Source: an uncultured Sphingomonadaceae bacterium (lineage in GTDB: Bacteria > Pseudomonadota > Alphaproteobacteria > Sphingomonadales > Sphingomonadaceae). Taken from it: a stretch of 64,000 nucleotides of DNA. Shown here piece by piece: positions 1-64,000 of the stretch (the stretch's first letter is position 1; the number at the start of each line of letters is the position of its first letter). The stretch lies in contig CAIQHF010000021.1 in the NCBI GenBank assembly GCA_903871605.1, positions 1 through 64,000 on the forward strand. The letters are read 5' to 3'. Under the pieces are notes generated by a model. That model was given only the letters and a program-made list of their open reading frames with translations, did no database searches and had not been told where the DNA came from. The position numbers were made by a program, and so were the translations under genes.

Positions 1-894
1 CGGATCGTCCTTGTTCTTCGCGCGCGCGATGAACTCGGGGATGCGGTCGGGGGTGCCGATCTCACGCAGCATGTTGAGCGCCGCCTCGTTGGCGCCGCCA
101 TGCGCGGGGCCCCAGAGACACGCGATGCCCGCCGCCATGCACGCGAACGGATTGGCGCCCGACGAGCCCGCGAGCCGGACGGTCGAGGTCGAGGCATTCT
201 GCTCGTGATCGGCGTGGAGGATGAAGATCTTGTCGAGCGCGGCCTCGATCAGCGGATCGACGGTATATTCCTCGGCGGGGACCGAATAGGTCATCTTGAG
301 GAAATTGCCGGTGTAGCTCAGCGTGTTGTCGGGATAGACGAAGGGCTGGCCGAGCGAATATTTATACGCCATCGCGGCCAGCGTCGGCATCTTGGCGATC
401 AGCCGGTGCGAGGCGATCTCGCGCTGCTTGGGGTCGTTGATGTCGGTCGAATCGTGGTAGAAGGCCGACAGCGCGCCGACGACGCCGCACATGATCGCCA
501 TCGGATGCGCGTCGCGGCGGAAGCCGCGGAAGAATTGCGCGAGCTGCTCATGGACCATCGTGTGGCGCGTGATCGTGTTTTCGAAGGTCGACAGCTCCCC
601 CGGCGACGGCAGCTCGCCATTGAGCAGCAGATAGGCGACCTCCATGAAGCTCGACTGATCGGCGAGCTGGTCGATCGGATAGCCGCGGTGGAGCAGAATG
701 CCCTTGTCGCCGTCGATATAGGTCAGGCCCGACTGGCAGCTTGCGGTCGAGGTGAAACCGGGATCGTAGGTGAACGTGTCGGTATCCGCATAGAGCTTGC
801 GGATGTCGATCACGTCCGGGCCCACCGTGCCCGACATGAGCTTGTAGTCGAAGCTCTTGTCGCCGAGCGCCAGCGTGGCGGTGCCGTCAGCCAT
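1..894 (-). CDS. gltA: Citrate synthase (3' end cut by window edge)
   Basis: Condenses oxaloacetate and acetyl-CoA to citrate, the entry step of the TCA cycle, in the cytosol. The frame is open from the ATG at 892-894 to base 1, giving 298 residues of a family usually about 430 long, so the C-terminal third is outside the window. Seen in the translation: the type II N-terminal beta domain, the motif [12 protein letters not shown] and the motif [10 protein letters not shown], which hold the two active-site histidines of the hexameric type II family; the catalytic aspartate lies beyond the edge. A strong purine-rich ribosome site (GGAGGACGAAGGA) sits directly before the ATG. It lies 70 bases downstream of gltX on the same strand, so co-transcription is possible. 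Confidence 0.97.
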
Positions 895-964
895 TCCTTC
901 GTCCTCCGTTCGGGGCGCCGGCTCGAGCCCGAGGACCGGGCCGCACGGCGCCTATGAGATTAGT

Positions 965-2455
965 TCACTCGGCCGGACGCGCCGGCGCCGCATGATCGGC
1001 GAGACGCGCGAGGCTCTCGTCCCGACCAAGCAGCAGCAACACGTCGAAGATGCCCGGCGAGGTGGTCCGCCCGGTGAGCGCCGCCCTCAAGGGCTGTGCC
1101 ACCTTGCCGAGCCCGACGCCGGCCGTCTCGGCCACGCCACGCACCGCCGCGTCGAGCGCTTCGTTCGTCCACTCAACGGACGAGAGCGCGCGGGTCGCTG
1201 CGGCAAGCAGGGTCGCGCCATCGCCCGTCAGAAGGGCGGCGGCACGGTCGTCGATATCTAGGGGGCGACTGCGAAAAAGGAAAGTCGCACCCTCCGCCAA
1301 TTCGAGCAGATCCTTGGCCCTTGGTTTCAAAACGGGCATGCTGCGTTGCAAAAGATCAATGTCTTCCGCTGTCAGTTCGCGGTCGACCTTTGCCGCTGTA
1401 AAGGGCGCGACCAGATCGGTCAGCCGGGCATCATCCGCCTCGCGGATATAATGGCCGTTGATATTCTCGAGCTTCTTCTGGTCGGTGCGCGCGGGCGAGC
1501 GGCCGATCCCGGCCAGATCGAAGATATCGATCGCGCGATCGCGGCCGATCATCTCCTCGTCGCCATGCCCCCAGCCGAGCCGGAGCAGATAGTTGGACAG
1601 CGCCTCGGGCAATATCCCCATCTCGTCGCGATAGGCCTCGACGCCGAGCGCGCCATGGCGCTTGGAGAGCTTGGCGCCGTCCGGGCCGTGGATCAGCGGG
1701 ATATGCGCGTAGATCGGCGTCGGCCAGTCCATCGCCCGGATGATGCCGAGCTGACGGAAGGCGTTGTTGAGATGGTCGTCGCCGCGGATGACATGCGTCA
1801 CGCCCATGTCGTGATCGTCGACGACCACCGCGAGCATGTAGGTCGGCGTGCCGTCCGAGCGCAGCAGTACCATGTCGTCGAGCTCGGCATTGCGCACGGT
1901 GACGTCGCCCTGGACGAGATCGTGGATCGTCGTCTCGCCCTCGGTATCGGCCTTGAGCCGAATGACGAACGGTGCGCCCTCGGGCGCGTCCTCGGGATCG
2001 CGATTGCGCCACCGGCCATCGTAGCGCATCGGCAGCTTGGCGGCGCGCTGGAGCGCGCGCATCTCGTCGAGCTCGGCAGCGGTGGCGAAACATTTATAGG
2101 CGTGCCCCTGCTCGAGCAGCTGGAACGCGACCTCGGCGTGGCGGCTGGCGCGCGCGAACTGATAGACCTCGTCGCCGTCCCAATCGAGCCCGAGCCAGCG
2201 CAGGCCCGACAGGATCGCCTCGATCGCAGGCTGGGTCGAGCGCGCCCGATCGGTATCCTCGATGCGCAGCAGGAAGGTGCCCCCGGTGTGGCGCGCCCAG
2301 AGCCAGTTGAACAACGCGGTACGCGCGCCGCCGATGTGGAGAAAGCCTGTCGGCGAGGGCGCGAAACGCGTGACGACCGGCGCCTGCGTAGCCGCGGAAC
2401 CGCCGGGAGAAGCTGCGATGTCGTCTATGCTTGCGCCCACGCGCGCTTTCTCCAT
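965..2455 (-). CDS. gltX: Glutamate--tRNA ligase
   Basis: Charges tRNA-Glu (and in many alphaproteobacteria also tRNA-Gln, later amidated) with glutamate. The 496-residue product has the class I signature [13 protein letters not shown] (HIGH box at about residues 40-42) and KLSKRHG (KMSKS box near residue 260). The start chosen is the ATG at 2453-2455; the frame stays open a further 47 codons upstream, but that extension is low-complexity and would run into comEC on the other strand. Start codons of gltX and comEC are only 9 bases apart in divergent orientation, so promoters must overlap coding sequence or one start is annotated too far upstream. Confidence 0.96.
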
Positions 2456-2464
2456 GATTGCCCG

Positions 2465-4648
2465 ATGGGGGACGTCGCGCGGGGCCCTAGCATAGCGTTT
2501 GATGGGCGACAAACCGGCCTTATCGGCGCCGGTTCGAGCGCCGGGCGTCGCCTGTCCGCGCGACTCGAACGCTGGCTCGAGGCGGAGCGCGGCCAATTGG
2601 CGTTGTGGCTGCCGGTCGGTTTGGTCGCGGGCGTCGGCGCGTGGTTCTGGTTGCCGTCTCCCGTGGCGTGGTCGGGCTTTCTGTCGGCGATGGCGGCGCT
2701 CGCGCTGCTCGGGCTGGCGTTCGGGAAGGGCGGCCGCGCGGGGCGATCGGTCGCGCTGTTCGCGTTTGCCTGTCTGCTCGGCTGTGCGCTGATCTGGTTG
2801 CGCGCCGAACGCTCGGAGGGGGCGCCGCTGGTGCGGCCGCAGGTGGCGCGCTTCGCCGCGACGATCCTGCAGGTCGAGCCGCTTCCCGCGCGCGACGCGA
2901 CGCGATTGCTGCTGCGCCCCGCCGGGATCGCCGGCCTGCCGCCGCGCGTCCGCCTGACCGTACCGCAGGAGGATGCGCCGGACGGTCTGATGCCGGGCGC
3001 GATCGTGTACCTGCGCGCGCGGCTGGTGCCGCCGCCCAGCGCCGCGGTGCCCGGCGCCTACGACTATGCCGCGGTGGCCTGGTTCCAGGGAATCGGCGCC
3101 ACCGGGCGCGCGCTCGATCCGCTACGGGTCGCGGTGGCGGCGACGCGGGGCGGCCCCTCGGTCTGGCTCGCCGATGCGCGGATCGCGCTCACCCGCCATA
3201 TTCTCGCCGAGCTGCCCGGCGGAAAGGGCGGCGTTGCCGCCGCGCTGGTCACGGGCGACATGGGCGCGGTGACCTTCGACGACAACGACGCCTTCCGGCG
3301 GTCGGGGCTGGCGCACCTGCTATCGGTGAGCGGGCTGCACCTCACTGCGGCGGTGGGGGCGACGATGGTCATCGCGCTCCGGCTGCTCGCGCTCTCGCCA
3401 TGGCTCGCGCTGCGCGCGCCCTTGCCGCTGATCGCCGCCGGGATCGGCGCGATGTGCGGCATCGTCTATACGCTGCTGACCGGCGCCGAGGTGCCGACGG
3501 TGCGTTCGCTGATCGCAGCCCTAGTCGTGCTTGGCGGGATCGCGCTCGGCCGCGAGGCGATGACGTTGCGGCTGGTGGCGGCCGGCGCGATGCTGTGCGT
3601 CTTGGTCTGGCCCGAGTCGGTCGCCGGGCCGAGCTTCCAGCTGAGCTTCGCCGCGATCCTTTCGATCGTCGCCTTCCACGAACTGCCGTGGACGCGCCGT
3701 GCGTTCGAGAAGCGCGAGGAGGGGCGTTTGCGCAGGCTCGGTCGGGCAGTCGGCGCGCTGCTGCTCACCGGCTTGGTCGTCGAAGCCGCGCTGGCGCCGA
3801 TCGCGATCTTTCACTTCCATCGCGCCGGTCTCTATGGTGCCGCCGCAAATATCATTGCTATCCCTTTGACGACATTCGTGATCATGCCGGCGGAGGCGTT
3901 GGCGCTGCTCGCCGATATGGTCGGTCTCGGTACGCCCCTCTGGTGGCTTGCCGGACGCGCGATCGCGCTGCTTTTGTGGATCGCGCATGCGACCGGGTCG
4001 CTGCCCGGTGCGGTCACCTTCGTGCCCACCATGTCGCGCGCCGCCTTTGCGCTGATCGTCGCGGGCGGGCTGTGGCTGGCGCTGTGGCGGACGCGGGTGC
4101 GCGTGCTGGGGCTCGTCGGGATCGCCGGGGGCACCGCGATGACGCTGCTGGCGCATCCCGCAGACCTGTTCGTCACCGGCGACGGCCGCCATCTCGCGGT
4201 GCGCGGCGCCGACGGACGCGTCGCGCTGCTGCGCGAGCGCACCGGCGATTATATGCGGGCTACGCTTTCCGAGATATCGGGCCGCGATTCCGACGACACG
4301 GTGTTGCTCGACGACCTGCCGGCGACACTGTGCGGGCCCGACACCTGCGCGGCCACGCTGATCCGCGGCGACCGCCCTTGGCATCTGCTGGCGACGCGCA
4401 GCGCCTATATGGTCGATCGGCCCGCAATGCTGCGCGCTTGCGCGGCCGCCGACATCGTCGTCAGCGACAGGCGCCTGCCTGATTGGTGTCGTCCGCGCTG
4501 GCTCAAGGCCGACCGCACGCTGCTGGCGACGACGGGCGGGCTCGCGATCCGTCTCGGGCCGAGCGCGTCGGCGACGAGCGTTGCCGCGCTCGAGGCCGCG
4601 CATCCGTGGCGCATTCGGCCGCTGCCGGCGCGCGTCCGCCGCGATTGA
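2465..4648 (+). CDS. comEC: ComEC/Rec2-family DNA-uptake channel, no metallo-hydrolase motif
   Basis: Predicted inner-membrane channel that passes single-stranded DNA into the cell during transformation. The 727-residue product has an N-terminal soluble (DUF4131-type) part after two membrane helices (about residues 45-110), then a polytopic Competence domain with the family motif [17 protein letters not shown] near residue 280. The C-terminal part (after about residue 560) would correspond to the metallo-beta-lactamase-like domain of Bacillus ComEC, but no HxHxDH zinc motif is present; it reads instead as a short degenerate domain ending in a Pro-Trp-rich segment. The ATG at 2465 gives the longest plausible product; in-frame GTG or TTG starts further in cannot be excluded given the 9-base gap to gltX. 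Confidence 0.9.
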
Positions 4649-4739
4649 TCGGCGATGCGCGGCCGGGCGACGGAAATCGTGCGGTCGAGCAACCAGTGGC
4701 GCCGATAGGCGTTACGGTGGCGTCACAAAGGAGAATGCA

Positions 4740-5036
4740 ATGAGGAGCAAGTTCGCGATGGCCGCTCTGGCCGCCCTGGTCGCCGTGCCGACGGTGGTGC
4801 CGACCCCCGCGCTGGCGCGCTATCACCACACCTATCATGGCCGTGGCGGCTATTATCACCACCGCTGCGGCGGCGGTAACGGTGCGGTCGGGACGATCGC
4901 GGGTGGCGTCGGCGGCGCGGTGCTGGGCAGCGCGCTGGGCGGCGGCACGCTCGGCACGGTCGCAGGCGGCGTCGGCGGCGCGCTGGTGGGACGCCATTTC
5001 GACAAGCAGCACACGCGCCATCGCAACGGCTGCTGA
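4740..5036 (+). CDS. Small exported glycine-zipper protein
   Basis: A 98-residue protein with a clear signal peptide (cleavage likely after ALA, residue 22), then a His/Tyr-rich stretch, then two copies of a GTIAGGVGGAVLGSALGG-like glycine zipper, the pattern of glycine-zipper 2TM domains that insert into or span a membrane. It ends in a basic His/Arg tail with a terminal cysteine. The ribosome site AAAGGAG lies six bases before the ATG at 4740. It stands alone between comEC and a minus-strand TonB-like gene. Similar small proteins are often linked to envelope stress or outer-membrane stability; no specific function can be assigned. Confidence 0.85.
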   Translation: MRSKFAMAALAALVAVPTVVPTPALARYHHTYHGRGGYYHHRCGGGNGAVGTIAGGVGGAVLGSALGGGTLGTVAGGVGGALVGRHFDKQHTRHRNGC

Positions 5037-5082
5037 CCGGTTGCATCGCCGTTCGGGACGGGTTCGCCCGCCCGGACGGCGT

Positions 5083-5823
5083 TCAGCGCGGATCGACACG
5101 GGGCGCTGCTTCGATCTCCCAACTCTGATCCTCTTCGATCGTCGACTCGACGGGATGGCCATCGGCATCGCGTGACGGATCGAAACGAAAACGCTGCTGT
5201 ATCAAGCGGCACGTAAGCGAATCGAGCGCGGCCACGCCGCTTGAATGCGCGATTGCGCAGTCGCCTACGCGGCCGTCGACCCTCACCTGATAGCGCACCG
5301 ACACCGTATAGGGCCGCCCGACCGCGAGCAGGTCGACGGGTATGTCGGCATTTTTGAGGCGTCCCTTGACGTGCCGCGGCGGCGTATCGCCACCGCCGTC
5401 GCCGTTCCCGTCACCGCCGCCACCCAGTCCGTTGCCATTGCCGCCGGCGCCCTGGCCGGGCCCGGGCCGGTCGGACGCGCCGTTCGATGCCGCCATTCCG
5501 GTTCCCGCCTTGGGCGCGACGACGACCGGCGTGGGGCGCGGCAGAAGGATCAGCGGCGGCGGGACGACGATCGGCGTCGCCTTGTTGCGGAGATTGCGCG
5601 GCGAAGGCTGGCTCGATGGCCGCCCCGCCCGTGGTCGCTCGACAGGCCTGGGCTTATGCGGCGGCGGCGGCGGTGCTATGCGCAGGTCGATCAACGCGAT
5701 CGCGCGATCGGCCCTGGCGCGCAGGTCGACGCTCATCCCCACGAACAGCAAATAGCCGAGCAGCGCGAGAATGACCGCCGTTCCCAGCGCGCTCACCAGC
5801 CTGTCTTGTATGCTTGCTTGCAT
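5083..5823 (-). CDS. TonB-like energy transducer
   Basis: A 246-residue protein with one N-terminal membrane helix (about residues 12-31), a long periplasmic linker rich in Pro and Gly (PPPPP near residue 50, a Gly/Asn/Asp tract near 125-145), and a C-terminal TonB-type domain that ends with the VSVRYQVRVDGRVGDC and RFRFDP motifs of TonB_C folds. It probably couples the proton-motive force to an outer-membrane receptor, but no exbB/exbD lie next to it. The cysteine pair in the C-terminal domain (GDC and LTC) could form a disulfide. It follows lexA on the same strand, 89 bases away. Confidence 0.85.
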   Translation of the reverse strand: MQASIQDRLVSALGTAVILALLGYLLFVGMSVDLRARADRAIALIDLRIAPPPPPHKPRPVERPRAGRPSSQPSPRNLRNKATPIVVPPPLILLPRPTPVVVAPKAGTGMAASNGASDRPGPGQGAGGNGNGLGGGGDGNGDGGGDTPPRHVKGRLKNADIPVDLLAVGRPYTVSVRYQVRVDGRVGDCAIAHSSGVAALDSLTCRLIQQRFRFDPSRDADGHPVESTIEEDQSWEIEAAPRVDPR

Positions 5824-5912
5824 GGCTCCCGTCGGCGACGCCGCATTGATCTGCGATCAACGCAACACCGCGATCCAAGGGACCATCCGCACGCGAATAT
5901 GCGACCGCGCGA

Positions 5913-6581
5913 TCAGTAGCGCCGTAGCAGGCCCGCAAGCTTGCCCTGCACCTGCACCTGCCGCGCCTGGTAGCGTTGCGGTGAATAGGCGTGGTTGGCG
6001 GGATCGAGCCGGATCATCTGACCCTCGCGGCGGAAATATTTGAGCGTCGCCTCGCTGTCGTCGATCAGCGCCACCACGATCTCGCCGTCGCGCGCAGTCT
6101 CGGCGCGGCGGATGAGGGCATAGTCGCCGTCGAGGATGCCCGCCTCGATCATCGAATCGCCCGACACTTCGAGCGCATAATGCTCGCCTGGGCCGAGCAG
6201 CGCGGCGGGCACGGCGAGGCTCGACTGGCCCTCCATCGCCTCGATCGGCATGCCCGCGGCGATGCGGCCGTGAAGCGGCAGCTCGATCACGCTGTCGTTC
6301 GCGGCGACGGGCGGTTCGATGCGCGGCGGCGCGATCGGCGCCGCAGGCTGCTTGAGCGGGATGACGCGCTCGGGCATCCGCACCACCTCGAGCGCGCGTG
6401 CGCGATTGGGCAGGCGGCGGATAAAGCTGCGCTCCTCGAGCGCACGGATCAGGCGATGGACCCCCGATTTGGATTTGAGATCGAGCGCGTCCTTCATCTC
6501 CTCGAACGAGGGCGACACCCCGGTCTCCTCGAGCTTGTCGTGGATATAGCAAAGCAGTTCATGTTGCTTGCGCGTCAGCAT
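5913..6581 (-). CDS. lexA: LexA, SOS-response repressor
   Basis: Represses DNA-damage genes until RecA filaments trigger its self-cleavage. The 222-residue product has the N-terminal winged helix ([16 protein letters not shown] onwards), the Ala109-Gly110 scissile bond in RIAAGMP, Ser143 in VSGDSM and Lys181 in EATLKYF as the catalytic dyad. The start is the ATG at 6579-6581; upstream frame extension has no homology to the family. A perfect GAAC-N7-GAAC box lies 17 bases upstream of the start, as expected for autoregulation in alphaproteobacteria. It follows moeA on the same strand, about 80 bases downstream of it. Confidence 0.97.
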
Positions 6582-6598
6582 CGCCGGCCCTTCCGGAA

Positions 6599-6613
6599 GA
6601 ACGGATGGCGAAC
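6599..6613 (-). promoter_or_regulatory. LexA box (SOS box) of lexA
   Basis: The plus strand reads GAACGGATGGCGAAC, a direct repeat GAAC-N7-GAAC, equal to GTTC-N7-GTTC on the transcribed side. This is the known LexA operator of alphaproteobacteria. It sits 17 bases upstream of the lexA ATG, where bound LexA would block transcription start or clearance. The match is exact; binding itself is inferred. Confidence 0.85.
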
Positions 6614-6661
6614 GTGTAGGAAACCCTGCGGAACGTGTCAACGCCCTTTGCGTGGGCGCGA

Positions 6662-7849
6662 TCAGTCGAGCGCGAGCATTTCCGCCGAGTCGCCGATCGC
6701 GGCAGCGGGCGCATGCGGGAGGCGGACGATCAGCCCGTCGGAGCCAGCCAGCGCGACCAGCGCGGCCGAGTCCTGGCCATCGGGTGCATAGGCACGGCAA
6801 TGCTCGATCCGCGCGCGCAGATAATCCTGGCGCGCGCCGTTGGCGGGCAGCGGCGCCCCCAGCGTGACCGTGCACGTCGCCGGGAGCGGATCGGCGGCGC
6901 CGCCCATCCGCGCGACCAGCGGCAGCAGGAACAGGCACGCGGTGACATAGCTCGACACCGGGTTGCCGGGCAGGCCGAGGACGATCGCGTCGCGCAGCCG
7001 TCCGGCGAGGAGAGGCTTGCCCGGACGCATCGCGACACGCCAGAAATCGAGCGACGCACCCGCCCGCTCCAGCGCGGGGCGGACAAGATCGTGGTCGCCG
7101 ACCGAAACGCCGCCGGTGGTGACGATGATGTCGGCGGTTTGCGCGGCGTTCGCAAAGGCATCCGCGATCGCGTCCAGATCGTCGCGGACGATGCCGTGGT
7201 CGGCAATTGTCGCAGCATGGCCGGTGAGCAGCGCCGCCAGCATCGCGGCATTGGAGGCGGGCAGGCAGGCGCCCGGCGTCGGCGCGCCGAGCGGCACGAG
7301 TTCGTCACCGGTCGAGATCAGCGCGATCCGCGGGCGGGCTCGAACCGGAATGGTGCCGTGGCCGCCGATACCGGCGAGCGCCACGTGCCGCGCGTTGATC
7401 TGTTGGCCGGCCGCAACGAGGCATGCGCCAACCGCAAAATCAGTGGCTTGTGGGCGGATGTTCCCGCCGACCCGCAGCGGTCCCTCGCCGGTCATGCTCA
7501 GCCGATCGCCATCGCGCGCGGCTTCCTCCTGGATCAGAACGCTATCCGCGCCGGCAGGGACGGGGGCGCCGGTAAAGATGCGCGCGGCTTCGAGCGCGCC
7601 GAGCGGCCGGTCGAGGCCGCCGCCGGCGGCGCTTTCACCGACGACGGTCCAGGGGCCTGGGCGCTCGTCATAGCGGATCGCATAGCCGTCCATCGCCGAG
7701 AGATTCTGCGCAGGCTGGTCGCGCAGCGCGACGACGGGTTCGGCCGCCCAGCGCCCGACCGCATCGACCAGTGGCACGTGCTCGACGGGCAGCGGCATCG
7801 CTAGCGCAAGCAGGCGGGCCTGCGCCTCCGCCACGGGGAGCAGGCTCAT
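6662..7849 (-). CDS. moeA: Molybdopterin molybdenumtransferase MoeA
   Basis: Inserts molybdate into adenylated molybdopterin in the last step of molybdenum cofactor synthesis. The 395-residue product follows the MoeA order: N-terminal domain with [10 protein letters not shown] (residues about 48-57), central MPT-binding-like domain with ISTGDEL and [11 protein letters not shown], then PGKPLLAG and [10 protein letters not shown], and the C-terminal barrel. Its ATG overlaps the moaC stop codon (ATGA), so the two are translationally coupled. No molybdate transporter is in the window. Confidence 0.96.
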
Positions 7850-8340
7850 CGCTCCGCGCCGCTCGCCGCGCGCCATTCGCCCGAGCGGCCTCCGGTCTTG
7901 GCAAGCAGCCGGACGCCGCCGATCGTCATGCCGCGATCGACCGCCTTCGCCATGTCGTAAACGGTCAGCAGGGCGACCGAGACCGCGGTCATCGCCTCCA
8001 TCTCGACGCCGGTGCCGTGTGTGGTGCGCACCGTCGCGGTGGCGACGACGCCGTCCGCCTCGACGACGAGATCGAGCGTCACGCCCGAGATCGGCAGGGG
8101 GTGGCAGAGCGGGATCAACTCGGCGGTGCGCTTGGCTGCCATGATTCCCGCGACGCGCGCGACCGCGATCACGTCGCCTTTCTGGGCGGTGCCATCGCGG
8201 ATAGCGCTGGCCGCTGATGCGGACATGGTGATCTGGCCTGTCGCGGTTGCCTCGCGCAGCGTGGCAGGCTTGGCCGAGACGTCGACCATCCGTGCGGCAC
8301 CGGCGGCATCGAGATGGGTGAGATTGTTCCGCTGGTCCAT
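7846..8340 (-). CDS. moaC: Cyclic pyranopterin monophosphate synthase MoaC
   Basis: Converts the MoaA product into cyclic pyranopterin monophosphate, the first committed molybdopterin precursor. The 164-residue length is normal for the family. Seen motifs are [22 protein letters not shown] and the C-terminal KTGGRSGEW, which form the active site. The start chosen is the ATG at 8338-8340 (MDQRN); an ATG three codons upstream is possible. The gene runs into moeA with an ATGA overlap. The spacer of 112 bases to trpC carries a short hairpin (CGCACGG...CCGTGCG). Confidence 0.96.
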
Positions 8341-8452
8341 TCGTCTCACCCCAAATCATTCGCACGGGGCGAAACCGCCGTGCGCGATGCGAGCGCCGCG
8401 CCTGCAGCCCGTCGCTCGACGGTGCTCGGGACGGCCGGGGAGGGCGCGGCGT

Positions 8453-9244
8453 TCATGGCCCGGTGAGCAGAGACCGCGTCGCCGCCGCCACGTCCGCCTG
8501 TCGCATCAGCGTCTCGCCGACGAGGAAGCGGTGGATTCCCGCCGCCGCCAATCGATCGAGATCGGCCTTGGCGGCAAGCCCGCTCTCCGCGACGATCTGC
8601 GTGTCTGACGGCATGCGCTTGGCGAGCGCCTCGGTCCGGCCGAGATCGACCGAGAAATCGCGCAGGTCGCGATTGTTGACGCCGATCAGCGGCGACCTGA
8701 GACGCAGCGCGCGATCGAGCTCCGCCGCGTCGTGAACCTCGATCAGAACGTCCATTCCATGATCGATCGCGGCGGCTTCGATCTCGGTCATTGCGCCGTC
8801 GTCGAGCGCGGCGACGATGATCAGGATCGCATCGGCCCCGATCGCGCGCGCCTCGGCCACCTGCCACGGATCGACCATGAAATCCTTGCGCAGAACGGGG
8901 AGCGTGCAGGCGGCGCGCGCGGCGACCAGAAAGGCCTCGTCGCCCTGAAACCACGGCTTGTCGGTGAGCACCGACAGGCAGGCGGCGCCGCCGTCTTGAT
9001 AGGCGCGGGCGTGCGCGGGCGGATCGAAGTCCGCGCGGATCAGGCCCTTTGACGGGCTTGCCTTCTTGATCTCGGCGATCAGCGCATGGCCGGTCACGGC
9101 CTTGGCGGCGAGTGCTGCGGCGAAGCCCCGCGGCGGCGTCTGCGCGGCGATCGCGGCATCGAGCGCCGAGAAGGGGATGGTCGTGCGGCGACGACTCACC
9201 TCCGCGCGCGTCGCGACGAGGATCTTGTCGAGCACGGTGGTCAT
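8453..9244 (-). CDS. trpC: Indole-3-glycerol phosphate synthase
   Basis: Closes the indole ring in tryptophan synthesis. The 263-residue TIM-barrel product is a stand-alone TrpC, not fused to TrpF. Visible signature segments are [13 protein letters not shown] with the catalytic lysine, [20 protein letters not shown] and IVAESGL, followed by FLVGETLM at the phosphate-binding end. It lies downstream of trpD on the same strand; the 112-base gap between them holds a palindromic element. TrpF, TrpB and TrpA are not in the window. Confidence 0.97.
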
Positions 9245-9253
9245 GACGCGCAG

Positions 9254-9342
9254 CGTCCCGGCGAACGCCGGTGGTCAGGCCCGAAGCCCGGCGAAACGCC
9301 GCTTGCTGCCCTGAGGCCAAGGCCCCGGTTTTCGCCGGGGAC
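9254..9342. repeat. Palindromic element between trpD and trpC
   Basis: The left arm begins GTCCCGGCGAACGCCGG and the right arm ends CCGGTTTTCGCCGGGGAC; they are imperfect inverted copies that could fold into a long hairpin. The arms share the GGCGAA-GCCGG core with elements at 13345-13425 (inside trpE) and 36590-36680, which suggests one repeat family. It might attenuate read-through from trpD to trpC, but there is no T-run typical of an intrinsic terminator. Confidence 0.6.
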
Positions 9343-9356
9343 CGTACAAGGCCGGA

Positions 9357-10367
9357 TCATCGGAACGCGATCCAGCGATCGAGCAGCGCCTTGGCGGCGC
9401 CGCTGTCGATCGCCTCGGCAGCCCGGGTCGCGCCATCGTCCCAGCCGTCCGCCGTGTCGGCGACGATCAGCGCGGCGGCGGCGTTGAGCAGCACGGCGTC
9501 GCGATAGGGGCTGGCGTCGCCGTCGAGCAGGGCGGTCAGAGCGGCGGCGTTGAATGCCGCGTCGCCGCCGCGGATCGCCGTCAGCGGATGGCGGTCGGCG
9601 CCGATATCGGAAGGGGAAACCCGCTCTTCGCGCCATAGCTCGGGCCCGCCGCAGTCGCCGAGCCGGACGATCCGGCTGCCGCCTGCGATCGAGAGCTCGT
9701 CGAGTCCCTCGTCGCCTGCGACCACCATCGCGCTCTGCGCGCCGAGCAGGCGCATCGCCTCGCCCACCGTGACGATGTAATCGGTGCGCGCGACGCCGAC
9801 CAATTGCCGCGTCACGCGCGCCGGATTGCACAGCGGGCCGACGATGTTGAAGATCGTACGCCGGCCGATCGCCTTGCGCACCGGGGCGAGCCGGCCGAGT
9901 GCCGGATGGTGCGCCTGCGCGAACAGGAAGGCGATGCCGAGTTCGGCCAGCGTCTCCTCCGCGGTGGCGGAGGCGCGATCGAGGTCCAGGCCCAGCGCCT
10001 CGAGCGTGTCGGCCGCGCCTGCCATCGACGAGGCGGCGCGGTTGCCGTGCTTGGCGACCGCAACGCCGGTGGCCGCGACCACGATCGACACCGCGGTCGA
10101 GACGTTGAGGCTGTGCGCGCCGTCGCCGCCGGTGCCGCAGACGTCGATCGCGCCGTGGGGCGCGCGGATCTCGATCATCCTCTCGCGCAGCGCACGCGCC
10201 GCCGCGGCGATCTCGATCGATGTCTCGTCGCGCAGCGTCAGCCCGATCAGGAATGCCGCGACATCCTCGTCGGGGACGCGACCGTCGAGAATGTCGGCAA
10301 ACGCGGTCTCGGCGGTCTCGAACGCGAGCGGGCTCGCGGGATCGGGCAAAAGCGCGAGTGCGGTCAT
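9357..10367 (-). CDS. trpD: Anthranilate phosphoribosyltransferase
   Basis: Transfers phosphoribose from PRPP to anthranilate. The 336-residue product shows DVCGTGGDG (PRPP-binding), a NVSTA segment, AKHGNRAASS and NIVGPLCNPA, all conserved in TrpD. The start is the ATG at 10365-10367; upstream codons in frame overlap trpG and are not family-like. It begins 11 bases after the trpG stop codon, so trpG and trpD are almost certainly one transcript. Confidence 0.97.
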   Translation of the reverse strand: MTALALLPDPASPLAFETAETAFADILDGRVPDEDVAAFLIGLTLRDETSIEIAAAARALRERMIEIRAPHGAIDVCGTGGDGAHSLNVSTAVSIVVAATGVAVAKHGNRAASSMAGAADTLEALGLDLDRASATAEETLAELGIAFLFAQAHHPALGRLAPVRKAIGRRTIFNIVGPLCNPARVTRQLVGVARTDYIVTVGEAMRLLGAQSAMVVAGDEGLDELSIAGGSRIVRLGDCGGPELWREERVSPSDIGADRHPLTAIRGGDAAFNAAALTALLDGDASPYRDAVLLNAAAALIVADTADGWDDGATRAAEAIDSGAAKALLDRWIAFR

Positions 10368-10377
10368 GCCAGCGGTC

Positions 10378-10977
10378 TCACGCCGCGAGCCGGTCGCGGA
10401 CGGGAAGTCCAGCGATGCGCAGGAAATTGGCGAGCATCGCATGGCCATGCTCGGTGGCGATGCTTTCGGGGTGGAACTGGACGCCGTGGACCGGCAGGCT
10501 CTCGTGGCGCAGCCCCATGATCGTGCCGTCCTCGCTGCGCGCGTTGACGACCAGCCCGGCGGGGAGATCCGCCTCGCGCACGATCAGCGAATGATAGCGC
10601 GTCGCGGTGAAGGGCGAGGGCAGCCCCTCGAACAGTCCGGTGCCGTCGTGGCTGATCTGGCTGGTCTTGCCGTGCATCAGCGTCCTGGCGCGCACGACGC
10701 TGCCGCCGAGCGCCTGCCCGATCGACTGGTGGCCCAGGCAGACGCCGAGCAGCGGCCGTCGATCCTCGACGCATGCCTTTACCAGATCGAGGCTGACGCC
10801 GGCTTCGTTGGGCGTGCACGGGCCGGGCGAGATCAGGAACGCATCGGCACCGCTGGTCATCGCCTGGCCGACGCCGATCGCATCGTTGCGCACCACCTCG
10901 ACCACCGAACCCAGCTCCTGGAGATAATGCACCAGGTTCCAGGTGAAGCTGTCGTAATTGTCGATGACGAGGATCAT
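10378..10977 (-). CDS. trpG: Anthranilate synthase glutaminase subunit
   Basis: Class I glutamine amidotransferase that supplies ammonia to TrpE. The 199-residue product has NYDSFTWN at the N terminus, the oxyanion [11 protein letters not shown] segment, the nucleophile motif [11 protein letters not shown] and the HPESI histidine-glutamate pair, so all catalytic residues are present. It might also serve para-aminobenzoate synthase, as in some bacteria, but its place directly before trpD argues for tryptophan. It is separated from trpE by an MCP-like gene. Confidence 0.96.
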
Positions 10978-11022
10978 TCCTGCGACTTAGCGCGGGCGGC
11001 GATTAGCGCAAGGTCTGCGGTG

Positions 11023-12408
11023 TCAGCCCTGGTCCTCATAGGCGAGCTGGAGGATGCCCCAGCGTTCGCCGTCGATGTGGATCGAGGCGATCACCTGCTT
11101 GAGCAGCAGCACGCCGCCGCCCGCGATGTTGCGGCGGTACGCCTTGATCAGGAAGGCTTGCGTCGTGGCATTCTGCGCACGCTGGATCTCGTCGTCGAAG
11201 ATCAGCCCTTCGCGGCTATATTCGGCGTTCCAGATCGGATCGGCGCGTCGCGGCTGCGAGCGCTCCGGCATCTGCACGGCGCCGAATGCGTTGCGATCGG
11301 TGAAGGTCATGCCGAAAAACCCGGGCAGCGCGCGCGCCTGTTCCTGCAGCGGTCGCGCGGCCGCGACGAGCAGCTGCGTTGCGGGATGGCGGAAGCAGGG
11401 CGGATCGCTGCCGGGGACCGGCGTATAGACATTGCTGTAGAGCGTCGCATGATCGATGCGCCCCGCCGCGATATCGGCCTCGATCTTGGCCGCGACCTCG
11501 ACTGCGGCGCCGATAGCGAAGCGGATATAGGGCGTGTCGGGAATTTCGACCTCGCTCTCCGCGATATATTGCAGCAGGACGTTGGTGTCGTCGCTGACGC
11601 TGAGCAGCAACTGGCTGAGCTGGTTGAGGTCGCTGGCATTGTCGCCCGAGGTCGCGCCGAGCGCCCCCATGCCGGTGCGCACGCCCGAAACCGCGCCGAC
11701 GATCGATTCCATCGCGCTCGCCACCGCATCGCTGTCGTTGGAAAGGCCCATCAGCAGATCGCGCAGCTCGTCGACCATCGTCTCGATCTGGCGCGTGCCG
11801 GTCTGCGCCGCGTGCGCCTTGTCGACACCGCTCTCGACGCGGCCGAGCATCGCGCCCGCCTCCTTGGTCAGCGCACGCACCGACTGGTCGATCTTCTGCG
11901 TCGCGGTCGCGGTCTCGAGCGCGAGCTTTTTCACCTCCTGCGCGACCACCGCGAAGCCGCGGCCGGCATCGCCCGCGCGCGCCGCCTCGATCGTCGCGTT
12001 GAGCGCGAGCAAATTGACCTGGCCGGTGATCCGGCTGATCGATTCAGCGACCTGCGCGACGCTCTCGAGCGCGGCGTTGAAGCTGCCCAGTCCGGCATGG
12101 ATGTCGCTGACCTGCGCGATCAGCTCGACGACGTCGGCATTGGCGATCGACAGCTTGCGCGTCGAATCGTCGATGACCTGATGGGCGGTCGAGGCCTTTT
12201 CCTTGGCCTCGCGCGCGGCGATCGAGACCGCCTGCTGGTCGCGCTCGAGCCGGTCGGCATCGACGCCGATCCGCTCGACTGTCGCGGCCTGTTCGGTCAC
12301 GCGCTCGGCGAGCGCTGCGATATTGGCCTGTAGATCGAGCGTTCGAATGCCGAGATCGCCCGAAAGCTTGGCGGCTTTCCGCACGGTGTTGGCGAGGTTC
12401 ATGCGCAT
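11023..12408 (-). CDS. Soluble methyl-accepting-chemotaxis-like signalling protein
   Basis: A 461-residue protein with no membrane segment. The N-terminal two-thirds is a long helical coiled coil with an MCP signalling hairpin whose tip motif [20 protein letters not shown] (about residues 127-146) is intact, followed by [15 protein letters not shown]. The C-terminal third (after about residue 310) is a globular region with [14 protein letters not shown] and a [10 protein letters not shown] end, probably the sensory part. Such cytosolic receptors signal to CheA or to relatives controlling other processes; no che genes are nearby. The start may be the ATG at 12408 or 12402. It sits between trpE and trpG, an odd place for a receptor. 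Confidence 0.88.
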
Positions 12409-12488
12409 GCGCCCTTGAGAAGATGGGCACTTTGTGCGGCGCAATAGTCTAAGGCCGGGTTAACCGCGAAACGGCTCGGCGCAAATCG

Positions 12489-14039
12489 CTATTGGCCGAA
12501 CCCCGCCTCCGCGGCGCGCGTTTCGGCCTCACGCGCGGCGGCGAACAGCGCGCCCGCCTTGGCCTCGCACTCACGTTGCTCGGAAGCGGGATCGCTGTCG
12601 GCGACGATGCCGGCGCCGGCCTGCACGTGCATCACCCCGTCCTTCACCACCGCGGTGCGCAGCACGATGCACGAATCCATCGATCCGTCGGGCGAGAAAT
12701 AACCGACGCCGCCGGCATAGGCGCCGCGCGTTTCGGGTTCGAGCTCGGCAATGATCTCGCACGCGCGAACCTTGGGCGCGCCCGAAACGGTGCCGGCGGG
12801 AAAGCCGCCGAGCAGCGCGTCGATCGCATCCTTCGCCGGATCGAGGCGGCCGGTGACGTTGGAGACGATATGCATGACGTGGCTGTAGAGCTCGACATTA
12901 TAGCTCTCGGTGACGCGTACGCTGCCGGGCTCGGCGACGCGGCCGACGTCGTTGCGGCCGAGATCGAGCAGCATCAGATGCTCCGCGCGCTCCTTGGGAT
13001 CGGCGAGCAGTTCGTCGCGGCGCGCGGCATCCTCGGCGTCGGTCTTGCCGCGCGGGCGGGTGCCGGCGATCGGGCGGATGGTGACGTCACCGTCGCGCGC
13101 GCGGACGAGTATCTCGGGCGAGGAGCCGATCAGCGCGAAGCCGGGCAGATCGAGGAAATAGAGAAAGGGGGACGGGTTGATCCGCCTGAGCGCGCGGTAG
13201 AGATCGAACGGCGGCAGCGGAAAGGGGCGGGTAAAACGCTGCGCCAGCACGACCTGGAAGATGTCGCCGGCGCCAATATAGTCCTTGGCGGCGCCGACCA
13301 TCTCGCCGTAGCGGCCTGGCGGGAGGACCGGCTCCAATCCACCGCCGTGCTCCGGCGAAGGCCGAAGGGTCGGGAGCGATGGGCTGCGCCCGCCGTCCGG
13401 CGCTCCGGCCTTCGCCCGAGCATAAGAGGGCATGGGCCCCGCCAGCCGCGCCTGTGCCGTCTCTATCCGTTCGATCGCGTCGTTGACGGTCACGCCGCTA
13501 TCGGGCCAAACCGGCGCCACCCAGAACAGCTCGTCGGTCAGTCGGTCGAAGAGCAGGATCAGTGTCGGCCGCACGAACAGCATGTCGGGCAGGTCGAGGG
13601 GATTGGGGGCGGGGCGCGGCAGATCCTCGACCAGTCCGACCGTCTCATAGGCAAAATAGCCGACCAGACAGGCGAGCGCCTTGGGCAGTCCGGCTGGCAC
13701 CTCCGTCCGGCAACGGTCGACCAGCGCCCGCAACGCCGCGAGGCTGTCCTCGTCGCACGCGACGAATGCGTCGCGCTCGGCAAGCCAGTCGGCGTTGATC
13801 TCGGCCTCGTGGCCTCGCGCGCGGAAAACGAGATCGGGGGCGAGCCCGATCATCGAGTGGCGCCCCCGCGTCCGTCCGCCCTCGACCGATTCGAGCAGAT
13901 AATCGCCGCGGCCCGGATCGATCAGCTTGAGCGCGGCCGAGACCGGCGTCTCGGTGTCGGCGATCTGCCTGCGCCAGACGAGCGCGGCGCGCCCGGCGGC
14001 AAGCGTCGACGCCGCTATCTGGTCGGCGGCCGTGATCAC
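12489..14039 (-). CDS. trpE: Anthranilate synthase component I, with an in-frame palindromic insert
   Basis: Makes anthranilate from chorismate with TrpG. The 516-residue product has the N-terminal LLES feedback region (DYLLESVEGG), and the chorismate-binding domain with GDIFQVVLAQRF, PIAGTRPRG, DLGRNDVGRVA, GTVSGAPKVRA and GIVADSDPASEQ. Residues about 205-235 are a Pro/Gly/Ser-rich stretch encoded by a palindromic element (13345-13425) and have no counterpart in the family fold; the insert lies in the linker before the catalytic domain and keeps the frame. The stop is 80 bases upstream of the MCP-like gene; the start is 10 bases after the ppiD stop. Confidence 0.96.
   Translation of the reverse strand: MITAADQIAASTLAAGRAALVWRRQIADTETPVSAALKLIDPGRGDYLLESVEGGRTRGRHSMIGLAPDLVFRARGHEAEINADWLAERDAFVACDEDSLAALRALVDRCRTEVPAGLPKALACLVGYFAYETVGLVEDLPRPAPNPLDLPDMLFVRPTLILLFDRLTDELFWVAPVWPDSGVTVNDAIERIETAQARLAGPMPSYARAKAGAPDGGRSPSLPTLRPSPEHGGGLEPVLPPGRYGEMVGAAKDYIGAGDIFQVVLAQRFTRPFPLPPFDLYRALRRINPSPFLYFLDLPGFALIGSSPEILVRARDGDVTIRPIAGTRPRGKTDAEDAARRDELLADPKERAEHLMLLDLGRNDVGRVAEPGSVRVTESYNVELYSHVMHIVSNVTGRLDPAKDAIDALLGGFPAGTVSGAPKVRACEIIAELEPETRGAYAGGVGYFSPDGSMDSCIVLRTAVVKDGVMHVQAGAGIVADSDPASEQRECEAKAGALFAAAREAETRAAEAGFGQ
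13345..13425. repeat. Palindromic element inside trpE
   Basis: Inverted arms at about 13348-13373 (TGCTCCGGCGAAGGCCGAAG...) and 13397-13422 (...CCGGCCTTCGCCCGAGCA) with a short spacer. The arms match the family seen at 9254-9342 and 36590-36680. The element is translated in the trpE frame without a stop codon, adding about 30 residues. In type it resembles the Rickettsia palindromic elements that enter coding genes. Confidence 0.7.
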
Positions 14040-14049
14040 GCGCCGGCGC

Positions 14050-15996
14050 TCACTGCCCGGCCGGGCTTCCGCCGATCAGCTTGGCGCGCAGCGCGGCGAT
14101 CGCGCCGTCCTCGCGCCGCGTGCCGACCGCAAGCTTGGCGGCATCGGCCAGCTGCTCGAGATATTCATCGTTCGCCGACTGGGTCAGATCGCCGCGCGAA
14201 GCGGCGATCGCGGGCGCCACCTCAGCGTCGCTGGCGGGCGTCGCCTTGTCGACATGGACGACGTACCAGCCCGAGCCATTGCCTGCAGGAACCAGCTGCG
14301 TGCCGCCGACGGGCGCGCGGAACATCGCCGCGAGCGGGGGCGGCACCTGGCCCTGCAGCTTGGCGAGGTCCATCCGGCGGCCGGTGGTGGCGTGGATGTC
14401 GGGCAGCTTGACCGGCGCCGCCTTGAACGCGTCGGCGATCGGCGTTCCGGCTTTCACCTTGGCGACGATCGCGGTGGCGATCGCCTTGGCGCGCTCGCTT
14501 GCGCGGAACGCGGCGACATCGGCGGCGACGCGTGGCTTGACCTGCGCGAACGGGATCGGCGCCGCGGGTAGCAGACGCGCGACTGCCAGCACTGCATAGC
14601 GTTCGCCCTGCTGGACCTGCTGCACCGTGGCGGGATCGTCGGGCAGCGCCTTGAACCCGGCGGCAAGCAGCGGCTGGACCTCGGGGGCGGGCTTGTAGCC
14701 GGGCTGGTCGGGCGCAATCCCGCCTGCCGTGATCGCCGGCGTGTCGATCGGCGTCAGGCCGTTGGCCTTGGCGACATCGGCGAAACCCTGACCGTTGGAC
14801 AGCGCGTCCTGCACCTTGGCGAGCAGCGCGGCGAGCGCCGCGTCCTGCTTCGCCTTGGTGAGATCGGCGGCGATCTGCGGTCGCGCCGTGGCATAGGGCG
14901 TCGCGGGGACGCGCGTGATCCCGCCGACCTTGACGACGTGCCAGCCGAAATCGGATTTGACCGGATCGCTGACTCCGCCCTGCGGCAGCGCGAAGGCAGC
15001 GGCGGCGACCGCGGGCGAAGACTGCGCGGCATATTGCGCCTGGCTCTTGTTGCCGATCGCGATGTCGGCCGTGCCGAAGCCGGCAGCCTTGGCCGCGTCT
15101 GCAAAGCTCTTGCCGCCCGTCACGGTCGCCTTGAACGCCGCCGCGGCGGCCTGGCTGGGCAAGACCACCTGCATGATGTCGCGCGTCTCGCGCGCGGCAT
15201 ATTTGTCGGGCGTGGTATCATAGACCTTGCGGATGTCCGCCTCGCTCGGGATGGCGCTTGCGGCAACCTGGTCGCGGCCGATCAGCGCATAGCGCAGCAC
15301 GCGCCGCTCGGGCGTCGTATAGACCGCGATGTGCGCCTTGTAGAAGGCGGCGACGTCGGTATCGCTCGGGGCGGCGCCACCGCCGGTCAGCGCGACCGGA
15401 ACGAAGCCGATCGAGCCGGCGCGCTGCTCCATGATCAACCCGGCATAGGCCTTGACCACGCCGTCGGGCAGCGTCAGCGCGCCGGTTGCGGGCAGATAGA
15501 CCATCCGGCGGACCAGATCGCCGCCGAGATCGGATCGGACCTGCGCGTCGCTGATATGCTGCTGCGCGATTGCGGCGAGGTAGGTGGGCTGACTGAAATT
15601 GCCGTCGGGGCCGTGGAAGGCGGGGATCGCGGCGATGCTTCCGTCGATCTGCTTCTTGCTCGCGACCAGCCCGAGCGAACGACCAAAGGCCTCCAGCGCG
15701 GTGGCGCCGATCGTCTGCTCGACGATCGGTTCGAACGCCTGCGCAAGGAAGGTCGGCATGTCGAGCCCGGGCTGCTGCTGCGCGGCCTGCGCATATTGGC
15801 TGCGGATGCGCTGCTCCATGTCGGCCGCGGTGATCGTCTGACTGCCGACCTTGGCGATCGTCGTGCCGTTGCCGCCGGTGAGCGAGCTCGTCCCCGGCAT
15901 CTCGCGTGTGAGCACGCCTGTGGCGATGAACGCCACCGCGACCAGCGCGAAGATGATGACAACGAGCTTGGGACTTTTGCGGAAGACGGAGAGCAT
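14050..15996 (-). CDS. ppiD: Membrane-anchored peptidyl-prolyl isomerase (PpiD-like)
   Basis: A 648-residue periplasmic foldase anchored by one N-terminal helix (about residues 11-31), followed by a SurA/PpiD N-terminal chaperone region and a parvulin-type domain with DIMQVVLPS, GKSFADAAKAAG and DFGWHVVKV, then a long C-terminal part that includes a second, more divergent parvulin-like copy. It probably helps outer-membrane proteins fold as they leave the translocon. The start is the ATG at 15994-15996; earlier in-frame codons overlap the tpiA upstream region. It is the first gene of the minus-strand run leading into trpE. Confidence 0.92.
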   Translation of the reverse strand: MLSVFRKSPKLVVIIFALVAVAFIATGVLTREMPGTSSLTGGNGTTIAKVGSQTITAADMEQRIRSQYAQAAQQQPGLDMPTFLAQAFEPIVEQTIGATALEAFGRSLGLVASKKQIDGSIAAIPAFHGPDGNFSQPTYLAAIAQQHISDAQVRSDLGGDLVRRMVYLPATGALTLPDGVVKAYAGLIMEQRAGSIGFVPVALTGGGAAPSDTDVAAFYKAHIAVYTTPERRVLRYALIGRDQVAASAIPSEADIRKVYDTTPDKYAARETRDIMQVVLPSQAAAAAFKATVTGGKSFADAAKAAGFGTADIAIGNKSQAQYAAQSSPAVAAAAFALPQGGVSDPVKSDFGWHVVKVGGITRVPATPYATARPQIAADLTKAKQDAALAALLAKVQDALSNGQGFADVAKANGLTPIDTPAITAGGIAPDQPGYKPAPEVQPLLAAGFKALPDDPATVQQVQQGERYAVLAVARLLPAAPIPFAQVKPRVAADVAAFRASERAKAIATAIVAKVKAGTPIADAFKAAPVKLPDIHATTGRRMDLAKLQGQVPPPLAAMFRAPVGGTQLVPAGNGSGWYVVHVDKATPASDAEVAPAIAASRGDLTQSANDEYLEQLADAAKLAVGTRREDGAIAALRAKLIGGSPAGQ

Positions 15997-16208
15997 GCGG
16001 ATTCCCGATAGCGAAAGCGGAGCCTCCCCTAGAGCCTGATCGTTGATGGTGGAAGCGCGAAGCGCTCTCGCCGAAACGTCAATCAGGCTCCGCCCTGTGC
16101 GCGAGACCCCGATCAAGGGTCTAGAACCGCATGCCGCCGCCGGCAAGCGAGCCGCTGGCGCGCGCCGCACCGCGCCGCTATCGAGACGGTGCTGGATGGG
16201 AGACACGG

Positions 16209-16949
16209 ATGCGCAGGCGGCTGATCGCGGGCAATTGGAAGATGAACGGCTCGCGGGCCAGTCTCGTCGAACTGGATGCCATCGCGGCGGCGGCAGCGGC
16301 GGCGCCCGGCGTGGACGTCGCGGTCTGCCCGCCTTTCACGCTGATCGAGCGCGCGGCCGCGCGTCAGCCGGGGCTCGCGATCGGCGGCCAGGATTGCCAC
16401 GCCGCGCCCAAGGGCGCGCATACCGGCTGCATCGCGGCGGCGATGCTCGTCGAAGCGGGGGCGACGATGGTCATCGTCGGCCATAGCGAGCGCCGCGCCG
16501 ATCAGCACGAGACCGATGCCGACGTGAAGGCCAAGGCCGAGGCGGCGATCGCCGCAGGGCTGATCGCGATCGTCTGCTGCGGCGAGACGCAGGCGCATCA
16601 TCGCGCCGGCGAAACCGAAGCGGTCGTGTCCGGCCAGCTGCGCGGGTCGCTGCCGGTGGCGGCCGGCGACGCGCTGGTCGTCGCCTATGAGCCGATATGG
16701 GCGATCGGCACCGGCCTGACCCCGACCGCGGCCGACGTCGCGGCGGTCCATGCGACGATCCGCGGGGTGCTGGTCGAGCTGCTCGGGCGCGCGCGCGCGG
16801 AGGGCGTGCGCATCCTCTACGGCGGCTCGGTCAACGCGGCCAACGCGGCCGAACTGCTCGCGGTGCCCGACGTCGACGGCGCGCTGGTCGGCGGCGCCAG
16901 CCTGACCGCGGAGGCGTTCGTGCCGATCATCGAGGCGGCGGCGCAATAG
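16209..16949 (+). CDS. tpiA: Triose-phosphate isomerase
   Basis: Interconverts dihydroxyacetone phosphate and glyceraldehyde 3-phosphate. The 246-residue barrel has GNWKMNG with the catalytic lysine, VIVGHSERR with the catalytic histidine, [11 protein letters not shown] with the catalytic glutamate, and YGGSVN at the phosphate site. The start is the ATG at 16209 giving [11 protein letters not shown]; upstream codons are not family-like. It diverges from ppiD across a 212-base gap. Confidence 0.97.
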
Positions 16950-16969
16950 CATTTTCCGCTGCCTGAAGA

Positions 16970-17026
16970 GGGTGGTGCAGGGGTGGCGCGAGGCGCGGCG
17001 TTTGCGTCCTTTCCCCTCCACCACCC
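16970..17026. repeat. Palindromic element between tpiA and secG
   Basis: Arms GGGTGGTGCAGGGG (16970-16983) and CCCCTCCACCACCC (17013-17026) are inverted copies with one mismatch. The loop contains GCGCGGCGTTTGCGTC, a 16-base string that also lies in the loop of the otherwise different palindrome at 36590-36680. Confidence 0.65.
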
Positions 17027-17118
17027 GCATTGAACTCGGCGCCCGCCCGCGCTAGAGGACGCAGCCGATCGTCCGGGCGTGTGTCCCGCGCCCCATATTC
17101 TTGCCGAAGAGATACCCG

Positions 17119-17805
17119 ATGTTCACCTTTCTGCTCGTCGTCCATGCGCTGATCGCGGCGTCGCTCGTCGGGGTGATCCTGATGCAGCGTTCGGAGGGCG
17201 GCGGGCTCGGCATGGGCGGCGGACCCGCGGGCCTGATGTCCGCGCGTGGCGCCGCCGATTTCCTCACCCGTGCGACGGCGGTGCTGGCGACTTTGTTCGT
17301 GCTGATGGCCTTCCTAATGGCGGTGCTGGCGACGCGCCGCGATGCCGGCGGGACGATCGACACCAGCCTCGCGCACCAGGCGCAGGTCGGCCCGATCGCC
17401 GCGCCGACGCCCGCCGCGGGCGCGCCGATCGCGGGGATCCCGATGGCGGGCGGAACGCCGGCCGCGACCAGCGGAACGCCGGCCGTGCCCGACGCGACCA
17501 CCGCGCAGGCGCTCCAGCCCGCCTCGGCCGGGCTGCCCAAGACGGCGCCGACGCCCGCGCAGCTCAAGGCGCAGGCGAAGCTCGAGCATGACCAGGCGCA
17601 GGCGCTGCGCAGGGCCGCACCGATCAGCCTCAAGACGATCGATGCGCCCAAGCCGGTTAACGCGATCGGGATCAACGGCGTCACTTCGGGCGGCACGCAT
17701 GGCGGCAACAGCGCGGCGACGGCTGCCAAGCCGGTGCCGACGCTCAACATCGCGCCGCCGACGACCCCGCCTGCGACGAGCGGCAACGGCGCTAACCCAC
17801 AGTAA
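17119..17805 (+). CDS. secG: SecG, protein-export translocon subunit with long tail
   Basis: Small subunit of the SecYEG channel. The first 73 or so residues are the normal SecG: helix 1 (FTFLLVVHALIAASLVGVIL), the cytosolic GGGLGMGGGPAGLMSARGAADFL-type loop (about 27-49) and helix 2. The remaining 150 residues are a low-complexity Ala/Pro/Thr/Gly tail; typical SecG is 75-130 residues, so the 228-residue product is long, though extended tails occur in sphingomonads. The start is the ATG at 17119; a TTG at 17101 is also in frame. It precedes pyrG by 120 bases. Confidence 0.92.
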   Translation: MFTFLLVVHALIAASLVGVILMQRSEGGGLGMGGGPAGLMSARGAADFLTRATAVLATLFVLMAFLMAVLATRRDAGGTIDTSLAHQAQVGPIAAPTPAAGAPIAGIPMAGGTPAATSGTPAVPDATTAQALQPASAGLPKTAPTPAQLKAQAKLEHDQAQALRRAAPISLKTIDAPKPVNAIGINGVTSGGTHGGNSAATAAKPVPTLNIAPPTTPPATSGNGANPQ

Positions 17806-17925
17806 AACAATAGCTTAGGCGGTCGATCCGCGCGCGCCACGCCGGCGCGTGCGGGTTTCGCCGCGCGTGTATCCGGAGTTGCCGACTTGCCCTTTCTCGA
17901 TTCGTCCCGCTAAGGCCCGACTCCC

Positions 17926-19563
17926 ATGGCGCGGTTCATCTTCATCACCGGCGGCGTGGTCTCCTCGCTCGGCAAGGGTCTCATGGCGGCGAGCCTCGCG
18001 GCGTTGCTGCAGGCGCGCGGCTACAAGGTCCGTATCCGCAAGTTCGACCCCTATCTCAACGTCGACCCGGGAACGATGTCGCCCTATCAGCATGGCGAAG
18101 TCTATGTGACCGACGACGGCGCCGAGACCGATCTCGATCTCGGCCATTACGAGCGCTTCACCGGCGTCGCCTCGCGCCAGAGCGACAACGTCACGAGCGG
18201 CCGCATCTACCAGACGATCATCACCAAGGAGCGCCGCGGCGATTATCTGGGCGCCACCGTCCAGGTGATCCCGCACGTGACGGACGCGATCAAGGCGTTC
18301 GCGCGCGCCGATGTCGACGATCTCGATTTCGTGCTGTGCGAGATCGGCGGCACCGTCGGCGACATCGAGTCGCTGCCGTTCATGGAGGCGATCCGCCAGC
18401 TGCGCACCGATCTTGGCCGTGGCAACAGCGTGTTTGTCCACCTGACGCTGGTGCCCTATCTGGCCGCGGCCGGCGAACTCAAGACCAAGCCGACGCAGCA
18501 CAGCGTGCGCGACCTGACCGCGCTCGGCATCCAGCCCGACGTGCTGGTCTGCCGCTGCGAGCAGCCGCTGCCCAAAAGCGAGCGCGCCAAGATCGCGCTG
18601 TTCTGCAATGTGCGGCCCGAGGCGGTGATCCCCGCGCTTGACGCCGAGACGATCTACGGCGTGCCCAGCCAATATCATGCCGAGGGGCTCGACGCGGAGG
18701 TGCTGCGCGCCTTCGACATCGATCCGCAAGCGACCACGCCCGAAATGCGCCGCTGGCTCGACATCGAGGACCGGATCGCCAATCCCGAGGGCGAGGTGAC
18801 GATCGGCGTCGTCGGCAAATATACCGGCATGAAGGATGCCTATAAGTCGCTTCACGAGGCGCTGGTGCATGGCGGCATCGCCAACAAGGTCAAGGTCAAC
18901 ATCCGCTGGCTCGATGCGGAGCTGTTCGAGGGCCCCGAGGCCGACATCGCGCCCGCGCTCGAACCGATGCACGCGATCCTCGTCCCGGGCGGGTTTGGCG
19001 AGCGCGGCTCGGAGGGCAAGATCGCCAGTGTCCGCTTCGCGCGCGAGCGCAAAGTGCCCTATTTTGGGATCTGCCTCGGCATGCAGATGGCATGCATCGA
19101 GGGCGCGCGGAACACCGCGGGGATCGCCACGGCCTCGACCACCGAATTCGGGCCGACCGACGAACCCGTCGTCGGCCTCATCACCGAATGGATGACATCC
19201 GAAGGGCTGCAGAAGCGCGAGGCGGGCGGCGATCTCGGCGGCACGATGCGGCTCGGCGCCTATGACGCCAGGCTTGCCGGCAACAGCCACGTCGCCTCGA
19301 TCTACGGCAGCAACGCGATCTCCGAGCGCCATCGCCATCGCTACGAGGTCAACGTCCATTATCGCGACGCGCTCGAGCAGGGTGGGCTGGTCTTCTCGGG
19401 CATGTCGCCTGATGGCGAGCTACCCGAGATCGTCGAGCGGCCCGACCATCCCTGGTTCGTCGGCGTCCAGTTCCATCCCGAGCTCAAGAGCAAGCCGTTC
19501 GAGCCGCATCCGCTGTTTGCCAGCTTCATCGAAGCGGCCCTGAAGCAGAGCCGCCTGGTCTGA
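17926..19563 (+). CDS. pyrG: CTP synthase
   Basis: Aminates UTP to CTP using glutamine. The 545-residue product has the amidoligase N-terminal segment [14 protein letters not shown] (P-loop) and [20 protein letters not shown], and the C-terminal glutaminase with [16 protein letters not shown] (nucleophile cysteine) and the VQFHPEL His-Glu pair. Length is standard. A weak promoter-like pair (TTGCCC at 17887-17892, GCTAAG at 17909-17914, 16-base spacer) lies just upstream; this is only a visual match. A GC-rich hairpin (CCCGGC...GCCGGG near 19629-19645) follows the gene. Confidence 0.97.
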
Positions 19564-19658
19564 TCTACCGTCGTTACCCTGGAGTGATCCGGGGTCCCGC
19601 GTCGGTCGTGCGCTGTGACGAGCGGTATCCCGGCTCGAGGCCGGGACGCGTCGACTGT

Positions 19659-19850
19659 CTATTTCGCCGCCGCGTCGAACGCGTTGGCGGCCGCTGCGAC
19701 GTCGGCCATCTCGTCGTTGCTGACCACGGCATTGCCATCGCCCTGCGACCGGCCCCCGGCGTAATCGACTGCGGTCCAGACGATCCCCGCCGCCCACAGC
19801 AGCGCTATCCAGCGACTCTTGAAGATCGATTTGTGGCGGATCGGCAGCAT
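19659..19850 (-). CDS. Small single-pass membrane protein
   Basis: A 63-residue protein (MLPIRHKSIFKSRW...) with a basic N terminus and one hydrophobic helix (WIALLWAAGIVWTAVDYAGG), then an acidic/alanine-rich tail. The positive-inside rule puts the N terminus in the cytosol. A TTG at 19871 would add seven residues. It is convergent with pyrG and downstream of another small minus-strand gene at 19892-20047. The compact, codon-biased reading frame looks genuine; function unknown. Confidence 0.6.
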   Translation of the reverse strand: MLPIRHKSIFKSRWIALLWAAGIVWTAVDYAGGRSQGDGNAVVSNDEMADVAAAANAFDAAAK

Positions 19851-19891
19851 AGGCACGATGCTACCGACCAAAGCTTAGCCGCGCATGAAGA

Positions 19892-20047
19892 TCACGGTCC
19901 CTCGTGCAACGGATCGGTACCGGGCACGGGCGGCTGGCTCGGCGTCGCGCCCGGATCGGTCGGCGTCACGATCGGCGGATCGACCGGCATGGGCACCGGA
20001 TCGTCGATTGGCGTAACGGGATCGCCCAGCGGGGGCTGGCTGGCCAT
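19892..20047 (-). CDS. Tiny proline-rich protein
   Basis: A 51-residue frame starting MASQPPLGDPVTPIDDPVP and ending in LHEGP, built almost wholly of Pro, Asp, Thr and Val in a PVTPxDPP-like pattern. A good ribosome site (AAGGAG, eight bases upstream) precedes the ATG at 20045-20047. There is no signal peptide, helix or cysteine, so it is probably intrinsically disordered. It may share a transcript with the small membrane protein downstream. Function unknown. Confidence 0.6.
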   Translation of the reverse strand: MASQPPLGDPVTPIDDPVPMPVDPPIVTPTDPGATPSQPPVPGTDPLHEGP

Positions 20048-20459
20048 GATGCGGACTCCTTGAAGGGACGTCCGATCAACGCATCATGATCGTGAAGGGT
20101 GCAGGCGAGGAGCCCAAAACGCGAAACGCCCGGACCTTTCGATCCGGGCATCCCGCGTGACGATCACTCGTCAGCCCCCAGTTTCGGCGCTCGGCCCGCT
20201 CGCGGTTCCATCCCCCCTCAGAAAGGGAACCACGGGGCCGATCGCCCTCCCCGAACCATGGCCTTGTGACCTGTGTTCGTGAGAAATCTGTAGAGACAAG
20301 AAGCGTGGCTTGTCATTGCCATAGTGTGCGATTGCAACGAATGGATATGCCGTGTGACGAATCCGCAACATGCCCGCAAGGTTGCCACCGCTACCGCGGC
20401 GCAATAGAGCGTCGCGGCCCCCTGCATTCCGCGGCGCGGGCGTGATCTCGAAGGCCGCG
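20048..20459. other. Gene-free stretch upstream of proS, possible minus-strand small transcript
   Basis: About 410 bases with no convincing long gene. It holds a minus-strand terminator (20120-20149), a second hairpin (GGTTCC...GGAACC, 20205-20231), and lower-GC sequence around 20260-20370 than the flanking genes. Two tiny minus-strand frames (13 and 15 codons) lie around 20170-20260 but carry no recognisable signal. A short RNA ending at the terminator would account for the layout. Confidence 0.4.
20117..20149 (-). terminator. Intrinsic terminator, minus strand
   Basis: Stem GCCCGGA (20128-20134) pairs exactly with TCCGGGC (20143-20149); read on the minus strand it is followed by GTTTCGCGTTTT. 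No annotated minus-strand gene ends directly before it, so it points to an unannotated transcript or shields the small gene at 19892-20047 from upstream read-through. Confidence 0.6.
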
Positions 20460-21776
20460 ATGCGTCTCTCCCGCCATTTCCTGCCCGTCCTCAAGGAATC
20501 GCCGACCGATGCGCAGATCGTCAGCCACAAGCTGATGCTGCGCGCCGGCCTCGTCCGCCAGACCGCCGCGGGCATCTATGCCTGGCTGCCGCTCGGTCTG
20601 CGCGTGCTCAGGAAGATCGAACAGATCGTCCGCGAGGAGCAGGACCGCGCCGGCGCGATCGAGTTGCTGATGCCGACACTGCAATCCGCCGACCTGTGGC
20701 GCGAATCGGGGCGCTACGACGCCTACGGCCCCGAGATGCTGCGGATCAAGGATCGCCACGATCGCGACATGCTCTACGGCCCGACCAACGAGGAGATGAT
20801 CACCAGCATCTTCCGCGAGAGCGCGCGCTCCTATCGCGATCTGCCGCGCACGCTCTATCACATTCAGTGGAAGTTCCGCGACGAGGTCCGCCCGCGCTTC
20901 GGCGTGATGCGCGGCCGTGAATTCCTGATGAAGGACGCCTACAGCTTCGACATCGACGAGGCCGGCGCGCGGCACAGCTACAACCGGATGTTCGTCTCCT
21001 ATCTCAACACCTATGCGCGAATGGGGCTGCGCGCGATCCCGATGCAGGCCGATACCGGCCCGATCGGCGGCGACCTCAGCCACGAGTTCATCGTGCTTGC
21101 GCCCACCGGCGAGAGCGACGTTTTCTATCATGCGAACTGGGAAACGTCTGTGGCCCCAGGTGCGGTCGATTTCGACGACGCCGAGACACTACAGGCGATC
21201 GTCTCGGGCGCCGTCGCCGACTATGCCGCAACCGACGAGAAGCGCGATCCGGCGCGCGAGGCCGAGACCGGCGACGCGCTCCGCCAGTCGCGCGGGATCG
21301 AGGTCGGGCACATCTTCTACTTCGGCGAGAAATATTCGAAGCCGATGGGGCTCGAGGTCCAAGGTCCCGATGGCACCAAGCTCACCCCGCATATGGGCAG
21401 CTACGGCATTGGCGTGTCGCGGCTGGTCGGCGCGATCATCGAGGCGAGCCATGACGAGGCCGGGATCATCTGGCCCGATTCGGTCGCCCCCTATGCGGTT
21501 GGGCTGATCAACATGCGCGCCGACGACGCGAGCTGCGCCGCGGCGGCGGACGATCTCTACGCCAAGCTCAATGCAGCCGGTGTCGAGACGCTGTACGACG
21601 ACCGCGACGAGCGTGGCGGCGCCAAGTTCGCGACCGCGGACCTGATCGGGCTGCCCTGGCAGATCGTCGTCGGGCCCAAGGGAATCGCCAGGGGCGTCGT
21701 CGAGGTGAAGCGCCGCGCGACCGGCGAGAAGATCGAGCTGTCGATCGAGGGCGCGATCGCCAAGGTGGCTTCTTGA
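20460..21776 (+). CDS. proS: Proline--tRNA ligase (short alphaproteobacterial type)
   Basis: Class II synthetase that charges tRNA-Pro. The 438-residue product shows motif 1 region ([22 protein letters not shown]), motif 2 ([25 protein letters not shown], residues about 140-165) and motif 3 ([15 protein letters not shown]), then the anticodon-binding domain. It lacks the roughly 180-residue editing insert of the E. coli enzyme, as is normal in alphaproteobacteria. The start is the ATG at 20460 (MRLSRHFLP); upstream in-frame codons are not family-like. Confidence 0.97.
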
Positions 21777-21797
21777 AGCGTCCAAACGCCCCCACCT

Positions 21798-21870
21798 CCG
21801 TTCGGTCTGAACGCAGTCGAAGGCTACGCGCCGACGGTGGCTGCACTTCGACTGCGCTCAGTGCGCACGG
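21798..21870. repeat. Diverged palindromic element before lolC
   Basis: Left arm 21798-21822 (CCGTTCGGTCTGAACGCAGTC...) and right arm 21846-21870 (...GACTGCGCTCAGTGCGCACGG) are imperfect inverted copies. They resemble the sharper element at 23848-23932 and the one within dnaE (GAGCGAAGTCGA / TCGACTGCGCTC cores), so this looks like an older copy of that family. Confidence 0.55.
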
Positions 21871-21894
21871 AGTCGGAACGTGCGGGGTCGAAGC

Positions 21895-23142
21895 ATGATC
21901 CTCTCGCCCACCGAGCGGATGATCGCGCGCCGCTATCTGCTGCCGGGCCGCGGCGAGGCATTCATCCTGCTCGTCGCCTCGATCAGTCTCGGCGCAGTCG
22001 CGCTGGGCGTCGCCGCGCTGATCGTCGTGATGAGCGTGATGAACGGTTTTCGCGCCGAGCTGTTCGACAAGACGATCGGGCTCAACGGCCAGGCGATCAT
22101 CCAGGGCTATGAAGGCCGCGGACTCCCGGATTGGCAGCGGATCGCCAAGCTGGCGAGAGAAACGCCCGGCGTCACCTCGGCGATCCCGCTGATCGAGCAG
22201 CCGCTCTTCTCGCAGGTCGGCGGTCGCGTCGAGCCGATCCTGCTGCGCGGCATGGCGCTGCCTGATCTGCGCTCGACGATCGGCCCCGATGTAAAAGCCG
22301 GCAACCTCGCCGAGGTGACGCCGGGCTCGGGCAATGTCGTGATCGGCACCAAGCTCGCCGAATCGCTCGGCATCGGCGTCGGCGACCAGATCAGCGTGCT
22401 CAACCCGGCGGGCGAATCGACCCCGTTCGGCACCGCGCCGCGGATCGTCAGCTACCGCGTGGCGGCGACCTTCGAGATCGGCATCTATGATTTCGACAAG
22501 GCCTATGTCGTCATGCCGATGGAGGATGCGCAGACGCTGCTGCTGATGGGCAACAGCGTCGGCATGGTCGAGTTGCGCACGGTGAACCCCGACAAGGTCG
22601 CGCAGATCATCGCGCCGCTCGCCCCCAAGGTGGTGCGCGACGGCGTGATCACCGATTGGCGGCAGATGAACGCCTCGCTGTTCCAGGCGCTCGAGGTCGA
22701 GCGCGTCACCATGTTCGTGGTGCTCGGCATCGTCATCCTGATCGCGGCGTTCAACATATTGTCGTCGCTGATCATGCTGGTCCGCGCCAAGACGCGCGAC
22801 ATCGCCATCCTGCGCACGATGGGTGCCAGCCGCGCGGCGATGCTGCGCATCTTCATGACCGTGGGAATGACGATCGGCGTGCTTGGCATCGGGCTCGGCA
22901 TCGTGCTCGGCGCGATCTTCCTGTTCTTCCGCCAGGACGTGGTCGACGTGATCCAGTCGATGACCGGCGCGAACCTGTGGGATCCCTCGATCCGCGTGCT
23001 CACCGAGCTGCCGTCGAAGACCGACCCGCTCGACATCACGATCATCATCGGGATGACGCTGATCCTCACCGTCCTCGCGACGCTCTATCCCGCCTACAAG
23101 GCGTCGAGCACCGATCCGGTCCAGGTGCTGCGCTATGAGTGA
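21895..23142 (+). CDS. lolC: Lipoprotein-releasing ABC transporter permease (LolC/E type)
   Basis: Inner-membrane permease that helps release lipoproteins for transfer to the outer membrane. The 415-residue product has an N-terminal helix (about residues 21-47), a large periplasmic MacB-like domain, and three C-terminal helices in the FtsX-like domain ([19 protein letters not shown] motif near residue 300). Only one permease gene accompanies lolD, which fits a single LolC/E-type (LolF-like) homodimer rather than separate LolC and LolE. Its end overlaps the lolD start by eight bases. The start chosen is the ATG at 21895. Confidence 0.93.
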
Positions 23143-23842
23143 GGAGTCTTTGATGCGCGTCCCCACGGTCGGCGACGCCGTTCTCCACGTCACCGATCTG
23201 CGCCGCAGCTACGAGCAGGGCGGGCATACCATCCACGTGCTGCGCGGCGTCAACCTGTCGGTCGCGCCCGGCGAGATCGTCGCGCTGCTCGGGCCGTCGG
23301 GCTCGGGCAAGTCGACGATGCTGCAGGCGATCGGGCTGCTCGAGGGCGGCTTCGAGGGCTCGATCCGCATCGCGGGCGAGGAGGCGGCCAGGCTCGACAA
23401 TGACGGGCGCACGCGGGTGCGGCGCGATCGGCTCGGCTTTGTCTACCAATTTCACCATCTGCTGCCCGATTTCTCCGCGCAGGAGAATGTCGTGCTGCCG
23501 CTGATGATCCACGGCGCGACGCGGGCTGAGGCCGACGAGCGCTCGCGCACGCTGCTGAGCACGCTGGGCCTGTCGCATCGGCTCGATCACCGACCCTCCA
23601 AGCTGTCGGGCGGCGAGCAGCAGCGCGTCGCGGTCGCGCGCGCGCTCGCGACACGGCCCGCGCTGGTGCTCGCCGACGAACCCACCGGCAATCTCGACGA
23701 AGCAACCGCCGACGTCGTGCTGGTCGAGTTCCTGCGGCTGGTCCGCGAAGAGGGGACGGCGGCGGTGATCGCCACGCACAACGAACGGCTCGCGGCGCGG
23801 ATGGATCGGGTGGTACGGCTGCACGAGGGCGTGCTGGGCTAA
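23135..23842 (+). CDS. lolD: Lipoprotein-releasing ABC transporter ATPase LolD
   Basis: The ATPase partner of the permease encoded immediately upstream. The 235-residue product has Walker [11 protein letters not shown]-loop [12 protein letters not shown], the signature [15 protein letters not shown], Walker [14 protein letters not shown] and the switch histidine in VIATHNE. The initiating ATG lies within the last codons of lolC, giving an eight-base overlap and tight coupling. A second ATG (MRVPT) follows six codons in. Confidence 0.95.
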
Positions 23843-23847
23843 ACCAC

Positions 23848-23932
23848 CCCGTTCGTCCCGAGCGAAGTCGAGGGACCGATGCGCGCGCCGCGCGCGGAGC
23901 CGGATGCCTCGACTTCGCTCGGCACGAACGGG
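23848..23932. repeat. Palindromic element after lolD
   Basis: Left arm 23848-23873 (CCGTTCGTCCCGAGCGAAGT core) and right arm 23907-23932 are 26-base inverted copies with a single mismatch. The spacer holds its own GCGCGCGCCGCGCGC palindrome. The same arms, 23 bases of them, appear inside dnaE (38722-38804). It may also act as a transcription end between lolD and the convergent minus-strand gene. Confidence 0.8.
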
Positions 23933-23947
23933 TAGGGGCAGCGGCTC

Positions 23948-24688
23948 TTAAAGAAGCGTCGACGACATCAGTGCGACGCTGCGCTCTGTGCTGATCATTG
24001 CGACGCGCGAGGCGGGCGGCGGTGGCAGGGGACCAGCGGGTGTCGCGTCCGGATCGGTCTCCGGCGCCTCCGACGGTGCAGGCGCGACCGGTGCGGTCTC
24101 CGCCTCCGCCATCTGCACCGCGGGCAGCGGCGGCGGCGCCATCGCCGCACCGCGCGTCACCACCACCATCCCGCCGACCTGTGTCGCGCGAAACAGCACG
24201 CGCGCGAAACCGTAGGGCAGGCGGATGCAGCCGTGCGAGGCGGGATGGCCGGGATTATAGCCCGCGTGCAGCGCGACGCCGCCCCAGGTCAGTCGCTGCA
24301 TGAACGGCATCGGCGCGTCCGAATAGAGATTGGAGCGGTGGTACACCGCCTTTTCGAGGATCGGATAGACGCCCGTCGGCGTGCCGTGACCGCGCTTGCC
24401 GGTCGAGACGGTCGCGATGCCGACTAGCGCCGATCCCTGGAACACGAAGGCGCGCTGGTTGGTGAGGTCGATCGCGATGTGGACGGGCGCGGGATCGTCG
24501 GCATAGGGCGCCCAGGCATATTGGCCGGGCCGGAGCCGCATCGCGTCCGCGGGCGTGTAGCGCGAGGGATAGGTGCGAGGCTGGCTCGCCCAATAGCCGT
24601 GCTGGTGCAACGCGACGGGCAGCCCCGTTCCGGCGCACAGGCCGAGCGCGACGAACGCGAGAAGCAGCGGGCGCCGGGGCCTGTGCAT
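23948..24688 (-). CDS. L,D-transpeptidase (YkuD family)
   Basis: Makes or modifies 3-3 peptidoglycan cross-links, or attaches proteins to the wall, in the periplasm. The 246-residue product has an N-terminal signal/anchor (LLLAFVALGLCAGTGLPVAL), a YkuD domain with the catalytic motif HAGYNPGHPASHGCIRLP (about residues 141-158, Cys nucleophile near 154), and a disordered Pro/Ala-rich C-terminal tail of about 60 residues. A pair of GTTAAC boxes lies about 63 bases upstream of the start. It is convergent with lolD. Confidence 0.92.
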   Translation of the reverse strand: MHRPRRPLLLAFVALGLCAGTGLPVALHQHGYWASQPRTYPSRYTPADAMRLRPGQYAWAPYADDPAPVHIAIDLTNQRAFVFQGSALVGIATVSTGKRGHGTPTGVYPILEKAVYHRSNLYSDAPMPFMQRLTWGGVALHAGYNPGHPASHGCIRLPYGFARVLFRATQVGGMVVVTRGAAMAPPPLPAVQMAEAETAPVAPAPSEAPETDPDATPAGPLPPPPASRVAMISTERSVALMSSTLL

Positions 24689-24750
24689 CGGGCTTGGACC
24701 TTAGGAGAGGGACGAAAACGCACTCGACTCGGCACGGGCGCGCCGAAACC

Positions 24751-24769
24751 GTTAACCATGACTGTTAAC
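24751..24769 (-). promoter_or_regulatory. Paired GTTAAC boxes (candidate CtrA-type site)
   Basis: GTTAAC occurs at 24751-24756 and 24764-24769, seven bases apart, in the space before the L,D-transpeptidase gene. The first copy continues as TTAACCAT, which equals the half-site reported for the cell-cycle regulator CtrA. The spacing is TTAA-N9-TTAA, not the full-site N7, so this is a suggestive match only. Confidence 0.35.
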
Positions 24770-24884
24770 CTGGCATGGGCGCCGAGCGAGTGGAAGGGGT
24801 TAAGTCGCCCACGACGATCGTCGTCGATCGTGGGGCCCCGACGGCCGGACGCGACGCGCCCGGCCTTCATCGTTCGATACCGGC

Positions 24885-25529
24885 TCAGTTTTTGACCGCG
24901 GTTGCGCTCGTCTTGGTGAGAATGGCGCCGCCCGGGGCCGCCGGCGCGGCGGTCATCGCGGGCTGAGGCGGCTCGGACGCCAGCGCGACCATGATCGGCT
25001 CCTTGGTATAGGCCTTCCATTCGCTGCCCTGTGCGGCGGTCGCGCTATGGCCCGTGACGAAGGCGCCGAACACACCGACGGCGACCACTGCGCCCACGGC
25101 CGCGCCGGTATTGCCCTGACCCTCGATCCGATAGTGGCCCGACACCGGGATGTAGCGCTCGCCCACTTTGACGTCGACGAGATCGAACTCCATTTTGGCC
25201 GACTTGCCGAAGGCACCCTTACCGGTCCGGTAGCCGATCTGACCATGGCCCGGCGTGCCGCGCGGGATCACGACATAGTCACCCATCATGACGTCGCGCG
25301 ACACGGTGACGTCGAACTTGTCGCCGGTTTTGGTCTGCTTCGATGTCAGGCCGCCGTTGAGGCTGACCCAGACTTCCGTATTGGACGGCAGCGCCGAGCC
25401 CACGCTTGCCTTCTGGACGACCAGCACCTGCGGTGCGGACGCCAGCACGGGTTGCTCGGCCTGCGCGCTCGCGATCGTCGGCGCGCAAAGCATCATTGCG
25501 CCAAAAGTGGCGCTCACTCCCCAATTCAT
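24885..25529 (-). CDS. Exported conserved protein of unknown function
   Basis: A 214-residue protein with a signal peptide (cleavage likely after ASA, near residue 23). The middle segment (KTGDKFDVTVSRDVMMGDYVVIPRGTPGHGQI, split about residues 80-112) has the look of a beta-rich domain seen in sphingomonad exported proteins, followed by KMEFDLVDVKVGERYIPVSG and a glycine-rich hydrophobic stretch (VGAVVAVGVFGAFVTG). The start chosen is the ATG at 25527-25529. A GGCCGG...CCGGCC hairpin follows the stop on the minus strand. No reaction can be assigned. Confidence 0.75.
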   Translation of the reverse strand: MNWGVSATFGAMMLCAPTIASAQAEQPVLASAPQVLVVQKASVGSALPSNTEVWVSLNGGLTSKQTKTGDKFDVTVSRDVMMGDYVVIPRGTPGHGQIGYRTGKGAFGKSAKMEFDLVDVKVGERYIPVSGHYRIEGQGNTGAAVGAVVAVGVFGAFVTGHSATAAQGSEWKAYTKEPIMVALASEPPQPAMTAAPAAPGGAILTKTSATAVKN

Positions 25530-25688
25530 TGAAACCCCCGTTTCAGACCCCGCCCCGATGGCGAGGAGCGGCAGAGGTTGCGCTTTTTGCAACCCGGGTC
25601 AAGGAATAGCCTTGGTGCATATCGTTGGCAGGCGGACGTGAAGCGGCTCATGCCGCAGCCATAGATGTCGCAATCAATCGCCAGTCCC

Positions 25689-25721
25689 AAAAAGAAACGG
25701 CCGGACATCGCTGCCCGGCCG
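25689..25721 (-). terminator. Intrinsic terminator of clpA
   Basis: On the minus strand, CGGCCGG (25715-25721) pairs with CCGGCCG (25698-25704) around a ten-base loop and is followed by TTTCTTTTT. It begins about 30 bases after the clpA stop codon and is the cleanest terminator in the window. Confidence 0.85.
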
Positions 25722-25750
25722 CTCCGTCATCCTAGCACCTCGTGCAAAGC

Positions 25751-28066
25751 TTACGCCTTCGCAGGCACCGTCTTCTTCGCCTTGCCCTTGCTCGCCTTGG
25801 GCGGCGCCGCCGTGATCTCGAAGGCGAGCGCGTCGTCCTTGAGCTTCACGCGGACCTCGCCACCGTTGACCAGCTTACCGAACAGCAGCTCCTCGGCGAG
25901 CGGCTGCTTGATCTTCTCCTGGATCAGGCGGCCCATCGGGCGCGCGCCGTAGAGCTTGTCGTAGCCCTTCTCGGTGAGCCAGTCGCGCGCATCGTCCTCC
26001 AGCGCGATGTGGACGTTGCGGTCGGCGAGCTGCAGCTCGAGCTGCAGGATGAACTTCTCGACGACCCGCGCGACGACCTCGGGCGGCAGATAGCTGAACG
26101 GCACGATCGCATCGAGGCGGTTGCGGAATTCGGGGGTGAACATCTTCTTCACCGCCTCCTCGTCCTCGCCTTCGCGCGACAGGTTGCCGAAGCCGACCGA
26201 CTCGCGCGCCATGTCGGACGCGCCGGCGTTGGTGGTCATGATCAGGATCGTGTTCCTGAAATCGACCGTCTTGCCGTGGTGATCGGTGAGCTTGCCGTTG
26301 TCCATCACCTGCAGGAGGATATTGAACAGATCGGGATGCGCCTTCTCGATCTCGTCGAGCAGCAGCACGGAGTGCGGCTGCTGATCGACCGCATCGGTGA
26401 GCAGGCCGCCCTGATCGTAGCCGACATAGCCCGGGGGCGCGCCGATCAGCCGCGAGACCGAGTGACGCTCCATATATTCGGACATGTCGAAGCGCTGGAG
26501 CGGGATGCCCAGGATCTCCGCGAGCTGGCGCGCGACCTCGGTCTTGCCGACGCCCGTCGGCCCCGAGAAGAGATAGTTGCCGATCGGCTTGTCGGGCTCG
26601 CGCAGGCCAGCGCGCGACAGCTTGATCGCCGAGGCGAGCGTTTCGATCGCCTTGGCCTGCCCGAACACGACGCGCTTGAGATCGGTCTCGAGCGTCTCGA
26701 GCACCTTCTTGTCGTCGGACGACACCGATTTGGGTGGGATGCGCGCCATCGTCGCGATCACCGCCTCGACCTCGCGCGTGCCGATCACCTTCTTGCGGCG
26801 GTTCTCGGGCACCAGCATTTGCATCGCGCCTGCCTCGTCGATCACGTCGATCGCCTTGTCGGGAAGCTTGCGGTCGTTGATGTAGCGCGCGCTGAGCTCG
26901 ACCGCCGACTTGATCGCGTCGGCGGTGTATTTGAGGTGGTGATGCGCCTCGAAGCTGGGGCGCAGCCCGGTGATGATCTTGATCGTGTCCTCGACCGAGG
27001 GCTCGTTGACGTCAATCTTCTGGAAGCGCCGCAGCAGCGCGCGGTCCTTCTCGAAATGGTTGCGGAATTCCTTGTAGGTGGTCGATCCGATGCAGCGGAT
27101 CTGCCCGCCCGACAAAGCGGGCTTGAGCAGATTGGAGGCGTCCATCGCGCCGCCCGAGGTCGCGCCGGCTCCGATCACCGTATGGATCTCGTCGATGAAC
27201 AGCACCGCGTGCGGCAGCTTCTCAAGCTCGGAGACGACCTGCTTCAGCCGCTCCTCGAAGTCGCCGCGATAGCGCGTGCCAGCCAGCAGCGCACCCATGT
27301 CGAGCGAGTAGATGACGGCGGGCTTGAGCACCTCGGGGACTGCGCCCTCGATGATCTTGCGTGCCAGACCTTCGGCGATCGCGGTCTTGCCGACGCCGGG
27401 ATCGCCCACGTAGAGCGGGTTGTTCTTCGATCGGCGGCAGAGGATCTGGATCGTGCGATCCACCTCGGCGTGGCGGCCGATCAGCGGATCGACGCGGCCG
27501 TCCTTGGCCTTCTCGTTGAGGTTGACGGTGAACTGCTTGAGCGCGCTGTCGCCCTTCGCCTTGGGCTCCGGCTTCTGCGGCTTGTCGTCCTCTGCGCCCT
27601 TCACCTCGCGTGCCTCCGTCGGTTGGGTGCCCTTGCCGACGCCGTGGCTGATGAAGCTCACCGCATCGAGGCGCGTCATGTCCTGCTGCTGCAGGAAATA
27701 TACCGCATAGCTCTCTCGTTCGGAGAAGAGCGCGACGAGCACGTTGGCGCCCGTCACCTCTTCGCGGCCCGAGGACTGGACGTGAAGAATGGCGCGCTGG
27801 ATCACGCGCTGGAAGCCGCTGGTAGGCGAGGGATCGGTCTCTGTGTCCGTCTTGAGCGCGTCGAGCTCGGTGTCGAGATAGGCGGTCACCGCGTCGCGGA
27901 GCTCGGACAGCTCGACCCCGCAGCCGGCCATGACCTGCGCGGCATGCTCGTCGCCGATCAGCGCGAGCAGCAGATGCTCGAGCGTGGCATATTCATGCTT
28001 GCGCGTGCTGGCGGCGGCCAAAGCGTTGTGGAGGGTGGTTTCGAGGTCACGGGCGAAACTGGGCAT
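25751..28066 (-). CDS. clpA: ATP-dependent Clp protease ATP-binding subunit ClpA
   Basis: Hexameric AAA+ unfoldase that feeds substrates to ClpP. The 771-residue product has the double Clp_N domain (residues 1-145), the first AAA module with Walker A GDPGVGKTA and Walker B VLFIDEIHT, and the second with GPTGVGKTE and VLLLDEIEKAH, ending in the D2-small domain and a Lys/Ala-rich tail (SKGKAKKTVPAKA). It lacks the long middle coiled coil of ClpB, which identifies it as ClpA. The adaptor gene clpS, often adjacent, is not present here. Confidence 0.97.
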   Translation of the reverse strand: MPSFARDLETTLHNALAAASTRKHEYATLEHLLLALIGDEHAAQVMAGCGVELSELRDAVTAYLDTELDALKTDTETDPSPTSGFQRVIQRAILHVQSSGREEVTGANVLVALFSERESYAVYFLQQQDMTRLDAVSFISHGVGKGTQPTEAREVKGAEDDKPQKPEPKAKGDSALKQFTVNLNEKAKDGRVDPLIGRHAEVDRTIQILCRRSKNNPLYVGDPGVGKTAIAEGLARKIIEGAVPEVLKPAVIYSLDMGALLAGTRYRGDFEERLKQVVSELEKLPHAVLFIDEIHTVIGAGATSGGAMDASNLLKPALSGGQIRCIGSTTYKEFRNHFEKDRALLRRFQKIDVNEPSVEDTIKIITGLRPSFEAHHHLKYTADAIKSAVELSARYINDRKLPDKAIDVIDEAGAMQMLVPENRRKKVIGTREVEAVIATMARIPPKSVSSDDKKVLETLETDLKRVVFGQAKAIETLASAIKLSRAGLREPDKPIGNYLFSGPTGVGKTEVARQLAEILGIPLQRFDMSEYMERHSVSRLIGAPPGYVGYDQGGLLTDAVDQQPHSVLLLDEIEKAHPDLFNILLQVMDNGKLTDHHGKTVDFRNTILIMTTNAGASDMARESVGFGNLSREGEDEEAVKKMFTPEFRNRLDAIVPFSYLPPEVVARVVEKFILQLELQLADRNVHIALEDDARDWLTEKGYDKLYGARPMGRLIQEKIKQPLAEELLFGKLVNGGEVRVKLKDDALAFEITAAPPKASKGKAKKTVPAKA

Positions 28067-28203
28067 GGTCTACAGACTCCTAGGCGGCGGCCCGACGAAG
28101 CGTGCTGCCGTACCCGTCATGTCGGGAGGCGAACCCGTTTCATCAAGGATGCCCACCCCGGAGCGGGGTATCATGCGATCGCCGCTCGGGGAGCGGGCTG
28201 TCC

Positions 28204-28401
28204 TCATCGCCTGAATAAGGCATCCGCGGTTGCGCGATGGTTAACGGCGCTTTCAAACTTTCGTCGAACGCGGACGATCTCGGCCTCGAGCGCCGCGATG
28301 CGCGCCTCGAGCTCCTCCACCGAGAGCGGGTCGAGATCCTGGCGCGCAAGCGCGGCAACGGGATCGTCGGCGCGTCTGGGCAGGATTTCCTCGCTATCCA
28401 T
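28204..28401 (-). CDS. DUF1192-family small protein
   Basis: A 65-residue protein whose core LSVEELEARIAALEAEIVRVR is the amphipathic coiled-coil signature of the alphaproteobacterial DUF1192 family. No signal peptide or membrane segment. It diverges from the quinone oxidoreductase gene, a neighbour commonly found in this order. The biochemical role is unknown. Confidence 0.85.
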   Translation of the reverse strand: MDSEEILPRRADDPVAALARQDLDPLSVEELEARIAALEAEIVRVRRKFESAVNHRATADALFRR

Positions 28402-28472
28402 GCCTGCAACGTTGACCCGAACGGGGCGGCTGTCAATAACGCGGCGCGGCAGTGCAGCGAACGGGGGAAAAT

Positions 28473-29474
28473 GTGGCGCAATTGCCCGAGACGATGATGG
28501 CGATCGATCCCGTCGGCCCCGGCGGACCCGAAGTGCTTCGGCCGGTCGAGCGCCGTGTGCCGCAGCCGGCCGCAGGCGAGTATCTGATCAAGGTCGCGGC
28601 GGCGGGCGTCAACCGACCCGACGTGCTCCAGCGCAAGGGCCGCTATCCGATGCCGCCCGGCGCGCCGTCGATCCCGGGGCTCGAGATTGCCGGCGCCATC
28701 GTCGCGGTGGGCGACGGCGGCGACGCGACGATGCTGGGCCAGCCGGTCTGCGCGCTGGTGTGGGGTGGCGGCTATGCCGAATATTGCGTCGCGCCCGCCG
28801 GCCAGTGTCTGCCGGTGCCCCCGGCGCTCTCGATGATCGAGGCCGCGGCGATTCCGGAGACGCTGTTCACCGTGTGGTCCAACCTGTTCGAACGCGCCTA
28901 TGCGGTCGAGGGCGACACCGTGCTCGTCCATGGCGGCACCAGCGGGATCGGCACGATGGCGATCGTGCTCGGCCAATTGTTCGACCTGACCGTGATCGTC
29001 ACTTGCGGTACCGACGAGAAATGCGCGCGGGCGCTGGAGATCGGCGCGGCGCGCGCGATCAACTACAAGACCCAGGATTTTGTCGAGCAGGTCAAGGCGA
29101 TCACCGGCGGCGAGGGGGTCCAGGCCGTGCTCGATATGGTCGGCGGCGACTATCTGCCGCGCAATCTCGCCTGTCTTGCGGCGGACGGCCGGCACGTCTC
29201 GATCGCGATGCAGGGAGGCGCCACCGCGCAGATCAGCATTCCGCAGATCATGGCGCAGCGGCTGACGCTGACCGGATCGATGCTGCGCGGGCGCAGCGTC
29301 GGGTTCAAGTCGCTGGTCGCCGACGAGATCGCGCGGGTGGTCTGGCCGCATGCCGCGGCGGGCCGGCTCAGGCCGGTGATCGACGCGACCTTTCCGCTCG
29401 TCGACGCCGCCAAGGCGCATGAGCGGATGGATGCCGGTGGTCATGTCGGGAAGATCGTGCTGACGGTGGGGTGA
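28473..29474 (+). CDS. NAD(P)H-quinone oxidoreductase, zinc-free MDR family
   Basis: A 333-residue medium-chain reductase of the PIG3/quinone oxidoreductase type. Visible are the GroES-like N-terminal half (VAAAGVNRPDVLQRKG, PGLEIAGAIVAVG) and the Rossmann part with VLVHGGTSGIGTMAI binding NAD(P)H. It lacks the structural-zinc cysteine cluster. The GTG at 28473 is preferred because a GGGGGA ribosome site precedes it and it starts where relatives do; an ATG at 28494 and an upstream one at 28452 are alternatives. It overlaps the next gene by one base. Confidence 0.9.
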   Translation: MAQLPETMMAIDPVGPGGPEVLRPVERRVPQPAAGEYLIKVAAAGVNRPDVLQRKGRYPMPPGAPSIPGLEIAGAIVAVGDGGDATMLGQPVCALVWGGGYAEYCVAPAGQCLPVPPALSMIEAAAIPETLFTVWSNLFERAYAVEGDTVLVHGGTSGIGTMAIVLGQLFDLTVIVTCGTDEKCARALEIGAARAINYKTQDFVEQVKAITGGEGVQAVLDMVGGDYLPRNLACLAADGRHVSIAMQGGATAQISIPQIMAQRLTLTGSMLRGRSVGFKSLVADEIARVVWPHAAAGRLRPVIDATFPLVDAAKAHERMDAGGHVGKIVLTVG

Positions 29475-30091
29475 TGGAGAAGCTGGTCCTTCACGAATAT
29501 GCCCGCTCGGGCAATTGCTACAAGATCAGGCTCGTTGCGGCGCATGTCGGAGCGCCGATCGAGCGGCGCGAATATGACATTCTCACGGGCGAGACCCGCA
29601 CGCCTGCCTTCCTCGCCGGGATCAACGCCAACGGACGCATCCCCGTGTTGCAGATCGGCGAGCGCTTCCTGCCCGAAAGCGCCGCGGCCTGCGTCTATCT
29701 GGCCTATGGATCGCCGCTGATCCCGACCGATCGCTTCGATCATGCCGACATGCTGCGCTGGATGGCGTTCGAGCAATATAGCCATGAGCCCAACGTCGCG
29801 ACGCTGCGCTTCTGGCTGGCCTTCGTCGGCGTCGCCCGTCTTACCGACGCGCAGCGCGATCAGCTGCCCGCCCGCCGCGCCGCTGGCGAGGCCGCGCTCG
29901 ACGTGATGGAAGCGCATCTACGCGACCGCGCCTTCTTCGTCGCCGATCGCTTCACGCTCGCCGACGTCGCGCTCTACGCCTATACGCATGTGGCCGGCGA
30001 CGGCGGTTTCGATCTCGCGCGCTGGCCTGCGATCGAGGCGTGGTGCGCGCGCGTGGCAGCGCTTCCGGGGCATATCCCGATCGACGCCTAA
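29474..30091 (+). CDS. Glutathione S-transferase family protein
   Basis: A 205-residue protein with an N-terminal thioredoxin-like domain (SGNCYKIRLVAAHVGAPIERREY, and NGRIPVLQIGERFLPESAA, the cis-Pro and the Glu-Ser glutathione-binding pair) and an all-helical C-terminal domain. A serine or cysteine (SGNC) lies where the activating residue sits. Its ATG overlaps the stop of the upstream oxidoreductase (TGATG), suggesting a joint detoxification transcript. A strong terminator follows. Confidence 0.92.
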   Translation: MEKLVLHEYARSGNCYKIRLVAAHVGAPIERREYDILTGETRTPAFLAGINANGRIPVLQIGERFLPESAAACVYLAYGSPLIPTDRFDHADMLRWMAFEQYSHEPNVATLRFWLAFVGVARLTDAQRDQLPARRAAGEAALDVMEAHLRDRAFFVADRFTLADVALYAYTHVAGDGGFDLARWPAIEAWCARVAALPGHIPIDA

Positions 30092-30138
30092 GCGCTTGCC
30101 CCGCGCCGCGCCGCGCATTACATTCACCGCCATGCACA

Positions 30139-30171
30139 GGCCGCTCCCGCTGGGGGCGGCCGTTTCTTTAT
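30139..30171 (+). terminator. Intrinsic terminator after the GST gene
   Basis: GGCCGCTCCC (30139-30148) pairs with GGGGGCGGCC (30152-30161) over ten base pairs, one of them a G-T wobble, with a three-base loop, followed by GTTTCTTTATT. It separates the oxidoreductase-GST transcript from trcR. Confidence 0.8.
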
Positions 30172-30188
30172 TCGTCGGAGAACATCCC

Positions 30189-30884
30189 GTGTCCCAGCCG
30201 CTCATGCCCCATGCGACCGCGTCCTGGCTGGTCGACAACACCTCGCTCAGCTTTCCGCAGATCGCCGAATTTTGCGGGCTTCACATCCTCGAGATCCAGG
30301 CGATCGCCGACGACACCACCTCGACGAAGCTGACCGGCCGCGATCCGGTGCGTGCGCACGAGCTCGCGCAGGAGGAGATCGACAAGGGCCAGGCCAATCC
30401 CAACTACAAGCTGCAGATGTCGAAAGGCCCGGAGCAGGTTCGTCGCACCAAGGGGCCGCGCTACACGCCCGTCTCCAAGCGGCAGGACAAGCCCGACGGC
30501 ATCGCCTGGATCGTCCGCAACCACCCGGAGGTCACCGATGGCGCGATCGGCAAGCTGATCGGCACGACGCGCACCACGATCGGCGCGATCCGCGACCGCA
30601 CGCACTGGAACATCGCCAACATCACGCCGAAGGATCCGGTGACGCTCGGGCTCTGCTCGCAGCGCGAGCTCGATGCCGCGATCACCAAGGCGGCCAAGGC
30701 GGCGGGAATCGAGGCGCCGGTCGACGATCGCCTGCCCGGCGACCGCGCGGCGCTGATCGAGGAATTGCGTGCGCAGCGTGACGCGGCCCAACGGCTGCCC
30801 GTCGAGGAGGTCGAGCCCGACGGCAACGCGCCGCGGCCGAGCTACAGCCTGCCCGAGGGCGTCGTCGATCCGTTCAAGCGCTGA
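30189..30884 (+). CDS. trcR: DUF1013 / TrcR-type cell-cycle transcriptional regulator
   Basis: A 231-residue protein matching the alphaproteobacterial DUF1013 family, in which the Caulobacter and Brucella members are called TrcR, cell-cycle transcription regulators. Visible are [18 protein letters not shown] with the helix-turn-helix-like QIAEFCGLH, and a second HTH-like segment [19 protein letters not shown]. The GTG at 30189 is chosen because it matches the family N terminus and has GGAGA upstream; an ATG follows five codons later. It is followed closely by xseB. Confidence 0.88.
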
Positions 30885-30925
30885 TCGGCTTGACCGCCAA
30901 CATGCCCGTCGCCACAAGCGGCGCC

Positions 30926-31174
30926 ATGGCAGACACGGACGACGGCATCGCGGAACTGAGCTTCGAGGACGCGCTCAAACGGCTGGAGACGATCGTCCAG
31001 CAGCTCGAGAGCGGCGACGTGCCGCTCGAAAGGTCGATCGCGCTCTACAGCGAGGGCGATCGGCTTCGCGCGCAGTGTGAGGAGCGACTCAAGGCGGCCC
31101 AGGCGCGGATCGATCAGATCCAGCTGGGCAGCGATGGCGCACCCGCCGCGCTAAGGCCCTTCGATGCCGAGTGA
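30926..31174 (+). CDS. xseB: Exodeoxyribonuclease VII small subunit
   Basis: Partner of XseA in degrading single-stranded DNA. The 82-residue product has the family core [28 protein letters not shown], split across residues 10-37, and the [19 protein letters not shown] helix. The ATG at 30926 is preferred over one 12 codons upstream. The end approaches or overlaps ispA, the usual neighbour of xseB. Confidence 0.95.
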
Positions 31175-31178
31175 TCCG

Positions 31179-32081
31179 ATGACCAGCCAGACCCCTTTGT
31201 CGCTCCCCGACGCGATGCAGACCGTCGCCGCCGAAATCGACGTCCAGTTCGAGCGCCTGCTCGCCTCGCCCGGCGATCCCCGCGATCTGCTTTACGAGGC
31301 GATGCGCCACGCCGCGATCGGCGGCGGCAAGCGGCTGCGCCCGCTGCTCGTCTATGCAAGCTCGATGCTGTTCAACGTCGGCTATGAGTGCGCCATACGC
31401 GCCGGGCTCGCGATCGAATGCATCCATGTGTACAGCCTGATCCACGACGATTTGCCGTGCATGGACGACGACGACACGCGCCGCGGCAAGCCGACCGTGC
31501 ACAAGCAATATGGCGAGGCGATCGGTGTTCTCGCGGGCGATGCGCTCCATGCGCTGGCGTTCGAGGTCGCGGCGGATCCGGCGACGCATCCCGATCCCTT
31601 CATCCGCGCCGAGCTCGCCTTCGAACTCGCGCGCGCGAGCGGCCCGTCGGGAATGGCGGGCGGCCAGATGATGGATCTCGCCGCCGAGGAGACGCGCTTC
31701 GACCTCTCGACCACGACGCGGCTGCAACAGCTCAAGACCGGTGCGCTGATCGCCTTCTGTCTCGAGGCCGGCGCGATTCTGGGGCATGTCCCGCCCGAGG
31801 GGCGGCGATCGCTGCGCGCCTATGCGCGCGACGTCGGGCTCGCCTTCCAGATTGCCGACGATCTGCTCGATGTCGAGGGCGATGCCGCGGTCGTCGGCAA
31901 GGCGACGGGCAAGGATGCGCAGGCGGGCAAGGCGACGTTCGTCTCGCTGCTCGGCATCGAGCGCGCGCGCGCGCAGGCGAGCATGCTCGTCGACCAGGCG
32001 ATCGCCCATCTCGCCGCATTTGGCCAGGAGGCCGATCTGTTGCGCCAGATCGCGCGCTACGTCGTCGAGCGGGATCATTGA
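31179..32081 (+). CDS. ispA: Polyprenyl (farnesyl/geranyl) diphosphate synthase
   Basis: Builds farnesyl diphosphate for quinones, carotenoids and undecaprenyl carriers. The 300-residue product has the first aspartate-rich motif DDLPCMDDDD and the second DDLLDVEGD, plus the GGGKRLRP and GQMMDL segments of short-chain trans-prenyltransferases. The start may be the ATG at 31179 or the one at 31164, which overlaps xseB. In sphingomonads this enzyme would also supply carotenoid precursors. Confidence 0.95.
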   Translation: MTSQTPLSLPDAMQTVAAEIDVQFERLLASPGDPRDLLYEAMRHAAIGGGKRLRPLLVYASSMLFNVGYECAIRAGLAIECIHVYSLIHDDLPCMDDDDTRRGKPTVHKQYGEAIGVLAGDALHALAFEVAADPATHPDPFIRAELAFELARASGPSGMAGGQMMDLAAEETRFDLSTTTRLQQLKTGALIAFCLEAGAILGHVPPEGRRSLRAYARDVGLAFQIADDLLDVEGDAAVVGKATGKDAQAGKATFVSLLGIERARAQASMLVDQAIAHLAAFGQEADLLRQIARYVVERDH

Positions 32082-32085
32082 GGAT

Positions 32086-32619
32086 ATGGCAGTGACCGGC
32101 GCTCGAGTTGGCATTTATCCGGGCACGTTCGATCCGGTCACGCTCGGCCATATGGATATCATCCGCCGCGCGACCGCGCTGGTCGACCGGCTGGTGATCG
32201 GGGTCACCACCAACCCCTCCAAATCGCCGATGTTCACGATCGACGAGCGGCTGGCGATGGTCCGCCGCGAGACCGCTGAGCTGGGCAATGCGGCGATCGA
32301 GGTGGTCGCGTTCGACAGCCTGCTGATCCATTTCGCGCGCGCGCAGGGCGCATCGGTGATCGTCCGCGGGCTGCGCGCGGTCGCCGACTTCGAATATGAA
32401 TATCAGATGGCGGGGATGAACCAGCAGCTCGACCGTCGGATCGAGACGGTGTTCCTGATGGCCGACGTCGCTTTGCAGCCCATCGCGTCGCGATTGGTCA
32501 AGGAGATCGCGCTCTACGGCGGTGACATCGACGCCTTCGTCCCGGCCAGCGTGGCGTCCGAAGTCGGTGACCGCGTCGCCCGGAACGGGATCAAGGGCGA
32601 TGGCGGCGTTCAGCGATAG
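32086..32619 (+). CDS. coaD: Phosphopantetheine adenylyltransferase
   Basis: Makes dephospho-CoA from phosphopantetheine and ATP. The 177-residue product has the nucleotidyltransferase motif GTFDPVTLGHMDII near the N terminus, IVRGLRAVADFEYE, and the ATP-binding PIASRLVKEIA segment. The ATG at 32086 follows the ispA stop by four bases, with TTGAGGAT as ribosome site. Confidence 0.97.
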   Translation: MAVTGARVGIYPGTFDPVTLGHMDIIRRATALVDRLVIGVTTNPSKSPMFTIDERLAMVRRETAELGNAAIEVVAFDSLLIHFARAQGASVIVRGLRAVADFEYEYQMAGMNQQLDRRIETVFLMADVALQPIASRLVKEIALYGGDIDAFVPASVASEVGDRVARNGIKGDGGVQR

Positions 32620-32694
32620 GAAAGCGCCCCGGCTTCAGCTAGGGCATCGACAATCATGATATGCGCCCGCCGCATTCCGGAGCCCGGCCGACCT

Positions 32695-33417
32695 ATGAAA
32701 CGCCTTTCCCTTTTCCTTGTTACCGCCGCCTTGCTCGCCGGTGCGCCGGCACATGCGAAGAAGCCGCACCGCACCAAGGCGCAGAAGATCGAGCTCAGGC
32801 AGGCCGACGTGGCCTCGCAGTCGATCGATCTGAACGCCTATCTGGCGCCGCCGCTGACCCCCGACAACACGTGGGACCTCGATCTTTCGGACGGCGGCCG
32901 CGTCGTCATCCAGCTCCGCCCCGATAAGGCCCCCAAGATGGTCGAGCGGATCAAGACGCTGTCGGCACAGGGCTTCTACACCGGTCTCACCTTCCATCGC
33001 GTGATCGACGGCTTCATGGCGCAGGGCGGCGATCCCAAGGGCACGGGCGAGGGTGGCTCGACGCTTCCCGACGTGCCCGCCGAGTTCAACGACCTGCCGC
33101 ACGTCCGCGGAGCCGTCGCCGCGGCGCGCGCCGCGAGCGAGAATAGCGCGAACAGCCAGTTCTACATCATGTTCCAGCCGGTGCTGAAGCTCGACAATCA
33201 TTATACGGTGTTCGGCCGCGTCGTGCAGGGCATGGCCTATGTCGACGCGATCCAGCGCGGCGAGCCGCCCGCCAACCCGACGCGGATCGTGCGCGCGATC
33301 ATCGGCAGCGATCCTGCGGCCAATACGCCGCCGCCTCCGCTGCCGCCGGTTGCGGCTCCCGCCGCCTTGCCGTCGGGGCCGATGACGCCGCCGCCTTCGG
33401 GTACGCCGCAGCAGTAA
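32695..33417 (+). CDS. Exported cyclophilin-type peptidyl-prolyl isomerase
   Basis: A 240-residue periplasmic foldase. An N-terminal signal peptide ([18 protein letters not shown]) is followed by a cyclophilin domain with [34 protein letters not shown] and NSQFYIMF, which line the proline pocket; the usual active-site Trp/His positions are partly replaced, as in many bacterial members. The C terminus is a Pro/Ala-rich tail of about 35 residues. It lies 14 bases before queA. Confidence 0.93.
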
Positions 33418-33431
33418 CGGGGCGCGACGCG

Positions 33432-34463
33432 ATGCGCGTCGATCTGTTCGATTTCGATCTTCCGGCCGAGGCGATCGCCTTACGCCCCGCGAGCCCGCGC
33501 GATTCGGCCAGGATGCTGGTCGTCGCCGATGGCGCGATGGCGGATCATGTCGTCTCCGATCTGCCGGCGTTGCTGCGCGCCGGCGATTGCCTGGTGTTCA
33601 ACGACACGCGTGTCATCCCCGCGCAGCTCGAAGGACGGCGCGGCGACGCGAAGATCGGCGCGACGTTGCACAAGCGCGAAGGGCCGCGCGACTGGCGCGC
33701 CTTTGTTCGCAACGGCCGGCGGCTGCGCGCGGGCGACCGCATCGAATTCGGCGCGGGGGTCACGGCGGTTGCGACCGGACGCGAAGAGGACGGAAGCTGG
33801 CTGCTCGGTTTCGCCGGCGACGAGCCGGTCGAGTTGCTGCTCGACCGCGCGGGGCGGATGCCGTTGCCGCCCTACATCGCCGCGCGGCGTCCGACCGACG
33901 CGCGCGATGCCGACGACTATCAGACGATGTTCGCCGACCAGCCGGGTGCGGTCGCGGCGCCCACCGCGGCGTTGCACTTCACCCCCGCACTGATGGCATC
34001 GCTCGCCGCTGCCGGGATCGCGCACGAGACGCTGACGCTGCACGTCGGCGCGGGCACCTTCCTGCCGGTCAAGGCGGACGACACCGCCGACCACCGCATG
34101 CATGCCGAATGGGGCCGCATCGACCCGGCGACCGCTGACCGGCTCAATGCGGTGCGTGGGGGCGGCGGTCGGCTGATCGCGGTCGGCACGACGTCGCTGC
34201 GGCTGCTCGAGAGCGCGACGGGCGAGGACGGCGTGATCCGTCCGTTCGACGGCGACACGTCGATCTTCATCACGCCGGGCTATCGCTTCCGCGCGATCGA
34301 TGGGTTGGTCACCAACTTCCACCTGCCCAAATCGACGCTGTTCATGCTGGTCTCGGCGCTGATGGGGCTGGAGACGATGCAGGCCGCCTATGCCCACGCG
34401 ATCGCGCGCGGCTATCGCTTCTACAGCTATGGCGATTCGAGCCTGCTCTTGCCACAAGGCTGA
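33432..34463 (+). CDS. queA: tRNA preQ1(34) S-adenosylmethionine ribosyltransferase-isomerase
   Basis: Transfers the ribosyl part of S-adenosylmethionine to preQ1 in tRNA, giving epoxyqueuosine. The 343-residue product carries [28 protein letters not shown], split across residues 2-30, [15 protein letters not shown], and [18 protein letters not shown] near the end. Length is normal. It is followed three bases later by ligA. The tgt gene, often adjacent, is not here. Confidence 0.97.
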
Positions 34464-36578
<2,115 letters not shown>

Positions 36579-36589
36579 GCTCAGCTGTT

Positions 36590-36680
36590 CCCTGGCGCAG
36601 GCCGGGGCCCAGGCCCCCCTTAATCATTGTGCGCGGCGTTTGCGTCATCGTGCGGGCCTGGGCCCCGGCCTTCGCCGGGG
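36590..36680. repeat. Palindromic element after ligA
   Basis: Left arm 36590-36616 and right arm 36654-36680 (core GGCCGGGGCCCAGGCCC) are inverted with two or three mismatches over 27 bases. The loop carries GCGCGGCGTTTGCGTC, shared with the element at 16970-17026. It lies between ligA and phhA and may stop read-through. Confidence 0.75.
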
Positions 36681-36739
36681 GACGGTGACGGTCCATCCAA
36701 GCGACTCGCATATTCCGTATCACACGTTACCATGTCGGC

Positions 36740-37609
36740 ATGGCCGACCACGCATTCGAACATCCCCCCGAGGGCGCCGCGGCCGACTGGACCGTGCCGC
36801 AGGACTGGGCGGCCTATACCGCCGAGGATCACGAGACCTGGGACATCCTCTTCGCGCGCCAGTCCGCGCTGCTGCCCGGCCGCGCCTGCGAGGCGTATCT
36901 GCGCGGGCTCGACGTGCTGCGGCTCTCCAAGCCAGGCATCCCCGATTATGCCGAGCTCAACCAACGGCTGATGGCGGCGACGGGCTGGCAGGTGGTCGCC
37001 GTGCCCGGCCTCGTGCCCGACGCGGTGTTCTTCGACCATCTCGCCAATCGCCGTTTCGTCGCGGGCAATTTCATCCGCAGGCGCGACCAGCTCGACTATC
37101 TGCAGGAACCCGACGTGTTCCACGACGTGTTCGGGCATGTGCCGATGCTCGCCGACCCGGTATTCGCCGACTATATGGCGGCCTATGGGCGGGGCGGCTT
37201 GCGCTCGCTCGGCTTCGGCGCGCTCGACAAGCTGGCGCGGCTCTATTGGTACACGGTCGAGTTCGGGCTGGTGCGCGAGGCGGGTGGCCTGCGGCTGTTC
37301 GGCTCAGGCATCGTCTCGAGCTTCGGTGAGAGCCGCTTCGCGCTCGACGATCCCAGCCCCAACCGCATCGCCTTCGATCTCGAGCGCGTGATGCGCACGC
37401 GCTACCGGATCGACGATTATCAGCAGGTTTATTTCGTCATCGACAGTTTCGAGGATCTGCTCCGCCAGACGCTTGAGACCGACTTTGCGCCGCTCTATGC
37501 GCGGCTGGCGGGGCTGCCCGATCTCGGGCCGGCGGACGTGATCGACGGAGACGCGCTGATCACGCGCGGCACCCAGGCCTATGCGATGGAGCGGGCGGGG
37601 GCGGGTTGA
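36740..37609 (+). CDS. phhA: Phenylalanine 4-monooxygenase
   Basis: Iron- and pterin-dependent hydroxylation of phenylalanine to tyrosine. The 289-residue product has EPDVFHDVFGHVPML, with the two iron-binding histidines, and the third ligand glutamate in WYTVEFGL. It is the single-domain bacterial form without the regulatory ACT domain of the animal enzyme. The start ATG at 36740 follows a 50-base spacer after the palindromic element. The pterin recycling gene phhB is not in the window. Confidence 0.95.
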   Translation: MADHAFEHPPEGAAADWTVPQDWAAYTAEDHETWDILFARQSALLPGRACEAYLRGLDVLRLSKPGIPDYAELNQRLMAATGWQVVAVPGLVPDAVFFDHLANRRFVAGNFIRRRDQLDYLQEPDVFHDVFGHVPMLADPVFADYMAAYGRGGLRSLGFGALDKLARLYWYTVEFGLVREAGGLRLFGSGIVSSFGESRFALDDPSPNRIAFDLERVMRTRYRIDDYQQVYFVIDSFEDLLRQTLETDFAPLYARLAGLPDLGPADVIDGDALITRGTQAYAMERAGAG

Positions 37610-37620
37610 GCGCACCGATT

Positions 37621-37699
37621 TGTGCTCCTGCGTAGGCAGGAGCCCAGGTGAAGGGCCCCAGCGCTTGCAACCCTGGGCTCCTGCCTACGCAGGAGCACA
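37621..37699. repeat. Nested palindrome between phhA and dnaE
   Basis: Arms 37621-37648 and 37672-37699 are perfect 28-base inverted copies. Each arm is itself a hairpin (GCTCCTGC GTAG GCAGGAGC), so the DNA could fold as one long stem or as two small ones. It ends 54 bases before the dnaE ATG. The arm sequence is unlike the other two palindrome families here. Confidence 0.85.
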
Positions 37700-37752
37700 T
37701 CGGGTGGTCCTGGCCGCTTCACAGGATCGTCACGGTCGCGCATAGTCGGTCG

Positions 37753-40700
37753 ATGGATTCGACCCCCTTCGTGCCGCTCCGCGTGTTCACCGCCTACACG
37801 ATGCTCGAAGGCGCGATCGAGCCCAAGAACCTCGCCAAACACGCCCGCACGCTGGGTTTCCCCGCCACTGCGATTTGCGACCGCAACGGTCTTTACGGCG
37901 CGATGGCCTATTCCGCCGCCGCCAAGGCGGTGGGCGTGCAGCCGATCATCGGCACGTTGCTCGCGGTCGCGCGGCCGGCCGATTGCGGCGGCGCCGAGGC
38001 GGGCAAACCACCGGTGATCGACTGGCTGCCGCTCTATGCGCAGGACGCGACCGGCTACGACAATCTCTGCGCGCTGGTCTCGGCGGCGCATCTCGGCCGC
38101 CCGATCGAGGACGACGCGCATGTGCCCTTCGACGCGCTCGACGGCCGCGCCGACGGCCTGATCGCGCTGACCGGTGCGGGCGACGGCGCGTTGGCGCGGC
38201 TGCTCGGCGCCGGCCAGACGGACCACGGCCTGCGCTACGCCGATCGGTTGCAGGCGCTGTTCGGCGACCGGCTCTATGTCGAGCTGGCACGGCGCGGCGA
38301 TGCCATCGAGGACGCGGCGGAGGCAGCGCTGATCGATCTGGCCTATGCGCGCGATCTCCCGCTCGTCGCGACCAACCCGGCCTGCTTCGCCGAGGCGCAG
38401 TTTCACGCCGCGCACGACGCGATGCTGTGCATCGCGGACTCCGCCTATGTCGATTCGACCGATCGGCGCTGTTCGTCGCCCGAGGCGTGGCTAAAGCCCG
38501 CGTCCGAGATGGCGCGGCTGTTCGAGGACCTGCCCGAGGCGATCCTCAACACGCGCGTCGTCGCGCAGCGTACCGCCTTCGCCGCACCCAAGCGCAAGCC
38601 GATCCTTCCCAGCCTCGCCGGCGACCGCGAGGGCGAGGCGGCGGCGCTTCGCGCCGACGCGCGCGCGGGGTTGGTCGCGCGGCTGCGGTGGATCGAGGAA
38701 TTGGAGGCGATTGCCCAAAAACCGTTCGTCCCGAGCGAAGTCGATGAACACGAAACAGGCGCCGCGCTTGGCGCCGGTCCCTCGACTGCGCTCGGGACGA
38801 ACGGAGTAGGGGGGGGCCTCTCCGAAGCCGAGCTCGAAACCAAATATGCCGCCTATTTCGAGCGACTCGCCTTCGAGGTCGACGTCATCGTCAACATGGG
38901 TTTCCCGGGCTATTTCCTGATCGTCGCCGACTTCATCAAATGGGCGAAGGACCACGACATACCCGTAGGGCCCGGCCGCGGCTCGGGCGCGGGCTCGGTG
39001 GTCGCCTGGTCGCTGACGATCACCGATCTCGATCCGTTGCGGCTCGGGCTGCTGTTCGAGCGCTTCCTCAATCCCGAACGCGTGTCGATGCCCGACTTCG
39101 ACATCGATTTCTGCGAAACGCGGCGCGGCGAGGTGATCCGCTACGTCCAGGAGAAATATGGCCGCGGCCAGGTCGCGCAGATCATCACCTTTGGGAAGCT
39201 GAAGGCGCGCGCGGTGCTCAAGGACACCGGTCGCGTCCTGCAGATGAGCTACGGCCAGGTCGATCGCCTTGCCAAGCTGATCCCCAACCACCCGACCGAT
39301 CCCTGGACGCTCGACCGCGCGATCAACGGCGTGTCCGAACTCGCGCACGAATATCGCCAGCCCGAGGTCAAGCGGCTGCTCGATCTTGCGATGCAGCTCG
39401 AGGGCTTTCCGCGCCACTCGTCGACCCATGCGGCGGGCGTGGTGATCGGCGACCGGCCGCTCGACCAGCTCGTCCCGCTCTACCGCGACCCGCGCTCGGA
39501 CATGCCCGTCACCCAGTTCGACATGAAATATGTCGAGGAGGCGGGGCTGGTGAAGTTCGACTTCCTCGGGCTCAAGACGCTGTCGGTGCTGCAGAAGGCG
39601 GTGCAGATGCTCGCCAAGCGGGGCGTCACGGTCGATCTCGCGGCGCTGTTGTGGGACGACGAGCCGACCTACAGGCTGCTCCAGTCGGGCAACACCGTCG
39701 GCGTGTTCCAGGTCGAGTCCGAGGGCATGCGCCGCACGCTGTCGGCGGTGAAGCCGACCGTGTTCGAGGACATCATCGCGCTCGGTGCGCTCTACCGGCC
39801 CGGCCCGATGGACAATATCCCGCTCTTCGGCCAGCGCAAGAACGGCCAGGCCTCGATCGAATATCCGCACCCGCTGCTCGAGACGATCCTCGCCGAGACC
39901 TACGGCATCTTCGTCTACCAGGAGCAGGTGATGCAGGCGGCGCAGGTGCTCGCCGGCTACACGCTCGGCGGCGCGGACATGCTGCGCCGCGCGATGGGCA
40001 AGAAGATCAAGGCGGAGATGGACGCGCAGCGCCAGATCTTCGTCGAGGGCTGCGCCAAGCAGAACGGCATCGCCGCACCCAAGGCCAATGAACTGTTCGA
40101 CTTGATCGACAAATTCGCGGGCTACGGCTTCAACAAGAGCCATGCCGCCGCCTACGCGTTGCTCACCTATCAGACCGCATGGCTCAAGGCGCATCATCCG
40201 GTCGAATTCTACGCCGCCTCGATGTGCTTCGACATGGCGCAGACCGACAAGCTCGCCATCTTCGCCGACGACATGCGGCGGCTCGGCGTCACCTGCCTGC
40301 CGCCGTCGATCAACCAGAGCGCCGCCGAGTTTACGGTGGAGGCCAGGCCCGACGGGTCGCTCGCGGTGCGCTATGCGCTGGGCGCGCTCAAGGGCGTCGG
40401 CGAGCGCGCGATGGACGAGATGTGCGCCGAGCGATTGTCCGGTGGCCCGTTCAGGACGCTCGAGGATTTCGCCGATCGCATCGATCCGCGGCTGCTCAAC
40501 CGCCGCCAGCTCGAAAGCCTCGCGGCGGGCGGCGCGTTCGAGGAGCTCGGCCACGACCGCGCGACGATCTTCGCCGCCGCCGAGACGATCCTCGCGCACG
40601 CCAATGCGGCGGCGGCGGCGCGGATCAGCGGGCAGGGCGGGCTGTTCGGCGGCGACATGGCGGCCGACGTCCCGCCGATCCGCCTGCCCACCGGCCAGCA

Positions 40701-41409
40701 TTGGTCGATGGCCGAGACGATGGCCGCGGAGAAGGAGGCGTTCGGCTTTTATTTCTCGGCGCACCCGACCGACCGTTACCGCCATCTGGCGCAGGCGCAC
40801 GGATGCCGCAGCTTCACCGAATGGTGCGCGCTGCCGGCGCCGCCGCAGCCCGAGCCCGATGAGCGCGGCCGTCGTCAGCCCGCGCCCTCCGTCTCGATGG
40901 CCGCGCTGATCGAGGATGCGCGCTGGCGGACCTCGGCCAAGGGGCGACGCTATCTGATGGTCGGCTGCTCGGACGCGTCGGGCCAGTTCCAGGCGAGCTG
41001 CTTCGACGACGATGTCTCGGTGCGCATCGAGGAGGCGGCCAAAGTGGGCGGCTGTGGACTGCTGATGGTCGAGCTCGACCGCAAGCCCGGCGACGAGACG
41101 CCGCGCGTCACGATCCGCAACATCCGCCCGTTCGAGGGCATGACGATGGCGACGCGGCTGCGGCTCGACGTCACGCTCGACGACCCGGTGGGGGCGGCGG
41201 CGCTGGCGGGCGCGCTCGCGGGCCTGCGCGGCGGGCGGGGCGAACTGCATCTGTTCGCGATGCTGCCCGATGGACGGACGGCGCATATGCTCGCCGGGCG
41301 CGACTATATGTTCGACGCCGAGATGGTGCAGCGGATCGAGAAGCTACCGGGTGTCGCATCGGCGCGGTTGGCGCCGATCGAGGGACCCAGGCTGGCGCTG
41401 GTCGGCTAG
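37753..41409 (+). CDS. dnaE: DNA polymerase III alpha subunit, with an in-frame palindromic insert
   Basis: The replicative polymerase, DnaE1 type. The 1218-residue product has an N-terminal PHP domain (FVPLRVFTAYTMLEGAI), the palm with PGRGSGAGSVVAW and the catalytic aspartates in PDFDIDF, the fingers (GYGFNKSHAAAYA), the HhH region and a C-terminal OB/tau-binding part. Residues about 324-351 are encoded by a palindromic element (38722-38804) lying in the linker between the PHP domain and the palm; the frame is kept. The start is the ATG at 37753; the frame is open upstream through the nested palindrome but that part is not family-like. Confidence 0.97.
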   Translation: MDSTPFVPLRVFTAYTMLEGAIEPKNLAKHARTLGFPATAICDRNGLYGAMAYSAAAKAVGVQPIIGTLLAVARPADCGGAEAGKPPVIDWLPLYAQDATGYDNLCALVSAAHLGRPIEDDAHVPFDALDGRADGLIALTGAGDGALARLLGAGQTDHGLRYADRLQALFGDRLYVELARRGDAIEDAAEAALIDLAYARDLPLVATNPACFAEAQFHAAHDAMLCIADSAYVDSTDRRCSSPEAWLKPASEMARLFEDLPEAILNTRVVAQRTAFAAPKRKPILPSLAGDREGEAAALRADARAGLVARLRWIEELEAIAQKPFVPSEVDEHETGAALGAGPSTALGTNGVGGGLSEAELETKYAAYFERLAFEVDVIVNMGFPGYFLIVADFIKWAKDHDIPVGPGRGSGAGSVVAWSLTITDLDPLRLGLLFERFLNPERVSMPDFDIDFCETRRGEVIRYVQEKYGRGQVAQIITFGKLKARAVLKDTGRVLQMSYGQVDRLAKLIPNHPTDPWTLDRAINGVSELAHEYRQPEVKRLLDLAMQLEGFPRHSSTHAAGVVIGDRPLDQLVPLYRDPRSDMPVTQFDMKYVEEAGLVKFDFLGLKTLSVLQKAVQMLAKRGVTVDLAALLWDDEPTYRLLQSGNTVGVFQVESEGMRRTLSAVKPTVFEDIIALGALYRPGPMDNIPLFGQRKNGQASIEYPHPLLETILAETYGIFVYQEQVMQAAQVLAGYTLGGADMLRRAMGKKIKAEMDAQRQIFVEGCAKQNGIAAPKANELFDLIDKFAGYGFNKSHAAAYALLTYQTAWLKAHHPVEFYAASMCFDMAQTDKLAIFADDMRRLGVTCLPPSINQSAAEFTVEARPDGSLAVRYALGALKGVGERAMDEMCAERLSGGPFRTLEDFADRIDPRLLNRRQLESLAAGGAFEELGHDRATIFAAAETILAHANAAAAARISGQGGLFGGDMAADVPPIRLPTGQHWSMAETMAAEKEAFGFYFSAHPTDRYRHLAQAHGCRSFTEWCALPAPPQPEPDERGRRQPAPSVSMAALIEDARWRTSAKGRRYLMVGCSDASGQFQASCFDDDVSVRIEEAAKVGGCGLLMVELDRKPGDETPRVTIRNIRPFEGMTMATRLRLDVTLDDPVGAAALAGALAGLRGGRGELHLFAMLPDGRTAHMLAGRDYMFDAEMVQRIEKLPGVASARLAPIEGPRLALVG
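38720..38807. repeat. Palindromic element inside dnaE
   Basis: Left arm 38722-38744 and right arm 38782-38804 (CCGTTCGTCCCGAGCG core) are 23-base inverted copies with one mismatch. The same arms make up the intergenic element at 23848-23932. The element is translated in the dnaE frame with no stop codon and adds about 28 residues of Gly/Thr/Ala-rich sequence. Confidence 0.85.
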
Positions 41410-41418
41410 TCGCGACGG

Positions 41419-42039
41419 TCAGCGCGCGGCCGGCTTGGGCTTTCCGTAGACCAGACAGTCGCCACTGGCGCGCGCGACGATGCAGCGGCGGACCGGCGGC
41501 GGCGTCGTCGGGAAGGACGCGGCGGGCGCGGCGGATGTTGGGCCGGCCGATACGGGCGCGGTGCCGTCGCTCCCGCTGGCCAGGATCGTGTCCTGCTGCG
41601 AGAGGATCACGCGGTGCGCGCCCGTCCCCTGCACGAGCTGCGTCTCGATCCCTCGCTGCTCACCGGCGCTTGCCGTGGCATCCGGCGTGCGCGCGCCCGA
41701 GATGGTGTATCTGATCCACACCAGCGCCAGATCGGGCGACAATGGCCGCACGCTCACATCGGAAATCCGGAAGACGCCGTTTGCATAGATCAGCCTGAAG
41801 CCGTCGGCCATGTTGCGCGCGACGTCGTCTCGCCCCGTCCAATGCCAGCCGAGCGACGTTATGACCTCGGCATCGGGCGCGAACGCTGCCGAATAGGCTT
41901 GGGCGTCATGCGCGTTCCAGCCGGCCTGCTGGGCTTGCTCGAACGCCTCGACCGACGCGTCGGTCGTCGCGGCCCCGGCGACATTGCCTATCCCGATCGA
42001 GAGAGACGTCAGAGCGATTGCCCGGATCCAAGCGTTCAT
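41419..42039 (-). CDS. Exported SnoaL-like (SgcJ/DUF4440-type) protein
   Basis: A 206-residue protein with a signal peptide (cleavage near AGA, residue 23) and an NTF2-like cone fold: AFEQAQQAGWNAHDAQAYSAAFAPDAEVITSLGWHWTGRDDVA, split across residues about 32-74, is the pattern of SgcJ/EcaC relatives. The C-terminal 60 residues are Pro/Ala-rich with two cysteines. Members bind small hydrophobic ligands or are non-catalytic; no substrate can be named. It is convergent with dnaE, nine bases from its stop. Confidence 0.82.
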   Translation of the reverse strand: MNAWIRAIALTSLSIGIGNVAGAATTDASVEAFEQAQQAGWNAHDAQAYSAAFAPDAEVITSLGWHWTGRDDVARNMADGFRLIYANGVFRISDVSVRPLSPDLALVWIRYTISGARTPDATASAGEQRGIETQLVQGTGAHRVILSQQDTILASGSDGTAPVSAGPTSAAPAASFPTTPPPVRRCIVARASGDCLVYGKPKPAAR

Positions 42040-42165
42040 GCGGTTCCCCCTGCCGCGGCGTCGCCATGCGACCACCGCGATGATGATGCGATGTCGTTTC
42101 GGTCGTCAATCGATATCAGAGATCGGCGATCGCACCAACGGGCGCCTCGTCTCGACGACGCGTTC

Positions 42166-43251
42166 CTAGAATAAGGACATCTGCTGTCCGGGAAGGACCG
42201 GCGGCCGGAACAGATCGGTGCGCAGCGCCATCCGCTCATGACCCAACCCTGCCTTGCGCAGCGCGATATCGAACCGGGTCCGCAGCAATTCCGCCCAGGG
42301 GCCCTGGCCCCGCATCCGCGTGAAGAAATGGGGATCATTGTCCCGCCCGCCGCGGATCGACTGGATCGTCGCCATCACCTTCGCGGCGCGATCGGGATGG
42401 TGCGCCTCGAGCCATGCGCGGAACAGCGGCGCCACCTCGTGCGGCAGGCGGACCGGCAGATAGAAGACGCCGCGTGCGCCCGCCTTGGCCGCACGCTCGA
42501 CCAGATGCTCGATTTCGTGATCGGTGACCTGCGGCACCACGGGCGCGATCGAGACATGAACGGGAACGCCAGCGTCCGCGAGCCTGCGCACCGCGGCCAG
42601 CCGGCGTTCGGGATGGGGCGCGCGGGGCTCAAGCGTCCGCGCGGTTTTCGGGTCGAGCGAGGTGATCGAGATCGCGACTGCCGCCAGACCATCCCGCGCC
42701 ATGCCGGCGATCAGCTCGAGATCGGCAAGCACCCGATCGGACTTGGTAGTGATCGTCATGGGGTGGCGCGTCTCGGCGAGCACCTCCAGGCAGCCACGTG
42801 TGATCCGGTAGCGCGCCTCGATCGGCTGATAGGGATCGGTATTGGTGCCGAATGCGATCGGGCGGCAGCGGTATCCCGGTGCGGCCAGCTCGCGGCGTAG
42901 CAGATCGGGCGCATCGGGCTTGACGAACAATCTGGTTTCGAAGTCCAACCCCGGCGATAGATCATGGAAGGCGTGCGTCGGCCGCGCGAAACAATAGACA
43001 CAGCCATGCTCGCAGCCGCGCATCGGATTGACGCTGCGGTCGAAGCCAATGTCGGGGCTGTTGTTATAGGAGATGATCGTCTTCGGTCGCTCGATCGTGA
43101 CGGTCGTCGCGGGGCGAGGCGCAGCGCCGTCGATCAATTCGCGCTCGTCGAGCCAGTCGCCATCCTCCTCGCGCGCCTTGAGGTTGAAGCGGGCGCTCGT
43201 GCGGTTGGTCGTGGCGCCTCGGCCTGACTGCGCTCTGCTGACATGGACCAT
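42166..43251 (-). CDS. PA0069-family radical SAM protein (SplB-related)
   Basis: A 361-residue radical SAM enzyme. The cluster motif GCEHGCVYC (CxxxCxxC, near residue 79-87) follows SVNPMRGC, and the barrel continues with PIAFGTNTDPYQPIEARY and TKSDRVLADLE. The family is distantly related to spore photoproduct lyase, but its substrate is unknown. A perfect GAAC-N7-GAAC LexA box lies 21 bases upstream of the start, which suggests induction by DNA damage and hence a repair-related role. No clear ribosome site precedes the ATG at 43249-43251; another start a little downstream is possible. Confidence 0.92.
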   Translation of the reverse strand: MVHVSRAQSGRGATTNRTSARFNLKAREEDGDWLDERELIDGAAPRPATTVTIERPKTIISYNNSPDIGFDRSVNPMRGCEHGCVYCFARPTHAFHDLSPGLDFETRLFVKPDAPDLLRRELAAPGYRCRPIAFGTNTDPYQPIEARYRITRGCLEVLAETRHPMTITTKSDRVLADLELIAGMARDGLAAVAISITSLDPKTARTLEPRAPHPERRLAAVRRLADAGVPVHVSIAPVVPQVTDHEIEHLVERAAKAGARGVFYLPVRLPHEVAPLFRAWLEAHHPDRAAKVMATIQSIRGGRDNDPHFFTRMRGQGPWAELLRTRFDIALRKAGLGHERMALRTDLFRPPVLPGQQMSLF

Positions 43252-43272
43252 CCAAACGCCATATCACGCATG

Positions 43273-43287
43273 GAACATAAAGAGAAC
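43273..43287 (-). promoter_or_regulatory. LexA box before the radical SAM gene
   Basis: The plus strand reads GAACATAAAGAGAAC, an exact GAAC-N7-GAAC, the same operator form and nearly the same distance to the start codon (21 bases) as at lexA (17 bases). It lies in a locally A+T-richer stretch that could contain the -10 region. Binding is inferred. Confidence 0.75.
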
Positions 43288-43404
43288 GGACTTTTGTCCC
43301 TATGGAAGTCGCCCGTCGTGCGGAGCGCCCAAGCCTCCCGCCAAGCGCCATGCGACCATCTTGTTGCGGGCGCGATCGACCGACCCGCGCCACCCGGCCG
43401 CGGT

Positions 43405-45744
43405 TCAGCGACCCGCCGCGCCGAAATGGATCGTCCCGGTCACGCCCCAGGTCCGCGGCTTGGCATAGACGCCGGCGACGGTCCCGTCGAACAGCGTGTT
43501 GTCATAGCCGTAGACGCGGTACGTCTCCGCGAAGAGATTGTTGACGAACGCGGCGATCTCCCAGGCGTCGCCGTCTGGCGCATAACCGATGCGGGCGTTC
43601 GCGACGTTATAGGCCTTCTCGCGCTCGACCGGCGCGCACAGCACGGTGAAGCAGAATTTCCCGGAATGCTGGACGTCGGCTTGCAGAGAAGCCAGGCCGC
43701 CGGCGAAGGCGAATTCGTAGCGCACGAGCGCATTGCCCGAAAAGCCGGGCGTCTGCGGCAGGCGATGGTCGACGATCGTCGCCAGATCGGGCAGTTCGAC
43801 ATGCTTGACCCTGGTGTCGAGCAGCGATCCGCTGAGCTGCAGCGTCAATCCGCGTACCGGGCGCGTGCTGAAATCGGCCTCGATGCCCTTCGATCGCGCC
43901 GGCAGGTTCACCACGGTCTGCACTGCGCCATATTGGGCGAAGGCCTGATAGTCGTGATAATCGTAATAGAAGGCCGCCAGGTTGAGCGTCGTCCCGGGCG
44001 CGAGCGTCAGCTTGCTGCCGATCTCATAGGCGTCGAGCGTCTCGGGCTTGTAGGCGACTCCGTTGAGCGTCGCGACCTCGGCACCGGGGAAGGGCGTACC
44101 CGTCGAGAAGGTGAAGCCGCCGCTCTTCGAGCCTCTGTTGTAGCTTGCATAGAGCAGCACATGATCGATCGGCTTGTAATCGATCTCGGCGCGCGCGGTG
44201 ACACCCGAGAAGCTCGGCGCGGCATCCGAAGGCGTCGCAGTGATGCCGCCCATCGGATCGGTCACGCCGTTCTCGGTGTAGGAGACATCGTGCGAATTAT
44301 AGGTGATGGTGATGTCGGAGTAGCTCGTCTCCGATCCGAAATAGCTGCCGCGCTTCTTGTCGTGCCAATAGCGCAGACCGCCGATCAGCTTGATCTTGTC
44401 GCTGAGTGCCCACTCGTCCTGCGCGAAAAAGGCGAAGGAGCGGGTGCGCTGCGAGAAGGCGACGGTCGGATCATAGCCGTAGAAGAGGTCGGCATATTTG
44501 CCGGTATAATGGCCGTTGATCAGCATGCCGTAGGCGCCGATCGTGAGATGGTTGGCGCCGAAATCGCCCTGCAGCCGCACTTCCTCGGAGGCCTGATCGA
44601 GCTTTGAGCCCTGATAGAAATAGACTCCGGCGGCCGGCGAGGAGTCGCCGTCCTCGGTGTAGAATTTCTTGCCATGCTGGTAGTCGGTGATCGACGTCAG
44701 GCTGAGGCGATCGCCGAGCTTGATGTCGGCGCGAAAGGTTGCGCCGAACACCTTGCGGTCGACATAGCTCGGATCGGTCGCCGCGGTCTTGTAGGGGTCG
44801 CCGCCGCGCGTCGGGTTGATGCTGTCGTTGCGATAGCCGGCACCCGTTTCGCCGGGGCCGGACCCCCAATAGGCACAGCTGTCGTTCGCACCGAGCACCT
44901 CGCCCTGAAACTGCGCATTGGGACAGCTGGCGACCAGCGAATAGAGCCCCGCTTGCCGTTCCTTCGGCGCGCGCAGATAGCGCACGGTCAGCTTGGTATC
45001 GATCGCGCTCGACGGCTGCCAGGCGAGGATGCCGCGCAGCGCCCAATGGTTGTTCGCGCCGCGCGCGGGCATGCCGGGATTGATGTTCTTGATATAACCC
45101 TTGTCGCGGTCGCGGATGCCGGCGAGGCGGAATTGCAGAGTGTCGGCGATCGGGCCCGAGACCGCGCCCTCGGTCAGCAGTTCGCCGTAGCTGCCGGTCG
45201 TCACGGTGGCGTAGCCGCCGAAGTCGCGGGTCGGCTGGTTGGAGATGAACTGGACCGCGCCGCCGGTCGCGTTGCGCCCGAACAGCGTGCCCTGCGGCCC
45301 GCGCAGCACCTCCACGCGTGCGAGATCGAAGGTCGGGAAGCTCGCCGTGTTGATCGAGCTCGAATAGCTGTCGTCTTGATAGACGGCGACCGGTGGCTCC
45401 TGCTGGTCGCCATAGTCGTTCTGCGAGACGCCGCGGATGTTAAATACTACCTGCGCCGAGGAATAGGCATTCATCTTGAGCGTCGGCACCGCGCGCGTCA
45501 GGTCGGTTGCGTCGTTGATGTTGAGCTGCTTGAGCGTCTGGCTGGATAGCGCGGTGATCGCGATACCGACGTCCTGGAGCTTCTGCTCGCGACGCTGCGC
45601 GGTGACGACGATGTCGCCGGGATTGGCCGCGGTCGATGCGACGACCTGCGCGGCTGCGTCGGTCTGCGGTACCATCAGCGCAAATGCGCCACATGCCACG
45701 CCCGTCATCATGCGCGGCCGTATCGATCGTTGCCCCGTCGCCAT
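43405..45744 (-). CDS. TonB-dependent outer-membrane receptor
   Basis: A 779-residue receptor: signal peptide (cleavage after AAA, near residue 33), then the sphingomonad-type plug start GDIVVTAQRREQKLQDVGIAI, plug motifs VFNIRGVSQND and EVLRGPQGTLFGRNATGGAVQFIS, and a long 22-strand barrel ending GTIHF plus a short tail. No STN signalling domain, so it is a plain transporter. The substrate is unknown; the plug resembles the group often annotated for complex carbon sources or siderophores. The ATG at 45744 has AAGGGGG upstream; one six codons earlier is also possible. Confidence 0.93.
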   Translation of the reverse strand: MATGQRSIRPRMMTGVACGAFALMVPQTDAAAQVVASTAANPGDIVVTAQRREQKLQDVGIAITALSSQTLKQLNINDATDLTRAVPTLKMNAYSSAQVVFNIRGVSQNDYGDQQEPPVAVYQDDSYSSSINTASFPTFDLARVEVLRGPQGTLFGRNATGGAVQFISNQPTRDFGGYATVTTGSYGELLTEGAVSGPIADTLQFRLAGIRDRDKGYIKNINPGMPARGANNHWALRGILAWQPSSAIDTKLTVRYLRAPKERQAGLYSLVASCPNAQFQGEVLGANDSCAYWGSGPGETGAGYRNDSINPTRGGDPYKTAATDPSYVDRKVFGATFRADIKLGDRLSLTSITDYQHGKKFYTEDGDSSPAAGVYFYQGSKLDQASEEVRLQGDFGANHLTIGAYGMLINGHYTGKYADLFYGYDPTVAFSQRTRSFAFFAQDEWALSDKIKLIGGLRYWHDKKRGSYFGSETSYSDITITYNSHDVSYTENGVTDPMGGITATPSDAAPSFSGVTARAEIDYKPIDHVLLYASYNRGSKSGGFTFSTGTPFPGAEVATLNGVAYKPETLDAYEIGSKLTLAPGTTLNLAAFYYDYHDYQAFAQYGAVQTVVNLPARSKGIEADFSTRPVRGLTLQLSGSLLDTRVKHVELPDLATIVDHRLPQTPGFSGNALVRYEFAFAGGLASLQADVQHSGKFCFTVLCAPVEREKAYNVANARIGYAPDGDAWEIAAFVNNLFAETYRVYGYDNTLFDGTVAGVYAKPRTWGVTGTIHFGAAGR

Positions 45745-45923
45745 TGCAAGCCCCCTTGCCATCGCTCGCCGGTTCCGCCGCGGTGCGCGCGGGACCTGGT
45801 CAAGCGTAGCGGAGGCTAGCAGTCGATGGGTAATGGTCCAGACAAGCATTCCTTATGCAGTGCAGCACGAGGCGAACGAACGGAATCATCGGTGGCGCTC
45901 CGTTGCACGCGGTGGGGCGAATG

Positions 45924-46781
45924 TCAGGGATGCGCGTCGGAGGGCGATAGCGACACCGGGGCGCGGCCCCTGAGATGGTCGATTTCGGACTGGCGCCGGG
46001 CGAGGTAGAATTCGCGTGCCGAGACATAGGGACGTGCCGCATCGCGCTGTTCGCGCAATTCGTCGTCCTTGCGCAGGCGGCGGTCGAGTCCCTTGAGCAC
46101 GCCCGTCGGCAGCGTATAGCCTAGCTGGTTGAACGGGACGCCGACCCCCAAGGGCAAAACGAGCCGATCGACCAGTCCACCGGCCATATCGCGCAGCGTC
46201 GTGGGGCCGACCAACGGCAGGAAGAAGAACGGCCCTGGTCTGATGCCATAGAAGCCGAGCGTGTCGGCAAATCCGTTGGGGCGATGCGGAAGACGAAATC
46301 GCTTGCGTTTCGCGACGTCGAACAAGCCCGCGAGCCCGAGCGTCGAGTTGACGGCGAAACGCCCCACCGTCTCGGTAGCCTTGCCCAGCTTGTGCTGCGC
46401 GAGGAAGTTCAGGAAGACGACGGGCTCATCGAGGTTCGAGAGCAAATTGTGAATGCCATCGCGTACGGGCGCCGGCACGGTCCGCTGATAGCCGAACGCC
46501 ACGGGCGCCACGATCCCCCGATCGACCGATTGCATCGCCTGGTAGGTGGCTATGTTGATATGCTCGAGCGGATCGGCGGCGGTCGGCCGCGGCGGCGCGG
46601 ACACCACGATCTCGCCGGGCGTGCGCGGTGCGTCGGCGGGGGAGGCGGGCGCGAAGTCGGCGACGGCCGCGAGTGGAGAGGCGCCGGCTGCCGGACCATC
46701 GAGCGTCACCGCGTGCGGCGCGGCGAAAGCCTTCTCGGGGATCGCAGAGGGCATTGCCATCGCGAACAGCAAAGCGATCAT
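45924..46781 (-). CDS. mlaA: MlaA (VacJ)-family protein lacking a lipobox
   Basis: Outer-membrane component of the Mla system, which removes misplaced phospholipids from the outer leaflet. The 285-residue product has DPLEHINIATYQAMQSVDRGI, split across about residues 70-90, NLLSNLDEPVVFLNFLAQHK, RFAVNSTLGLAGLFDVA and GPFFFLPLVGPTTLRDMAG, all MlaA signatures. The N terminus is a cleavable-looking signal (AFA-AP) without the expected lipobox cysteine, so it may not be lipidated, and the first 60 residues after it are an Ala/Pro-rich extension. No mlaBCDEF genes are adjacent. Confidence 0.9.
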   Translation of the reverse strand: MIALLFAMAMPSAIPEKAFAAPHAVTLDGPAAGASPLAAVADFAPASPADAPRTPGEIVVSAPPRPTAADPLEHINIATYQAMQSVDRGIVAPVAFGYQRTVPAPVRDGIHNLLSNLDEPVVFLNFLAQHKLGKATETVGRFAVNSTLGLAGLFDVAKRKRFRLPHRPNGFADTLGFYGIRPGPFFFLPLVGPTTLRDMAGGLVDRLVLPLGVGVPFNQLGYTLPTGVLKGLDRRLRKDDELREQRDAARPYVSAREFYLARRQSEIDHLRGRAPVSLSPSDAHP

Positions 46782-47653
46782 CGACCGTGGTTCGTACGAA
46801 GATCGTGATCGGAGTGGGAGCTGGTCTTCACCTTGCCAAGACGCTTCCCGGTCTCGCCACCCACAGCGCTCGGGCAACTTTATCTTTGCGACGGCGGATC
46901 GCGTCGTCCGGCGACGGCCGGATCTGGCCGAAACAGCGCTCGTATCGGCGGTAAGTCACGTGACCGTCACGGTCGCGGTCCTCGTGAATGGGGGCTGATG
47001 TCTCGGCATGGAAACCGAGCCTGCCGATACGCGCGATCAGGCGTCGCGCTCAAGAAGGCCCGGTCCGTGCGAGTCGGCTGCAGACTCGTCGGCCGGGTCA
47101 TCGCCTTTTGCGAGCGCCGCTGCGAATTCGGCCCAGGCGATCGCCGGTTGACCGGCCGCCGAGCTCAACTCTGCCTGTTCGACTGCGGCAAGCAGCGCGC
47201 TTGCCCCGAAATGGTCGAACATCCCGGCGACGAACAGTTCGACATTCGTCTCGCGCCGTCCCGCATCGATACTGCCAATTTGCGCGACGAAAGGCGCGGC
47301 GACAGCGCGTCGACCGCGGCCGGCTCCGGCACCGCTCGAAACGGTCTGCCGTCGCCGTGGCGACTTTGCACGCCGCGGGATCGGCAGGCCATGCGCGCCA
47401 TCATCCTCGATCACGACGTCAACGCGGTCTTGCCGGCAGGGATGCGCGGGGCGCTCGCCAAGCAGTGCGGCAACAGCGATGTCGGAACGGGTAGCGATCG
47501 TCTCCAGCAGAGCGGTTTGGTGCTGGATCGACGCATCGTCTACCGATACGCGGCCGGGTCACCCTTAACAATCATGTGGACATTACGTATTGAAGTCCCG
47601 TTCGAAAACGCGGGTGATTTTCGCCCACCCATCCTCTCCCTCGGCGCTGCGCG
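46782..47653. other. Poorly coding stretch with one doubtful reading frame
   Basis: About 870 bases between two minus-strand genes. 46782-47036 shows no convincing gene. 47037-47414 holds the only protein-like frame (listed separately). 47415-47653 continues that frame without a good start codon up to about 47550 and then turns A+T-richer, with a weak hairpin (GGGTG...CACCC, 47612-47630) that may end transcription of the membrane-protein gene to its right. Confidence 0.4.
47037..47414 (-). CDS. Hypothetical protein, possibly a decayed gene
   Basis: A 125-residue frame from a GTG. The second half (TNVELFVAGMFDHFGASALLA, then an acidic C terminus) has normal protein composition and codon choice, whereas the middle is Arg/Gly-rich. 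The frame stays open a further 45 or so codons upstream with protein-like sequence but no ATG, GTG or TTG in a good place, so the true start may be lost. No family recognised. Confidence 0.35.
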   Translation of the reverse strand: MIEDDGAHGLPIPRRAKSPRRRQTVSSGAGAGRGRRAVAAPFVAQIGSIDAGRRETNVELFVAGMFDHFGASALLAAVEQAELSSAAGQPAIAWAEFAAALAKGDDPADESAADSHGPGLLERDA

Positions 47654-48598
47654 TTACCGCTTGCTATCGGGCAGCAACAGGTCGGTCGCCGCCAACGCTG
47701 CCCCCAGCACGACATGCACGCACAGGATGACGCTCGCGGTCATCGCGATCATCGCGGCCAGATCGACATGGCTTCCGATCAGAAGGACCGCGACCGCGGC
47801 GAAGGCGATGTCCTTATTGGGGAGCAGTGGCAGGCGCGACAGCAGCTGGCGCAGCGCGGCGAGCACGACCCACCAGGTCAACGCGGCTTCGGGCGCAGCT
47901 TCGTGCCAGGCGATCGCGGTGAACAGCAGCGCCGCCACGATCCGGACCAGATGCACCGCGGCAATGCGACGAAGTTCGGCGCCGGGAAGCGTGAACAAAT
48001 GCCGGCGAAACAGCATCACGGGCAGAGACATGGCAACGATCGCCGCGCAGGAATAGAGGAATTCGCGGCCGTGCGCGCCAAGGCCGAGCAGGCCGAAGGA
48101 TGGCCACGCCAGCACCAGCATCGCCAGCGTGACGAGATTGCCGACCTGGGCGGAGAGGATCGAGACGTCCTTGATCGCGCCGAACGGTGCCGCGACGAGA
48201 TGCGCATGGCGGCGTGCCCAGCTGTAGAAATAGAGTTCGCCGCTATAGCCCAGCACGATCTCGTTCGAGATCCGCTTGCGCAGCAGCGGCACGATCCCGC
48301 GCGCCGGCAGGCGCCACAGCCGACGGTAGATCATCCATTCGCTGGCTGGTAGCACCAGATAGGCGGCCGCCATCGCCAGCCAGAAGGCCGGCGAGGTCGG
48401 CAGCAGCGACCAGATCTGACGGAGATCGAGCGAACGCATCTGCGTCATCGCGGCGACGAGCATCGCGATAGAGATCGCCGGGCCGATCGCCCGCCGCCAG
48501 AATGGTGTTTGGTTCAACAAGGTCTCGGGGAACCAGCCCGCTTCGGCCGGGGCGGCGACCGGCGGAGATCCGTCGATCGCAAGCGTGGATTGATGCAC
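47654..48598 (-). CDS. Polytopic membrane protein, LPG-synthase transmembrane-domain-like
   Basis: A 314-residue inner-membrane protein with about seven hydrophobic helices (for example ISIAMLVAAMTQM, FWLAMAAAYLVLP, LVTLAMLVLAWPSFGLLGLG). The layout resembles the integral flippase-like part of lysylphosphatidylglycerol synthases (UPF0104 type), but no conserved motif settles it. The start is a GTG at 48596-48598 with GGAG nine bases upstream. It follows a glycosyltransferase gene whose reading frame runs 356 bases into it, so both probably serve envelope glycan or lipid synthesis. Confidence 0.75.
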   Translation of the reverse strand: MHQSTLAIDGSPPVAAPAEAGWFPETLLNQTPFWRRAIGPAISIAMLVAAMTQMRSLDLRQIWSLLPTSPAFWLAMAAAYLVLPASEWMIYRRLWRLPARGIVPLLRKRISNEIVLGYSGELYFYSWARRHAHLVAAPFGAIKDVSILSAQVGNLVTLAMLVLAWPSFGLLGLGAHGREFLYSCAAIVAMSLPVMLFRRHLFTLPGAELRRIAAVHLVRIVAALLFTAIAWHEAAPEAALTWWVVLAALRQLLSRLPLLPNKDIAFAAVAVLLIGSHVDLAAMIAMTASVILCVHVVLGAALAATDLLLPDSKR

Positions 48599-49793
48599 TG
48601 TTGTGGTGCTCCGTTGGTTGGGACGTCTTGGCGGTCGGCTTATAGATTGGCGGATAAGACTTGCGAGTGACGCCGGGCATATTCGCCAATCGCTGGAAGA
48701 GCGTCAAATAGGCAGCGGCGGCGAGGCCCGCATCGAAGAGTGCCGCGGCGTCCGCGGCGCCAGGGACATCCGCCTGGCCCGATCGCGCCCCGGCGATCGC
48801 GTCTGCCAGCGCGGCGGGCAGGCGGGGCGCGACGAGCGTTCCGAAGCGCCCATGGCCGAGCAGTCCGGCGATACTGGCGCAGCAGTCCGTCGCGACGATC
48901 CCCAGACCGGCGGCCATCGCCTCGACGACCACCCCAGGCAGCCCCTCGTAGCGCGACGACAGGACCAGCACGTCGCTGCGCGCCATCCACCGCTCGATCT
49001 GCTCGCTTTGCCCCGCAAGGCTGACCCGATCTCCGAGCGCGAGCGTGTCGATCAAGCGCTGGAGGCGCTGGCGCTGCCCGCCTTCGCCGATGATGACGAG
49101 GCGGTCGCTGGCGTTCGCACCTCGGCCGAATGCGCGGATCAGCGATGCGAAGTCCTTTTGCGGCTCGAGCCTGCCTGCGGCGAGGAAGCGACGGCCACCA
49201 CGCCGCGTCTGTCGCGCAAGCTCGCCCGCGCCGGCCAGCGCGGCGCGACGCCGGCGATCGAGCACCGGATTGGCGATCACCGACACCGATGCCGGATCGA
49301 TCCGCATCACGGTCACGATCTCGTCGCGCATCGCCGGTGACAGCGAACCCAGATGGTCGAGGAAGCGCGCCTGGATGCGGCACCAGATCCGATAGAAGAA
49401 ACGGATGGGCGCTGGCAGGTCGCGCCGTAGCAGATCGTTGCTGATCTTCGCGACGATCGGAGGGCAGGCCCGCCCGAGCAGCAGTTTCATCGCCACCGCG
49501 ACGACCGTATAGCTGTTACCGGGGCAGAAGACGACGTCCGGACGCCACTGCCGGATCATCGCGGGCAAGTTGGCGATCATCCACGCGGTTTCGAACGAGG
49601 CGGTCGGCAGGCGCAGCGAGGGCGGCACCAGGACGGTACAGCCGGACGCCTCCACGGGTATCGGGCCGTCGATGCGGCCCAGCACGATCGCGACCTCGGC
49701 GCCGGCCTCCTGCCATGCCGCGCACAGCCGCATCGCCGTCCGCTCGACGCCGCCAGGCCCGTGACTATGCAGGAAACACAGGATGCGCGGCAT
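48243..49793 (-). CDS. Glycosyltransferase family 4, overlong reading frame
   Basis: Transfers a sugar from a nucleotide donor, probably to a cell-surface glycan. Residues 1-390 form a complete GT-B enzyme: N-terminal HSHGPGGVERTAMRL, then RFLAAGRLEPQKDF, LVIIGEGGQRQRL and VLVLSSRYEGLPGVVVEAMAAG with the EX7E-type glutamates. The domain should end near LTLFQRLANMPG (about 48680), but no stop follows in frame until 48243, so the frame overlaps the next gene by 356 bases with non-family sequence. A stop (TAA at 48640-48642) lies in another frame only about 40 bases past the domain end, so a one- or two-base slip would restore a normal length. The start is the ATG at 49791-49793. Confidence 0.85.
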   Translation of the reverse strand: MPRILCFLHSHGPGGVERTAMRLCAAWQEAGAEVAIVLGRIDGPIPVEASGCTVLVPPSLRLPTASFETAWMIANLPAMIRQWRPDVVFCPGNSYTVVAVAMKLLLGRACPPIVAKISNDLLRRDLPAPIRFFYRIWCRIQARFLDHLGSLSPAMRDEIVTVMRIDPASVSVIANPVLDRRRRAALAGAGELARQTRRGGRRFLAAGRLEPQKDFASLIRAFGRGANASDRLVIIGEGGQRQRLQRLIDTLALGDRVSLAGQSEQIERWMARSDVLVLSSRYEGLPGVVVEAMAAGLGIVATDCCASIAGLLGHGRFGTLVAPRLPAALADAIAGARSGQADVPGAADAAALFDAGLAAAAYLTLFQRLANMPGVTRKSYPPIYKPTAKTSQPTEHHNSASIHACDRRISAGRRPGRSGLVPRDLVEPNTILAAGDRPGDLYRDARRRDDADAFARSPSDLVAAADLAGLLAGDGGRLSGATSQRMDDLPSAVAPAGARDRAAAAQADLERDRAGL

Positions 49794-50038
49794 GCCTTCC
49801 AGACGCCGCGCGGCACGGCGACCCGCACACAAAAACTATCGAGCAACCGCCGCGCGATCCTGATAGAAACTGCGGGTCCGGGTTGCCGCCGGCGTCCTTG
49901 TCGCAAGATGCTGGGGGGATGGAGTGGGCACGATGCACGATACGGCCGGAACGGCGATCAGTGTCGCCAGGGATCATGGACGGCTGTGTTCGCTGGGCTG
50001 CTTGCTCGGGCGCCTGATGATGTGGGCGATGCGAAACA

Positions 50039-50821
50039 ATGGTCGTTAGCCCCGAGTCTCCGGCGCGCGCGGATCGCAAGCTGATCATCGCGATCCACGA
50101 CGTCGGGCCGGCCTTCGCCGAACCGATCGCGATATTGGTCGAGAGGATCGAGGCCATCATCGGGGCGCCGCGCTTCGCGATGCTGGTCGTCCCCGATCAC
50201 TGGGGGATGGCGCCGCTCGGCGCGCATCCGTCGTTCCGCGCAAGGTTGCGGGGTTGGGCGGACGCCGGGGTCGAGATGTTCCTGCACGGCTGGCAGCACC
50301 GCGACGATACGCCGCATCGTCGCCTGTTCGATCGCCTGCGCGCGCGCACGATGACGGCGAGCGAAGGCGAATTCCTCGGATTGAGCGCGGACGAGGCGGA
50401 GCGGCGGATGCGCGAGGGCCGCGACGTGGTCGAGCAGGCGACGGGCAGCGCCGTGGCGGGGTTCGTCGCACCCGCATGGCTGTACGGCGAGGGTGCGCGA
50501 TCGGCTATGCGCCAGGTCGGCTTTCCGCTCGCCGAGGATCATTTCCGCGTCTGGCGGCCGGCCAATGACGAGATACTCGCGCGCGGTCCGGTGATCACAT
50601 GGGCGAGCCGCAGCGCCGCGCGGACGGCGAGTTCGCTGGCGGTGGCGGCGGTCGCACGGTCGAACCTGGGGCGCTTGCCGACGGTCCGGGTCGCGGTTCA
50701 CCCGGGTGACGTCACCAAGCCAGCGCTGCTTGCCAGCATCGACCGCACCGTCCGTGCCTTCGCCCGCGGCCGCGTCATCTCGCGCTACGCCGACCTGCTC
50801 GCGCGGGGTGCGGTGGGATGA
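50039..50821 (+). CDS. DUF2334 protein (polysaccharide deacetylase-like)
   Basis: A 260-residue protein with the NodB/DUF2334 barrel start IIAIHDVGPAF (metal-binding Asp) and the EMFLHGWQHRDD motif (His-x-x-x-His pair), followed by FVAPAWLY and HPGDV near the end. DUF2334 members are thought to act on carbohydrates as deacetylases. There is no signal peptide, so it works in the cytosol on a precursor. Its stop overlaps the next glycosyltransferase start (ATGA). Confidence 0.88.
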   Translation: MVVSPESPARADRKLIIAIHDVGPAFAEPIAILVERIEAIIGAPRFAMLVVPDHWGMAPLGAHPSFRARLRGWADAGVEMFLHGWQHRDDTPHRRLFDRLRARTMTASEGEFLGLSADEAERRMREGRDVVEQATGSAVAGFVAPAWLYGEGARSAMRQVGFPLAEDHFRVWRPANDEILARGPVITWASRSAARTASSLAVAAVARSNLGRLPTVRVAVHPGDVTKPALLASIDRTVRAFARGRVISRYADLLARGAVG

Positions 50822-51984
50822 AGATCGTCGACGTCGCAGCCTTCTATGCGCCGGCCGGTGGCGGCGTGCGCACCTATATCGACCGCAAGCTCGCTGCCGC
50901 ATCCGCGCGGGGACATGAACTCGTCGTGGTGGCACCGGGCCGCACGACCTGCGACGAGCAACGCGGCCCCGGTGCGCGCATCCGCTGGCTGCGCTCGCCG
51001 CGCTTCCCGCTCGATCGCGCGTATCGATATTTCGCCGATCGCGCGGCGCTCTACGCGATCCTCGACGAGGAGGCGCCCGACGTCGTCGAGGTCTCCTCGC
51101 CATGGCGCAGCGCGTCGCTCGTCGCCGACTGGCACGGATCGGCCTTGCTGTCGCTGATCGCGCATGCCGATCCGCTCGCGGCCTACGCCTATCGCTGGTT
51201 CGGCGGGGTCGCCGACCGCGCGACGATCGACCGCGGGTTCGACTGGTATTGGCGGCACCTGCGCCGGCTCGATGCGCGCTTCGATATGATCGTCAGCGCA
51301 AGCGATGATCTGGCGGGGCGACTGCGGGGCGGCGGGATCGAGCATGTCGTCACCAACGCGATGGGCGTCGAGGCGGGGATCTTTTCGCCCGCTCAGCGCG
51401 ACGACGATCTGCGGCGGCGGATGCTCGCTGCCTGCGATCTTCCCGAGAATGCGCTGCTGCTGCTCGGGGTGGGGCGTCATGCGCCCGAAAAGCGCTGGGA
51501 GATGGTCGCGCAGGCGGTGACCGCTGCGGGAACCGGCCGACCCGTCGGGCTCGTCCTCGTCGGCGATGGTTATAAGCGCTCCAAGGTGCTGCGCGCGGTC
51601 GAGGGCAATCCGCATATTCACCTGCTCGCGCCGATCGCCGATCGGATCGCGCTGGCGCGGCTGATGGCAAGTGCCGATGCGCTGATCCATGGCTGCGAGG
51701 CGGAGACATTCTGCTTCGTCGCCGCGGAGGCGGCGGCATCGGGGCTGCCGCTGATCGTGCCCGATCGCGGCGGCGCCGCGGATCATGCGCGCGCGTCGGG
51801 CGGGTCGCTGTACCGCTCGGCGAGCGCCGAGAGCGCGACCGAGGCAATTCTTCGCTTTGCGAACCAGCGGCCTGCGCAAGGCATGCCACCGGCGCGCACG
51901 ATGGACGATCATTTCGACGATCTGTTCGGATCCTATCGCACGATGCTGGCCGAACGCCGGATGCGGACGCGCAGAGCCGCCTGA
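50818..51984 (+). CDS. Glycosyltransferase family 4
   Basis: A 388-residue GT-B glycosyltransferase. The N-terminal domain begins AFYAPAGGGVRTYIDRKLA with the glycine-rich acceptor loop, and the C-terminal donor domain shows LLGVGRHAPEKRWEM, LVLVGDGYKR and GCEAETFCFVAAEAAASGLP, which holds the EX7E pair. It is translationally coupled to the DUF2334 gene by an ATGA overlap, so acceptor deacetylation and glycosyl transfer are likely steps of one pathway. Confidence 0.92.
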   Translation: MKIVDVAAFYAPAGGGVRTYIDRKLAAASARGHELVVVAPGRTTCDEQRGPGARIRWLRSPRFPLDRAYRYFADRAALYAILDEEAPDVVEVSSPWRSASLVADWHGSALLSLIAHADPLAAYAYRWFGGVADRATIDRGFDWYWRHLRRLDARFDMIVSASDDLAGRLRGGGIEHVVTNAMGVEAGIFSPAQRDDDLRRRMLAACDLPENALLLLGVGRHAPEKRWEMVAQAVTAAGTGRPVGLVLVGDGYKRSKVLRAVEGNPHIHLLAPIADRIALARLMASADALIHGCEAETFCFVAAEAAASGLPLIVPDRGGAADHARASGGSLYRSASAESATEAILRFANQRPAQGMPPARTMDDHFDDLFGSYRTMLAERRMRTRRAA

Positions 51985-51993
51985 TCCCCGTCC

Positions 51994-54324
51994 CTAAAAA
52001 TGCACGGCTGCGCCCACGCGAACCATGCGTGGTCGCTGCGGCGTGACCTGATTGCCCGCCATCACGCCGAACGGATTGCCCAGCGCGAAGATATTGCCCC
52101 GCTCGTCGGCGAGGTTGGTCGCGTCGAGCGAGACGGCGACGCGCCCCAGCGAGACGCTCGCCCCCAGCGCCGTATCGAAATAGCGGCCTTGGTGCACGTC
52201 CAGCACCGTACCGACGCCGAGCCGCGATCGGCCGACATAGCGTATCGAACCCGATAGCTCGACCTGGTGTCCGGCCGCCTCGAACGTGTATCGGCTGCCG
52301 ATCCGACCGATCACATCCGCTATATTGGGCAGGCTGGCATCCTTCTCGCCCGCGAAAGCGGCCGCCGGGTTCGACAGGCGGCTGTTGTCGGCGAAGACCT
52401 GGCCGTCGACGACGAGTCCGGGGAGCGGTCGCCAGACCGCCTGCGCTTCGAAGCCGATGATGCGGCCCGTGCCGATGTTCGCGGTGTAGGGCAGGCCGTC
52501 GGCTTCGACCAGGTCGGCCTGGATATTCTCCCAATGCGTGAAGGAGATCGCCGCGCTCGCGCTCAGCCGGTCGGCCGGGCTGCCGTAGCGGATCCCCGTC
52601 TCGTAGGTCGAGACGCTGTCCGACTGGAAACGCTGGGTGACGCTGCCTTGCGTCGAGAGGCCGCCCGGGCGGTAGCCCTCCTCGTAGCGGCCATAGACCG
52701 CCAGCCGCGCCGTCGGCCGCCACAGCAGACCTGCCGACGGGAGCACGGCGGTGACGTGGCGATGGGGCTCCGAGGCGGTGTCCGCCTGGTCGAGCGCGTG
52801 ATCGATCAGCCGGGCATATTCGAACCGCGCGCCCGCCGTGACGAACCAGCGGTCCGCGAGCTTGAGCGTGTCTTCGCCGAACAGCGAGGCCTCCTCGGCG
52901 ACGTCGTTGGTGCCGGCGATGCGCGTGTCGGTGCCCGGCGCGCCGAGCGTGCGCGTCAGCCGCTCGCCGCTACGCAGAAGCTCGCCACCGATCACCCAGC
53001 TGCTGCCCGATCCATATTCGCGCGAGAGCCGAGTCTCGTTGGTCAGCAGCGTGATGTGGTTCATCTCCTGATAGAGACGCGGGGTCTGAGCGGTGAGGCT
53101 GGCGTCGTAGCTCGAGTTGACGTCGTGGCGCACGACCGAGCTTGCCGAGACCAGCTGCGCCAGCCCGATCGCGTGCCGGACCGTCACGCTGCCGAGCATA
53201 TAGTCGTTGTCGAAAGGCTGGGCGAGCACGCTCGATCGCTGCAGCGCGGGCAAGCCCCGCTCGGCATATTGGCCGTCGCGGCTGTTGATGCCTTGCACGA
53301 CAGCGCCGACGTCGATCGTCCAGTCGGCGGCGGGTCGATAGCGCAGCGTACCGCGGATGCCGCGCGTCGCGGTGCGGTTGATGTCTTTCGATCCGCGCGA
53401 GGGATCGTCGATATAGCCGCCGTCGCTATCGGCATAGCCGACGACGCGGAGCCCCAGCCGGTCGGTGTCGATCGGGAGGTTGAGGATCGCGGATACATCG
53501 CTGCCCGGCGCGCCATGCGCCTGGAGCGCACCCCCGGCGGCAAGATCCAGCGATGCCCGCGCCAGATCCGGGGCGACCGGAACCAGCCGGACGATGCCGC
53601 CCAGCGATCCGGCGCCGTAGAGCGCGCCCTGGGGGCCTTCGAGCACCTCGATCGATGCCATGTCGTAGATTGCGAGTTCGGGATCGGGCGCGTTGTAGTT
53701 GAGCCGAACCTCGCCCAGATATTGACCCACCGTCGCCTGTGTCGGGCCATTGAAGCTCGAATCGGCGACGCCGCGTATGAACAGCTTGTTGCGCCCCGGG
53801 CCGAGATGCGTCGACGACAGGATCGGGACCTGCGCGACCAGTGCCGCGGAACCGTGGACCAGCCGGTCGGGCCGGACCGAGCCGCCATCGACCAGCACGA
53901 CGCTGCCGATGTAGTTGCGCAGCGTCGCCGATCGCTTGCTCCCCGTCACGATGATATCGGGATCGGATCGCCGCGTGGCGAGCGGCGTGGCGGGCGCCGT
54001 CCGCCGGGGCGATCCCGAGCCGGACTTGCGTCGCACGAGCTCGAACGTCCTTGCGTCGATCTGCCGGAAATCCGCCGTCGTCCCGGCGAGAATCCGGCCG
54101 AGCGCCGCCGCGACGGTCATGCGCCCCCTGACCCCGTTGACCGCAAGCCCTGCGATCATGGGGTCGCTCAGGCCGATGGTGACGTTCGCCTGCGCGCCGA
54201 CCGCGATGACCGCGGACCGCAGCGCGCCGGGTGGGATGTCGAAGCGGGGCATGCGCACGGCGCCTGCGTGGCCGGCGGATGCCAGCACGAGAATCGCCGC
54301 AATGCCTGACCCGAACCGCCTCAC
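51994..54324 (-). CDS. TonB-dependent receptor with STN signalling domain (FecA type)
   Basis: A 776-residue outer-membrane receptor. After the signal peptide (cleavage near AVR, residue 24) comes an STN domain (DIPPGALRSAVIAVGAQANVTI, split across residues about 29-50), which contacts FecR, then the plug (PDIIVTGSKRSATL, FIRGVADSSFNGP, EVLEGPQGALYGAGSLGGIVRLV) and the barrel ending in VGAAVHF. With the adjacent fecR and fecI it forms a cell-surface signalling receptor that turns on its own synthesis when ligand binds. The initiating GTG overlaps the fecR stop (GTGA). Ligand unknown, perhaps a siderophore. Confidence 0.93.
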   Translation of the reverse strand: MRRFGSGIAAILVLASAGHAGAVRMPRFDIPPGALRSAVIAVGAQANVTIGLSDPMIAGLAVNGVRGRMTVAAALGRILAGTTADFRQIDARTFELVRRKSGSGSPRRTAPATPLATRRSDPDIIVTGSKRSATLRNYIGSVVLVDGGSVRPDRLVHGSAALVAQVPILSSTHLGPGRNKLFIRGVADSSFNGPTQATVGQYLGEVRLNYNAPDPELAIYDMASIEVLEGPQGALYGAGSLGGIVRLVPVAPDLARASLDLAAGGALQAHGAPGSDVSAILNLPIDTDRLGLRVVGYADSDGGYIDDPSRGSKDINRTATRGIRGTLRYRPAADWTIDVGAVVQGINSRDGQYAERGLPALQRSSVLAQPFDNDYMLGSVTVRHAIGLAQLVSASSVVRHDVNSSYDASLTAQTPRLYQEMNHITLLTNETRLSREYGSGSSWVIGGELLRSGERLTRTLGAPGTDTRIAGTNDVAEEASLFGEDTLKLADRWFVTAGARFEYARLIDHALDQADTASEPHRHVTAVLPSAGLLWRPTARLAVYGRYEEGYRPGGLSTQGSVTQRFQSDSVSTYETGIRYGSPADRLSASAAISFTHWENIQADLVEADGLPYTANIGTGRIIGFEAQAVWRPLPGLVVDGQVFADNSRLSNPAAAFAGEKDASLPNIADVIGRIGSRYTFEAAGHQVELSGSIRYVGRSRLGVGTVLDVHQGRYFDTALGASVSLGRVAVSLDATNLADERGNIFALGNPFGVMAGNQVTPQRPRMVRVGAAVHF

Positions 54325-55286
54325 CGGCTAGGCATTACCATTCGCCAGCCTTGAGGGGCATGCCGGATATCGATGCCCATTACCGCTGCCATGCGACGGA
54401 ACATCAGTGGTCGATCGGCATCGATCATCACCACGCCGCTGAACCGGTTCTGCGCGAGCGCCGGGTCGACCGCGATCGGCTCGCCGATACTGCGTGCGAC
54501 GTCCTGCGCGACATCGGAGAGCGGCGCGTCGCGGTAGAGCAGCCGGCCCGACCGCCATCCGCCGACCGCCGCGCTATCGATCGTCTCGACCGTGGCGCTG
54601 TCGTCGGCGATGCGCGCCGCCTTACCGGCATCGAGCCGCACCGCGGCACCGCCTGGATCGTACAGCACCGCGCCCTCGCGCACCGCGACCCGCGTCACTC
54701 CGGCACGGTGCGTAACATCGAAGGCGGTACCGACGTCCTGGAAGGTCGCGCCGCCCGCCTGCACCGCGAAGGGATGCGCGGCATCGTGGCGAACCGAGAA
54801 GAACGCCTCGCCCTGTTCGAGCACCGCGACGCGCCGATCATGGCGATCGAGACGAAGCCGGCTATCGCCGTTGAGGGCGATCGTCGTCCCGTCGAGCGTG
54901 ATGGAACGATGCTCGCCCGCGGCGGTCTGGACCAGATAAGGCTGCGCACCGCCTGGCAGCAGCGCCGGCACTGTGACAATCGCCGCGACGCCTGCCGCCA
55001 CCGCCATACCGAGGCCCGCGCCCCACCGCGACCAGCGACGGGACACGTTCCGCGGCTCGACGCCATTGTCGTTCGTGGGGACCGGCGAGACGGCATAGGG
55101 CTGCGGCGGCGCAAGACCCTCTGTCGCCTCGGCGATCAGCGCGCTCGCCTCGTCGAACGCGGCGAGATTGCGCGGATCGGCTTCGAGCCAGGCGGCGTGC
55201 GACGCCCAGTCGGTGAACGACGGATCGTGGAGGCGGCGCACCCAGTCGAGCGCCTCGTCGGTGCGCTCCCGCTCAGCGTTGGCCAT
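54321..55286 (-). CDS. FecR-family anti-sigma regulator
   Basis: A 321-residue single-pass protein. The cytosolic N terminus carries the DUF4880-type segment (EALDWVRRLHDPSFTDWASHAAWLEADPRNLAAFD, split across residues about 10-45), then a membrane helix (about 92-112), the FecR domain (YLVQTAAGEHRSITLDGTTI, DVGTAFDV) and a C-terminal STN-like part (LSDVAQDVARSIGEPIAVDP). It relays occupancy of the receptor to the sigma factor. It overlaps both neighbours by a few bases, so the three genes act as one unit. Confidence 0.92.
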   Translation of the reverse strand: MANAERERTDEALDWVRRLHDPSFTDWASHAAWLEADPRNLAAFDEASALIAEATEGLAPPQPYAVSPVPTNDNGVEPRNVSRRWSRWGAGLGMAVAAGVAAIVTVPALLPGGAQPYLVQTAAGEHRSITLDGTTIALNGDSRLRLDRHDRRVAVLEQGEAFFSVRHDAAHPFAVQAGGATFQDVGTAFDVTHRAGVTRVAVREGAVLYDPGGAAVRLDAGKAARIADDSATVETIDSAAVGGWRSGRLLYRDAPLSDVAQDVARSIGEPIAVDPALAQNRFSGVVMIDADRPLMFRRMAAVMGIDIRHAPQGWRMVMPSR

Positions 55287-55833
55287 CGATGCGCTCCCTG
55301 CCGGCAGGCGTCGGATCATTGCCGTCGGCCAGCGCACGCTGCGCGGCGGCGATTGCGCGATAAGCCTTCTGAAGATGTTTCTCGACCGCGCTCAGCGAGA
55401 TGCCGAGCTCGACGCCGATTTCGCGCTGGCCGATTTCGTCGACACGGTGTCGGCGAAAGACATATTCGGTGCGCGGCCCCAGCCCCGCCAGAACGCGATC
55501 GATCTGACGCAACCGCTCGCGGCCGATCAGGATCCGCTCGGCGGCCGGTGCGTCGTCGGCATCGCCGTCGCCGCCCTGGATATCCTGGCGATAGGACAGT
55601 TCGCGACCCTGGCGACGGTGTGCGGCGCGATAGTGGTCGAGCATCAGATTGTGCGCCATGCGGTAGAGATAGGGAAGGGCGTCGCCGACCACGTGATCGG
55701 TGCTGGCCTCGACACGGATCCACATTTCCTGGAGGCAGTCCTCGGCATCGTCACCGGCGCCGCGTGCGCGCAGATAGCGGAGCAGCGGCGACTGGTTGGC
55801 TATGAAAGCCTCCGCGAGGGCGCTGCCGGCCAT
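55273..55833 (-). CDS. FecI-type ECF sigma factor
   Basis: A 186-residue sigma-70 family protein: region 2 (LLRYLRARGAGDDAEDCLQEMWIRV), then ALPYLYRMAHNLMLDHYR, and region 4 (REIGVELGISLSAVEKHLQKAYRAI). It should direct RNA polymerase to the receptor operon. The ATG at 55831-55833 is chosen for family length; the frame is open about 100 codons further upstream without family-like sequence. Its stop overlaps the fecR start by 14 bases. Confidence 0.92.
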   Translation of the reverse strand: MAGSALAEAFIANQSPLLRYLRARGAGDDAEDCLQEMWIRVEASTDHVVGDALPYLYRMAHNLMLDHYRAAHRRQGRELSYRQDIQGGDGDADDAPAAERILIGRERLRQIDRVLAGLGPRTEYVFRRHRVDEIGQREIGVELGISLSAVEKHLQKAYRAIAAAQRALADGNDPTPAGRERIDGQR

Positions 55834-56342
55834 GCTCTGGTCGTTCCCGATCACCGATGTTCGCCAAGCGTAAGCGCTTGTCGTGCGCGTCGTAAAGCGC
55901 ATCGTCGATCGTTGTGCAACGTCGATCGCGAGCGCGCCGCCAGCGGTGGCGACATCGCCGCGATGCGGCCCGGTATCGCACGCAAGCCGATCTCCGGGCC
56001 ATCCGGGACGACTGCCGGATGGTTGCCGACCACTGCGCGCGGCCGATGTTCGCAGCGCAACGGCAGCGTCGCCGAAACCGACGCTGTCACGCGCAGATTG
56101 CAAAGACAGGCGAGCGAACATAGCCAGATAGCCCTTCATGGTCGTTCCCGTCGACCATCGCTTTGGCCGCGTCGGCGGCCATCACGCCTAAGGACGCCGG
56201 CCGCTCGCTCGACCCGCAACACAGGTGCAAAAGTCGCAAGCTGCGGTGTCGCGATCCCCTGCGCGGACGCCACAGCGGTCGCCGCGGGATCGCTGCGGGA
56301 TCGCGGCCGGTGCGACGTCTCTCGACATCGTCGATCGTGACG
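55834..56342. other. Intergenic region between the sigma-factor gene and the orphan gene
   Basis: About 510 bases with no gene that can be supported. It contains a perfect eight-base-pair hairpin (CCATCCGG at 55999-56006, CCGGATGG at 56015-56022) and a near-palindrome around CGTTGTGCAACG (about 55909-55920) close to the sigma-factor start, which could be an operator. Divergent promoters for both sides must lie here. Confidence 0.4.
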
Positions 56343-56894
56343 ATGGAGAAGGATCAGGCCGAAATGGCAGCGGAAGCGCTCCCGGTCACCATCGCGCGCG
56401 ATGGCGATGGCCGGGTCACGTATATCGACGTCCACGCCAAGCCGCCGCGAAGAAAATGGCGCGACGGTCAACCGTCCGAGGAGATGGCGGCCGCGTTCGA
56501 GAATTTCTACGGCATGACGACTGGGCGACTGCGATACAGCCAAGTCGCGGCGATGCTTGAGTATCGCTCGTTCGGGATCGCCTGTTCGGCGCATATCCTT
56601 GCCGGCCAGACCCAGGACGCGCGCCAGCTCTTTGCGCGACTGATCGCCGCCTTCGTCGCCAGGGACGGGACGATGGCACGCGATGTGCGTCGCTATCAGG
56701 CGGCGATCGAGCGACGCGGATCGCATGGCGACGTCCGCGATTGCGCGCAGTTCGAACAGATTGCGGCATTTTGCCGGCAGGCCTGCGCGATGCTGTCCGA
56801 GCAGGGCATAACGCTGAAGGGGCTCGGCTTCATCGGCGCCGGCGATCTCGGCGCAGCCCGCGTGCCGCCGCGGCACGACGCGATCCGGCACTGA
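56343..56894 (+). CDS. Orphan hypothetical protein
   Basis: A 183-residue soluble protein starting MEKDQAEMAAEALPVTIARD. Its first 40 residues read like a small beta-strand domain (ARDGDGRVTYIDVHAKPPRRKW), the rest is helical with three cysteines (FGIACSAH, VRDCAQ, FCRQACAM). No signal peptide, membrane segment or known motif was recognised. It lies 160 bases before the hemolysin-family cluster on the same strand and might be its first gene, but there is no overlap to prove it. Confidence 0.6.
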   Translation: MEKDQAEMAAEALPVTIARDGDGRVTYIDVHAKPPRRKWRDGQPSEEMAAAFENFYGMTTGRLRYSQVAAMLEYRSFGIACSAHILAGQTQDARQLFARLIAAFVARDGTMARDVRRYQAAIERRGSHGDVRDCAQFEQIAAFCRQACAMLSEQGITLKGLGFIGAGDLGAARVPPRHDAIRH

Positions 56895-57054
56895 GGAAAC
56901 GCGGGCGCCGACCGTCGCGGCGGGCGGCGCGACGCGCCGAGGCAAAGCTGACGGCGCCGCGGCACGCTAACCGCACCGCACGCCACCGAAATAAATTGCC
57001 TGCGGATTTTGGGCACCAACACCGTCTGGTTTGCGGACCATCTGGAGTATGTCG

Positions 57055-57603
57055 ATGCGCCCCACCGTCTCCGCGAACTTCGCTCGTCGCCTGTACCGAC
57101 GGCACCATGGCGCCGATATCTGCCCAAGCTACCTGAGCTGGCGGACGGTCAACGCCGCCGACGGCAGGCCGCTCGCGGTGCTCGGTTATCGCGCCGCCGC
57201 GGATGGGCCGCTGTTTCTCGAATCCTATCTCGCCGGCCCGATCGAAACGGTCGCAGCCGAGCGGCTGGGGATGGACGTCGGCCGTGGCGATATCGTCGAG
57301 ATCGGCTGTCTCGCCGCATTGCCCTCGCCCGCATTGGTCCGGCTGTGGCACGGCTCGGCGACCGCGCTCGGCGACCGGTTCAGCGTCGCGGTCGCGACAC
57401 TGACCGCTCCGCTACGCCGCGGTTTCGCGCGCGTCGGATTGCCGATTGTGCCGATCGCCCCGGCAACGCGTGGGCAGCTTGCCGGCAAGCGCGAGAATTG
57501 GGGGCGCTATTACGATCAGGACCCGGTCGTCTGCGTCGGGATCATCGCCGACGGCGCGCTGGCGCTGTCGCGCTACGCCGCACGGCTGGACGCGCACGCA
57601 TGA
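57055..57603 (+). CDS. Thermostable-hemolysin family protein
   Basis: A 182-residue protein matching the Thermostable hemolysin family (PF12261) by layout: an N-terminal tyrosine/arginine stretch, SYLSWRTVNAADGRPLAVLGYRAA, LFLESYLAGPIETV and DIVEIGCLAALPSPALVRLW. No signal peptide and no pore-forming features are visible. The beta-strand/ADGRPLAVLGYR pattern recalls acyltransferase (GNAT-like) folds more than a toxin; that reading is my inference. GGAG seven bases before the ATG at 57055 decides the start; an ATG at 57049 is alternative. The stop overlaps the next gene's ATG. Confidence 0.85.
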   Translation: MRPTVSANFARRLYRRHHGADICPSYLSWRTVNAADGRPLAVLGYRAAADGPLFLESYLAGPIETVAAERLGMDVGRGDIVEIGCLAALPSPALVRLWHGSATALGDRFSVAVATLTAPLRRGFARVGLPIVPIAPATRGQLAGKRENWGRYYDQDPVVCVGIIADGALALSRYAARLDAHA

Positions 57604-59639
57604 GCACGCTGACCGCGCTGATCGAGCGCCGAGCGATCCAGGATCCCGATGCGGTCGCACTCGTATCGCGTGGCGAGATGATCTCCTATGCGGCGCTTCC
57701 GATCGCCATCGGCGCGATGGCGTCACGGCTCGAGTCGAGCGATCCGAGCGGGCGTCCGGTCGGTATTCGGCTCGGCAACGGGATCGACTGGATCCTCGCC
57801 GACCTCGCGCTCGCCAGGCTCGGTCGCGTCGCCGTGCCGCTGCCGTCCTTCTTCCTGCCGGCGCAGAGCGAGGCGGCGCTCGTCGATGCCGGCGCGTCCG
57901 CGGTTCTCGAGCCCGAGGGATTGCGCCTGCTCGACGCGCCGCCGGCGACGCTGCCGCACGGCACCGCCAAGATCAGCTACACCTCGGGCTCGACGGGTGT
58001 GCCCAAGGGCGTCTGTCTGTCGGAGGCGCAGCTTCTGGCGACCGCGCAGGCGGTGGTCGATCGACTCGGTGCGGAGAGTGCGGGGCGGCACCTTCCCGTC
58101 CTCCCGCTCGGCGTGCTGCTCGAAAATGTCGCGGGTCTCTATGCCAGCCTGCTCGCCGGGGGTGCCTATCTGGCCGAGGACAGCACAAGCCTGGGCCTCG
58201 CCGATCCGTTCCGGCCGGATTTCGCCGTCTTGGCCGAGGCCGTGGCGGCGCATCGCGCGACCAGCCTGATCCTCGTGCCGGAGTTGCTGCGCGGCCTGGT
58301 CGCCTATCTCGAGACCTCCGGACGGCGACTGCCTACGCTCGCGCTCGTCGCGGTTGGCGGCGCACGCGTCCCGGTGAGCGTGCTGATGCGCGCGGGAGCA
58401 GTCGGCCTGCCGGTCGTGCAGGGCTATGGCCTGACCGAATGCGGCTCGGTCGTCGCGATCGAGGCGCCCGGCGAGCCGGAGCGCGGCAGCGTCGGCACGC
58501 CGCTCGGGCACGTCTCGGTCTCGATCGCCGACGATGGCGAGATCGTCGTCGACGGCAACGGCCATCTTGGTACGGTGGGCCATCCGCGCGCGCCGGGCCC
58601 TATCGCCACCGGTGATATTGGCCGCGTCGATGCGGCTGGGCGACTGACGATTTCGGGGCGCAAGACCAACCTGATCGTCACGGGCTACGGCCGCAACATC
58701 TCACCCGAGTGGATCGAGAGCGAATTGCTCGCGCAGCCGGAGGTCGTGCAGGTGATCGTCCATGGCGACGGCGAGGCGGCGCTGGCGGCACTGATCGTCC
58801 CAGCCTCGGCGACGACCGATCCGGCGCCGGCGGTCGCGCGCGTCAATGCCGGCTTGCCGGCCTATGCGCGGATCGCCAGCTGGCAGCTCAGCCGGCCGTT
58901 CCTCCCTGTCGACGGAACACTGACCACCAACGGCCGCCCGCGTCGTGCGGCGATCCTGGCACGGCAGGCGGCGCTGCCCTTCTTCGACCGGCTCGTGATG
59001 CAGACCGCCGAGGCGCGCGGGCGCCTGCAGGCGGTGCCGCAGCTCCAGGCGGGGCTCAAGGGGCAGATCGGACTGTCGACCTATCTCGCCTATCTTGCGC
59101 AGGCCTATCATCACGTCCGCCATACCGTGCCGCTGATGCAGGCGGCACGCGCAGGGCTCGCCGATCGGCTCGATCTGGTCGCGGCGCTCGACGATTACAT
59201 CGCGGAGGAGACCGGCCATGAGCATTGGATCCTCGACGATATCCGCGCGGCGGGCGGCGATCCCGACGCGGTTGCGGCGTCCACCCCGGCGCCCGAGACC
59301 GCCGCGATGGTCGAGCATGCCTATCGCACGATCCGCGAGGGCAATCCGGTCGCATTCTTCGGGATGGTCTTCGTCCTCGAAGGCACCAGCATCGCGCTCG
59401 CCCAGCAGGGCGCGGAAGCGGTGCGCAGCAGCCTCGGTCTGCCGCCCGAGGCGTTTCGCTACCTCACCTCGCACGGCGCGCTCGACCAGGAGCATATGCG
59501 CTTCTTCGAGCGGCTGGTGAACCGGCTGGACGATCCCGCCGACCAGCTGGCGATCCTCGCCATGGCCAACCGGATCTTCGATCTGTTCGCCGCAATCTTT
59601 GCGGGCATACCGATGGAGCACTCGCATGAGCTCGCTTGA
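57600..59639 (+). CDS. AMP-dependent acyl-ligase fused to a heme-oxygenase-like diiron-type domain
   Basis: A 679-residue two-domain protein. Residues 1-455 are an adenylate-forming ligase: SYTSGSTGVPKG (127-138), GYGLTECG (275-282), TGDIGRVD (337-344), SGRKTNLIVTGYGRNISPEW (352-371). At the usual catalytic-lysine position of motif A10 the sequence is TTNGRPRR (442-449), with Arg446 in place of Lys. Residues about 485-675 are an all-helical TenA/heme-oxygenase-like domain with E537xxH540, E594 and D629/H632 placed like the metal ligands of diiron oxidases of the UndA/HDO type. Activation of an acyl substrate followed by oxidation is the simplest reading. It overlaps the preceding gene by four bases and the next by 14. 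Confidence 0.88.
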   Translation: MSTLTALIERRAIQDPDAVALVSRGEMISYAALPIAIGAMASRLESSDPSGRPVGIRLGNGIDWILADLALARLGRVAVPLPSFFLPAQSEAALVDAGASAVLEPEGLRLLDAPPATLPHGTAKISYTSGSTGVPKGVCLSEAQLLATAQAVVDRLGAESAGRHLPVLPLGVLLENVAGLYASLLAGGAYLAEDSTSLGLADPFRPDFAVLAEAVAAHRATSLILVPELLRGLVAYLETSGRRLPTLALVAVGGARVPVSVLMRAGAVGLPVVQGYGLTECGSVVAIEAPGEPERGSVGTPLGHVSVSIADDGEIVVDGNGHLGTVGHPRAPGPIATGDIGRVDAAGRLTISGRKTNLIVTGYGRNISPEWIESELLAQPEVVQVIVHGDGEAALAALIVPASATTDPAPAVARVNAGLPAYARIASWQLSRPFLPVDGTLTTNGRPRRAAILARQAALPFFDRLVMQTAEARGRLQAVPQLQAGLKGQIGLSTYLAYLAQAYHHVRHTVPLMQAARAGLADRLDLVAALDDYIAEETGHEHWILDDIRAAGGDPDAVAASTPAPETAAMVEHAYRTIREGNPVAFFGMVFVLEGTSIALAQQGAEAVRSSLGLPPEAFRYLTSHGALDQEHMRFFERLVNRLDDPADQLAILAMANRIFDLFAAIFAGIPMEHSHELA

Positions 59640-60381
59640 GAGGGCGCGCATCGTCGTCACCGGCGCTGCGGGCGGGATCGGATCGCAGGTCGCGGCCAAG
59701 TTGCGGCTCGCCGGCGCAATCGTCACCGGCGTCGACCGCGTTGCCTGTCCGGCCTGTCACAGCTCGATCGACGCCGATCTCGGCAGCCAGGAGGGGCTCG
59801 CGGCGATCGCGGCGACGCTGGCCGCAGCCGAGTGCGACATCCTCGTCAACCTCGCGGGCGTGCAATATTTCGGGCCCCTGGCGGAGCAGACGCCGGCGTC
59901 CTTGTGGAGCGGCTATGTCGTCAACCTGATCGCGCCGGCGATGCTGGTGCGTGCGGTGCTGCCGGGCATGCTGGCGCGCCGTCATGGTCGCATCGTCAAT
60001 ATCGGGTCGGTGTTCGGCGCCATCCCCTTCGCGCATTTCGCCAGCTATTCGAGCGCCAAGGCGGGGCTCAAGGGATTGTCCGACGCGCTGCGCCGCGAGG
60101 TTGCCGGCACCGGTGTCGAGGTGACGCACATCGCGCCGCGCGCGGTCCGCACTGCGCTCGCCTCGCCCAAGGTGATGGCGTTCGCCGCGGCGACCGGCAT
60201 GCACATGGATGCGCCCGACGCGGTCGCCGCTCGCATCGTCGCGGCGATCGCCAGCGGCACTGCCAATCTCGTGATCGGCTTTCCCGAAAGCCTGTTCGTC
60301 CATCTCAATGCGCTTGCCCCCCGGCTCGTCGACCGCGCGCTTGCCGCCAACGATCGCAAGGCGGCCGCGCTGTTCCGCTAG
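59626..60381 (+). CDS. Short-chain dehydrogenase/reductase
   Basis: A 251-residue classical SDR: cofactor motif TGAAGGIG (12-19), NLAG, catalytic Ser128, and Y141SSAK145. The acid residue after the second strand (VDR) suggests NAD preference over NADP. It is coupled to the ligase-fusion gene by a 14-base overlap, so the substrate is probably that protein's product. Confidence 0.92.
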   Translation: MSSLERARIVVTGAAGGIGSQVAAKLRLAGAIVTGVDRVACPACHSSIDADLGSQEGLAAIAATLAAAECDILVNLAGVQYFGPLAEQTPASLWSGYVVNLIAPAMLVRAVLPGMLARRHGRIVNIGSVFGAIPFAHFASYSSAKAGLKGLSDALRREVAGTGVEVTHIAPRAVRTALASPKVMAFAAATGMHMDAPDAVAARIVAAIASGTANLVIGFPESLFVHLNALAPRLVDRALAANDRKAAALFR

Positions 60382-60429
60382 CCGCCGCGCAGCGCGTCTC
60401 TCATTTCCTCAGCAGAAACGGACCCGATC

Positions 60430-61098
60430 ATGTCCCTCCGCCCTCGTCTCGCCATCGCGTCGCTCTTCGCCCTCGCATTCGCCGCGACCGCCCCGGCGGG
60501 TGCCTCGAACAATCCGGCGATGGACGCCGACGTCTCCCGGATCGACAATGAATGGGCGCGCATCAAATATCAGGTGAAGGACAAGGACGCGCAATATCGC
60601 CAGATCGACGCGCTCGCCAAGCAGGCGGCGGCGGTCGTGGCGCGCTATCCCGGCCATGCCGAGCCGCTGCTGTGGCAGGGCATCGTCACCAGCGAGGAGG
60701 CGGGCATGGCGAGCATGTTCCAGCAGCTCGGCTATGCGAAGGCCGCGCGCGCGATCCTCGACCGGGCGGCCGCGATCGACCCCAAAGCGATGAACGGCGG
60801 TGTGCCGATGAGCCTCGGCGTGCTCTATTACCGCGTGCCGGGCTTCCCGATCGGCTTCGGCAGCACCGAAAAGGCGCGGACGCTGCTCAAGAACGCGCTC
60901 GCCATGGACCCCGGCGGGCTCGACTCGAACTATTTTTACGGCGACTTCCTGCACAGCCAGGGCGATGACCGCGATGCGATCACCTATCTGCAGCGTGCGC
61001 TGCAGGCGCCGGCCAATCCGCACCGGCCGGTCTGGGACGCGGGGCGTCGCGCGGATGTCCGCGCCGAGCTCGCCAAGCTCCAGAAGCACGCCGGTTGA
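60430..61098 (+). CDS. Exported TPR-type protein
   Basis: A 222-residue protein with a signal peptide (cleavage near AGA, residue 26) and helical repeats of TPR type (AEPLLWQGIVTSEEAG, AILDRAAAIDPKA, TLLKNALAMDPGG, YLQRALQAPANP). A periplasmic scaffold role within the cluster is likely. It starts 48 bases after the SDR gene. Confidence 0.85.
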   Translation: MSLRPRLAIASLFALAFAATAPAGASNNPAMDADVSRIDNEWARIKYQVKDKDAQYRQIDALAKQAAAVVARYPGHAEPLLWQGIVTSEEAGMASMFQQLGYAKAARAILDRAAAIDPKAMNGGVPMSLGVLYYRVPGFPIGFGSTEKARTLLKNALAMDPGGLDSNYFYGDFLHSQGDDRDAITYLQRALQAPANPHRPVWDAGRRADVRAELAKLQKHAG

Positions 61099-61117
61099 TC
61101 CGCGCAGGGGATCGCCG

Positions 61118-61816
61118 GTGACGATCTGGCACCGATTCGGTCGGCAGTTGCGCGAGCCGTCGGGCTGGGCCGGACGGCTGACCGGTCACTTCATGCGTCT
61201 CGTCAATCGCGCGCCCAATCGGCTTGCGGTCGCGGCGCTCGATCTGACGCCTGACGCGCATGTGCTCGAGCTCGGCTTCGGGCCCGGCGAAGCGATCGCC
61301 GCGCTGGTCGATCGTTTGCCGGATGGCGTGATCGAGGGCATCGACCGGTCCGCCGCGATGCTTGCCCAGGCCTCGCTGCGCAATCGTGCCGCCGTGCAGG
61401 CGGGGCGCGTGCGGCTGCGGCTCGGTGACTTCGCCAGCCTCCCTTATGCCGACGCTTCGTTCGATGCCGTGCTGGCGATCAACATCGCCTATTTTTGGAC
61501 GGATGCGAGCGCTGCCGTGCGCGAGATCAGGCGCGTGCTCAAACCGGACGGCCAGCTGGTGCTTTATGCGACCGACGCGCGTTCGATGCGGCGCTGGAAG
61601 TTCGCCGGTCCGCAGACGCATCGCCTGTTCGATCTCAACGCATTGCGCGTGGTGCTCCTCGCCGGCGGATTTCGCCCGGATAACATCACCATCAGCAAGC
61701 GGCGGCTCGGTGCGAACATCGTCGGCCTGGTCGCGCGGGCCCGAAATGCGACGACGTTTGTTCGACAGATTGCCGATCGACCCGGCACGCTGACCGAATG
61801 GGGACTGCATGGCTGA
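61118..61816 (+). CDS. SAM-dependent methyltransferase (class I)
   Basis: A 232-residue methyltransferase with motif I VLELGFGPGEAIAAL, EGIDRSAAML as the acidic ribose-binding loop, and FDAVLAINIAYFWTD as the post-motif. It falls in the Methyltransf_11 group; the substrate may be a lipid or quinone. The initiating GTG at 61118 follows AGGGGAT; its stop overlaps the next gene by eight bases. Confidence 0.9.
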   Translation: MTIWHRFGRQLREPSGWAGRLTGHFMRLVNRAPNRLAVAALDLTPDAHVLELGFGPGEAIAALVDRLPDGVIEGIDRSAAMLAQASLRNRAAVQAGRVRLRLGDFASLPYADASFDAVLAINIAYFWTDASAAVREIRRVLKPDGQLVLYATDARSMRRWKFAGPQTHRLFDLNALRVVLLAGGFRPDNITISKRRLGANIVGLVARARNATTFVRQIADRPGTLTEWGLHG

Positions 61817-62366
61817 TCAGGCGATATCCAGCGCGAACGGGGGCGGGCCACGATGCCTGCGGCGGCGTCTGATCTGGCTGCTGCCTCTGCTCGCCGGCGG
61901 TTGCACGGCGGTCCCGCGCGACGTCGCCGCGCCGCGTCCCGCGCCGCATTTCGCCGTCGAGGCGTTCTTCGCGGGGCATAGCGAGGGGAGCGGGACGCTC
62001 AAGCTGATCTTTTCGCGCGCGCGATCGGTGACGGTACATGGCAATGGCCGTCTCGCCAGCGACGGCACGCTGATCCTCGACCAAAATGTGATCGATGCTG
62101 CCAAGGCGCCCAAGCAGCGCGAATGGCGGATCCGACGCGTCGCGGCCGATCGCTATGCCGGCACGCTCAGCGATGCGAGCGGGCCGGTCAGCGGCGACGT
62201 GACGGGCAACCGCCTCCATCTCCGCTTCACGATGAAAGGTGGCCTAGCCACCGACCAATGGTTGTCGTTGCGGGCGGACGGGCGGATCGCGGACAACATC
62301 ATGGTCGTGCGCAAATTCGGCGTCACGGTCGCCACATTGCATGAAACGATCCGCAAGGTCGATTGA
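61809..62366 (+). CDS. DUF3833-type lipoprotein
   Basis: A 185-residue predicted lipoprotein: signal with lipobox LLAGGC (Cys32), then FAVEAFFAGHSEGSGTLKLI and a strand-rich body (LILDQNVID, WRIRRVAADRYAGTLSDASGPVSGDVTGNRLHLRF, split) that matches the DUF3833 pattern. The family is of unknown function and is often found beside SDR and methyltransferase genes. It overlaps the methyltransferase gene by eight bases. Confidence 0.82.
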   Translation: MADQAISSANGGGPRCLRRRLIWLLPLLAGGCTAVPRDVAAPRPAPHFAVEAFFAGHSEGSGTLKLIFSRARSVTVHGNGRLASDGTLILDQNVIDAAKAPKQREWRIRRVAADRYAGTLSDASGPVSGDVTGNRLHLRFTMKGGLATDQWLSLRADGRIADNIMVVRKFGVTVATLHETIRKVD

Positions 62367-62400
62367 GCATGGTGGGGGACGGTCAGGGAGAGGATGCCAC

Positions 62401-63015
62401 ATGAGCGAAGCGAGATCACAGCCGGTCAGCGTCGAGCGTGCCGCGGATGGCCGCCGGGTCGTGACCTATTATTCCACTGTCGCGGTGACGCTGCACTGGC
62501 TGATCGCGGTGATGATCCTGTCCAACATCGTCCTCGCCTGGTTGCATGAGGACGTATCGAGCGCGACATCGGCGCGGCTGATGCTGTGGCATAAGTCGAC
62601 CGGAATCCTCGTGCTGCTGCTCAGCCTTATGCGGCTGGCATGGCGCGTCGCGTACCCCGCGCCGCCTTACCCGGCGGGTCTTCCGGCATGGGAGCGGACC
62701 TCGTCGCGGATCGTGCACTGGGGTTTCTATGTCATCATGATCGGCATGCCGCTCACCGGCTGGATCATGACGTCGGGCCCGAGGACCAAGGCGGCGCTGA
62801 TGCTCTACGGCGTCGTGCCCTGGCCGATGCTCGGCTTCGTCCACGGTGCGCAGGGGCAGGCCGCGGCGGTCTGGCACGCCGTCGGCGAGACGCACGGCGT
62901 GCTCGCCTATCTCGCCTATCTGCTGATCGTGCTCCATGTCGGCGCGGCGCTGAAGCACCAGTTCCTCGATCGCGACGTGATCATGGCGCGGATGATGCCG
63001 TGGATGCGGCGATGA
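62401..63015 (+). CDS. Cytochrome b561-family membrane protein
   Basis: A 204-residue protein with four hydrophobic helices (VAVTLHWLIAVMILSNIVLAW onwards, split) and histidines placed for two b-type hemes (VTLHW, LWHKS, IVHWGFY, LHVGAALKH). It would pass electrons across or within the inner membrane. The start is the ATG at 62401; its stop overlaps the VIT1 gene start (ATGA). Confidence 0.92.
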   Translation: MSEARSQPVSVERAADGRRVVTYYSTVAVTLHWLIAVMILSNIVLAWLHEDVSSATSARLMLWHKSTGILVLLLSLMRLAWRVAYPAPPYPAGLPAWERTSSRIVHWGFYVIMIGMPLTGWIMTSGPRTKAALMLYGVVPWPMLGFVHGAQGQAAAVWHAVGETHGVLAYLAYLLIVLHVGAALKHQFLDRDVIMARMMPWMRR

Positions 63016-63716
63016 GCCGCGCGTATCGCCCGCATCACGAGCACCACATGTCGTCGAGGATCGGCTGGCTGCGTGCCGCCGTTCTCGGTGCCAATGACGG
63101 GATCATCTCGGTCTCGAGCCTGGTCGTCGGCGTCGCCGCCTCGTCGGCGGGCCGCAGCGCCGTCATGCTCTCGGGCATCGCCGCGCTGGTCGCCGGCGCG
63201 ATGTCAATGGCGGCGGGCGAATATGTGTCGGTCAGTTCGCAAGCCGATGCGGAGGCCGCCGATCTTCAGGTCGAGCGCCGCGAGCTGGAGGATGATCCCC
63301 AGGCGGAGCGCGCCGAACTCGCCGCCATCTATGTCGAACGTGGCTTGTCGGCCGAACTGGCGAACCAGGTCGCCGACCAGCTTACTGCGGCCGACGCGCT
63401 CGCCGCCCACGCGCGCGACGAACTCGGCATGTCCTCGGCGACGCGGGCGCGGCCGGTCCAGGCCGCGCTGGCATCGGCGGCCGCGTTCACCAGCGGCGCA
63501 TTCATACCCGTCCTCGTCGGAGCGCTGCTGCCGCGCGCGACGATTTCCTACGGCGTGTCGATCGTGGCGGTGGCGTTGCTGGCGGTGCTCGGTGCGATCG
63601 GTGCGACGGCCGGTGGGGCGGGGCGCGTCAAGGCGATCATCCGCGTCACCTTCTGGGGTGCCGCCGCGCTGCTGGTAACGGCCGTCATCGGTCATTTCGC
63701 CGACGCGACCGTCTGA
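63012..63716 (+). CDS. VIT1/CCC1-family iron or manganese transporter
   Basis: A 234-residue membrane protein with the family start LRAAVLGANDGIISVSSLVVG, then GAMSMAAGEYVSVSSQADAE, and three C-terminal helices. The middle acidic helical segment (VERRELEDDPQAERAEL) is the metal-binding region of this family. It exports iron or manganese from the cytosol. It overlaps the cytochrome gene by four bases. Confidence 0.92.
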   Translation: MSRAYRPHHEHHMSSRIGWLRAAVLGANDGIISVSSLVVGVAASSAGRSAVMLSGIAALVAGAMSMAAGEYVSVSSQADAEAADLQVERRELEDDPQAERAELAAIYVERGLSAELANQVADQLTAADALAAHARDELGMSSATRARPVQAALASAAAFTSGAFIPVLVGALLPRATISYGVSIVAVALLAVLGAIGATAGGAGRVKAIIRVTFWGAAALLVTAVIGHFADATV

Positions 63717-63803
63717 GCACCGCCATGCCAAGATCCGGCTCGCCTCGAGGCCGAGAGACTTGTATTGTGAACGCGCCCGTCTTGCCGGATTGGGACCGAT
63801 ATC

Positions 63804-64000
63804 ATGTCTAGCTGTGTTCGGCGTCGCTATTTGGACCTGCTCGGGTCGATCTATATCTACAACGAGCATCGCGGCTACACGGCGATCGATCGGGTCATCG
63901 AGGTCGCGAAACGTCGTGCGCCGCAAGATCTGCATTTCATCGCGGCGCTGACACAGCATCGCGCCGACGAGCGCAAGCATTACGACATGTTTCGTCGCTG
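63804..64000 (+). CDS. Ferritin-like protein, cut by the right edge
   Basis: The frame is open from the ATG at 63804 to the end of the window, giving 65 residues (YLDLLGSIYIYNEHRGYTAID, IEVAKRRAPQDLHFIAAL, then ADERKHYDMF). The ExxH pattern in DERKHY and the preceding helices resemble a ferritin or rubrerythrin-like diiron fold, which would fit a partner for the iron transporter next door. The rest lies outside the window, so the call is provisional. Confidence 0.55.
   Translation, partial: MSSCVRRRYLDLLGSIYIYNEHRGYTAIDRVIEVAKRRAPQDLHFIAALTQHRADERKHYDMFRR

What the first reader, a model, noticed from the sequence alone, without database searches (positions are those of the whole stretch)
57055..64000. 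Uncharacterised acyl-activation, redox and iron-handling cluster at the right end
Nine plus-strand genes, most overlapping by 4 to 14 bases, encode a thermostable-hemolysin family protein, an AMP-ligase/heme-oxygenase-like fusion, an SDR, an exported TPR protein, a methyltransferase, a DUF3833 lipoprotein, a cytochrome b561, a VIT1-type metal transporter and a ferritin-like protein. The overlaps are seen in the sequence. The families are known, but the pathway is not one I can name. My reading is that an acyl substrate is activated, oxidised by a metal enzyme, reduced and methylated, with membrane electron transfer and iron supply nearby. The 'hemolysin' label probably does not describe its job here.
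Basis: partly seen in the sequence, partly recalled or inferred. Interest (0 to 1): 0.85.

Follow-up and report, generated by a model that had tools for sequence, protein, structure and literature searches.

The report
'Hemolysin' operon with its own receptor
A bacterial gene labelled as a blood-cell toxin looks instead like an enzyme in a widespread small-molecule pathway that, in many alphaproteobacteria, appears to be switched on together with its own outer-membrane receptor; what the pathway makes is not yet known.

Summary
The nine genes exist but are not one conserved cluster. The first four (T_hemolysin; AMP-ligase fused to a heme-oxygenase-like oxidase, HDO; SDR; exported TPR) carry a core conserved in order: all five families in 109 of 121 loci. 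The last four genes recur in only 2-7 of 121. In alphaproteobacteria the core travels, in three arrangements, with an ECF sigma factor, FecR and a siderophore-type TonB receptor; 35 linked receptors, the window's included, form one clade. One ECF-type promoter motif precedes the hemolysin gene (31 of 47) and fecR (29 of 35), but 0 of 71 gamma/beta hemolysin genes. In gamma/betaproteobacteria a PmrA/QseB-like two-component system is linked instead, with a matching box upstream (22 of 34). The hemolysin profile matches a LuxI-like acyltransferase family (probability 93%); with the same ligase clade it recurs beside TauD oxygenases in Streptomyces and Pantoea. Best reading: the 'hemolysin' is an N-acyltransferase making a secreted amphiphilic compound, perhaps a metallophore or signal. 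Product, substrates and fold are not shown.

The parts
51994..54324 (-). TonB-dependent receptor, siderophore type, with a weak N-terminal STN signalling domain; dedicated receptor of the operon
   Evidence: Pfam TonB_dep_Rec_b-barrel 2.2e-28, Plug 1.1e-7, STN 9.9e-4 below cut-off; NCBIfam TIGR01783 3.4e-33, below its cut-off; PDB FyuA, FpvA, CntO/FoxA; one clade with 34 other operon-linked receptors
54321..55337 (-). FecR anti-sigma factor; the true start is probably nearer 55286
   Evidence: FecR 4.1e-17, DUF4880 2.6e-6; start position is inference
55273..56139 (-). ECF sigma factor (FecI-like); sigma domains lie at residues 115-262, so the true start is probably about 55840
   Evidence: Sigma70_r2 3.6e-9, Sigma70_r4_2 3.2e-9; start position is inference
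57000..57026 (+). ECF-type promoter motif CTGNGG-N17-CGTC, 28 bases before the ATG at 57055
57055..57603 (+). T_hemolysin family protein; proposed N-acyltransferase
   Evidence: PF12261 E 5e-34; profile match to TIGR03694 acyltransferases
57600..58946 (+). AMP-ligase domain with Arg instead of Lys at motif A10 (residue 446)
59013..59639 (+). Heme-oxygenase-like diiron oxidase domain, fused to the ligase; E537 H540 E594 H625 D629 H632 invariant in the alignment
   Evidence: PF14518 2.4e-27; 39 of 39; ligand roles recalled from known HDOs
59626..60381 (+). SDR oxidoreductase
   Evidence: conserved position
60430..61098 (+). TPR protein with a signal-peptide-like N-terminus (by eye), TatT/BstC-like
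   Evidence: PGAP name of the Novosphingobium homologue 'TRAP transporter TatT component'
61055..61816 (+). SAM-dependent methyltransferase (start 61055 or GTG 61118); sixth gene in 28 of 80 named loci
61809..62366 (+). DUF3833 lipoprotein; adjacent, not part of the conserved system
62341..63015 (+). cytochrome b561-type protein; adjacent, not conserved (7 of 121 loci)
63012..63716 (+). VIT1-type metal transporter; adjacent, occasional neighbour elsewhere (6 of 121 loci; also Pantoea deleyi and Variovorax plasmids)
63804..64000 (+). start of a DUF455-like gene that ends at 64577 outside the window; not conserved (2 of 121)

Best explanation
The conserved unit is a biosynthetic operon for a secreted, probably amphiphilic small molecule. 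Proposed order of steps: the ligase activates a carboxylic (fatty) acid; the 'hemolysin', a GNAT/LuxI-like N-acyltransferase, joins the acyl group to an amine; the fused diiron domain and the SDR oxidise and reduce the product; the methyltransferase caps it in many Sphingomonadales; the exported TPR protein carries it in the periplasm. In alphaproteobacteria the product, possibly as a metal complex, is sensed or taken up by a co-inherited TonB receptor that acts through FecR and an ECF sigma factor; that sigma factor would drive both the operon and fecR from one promoter motif, as in siderophore cell-surface signalling. In gamma/betaproteobacteria a PmrA/QseB-like two-component system would take this role. 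The hemolysis reported for vibrio homologues would then come from the product, not from a protein toxin. Shown by computation: gene order, linkage, receptor clade, shared motifs, remote profile similarity. Inferred: every reaction, the identity of the product, metal binding, and which regulator binds which motif.
For: Core order: all five families in 109 of 121 loci. Independent draw by PF12261: 40 of the 41 loci have the ligase beside the hemolysin, 39 the HDO. Hemolysin profile of 134 sequences against TIGR03694 exosortase-associated acyltransferases: 93.0% probability, E 3.4e-7; non-GNAT decoys 0.1-0.4%; the invariant Glu82 falls on the Glu of their 'EISR' motif. Same hemolysin-ligase pair next to TauD oxygenases in 6 of 11 annotated plasmid records opened, in natural-product settings with exporters, ketosynthases or nitrosuccinate lyase, and in Serratia 39006 with an exporter (passage of PMC4046660); ligases of both types form one clade, support 0.998. 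Receptor: 35 linked receptors one clade, support 1.0, in three arrangements. FecR is otherwise sparse: 39 in 8 genomes of about 32.6 Mb, yet 4 of the 8 have one within 6 kb of the operon. Motif: 31 of 47 hemolysin genes, 29 of 35 fecR, 0 of 47 ligase, 0 of 48 SDR, 0 of 34 methyltransferase, 0 of 34 receptor genes; 0-2 of 47 in shuffles; 0 of 71 gamma/beta. When TPR sits on the other strand (L158) it has its own site. The four loci with only a fecR site and the receptor directly upstream on the same strand (L134, L135, L139, L193) fit read-through. Gamma/beta: box in 22 of 34 with the linked system, 4 of 17 without, shuffles 0-2. Published: activity in lysate and supernatant without a signal peptide (passage of PMC4046660 citing Fallarino 2002).
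Against: No structure could be predicted. Against LuxI itself the hemolysin profile scored only 11.4%, FeeM 0.4%, OlsB-type 29.6%, and no single member hits a GNAT Pfam family significantly (best FeeM E 0.12). The ligase has Arg where class I adenylate formers have a fully conserved Lys (107 of 119), so acyl activation itself is unproven. In the window no fecR site is found and the strict motif also occurs elsewhere in the window (7 matches, 1.4 expected), so a match alone means little. 16 of 47 alpha loci lack the site before the hemolysin gene, L132 lacks both, and 8 of 41 named alpha loci show no ECF or FecR (three of them on short contigs). 20 of 72 gamma/beta loci lack the RR and HK pair. 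Metal binding rests on receptor similarity below NCBIfam's cut-off.
Confidence: 0.58

Rival explanations
1. The operon makes a membrane aminolipid (ornithine-lipid-like or N-acyl amino acid) that remodels the envelope under iron or cationic stress; the TPR protein moves it to the outer membrane and the receptor only senses the envelope state.
For: The hemolysin profile also leans to OlsB-type acyltransferases (29.6%); the gamma/beta regulators are closest to PmrA and QseC/PmrB, known regulators of envelope lipid change (recalled); the TPR protein's nearest named non-designed relative is the sterol carrier BstC (E 1.6e-8; PDB 1.3e-8).
Against: A co-inherited siderophore-type receptor fits a released ligand better. 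TauD-type relatives sit beside MFS exporters in 4 of 6 records opened.
Confidence: 0.25
2. T_hemolysin is a genuine protein cytolysin and the neighbours modify or export it.
For: Named for hemolytic activity of vibrio homologues (passages in PMC4046660 and PMC6474259).
Against: No signal peptide is reported for it; it sits first in an operon of cytosolic enzymes in a wide range of free-living bacteria; remote GNAT similarity; occurrence in Streptomyces biosynthetic neighbourhoods.
Confidence: 0.08
3. A general fatty-acid uptake or activation locus without a dedicated product.
For: A transposon mutant in the V. cholerae ligase VCA1110 changed use of C13:0 (passage of PMC12208996).
Against: Dedicated oxidase, acyltransferase and co-inherited regulators; patchy distribution (1 of 60 near relatives, the window's own genome; 78 of 398 in the phylum); A10 Arg.
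Confidence: 0.08

Closest known systems
Vibrio 'dth' / delta-thermostable hemolysin region (VCA1110-VCA1111; VP1729-VP1735)
   Same: Hemolysin beside the ligase DthC (table passage, PMC12208996); in V. parahaemolyticus hemolysin VP1729, iron-containing redox enzyme VP1731 and a QseC-type kinase VP1735 (passages, PMC10469919). A 'thermostable hemolysin cluster' with the same genes is noted in Methylophilaceae (passage, PMC10872708).
   Different: The papers seen treat it as a virulence factor or give no function. The window version has ligase and oxidase fused, a methyltransferase, and an ECF/FecR/receptor unit.
Exosortase-associated acyltransferase (TIGR03694) and LuxI, FeeM, OlsB relatives of the GNAT superfamily
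   Same: Remote profile similarity, conserved Glu in the same place.
   Different: Very low identity, shorter, not recognised by any curated GNAT model tried.
Heme-oxygenase-like diiron oxidases (CADD, MboA, AetD, PDB 3dde)
   Same: Family PF14518; sequence matches to 3dde 3.6e-22, CADD/CT610 1.2e-5, MboA 0.0063, AetD 0.25.
   Different: Fused to or beside an AMP-ligase; substrate unknown.
Siderophore cell-surface signalling (FpvA/FpvR/PvdS, FecA/FecR/FecI; recalled)
   Same: TonB receptor, FecR, ECF sigma factor; shared motif before biosynthetic and fecR genes.
   Different: No NRPS, no known siderophore synthetase; ligand unknown.

Membership tests
GNAT / LuxI-like N-acyl synthase | GNAT fold | not testable with these tools
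   structure prediction switched off
GNAT / LuxI-like N-acyl synthase | Detectable homology to a curated GNAT family | tested here: inconclusive
   93.0% to TIGR03694, but 29.6% OlsB-type, 11.4% LuxI, 0.4% FeeM; no significant Pfam or NCBIfam GNAT hit
GNAT / LuxI-like N-acyl synthase | Conserved Glu of the E-x-S-R strand | tested here: met
   Glu82 invariant in 41 of 41 and in 7 of 7 added sequences; aligned to the EISR Glu
Heme-oxygenase-like diiron oxidase | Three His and three carboxylate ligands | tested here: met
   39 of 39; ligand roles recalled, not from a call
Class I adenylate-forming enzyme | A3 P-loop and A5/A8 motifs | tested here: met
   most motif positions conserved in 106-119 of 119
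Class I adenylate-forming enzyme | A10 catalytic Lys | tested here: not met
   Arg 107, Lys 9, Ala 2, gap 1 of 119; 15 of 16 other ligases aligned have Lys, one a gap; Lys 'fully conserved' per passage of PMC6122825
FecI/FecR cell-surface signalling system | Linked ECF sigma, FecR and TonB receptor | tested here: met
   window; all three in 29 of 41 named alpha loci, ECF or FecR in 33 of 41
FecI/FecR cell-surface signalling system | N-terminal signalling (STN) domain on the receptor | tested here: inconclusive
   STN E 9.9e-4, below cut-off; FpvA match covers the N-terminus, residues 7-264
Siderophore/metallophore cluster | Product that binds iron or another metal | not testable with these tools
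   needs isolation of the product
Siderophore/metallophore cluster | Dedicated TonB receptor co-inherited with the biosynthetic genes | tested here: met
   35 of 35 linked receptors in one clade, support 1.0, against 30 of the 49 receptor hits of the same genome and 4 unlinked neighbours

The most novel reading that the evidence does not exclude
The whole 'thermostable hemolysin' family is not a toxin family but a class of acyltransferases that work with one clade of Arg-A10 ligases and interchangeable iron oxygenases (HDO or TauD) to make a new class of amphiphilic metallophores or signals, sensed in alphaproteobacteria by a co-inherited TonB receptor and in gamma/betaproteobacteria by a PmrA/QseB-like system.
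Probability: 0.35. Interest if true: 0.88.

Novelty: new variant of a known kind. Interest (0 to 1): 0.72.

Why it matters
T_hemolysin genes are still listed as virulence factors in genome papers (for example passages of PMC4601865 and PMC6474259). If they encode a biosynthetic enzyme, those lists are misleading, and a cassette found in 78 of 398 sampled genomes of the phylum has an unknown product. The co-inherited receptor and the promoter motif give direct handles: they predict which regulator to delete to switch the operon, where to look for the product, and what should bind it.

Tried and rejected
Rejected: the nine genes as one pathway. Rejected as uninformative: PDB sequence search with the hemolysin profile (one chance hit, E 2.6); NCBIfam on the hemolysin (no meaningful hit); sigma-70 promoter scan (0 found, 0.8 expected) and terminator scan (1 found, 3.4 expected). 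The first, shallow profile comparison (41 sequences) gave only 6.6% to LuxI and 0.2% to FeeM; the match to TIGR03694 needed the deeper alignment (134 sequences) and compares single pairs, so its E-value is not corrected for a database. For the flanking-gene families, 4004 ORFs were cut to 1411 by a codon-position G+C filter before clustering; the later counts used profiles built from those clusters on all ORFs. The ECF motif was first found in 39 hemolysin upstream regions and then counted with one letter relaxed, so the hemolysin count is partly circular; the fecR sites were not used to find it. Single motif matches outside the expected places also occur (1 of 37 ECF genes, L142; 1 of 71 gamma/beta ligase genes, L174). 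The gamma/beta box was counted in 51 of 72 loci with a usable upstream stretch; its exact form CTTAA-N6-CTTAA is in 16 of 34, 1 of 17, and 0 of 46 alphaproteobacterial windows. Isonitrile or nitrosation chemistry was considered because of TauD and nitrosuccinate lyase neighbours in Streptomyces, but those genes are not shown in the window's type. VIT1 and cyt b561 do recur beside the operon in single cases; this was not tested against a base rate. Fallarino 2002 is not held and is known here only through citing papers. Papers were seen as listings and passages only, none in full. Ten paper searches, all in the held open-access library, showed no paper that links this family to acyl transfer or to the receptor; subscription papers are not covered.
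Full report
What is there. The window is the plus strand of a 72.7-kb contig of a 4.28-Mb genome. The finding's nine genes exist; Pfam confirms the families of the first eight, while the ninth, which leaves the window, has only a sub-threshold DUF455 hit. Four of eight junctions are overlaps of 4-14 bases.

A conserved core. Two sets of loci were read: 40 places (plus the window) chosen from the 80 hits of the family PF12261 in 398 genomes of the phylum, and the best 80 of 154 relatives of the ligase-oxidase fusion among public genomes. In these 121 loci all five core families are present in 109: 38 of 41 named alphaproteobacterial, 7 of 8 unnamed alphaproteobacterial including the window, 35 of 39 named and 29 of 33 unnamed gamma/beta loci. 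The order hemolysin, ligase, HDO, SDR, TPR dominates; a few loci swap SDR and TPR, and some are cut by contig ends. In the family-based set, which was not chosen by the ligase, 40 of 41 loci have the ligase and 39 the HDO. The methyltransferase follows the core on the same strand in 28 of 80 named loci, most of them titled Sphingomonadales. DUF3833, cyt b561, VIT1 and the ninth gene lie near the core in 2, 7, 6 and 2 of 121 loci, the window counted in each. Pantoea deleyi and Variovorax plasmids also show VIT or cytochrome neighbours, so these may be occasional partners, but they are not part of the conserved unit. The operon is patchy: 1 of 60 near relatives, the genome itself, has the hemolysin gene.

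The enzymes. The HDO domain keeps three His and three acidic residues in 39 of 39 sequences, the pattern I recall for heme-oxygenase-like diiron oxidases; its nearest solved relatives are 3dde, CADD, MboA and, weakly, AetD. The ligase keeps motifs A3, A5 and A8 but has Arg in place of the A10 Lys in 107 of 119 sequences. A passage of PMC6122825 calls that Lys fully conserved; 15 of 16 other ligases aligned, 15 of them from the same genome, have it and one has a gap. This is a consistent property of the clade, not decay, and it leaves the activation step uncertain. The TPR protein's best named non-designed relative is the sterol carrier BstC.

The 'hemolysin'. Single sequences hit only PF12261. 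A profile of 134 members compared with small profiles of GNAT families gave 93.0% probability and E 3.4e-7 with exosortase-associated acyltransferases, 29.6% with OlsB-type, 11.4% with LuxI-type and 0.4% with FeeM-type proteins, and 0.1-0.4% with two unrelated families; GNAT families among themselves gave 93-99%. The invariant Glu82 lies on the Glu of the EISR strand.

A second kind of cassette. Of 12 plasmid records opened, 11 carried annotation. Three have the HDO-type core. Six have hemolysin, ligase and a TauD dioxygenase in a row: four Streptomyces and two Pantoea. Two have neither (Methylosinus, Rhizobium). The Streptomyces settings include ketosynthases, gamma-butyrolactone regulators, efflux pumps and, in S. 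goshikiensis, a nitrosuccinate lyase above its curated cut-off (801.8 against 650 bits). In Serratia sp. ATCC 39006 the hemolysin homologue sits with a TauD protein, an AMP ligase and a Bcr/CflA exporter, and was the most strongly changed gene in an rsmA mutant (passage of PMC4046660). Ligases of both kinds form one clade, support 0.998, apart from 16 other ligases, and 7 of 7 TauD-type ligases have the A10 Arg. The hemolysin-ligase pair therefore behaves as a biosynthetic module with interchangeable iron oxygenases.

Regulation and receptor, alphaproteobacteria. On the minus strand just upstream, the window has an ECF sigma factor, a FecR protein and a TonB receptor. Such genes are linked to the operon downstream on the same strand (21 loci), upstream divergently (8 and the window) or upstream on the same strand (5). 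FecR genes are few: 39 in eight operon-bearing genomes of about 32.6 Mb, yet 4 of the 8 genomes have one within 6 kb of the operon. All 35 linked receptors form one clade with support 1.0, against 30 of the 49 receptor hits of the window's genome and four unlinked receptors in the same loci; the window receptor scores 275-409 bits to the others in the clade and at most 146 to receptors of its own genome. By sequence it is nearest to siderophore receptors.

A search of 39 upstream regions gave TGAGG-N17-CGTC in 21, shuffles at most 4. With the form YTGNGG-N17-CGTC the site precedes the hemolysin gene in 31 of 47 loci and fecR in 29 of 35 (both in 23 of 35), against 0 of 47 ligase, 0 of 48 SDR, 0 of 34 methyltransferase, 0 of 34 receptor, 1 of 37 ECF and 1 of 49 TPR genes; 0 of 71 gamma/beta hemolysin genes; 0-2 of 47 in shuffles. 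The one TPR case is L158, where TPR lies on the opposite strand and has its own site. Four of the five loci with the receptor unit upstream on the same strand have the site only before fecR, as read-through would need; the fifth, L132, has none. The window has the site at 57000-57026 but none before fecR. That the linked ECF factor reads this motif is inference.

Regulation, gamma/betaproteobacteria. A response regulator nearest PmrA and a kinase nearest QseC are linked in 32 of 39 named and 20 of 33 unnamed loci; a cupredoxin and an FTR1-type permease in 18 and 6. A CTTAA-type direct repeat, the kind of box I recall for PmrA and QseB, lies upstream of the hemolysin gene in 22 of 34 loci with the system, 4 of 17 without, 0-2 of 34 in shuffles.

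Interpretation. A conserved enzyme set, a remote acyltransferase signature, recurrence in natural-product settings, and a co-inherited, apparently co-regulated siderophore-type receptor fit a secreted acylated product better than a protein toxin. A passage of PMC4046660, citing Fallarino 2002, says the V. cholerae protein showed haemolysis in lysates and supernatants without a signal peptide, which a membrane-active small molecule would explain. Whether that product binds metal, signals, or both is open; a membrane aminolipid is the main rival.

Noticed in passing
window 56293-56319 and 56343-56894 (+): A second strict promoter-motif match lies 23 bases before an ORF of 183 codons with no Pfam hit, between the ECF gene and the operon; a possible further member of the regulon.
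   Followed up: partly
L158 11306-12873 (-): In a Caulobacteraceae contig TPR and methyltransferase lie on the opposite strand and TPR has its own ECF-type site.
   Followed up: yes
L279 7451-18447: Streptomyces goshikiensis plasmid: amidase, hemolysin, ligase, TauD, methyltransferases, FAD protein and nitrosuccinate lyase beside ScbA/ScbR regulators; an uncharacterised candidate for N-N bond chemistry.
   Followed up: partly
L280 1-5690: Novosphingobium pentaromativorans pLA3 has a second FecR/TonB receptor pair and an autotransporter upstream of the operon.
   Followed up: no
L071 about 7983-8621: A second hemolysin gene in genome G095 stands without ligase or HDO, before a radical SAM/DUF3641 gene.
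   Followed up: no
L208 15640-16365 and 20 further loci: A secreted protein family without Pfam or NCBIfam match follows cupredoxin and FTR1 in gamma/beta loci.
   Followed up: no
L008 8552-11473 (contig 64552-67473): Downstream of the window: multicopper oxidase, Cu/Zn superoxide dismutase and DUF2141 genes.
   Followed up: no
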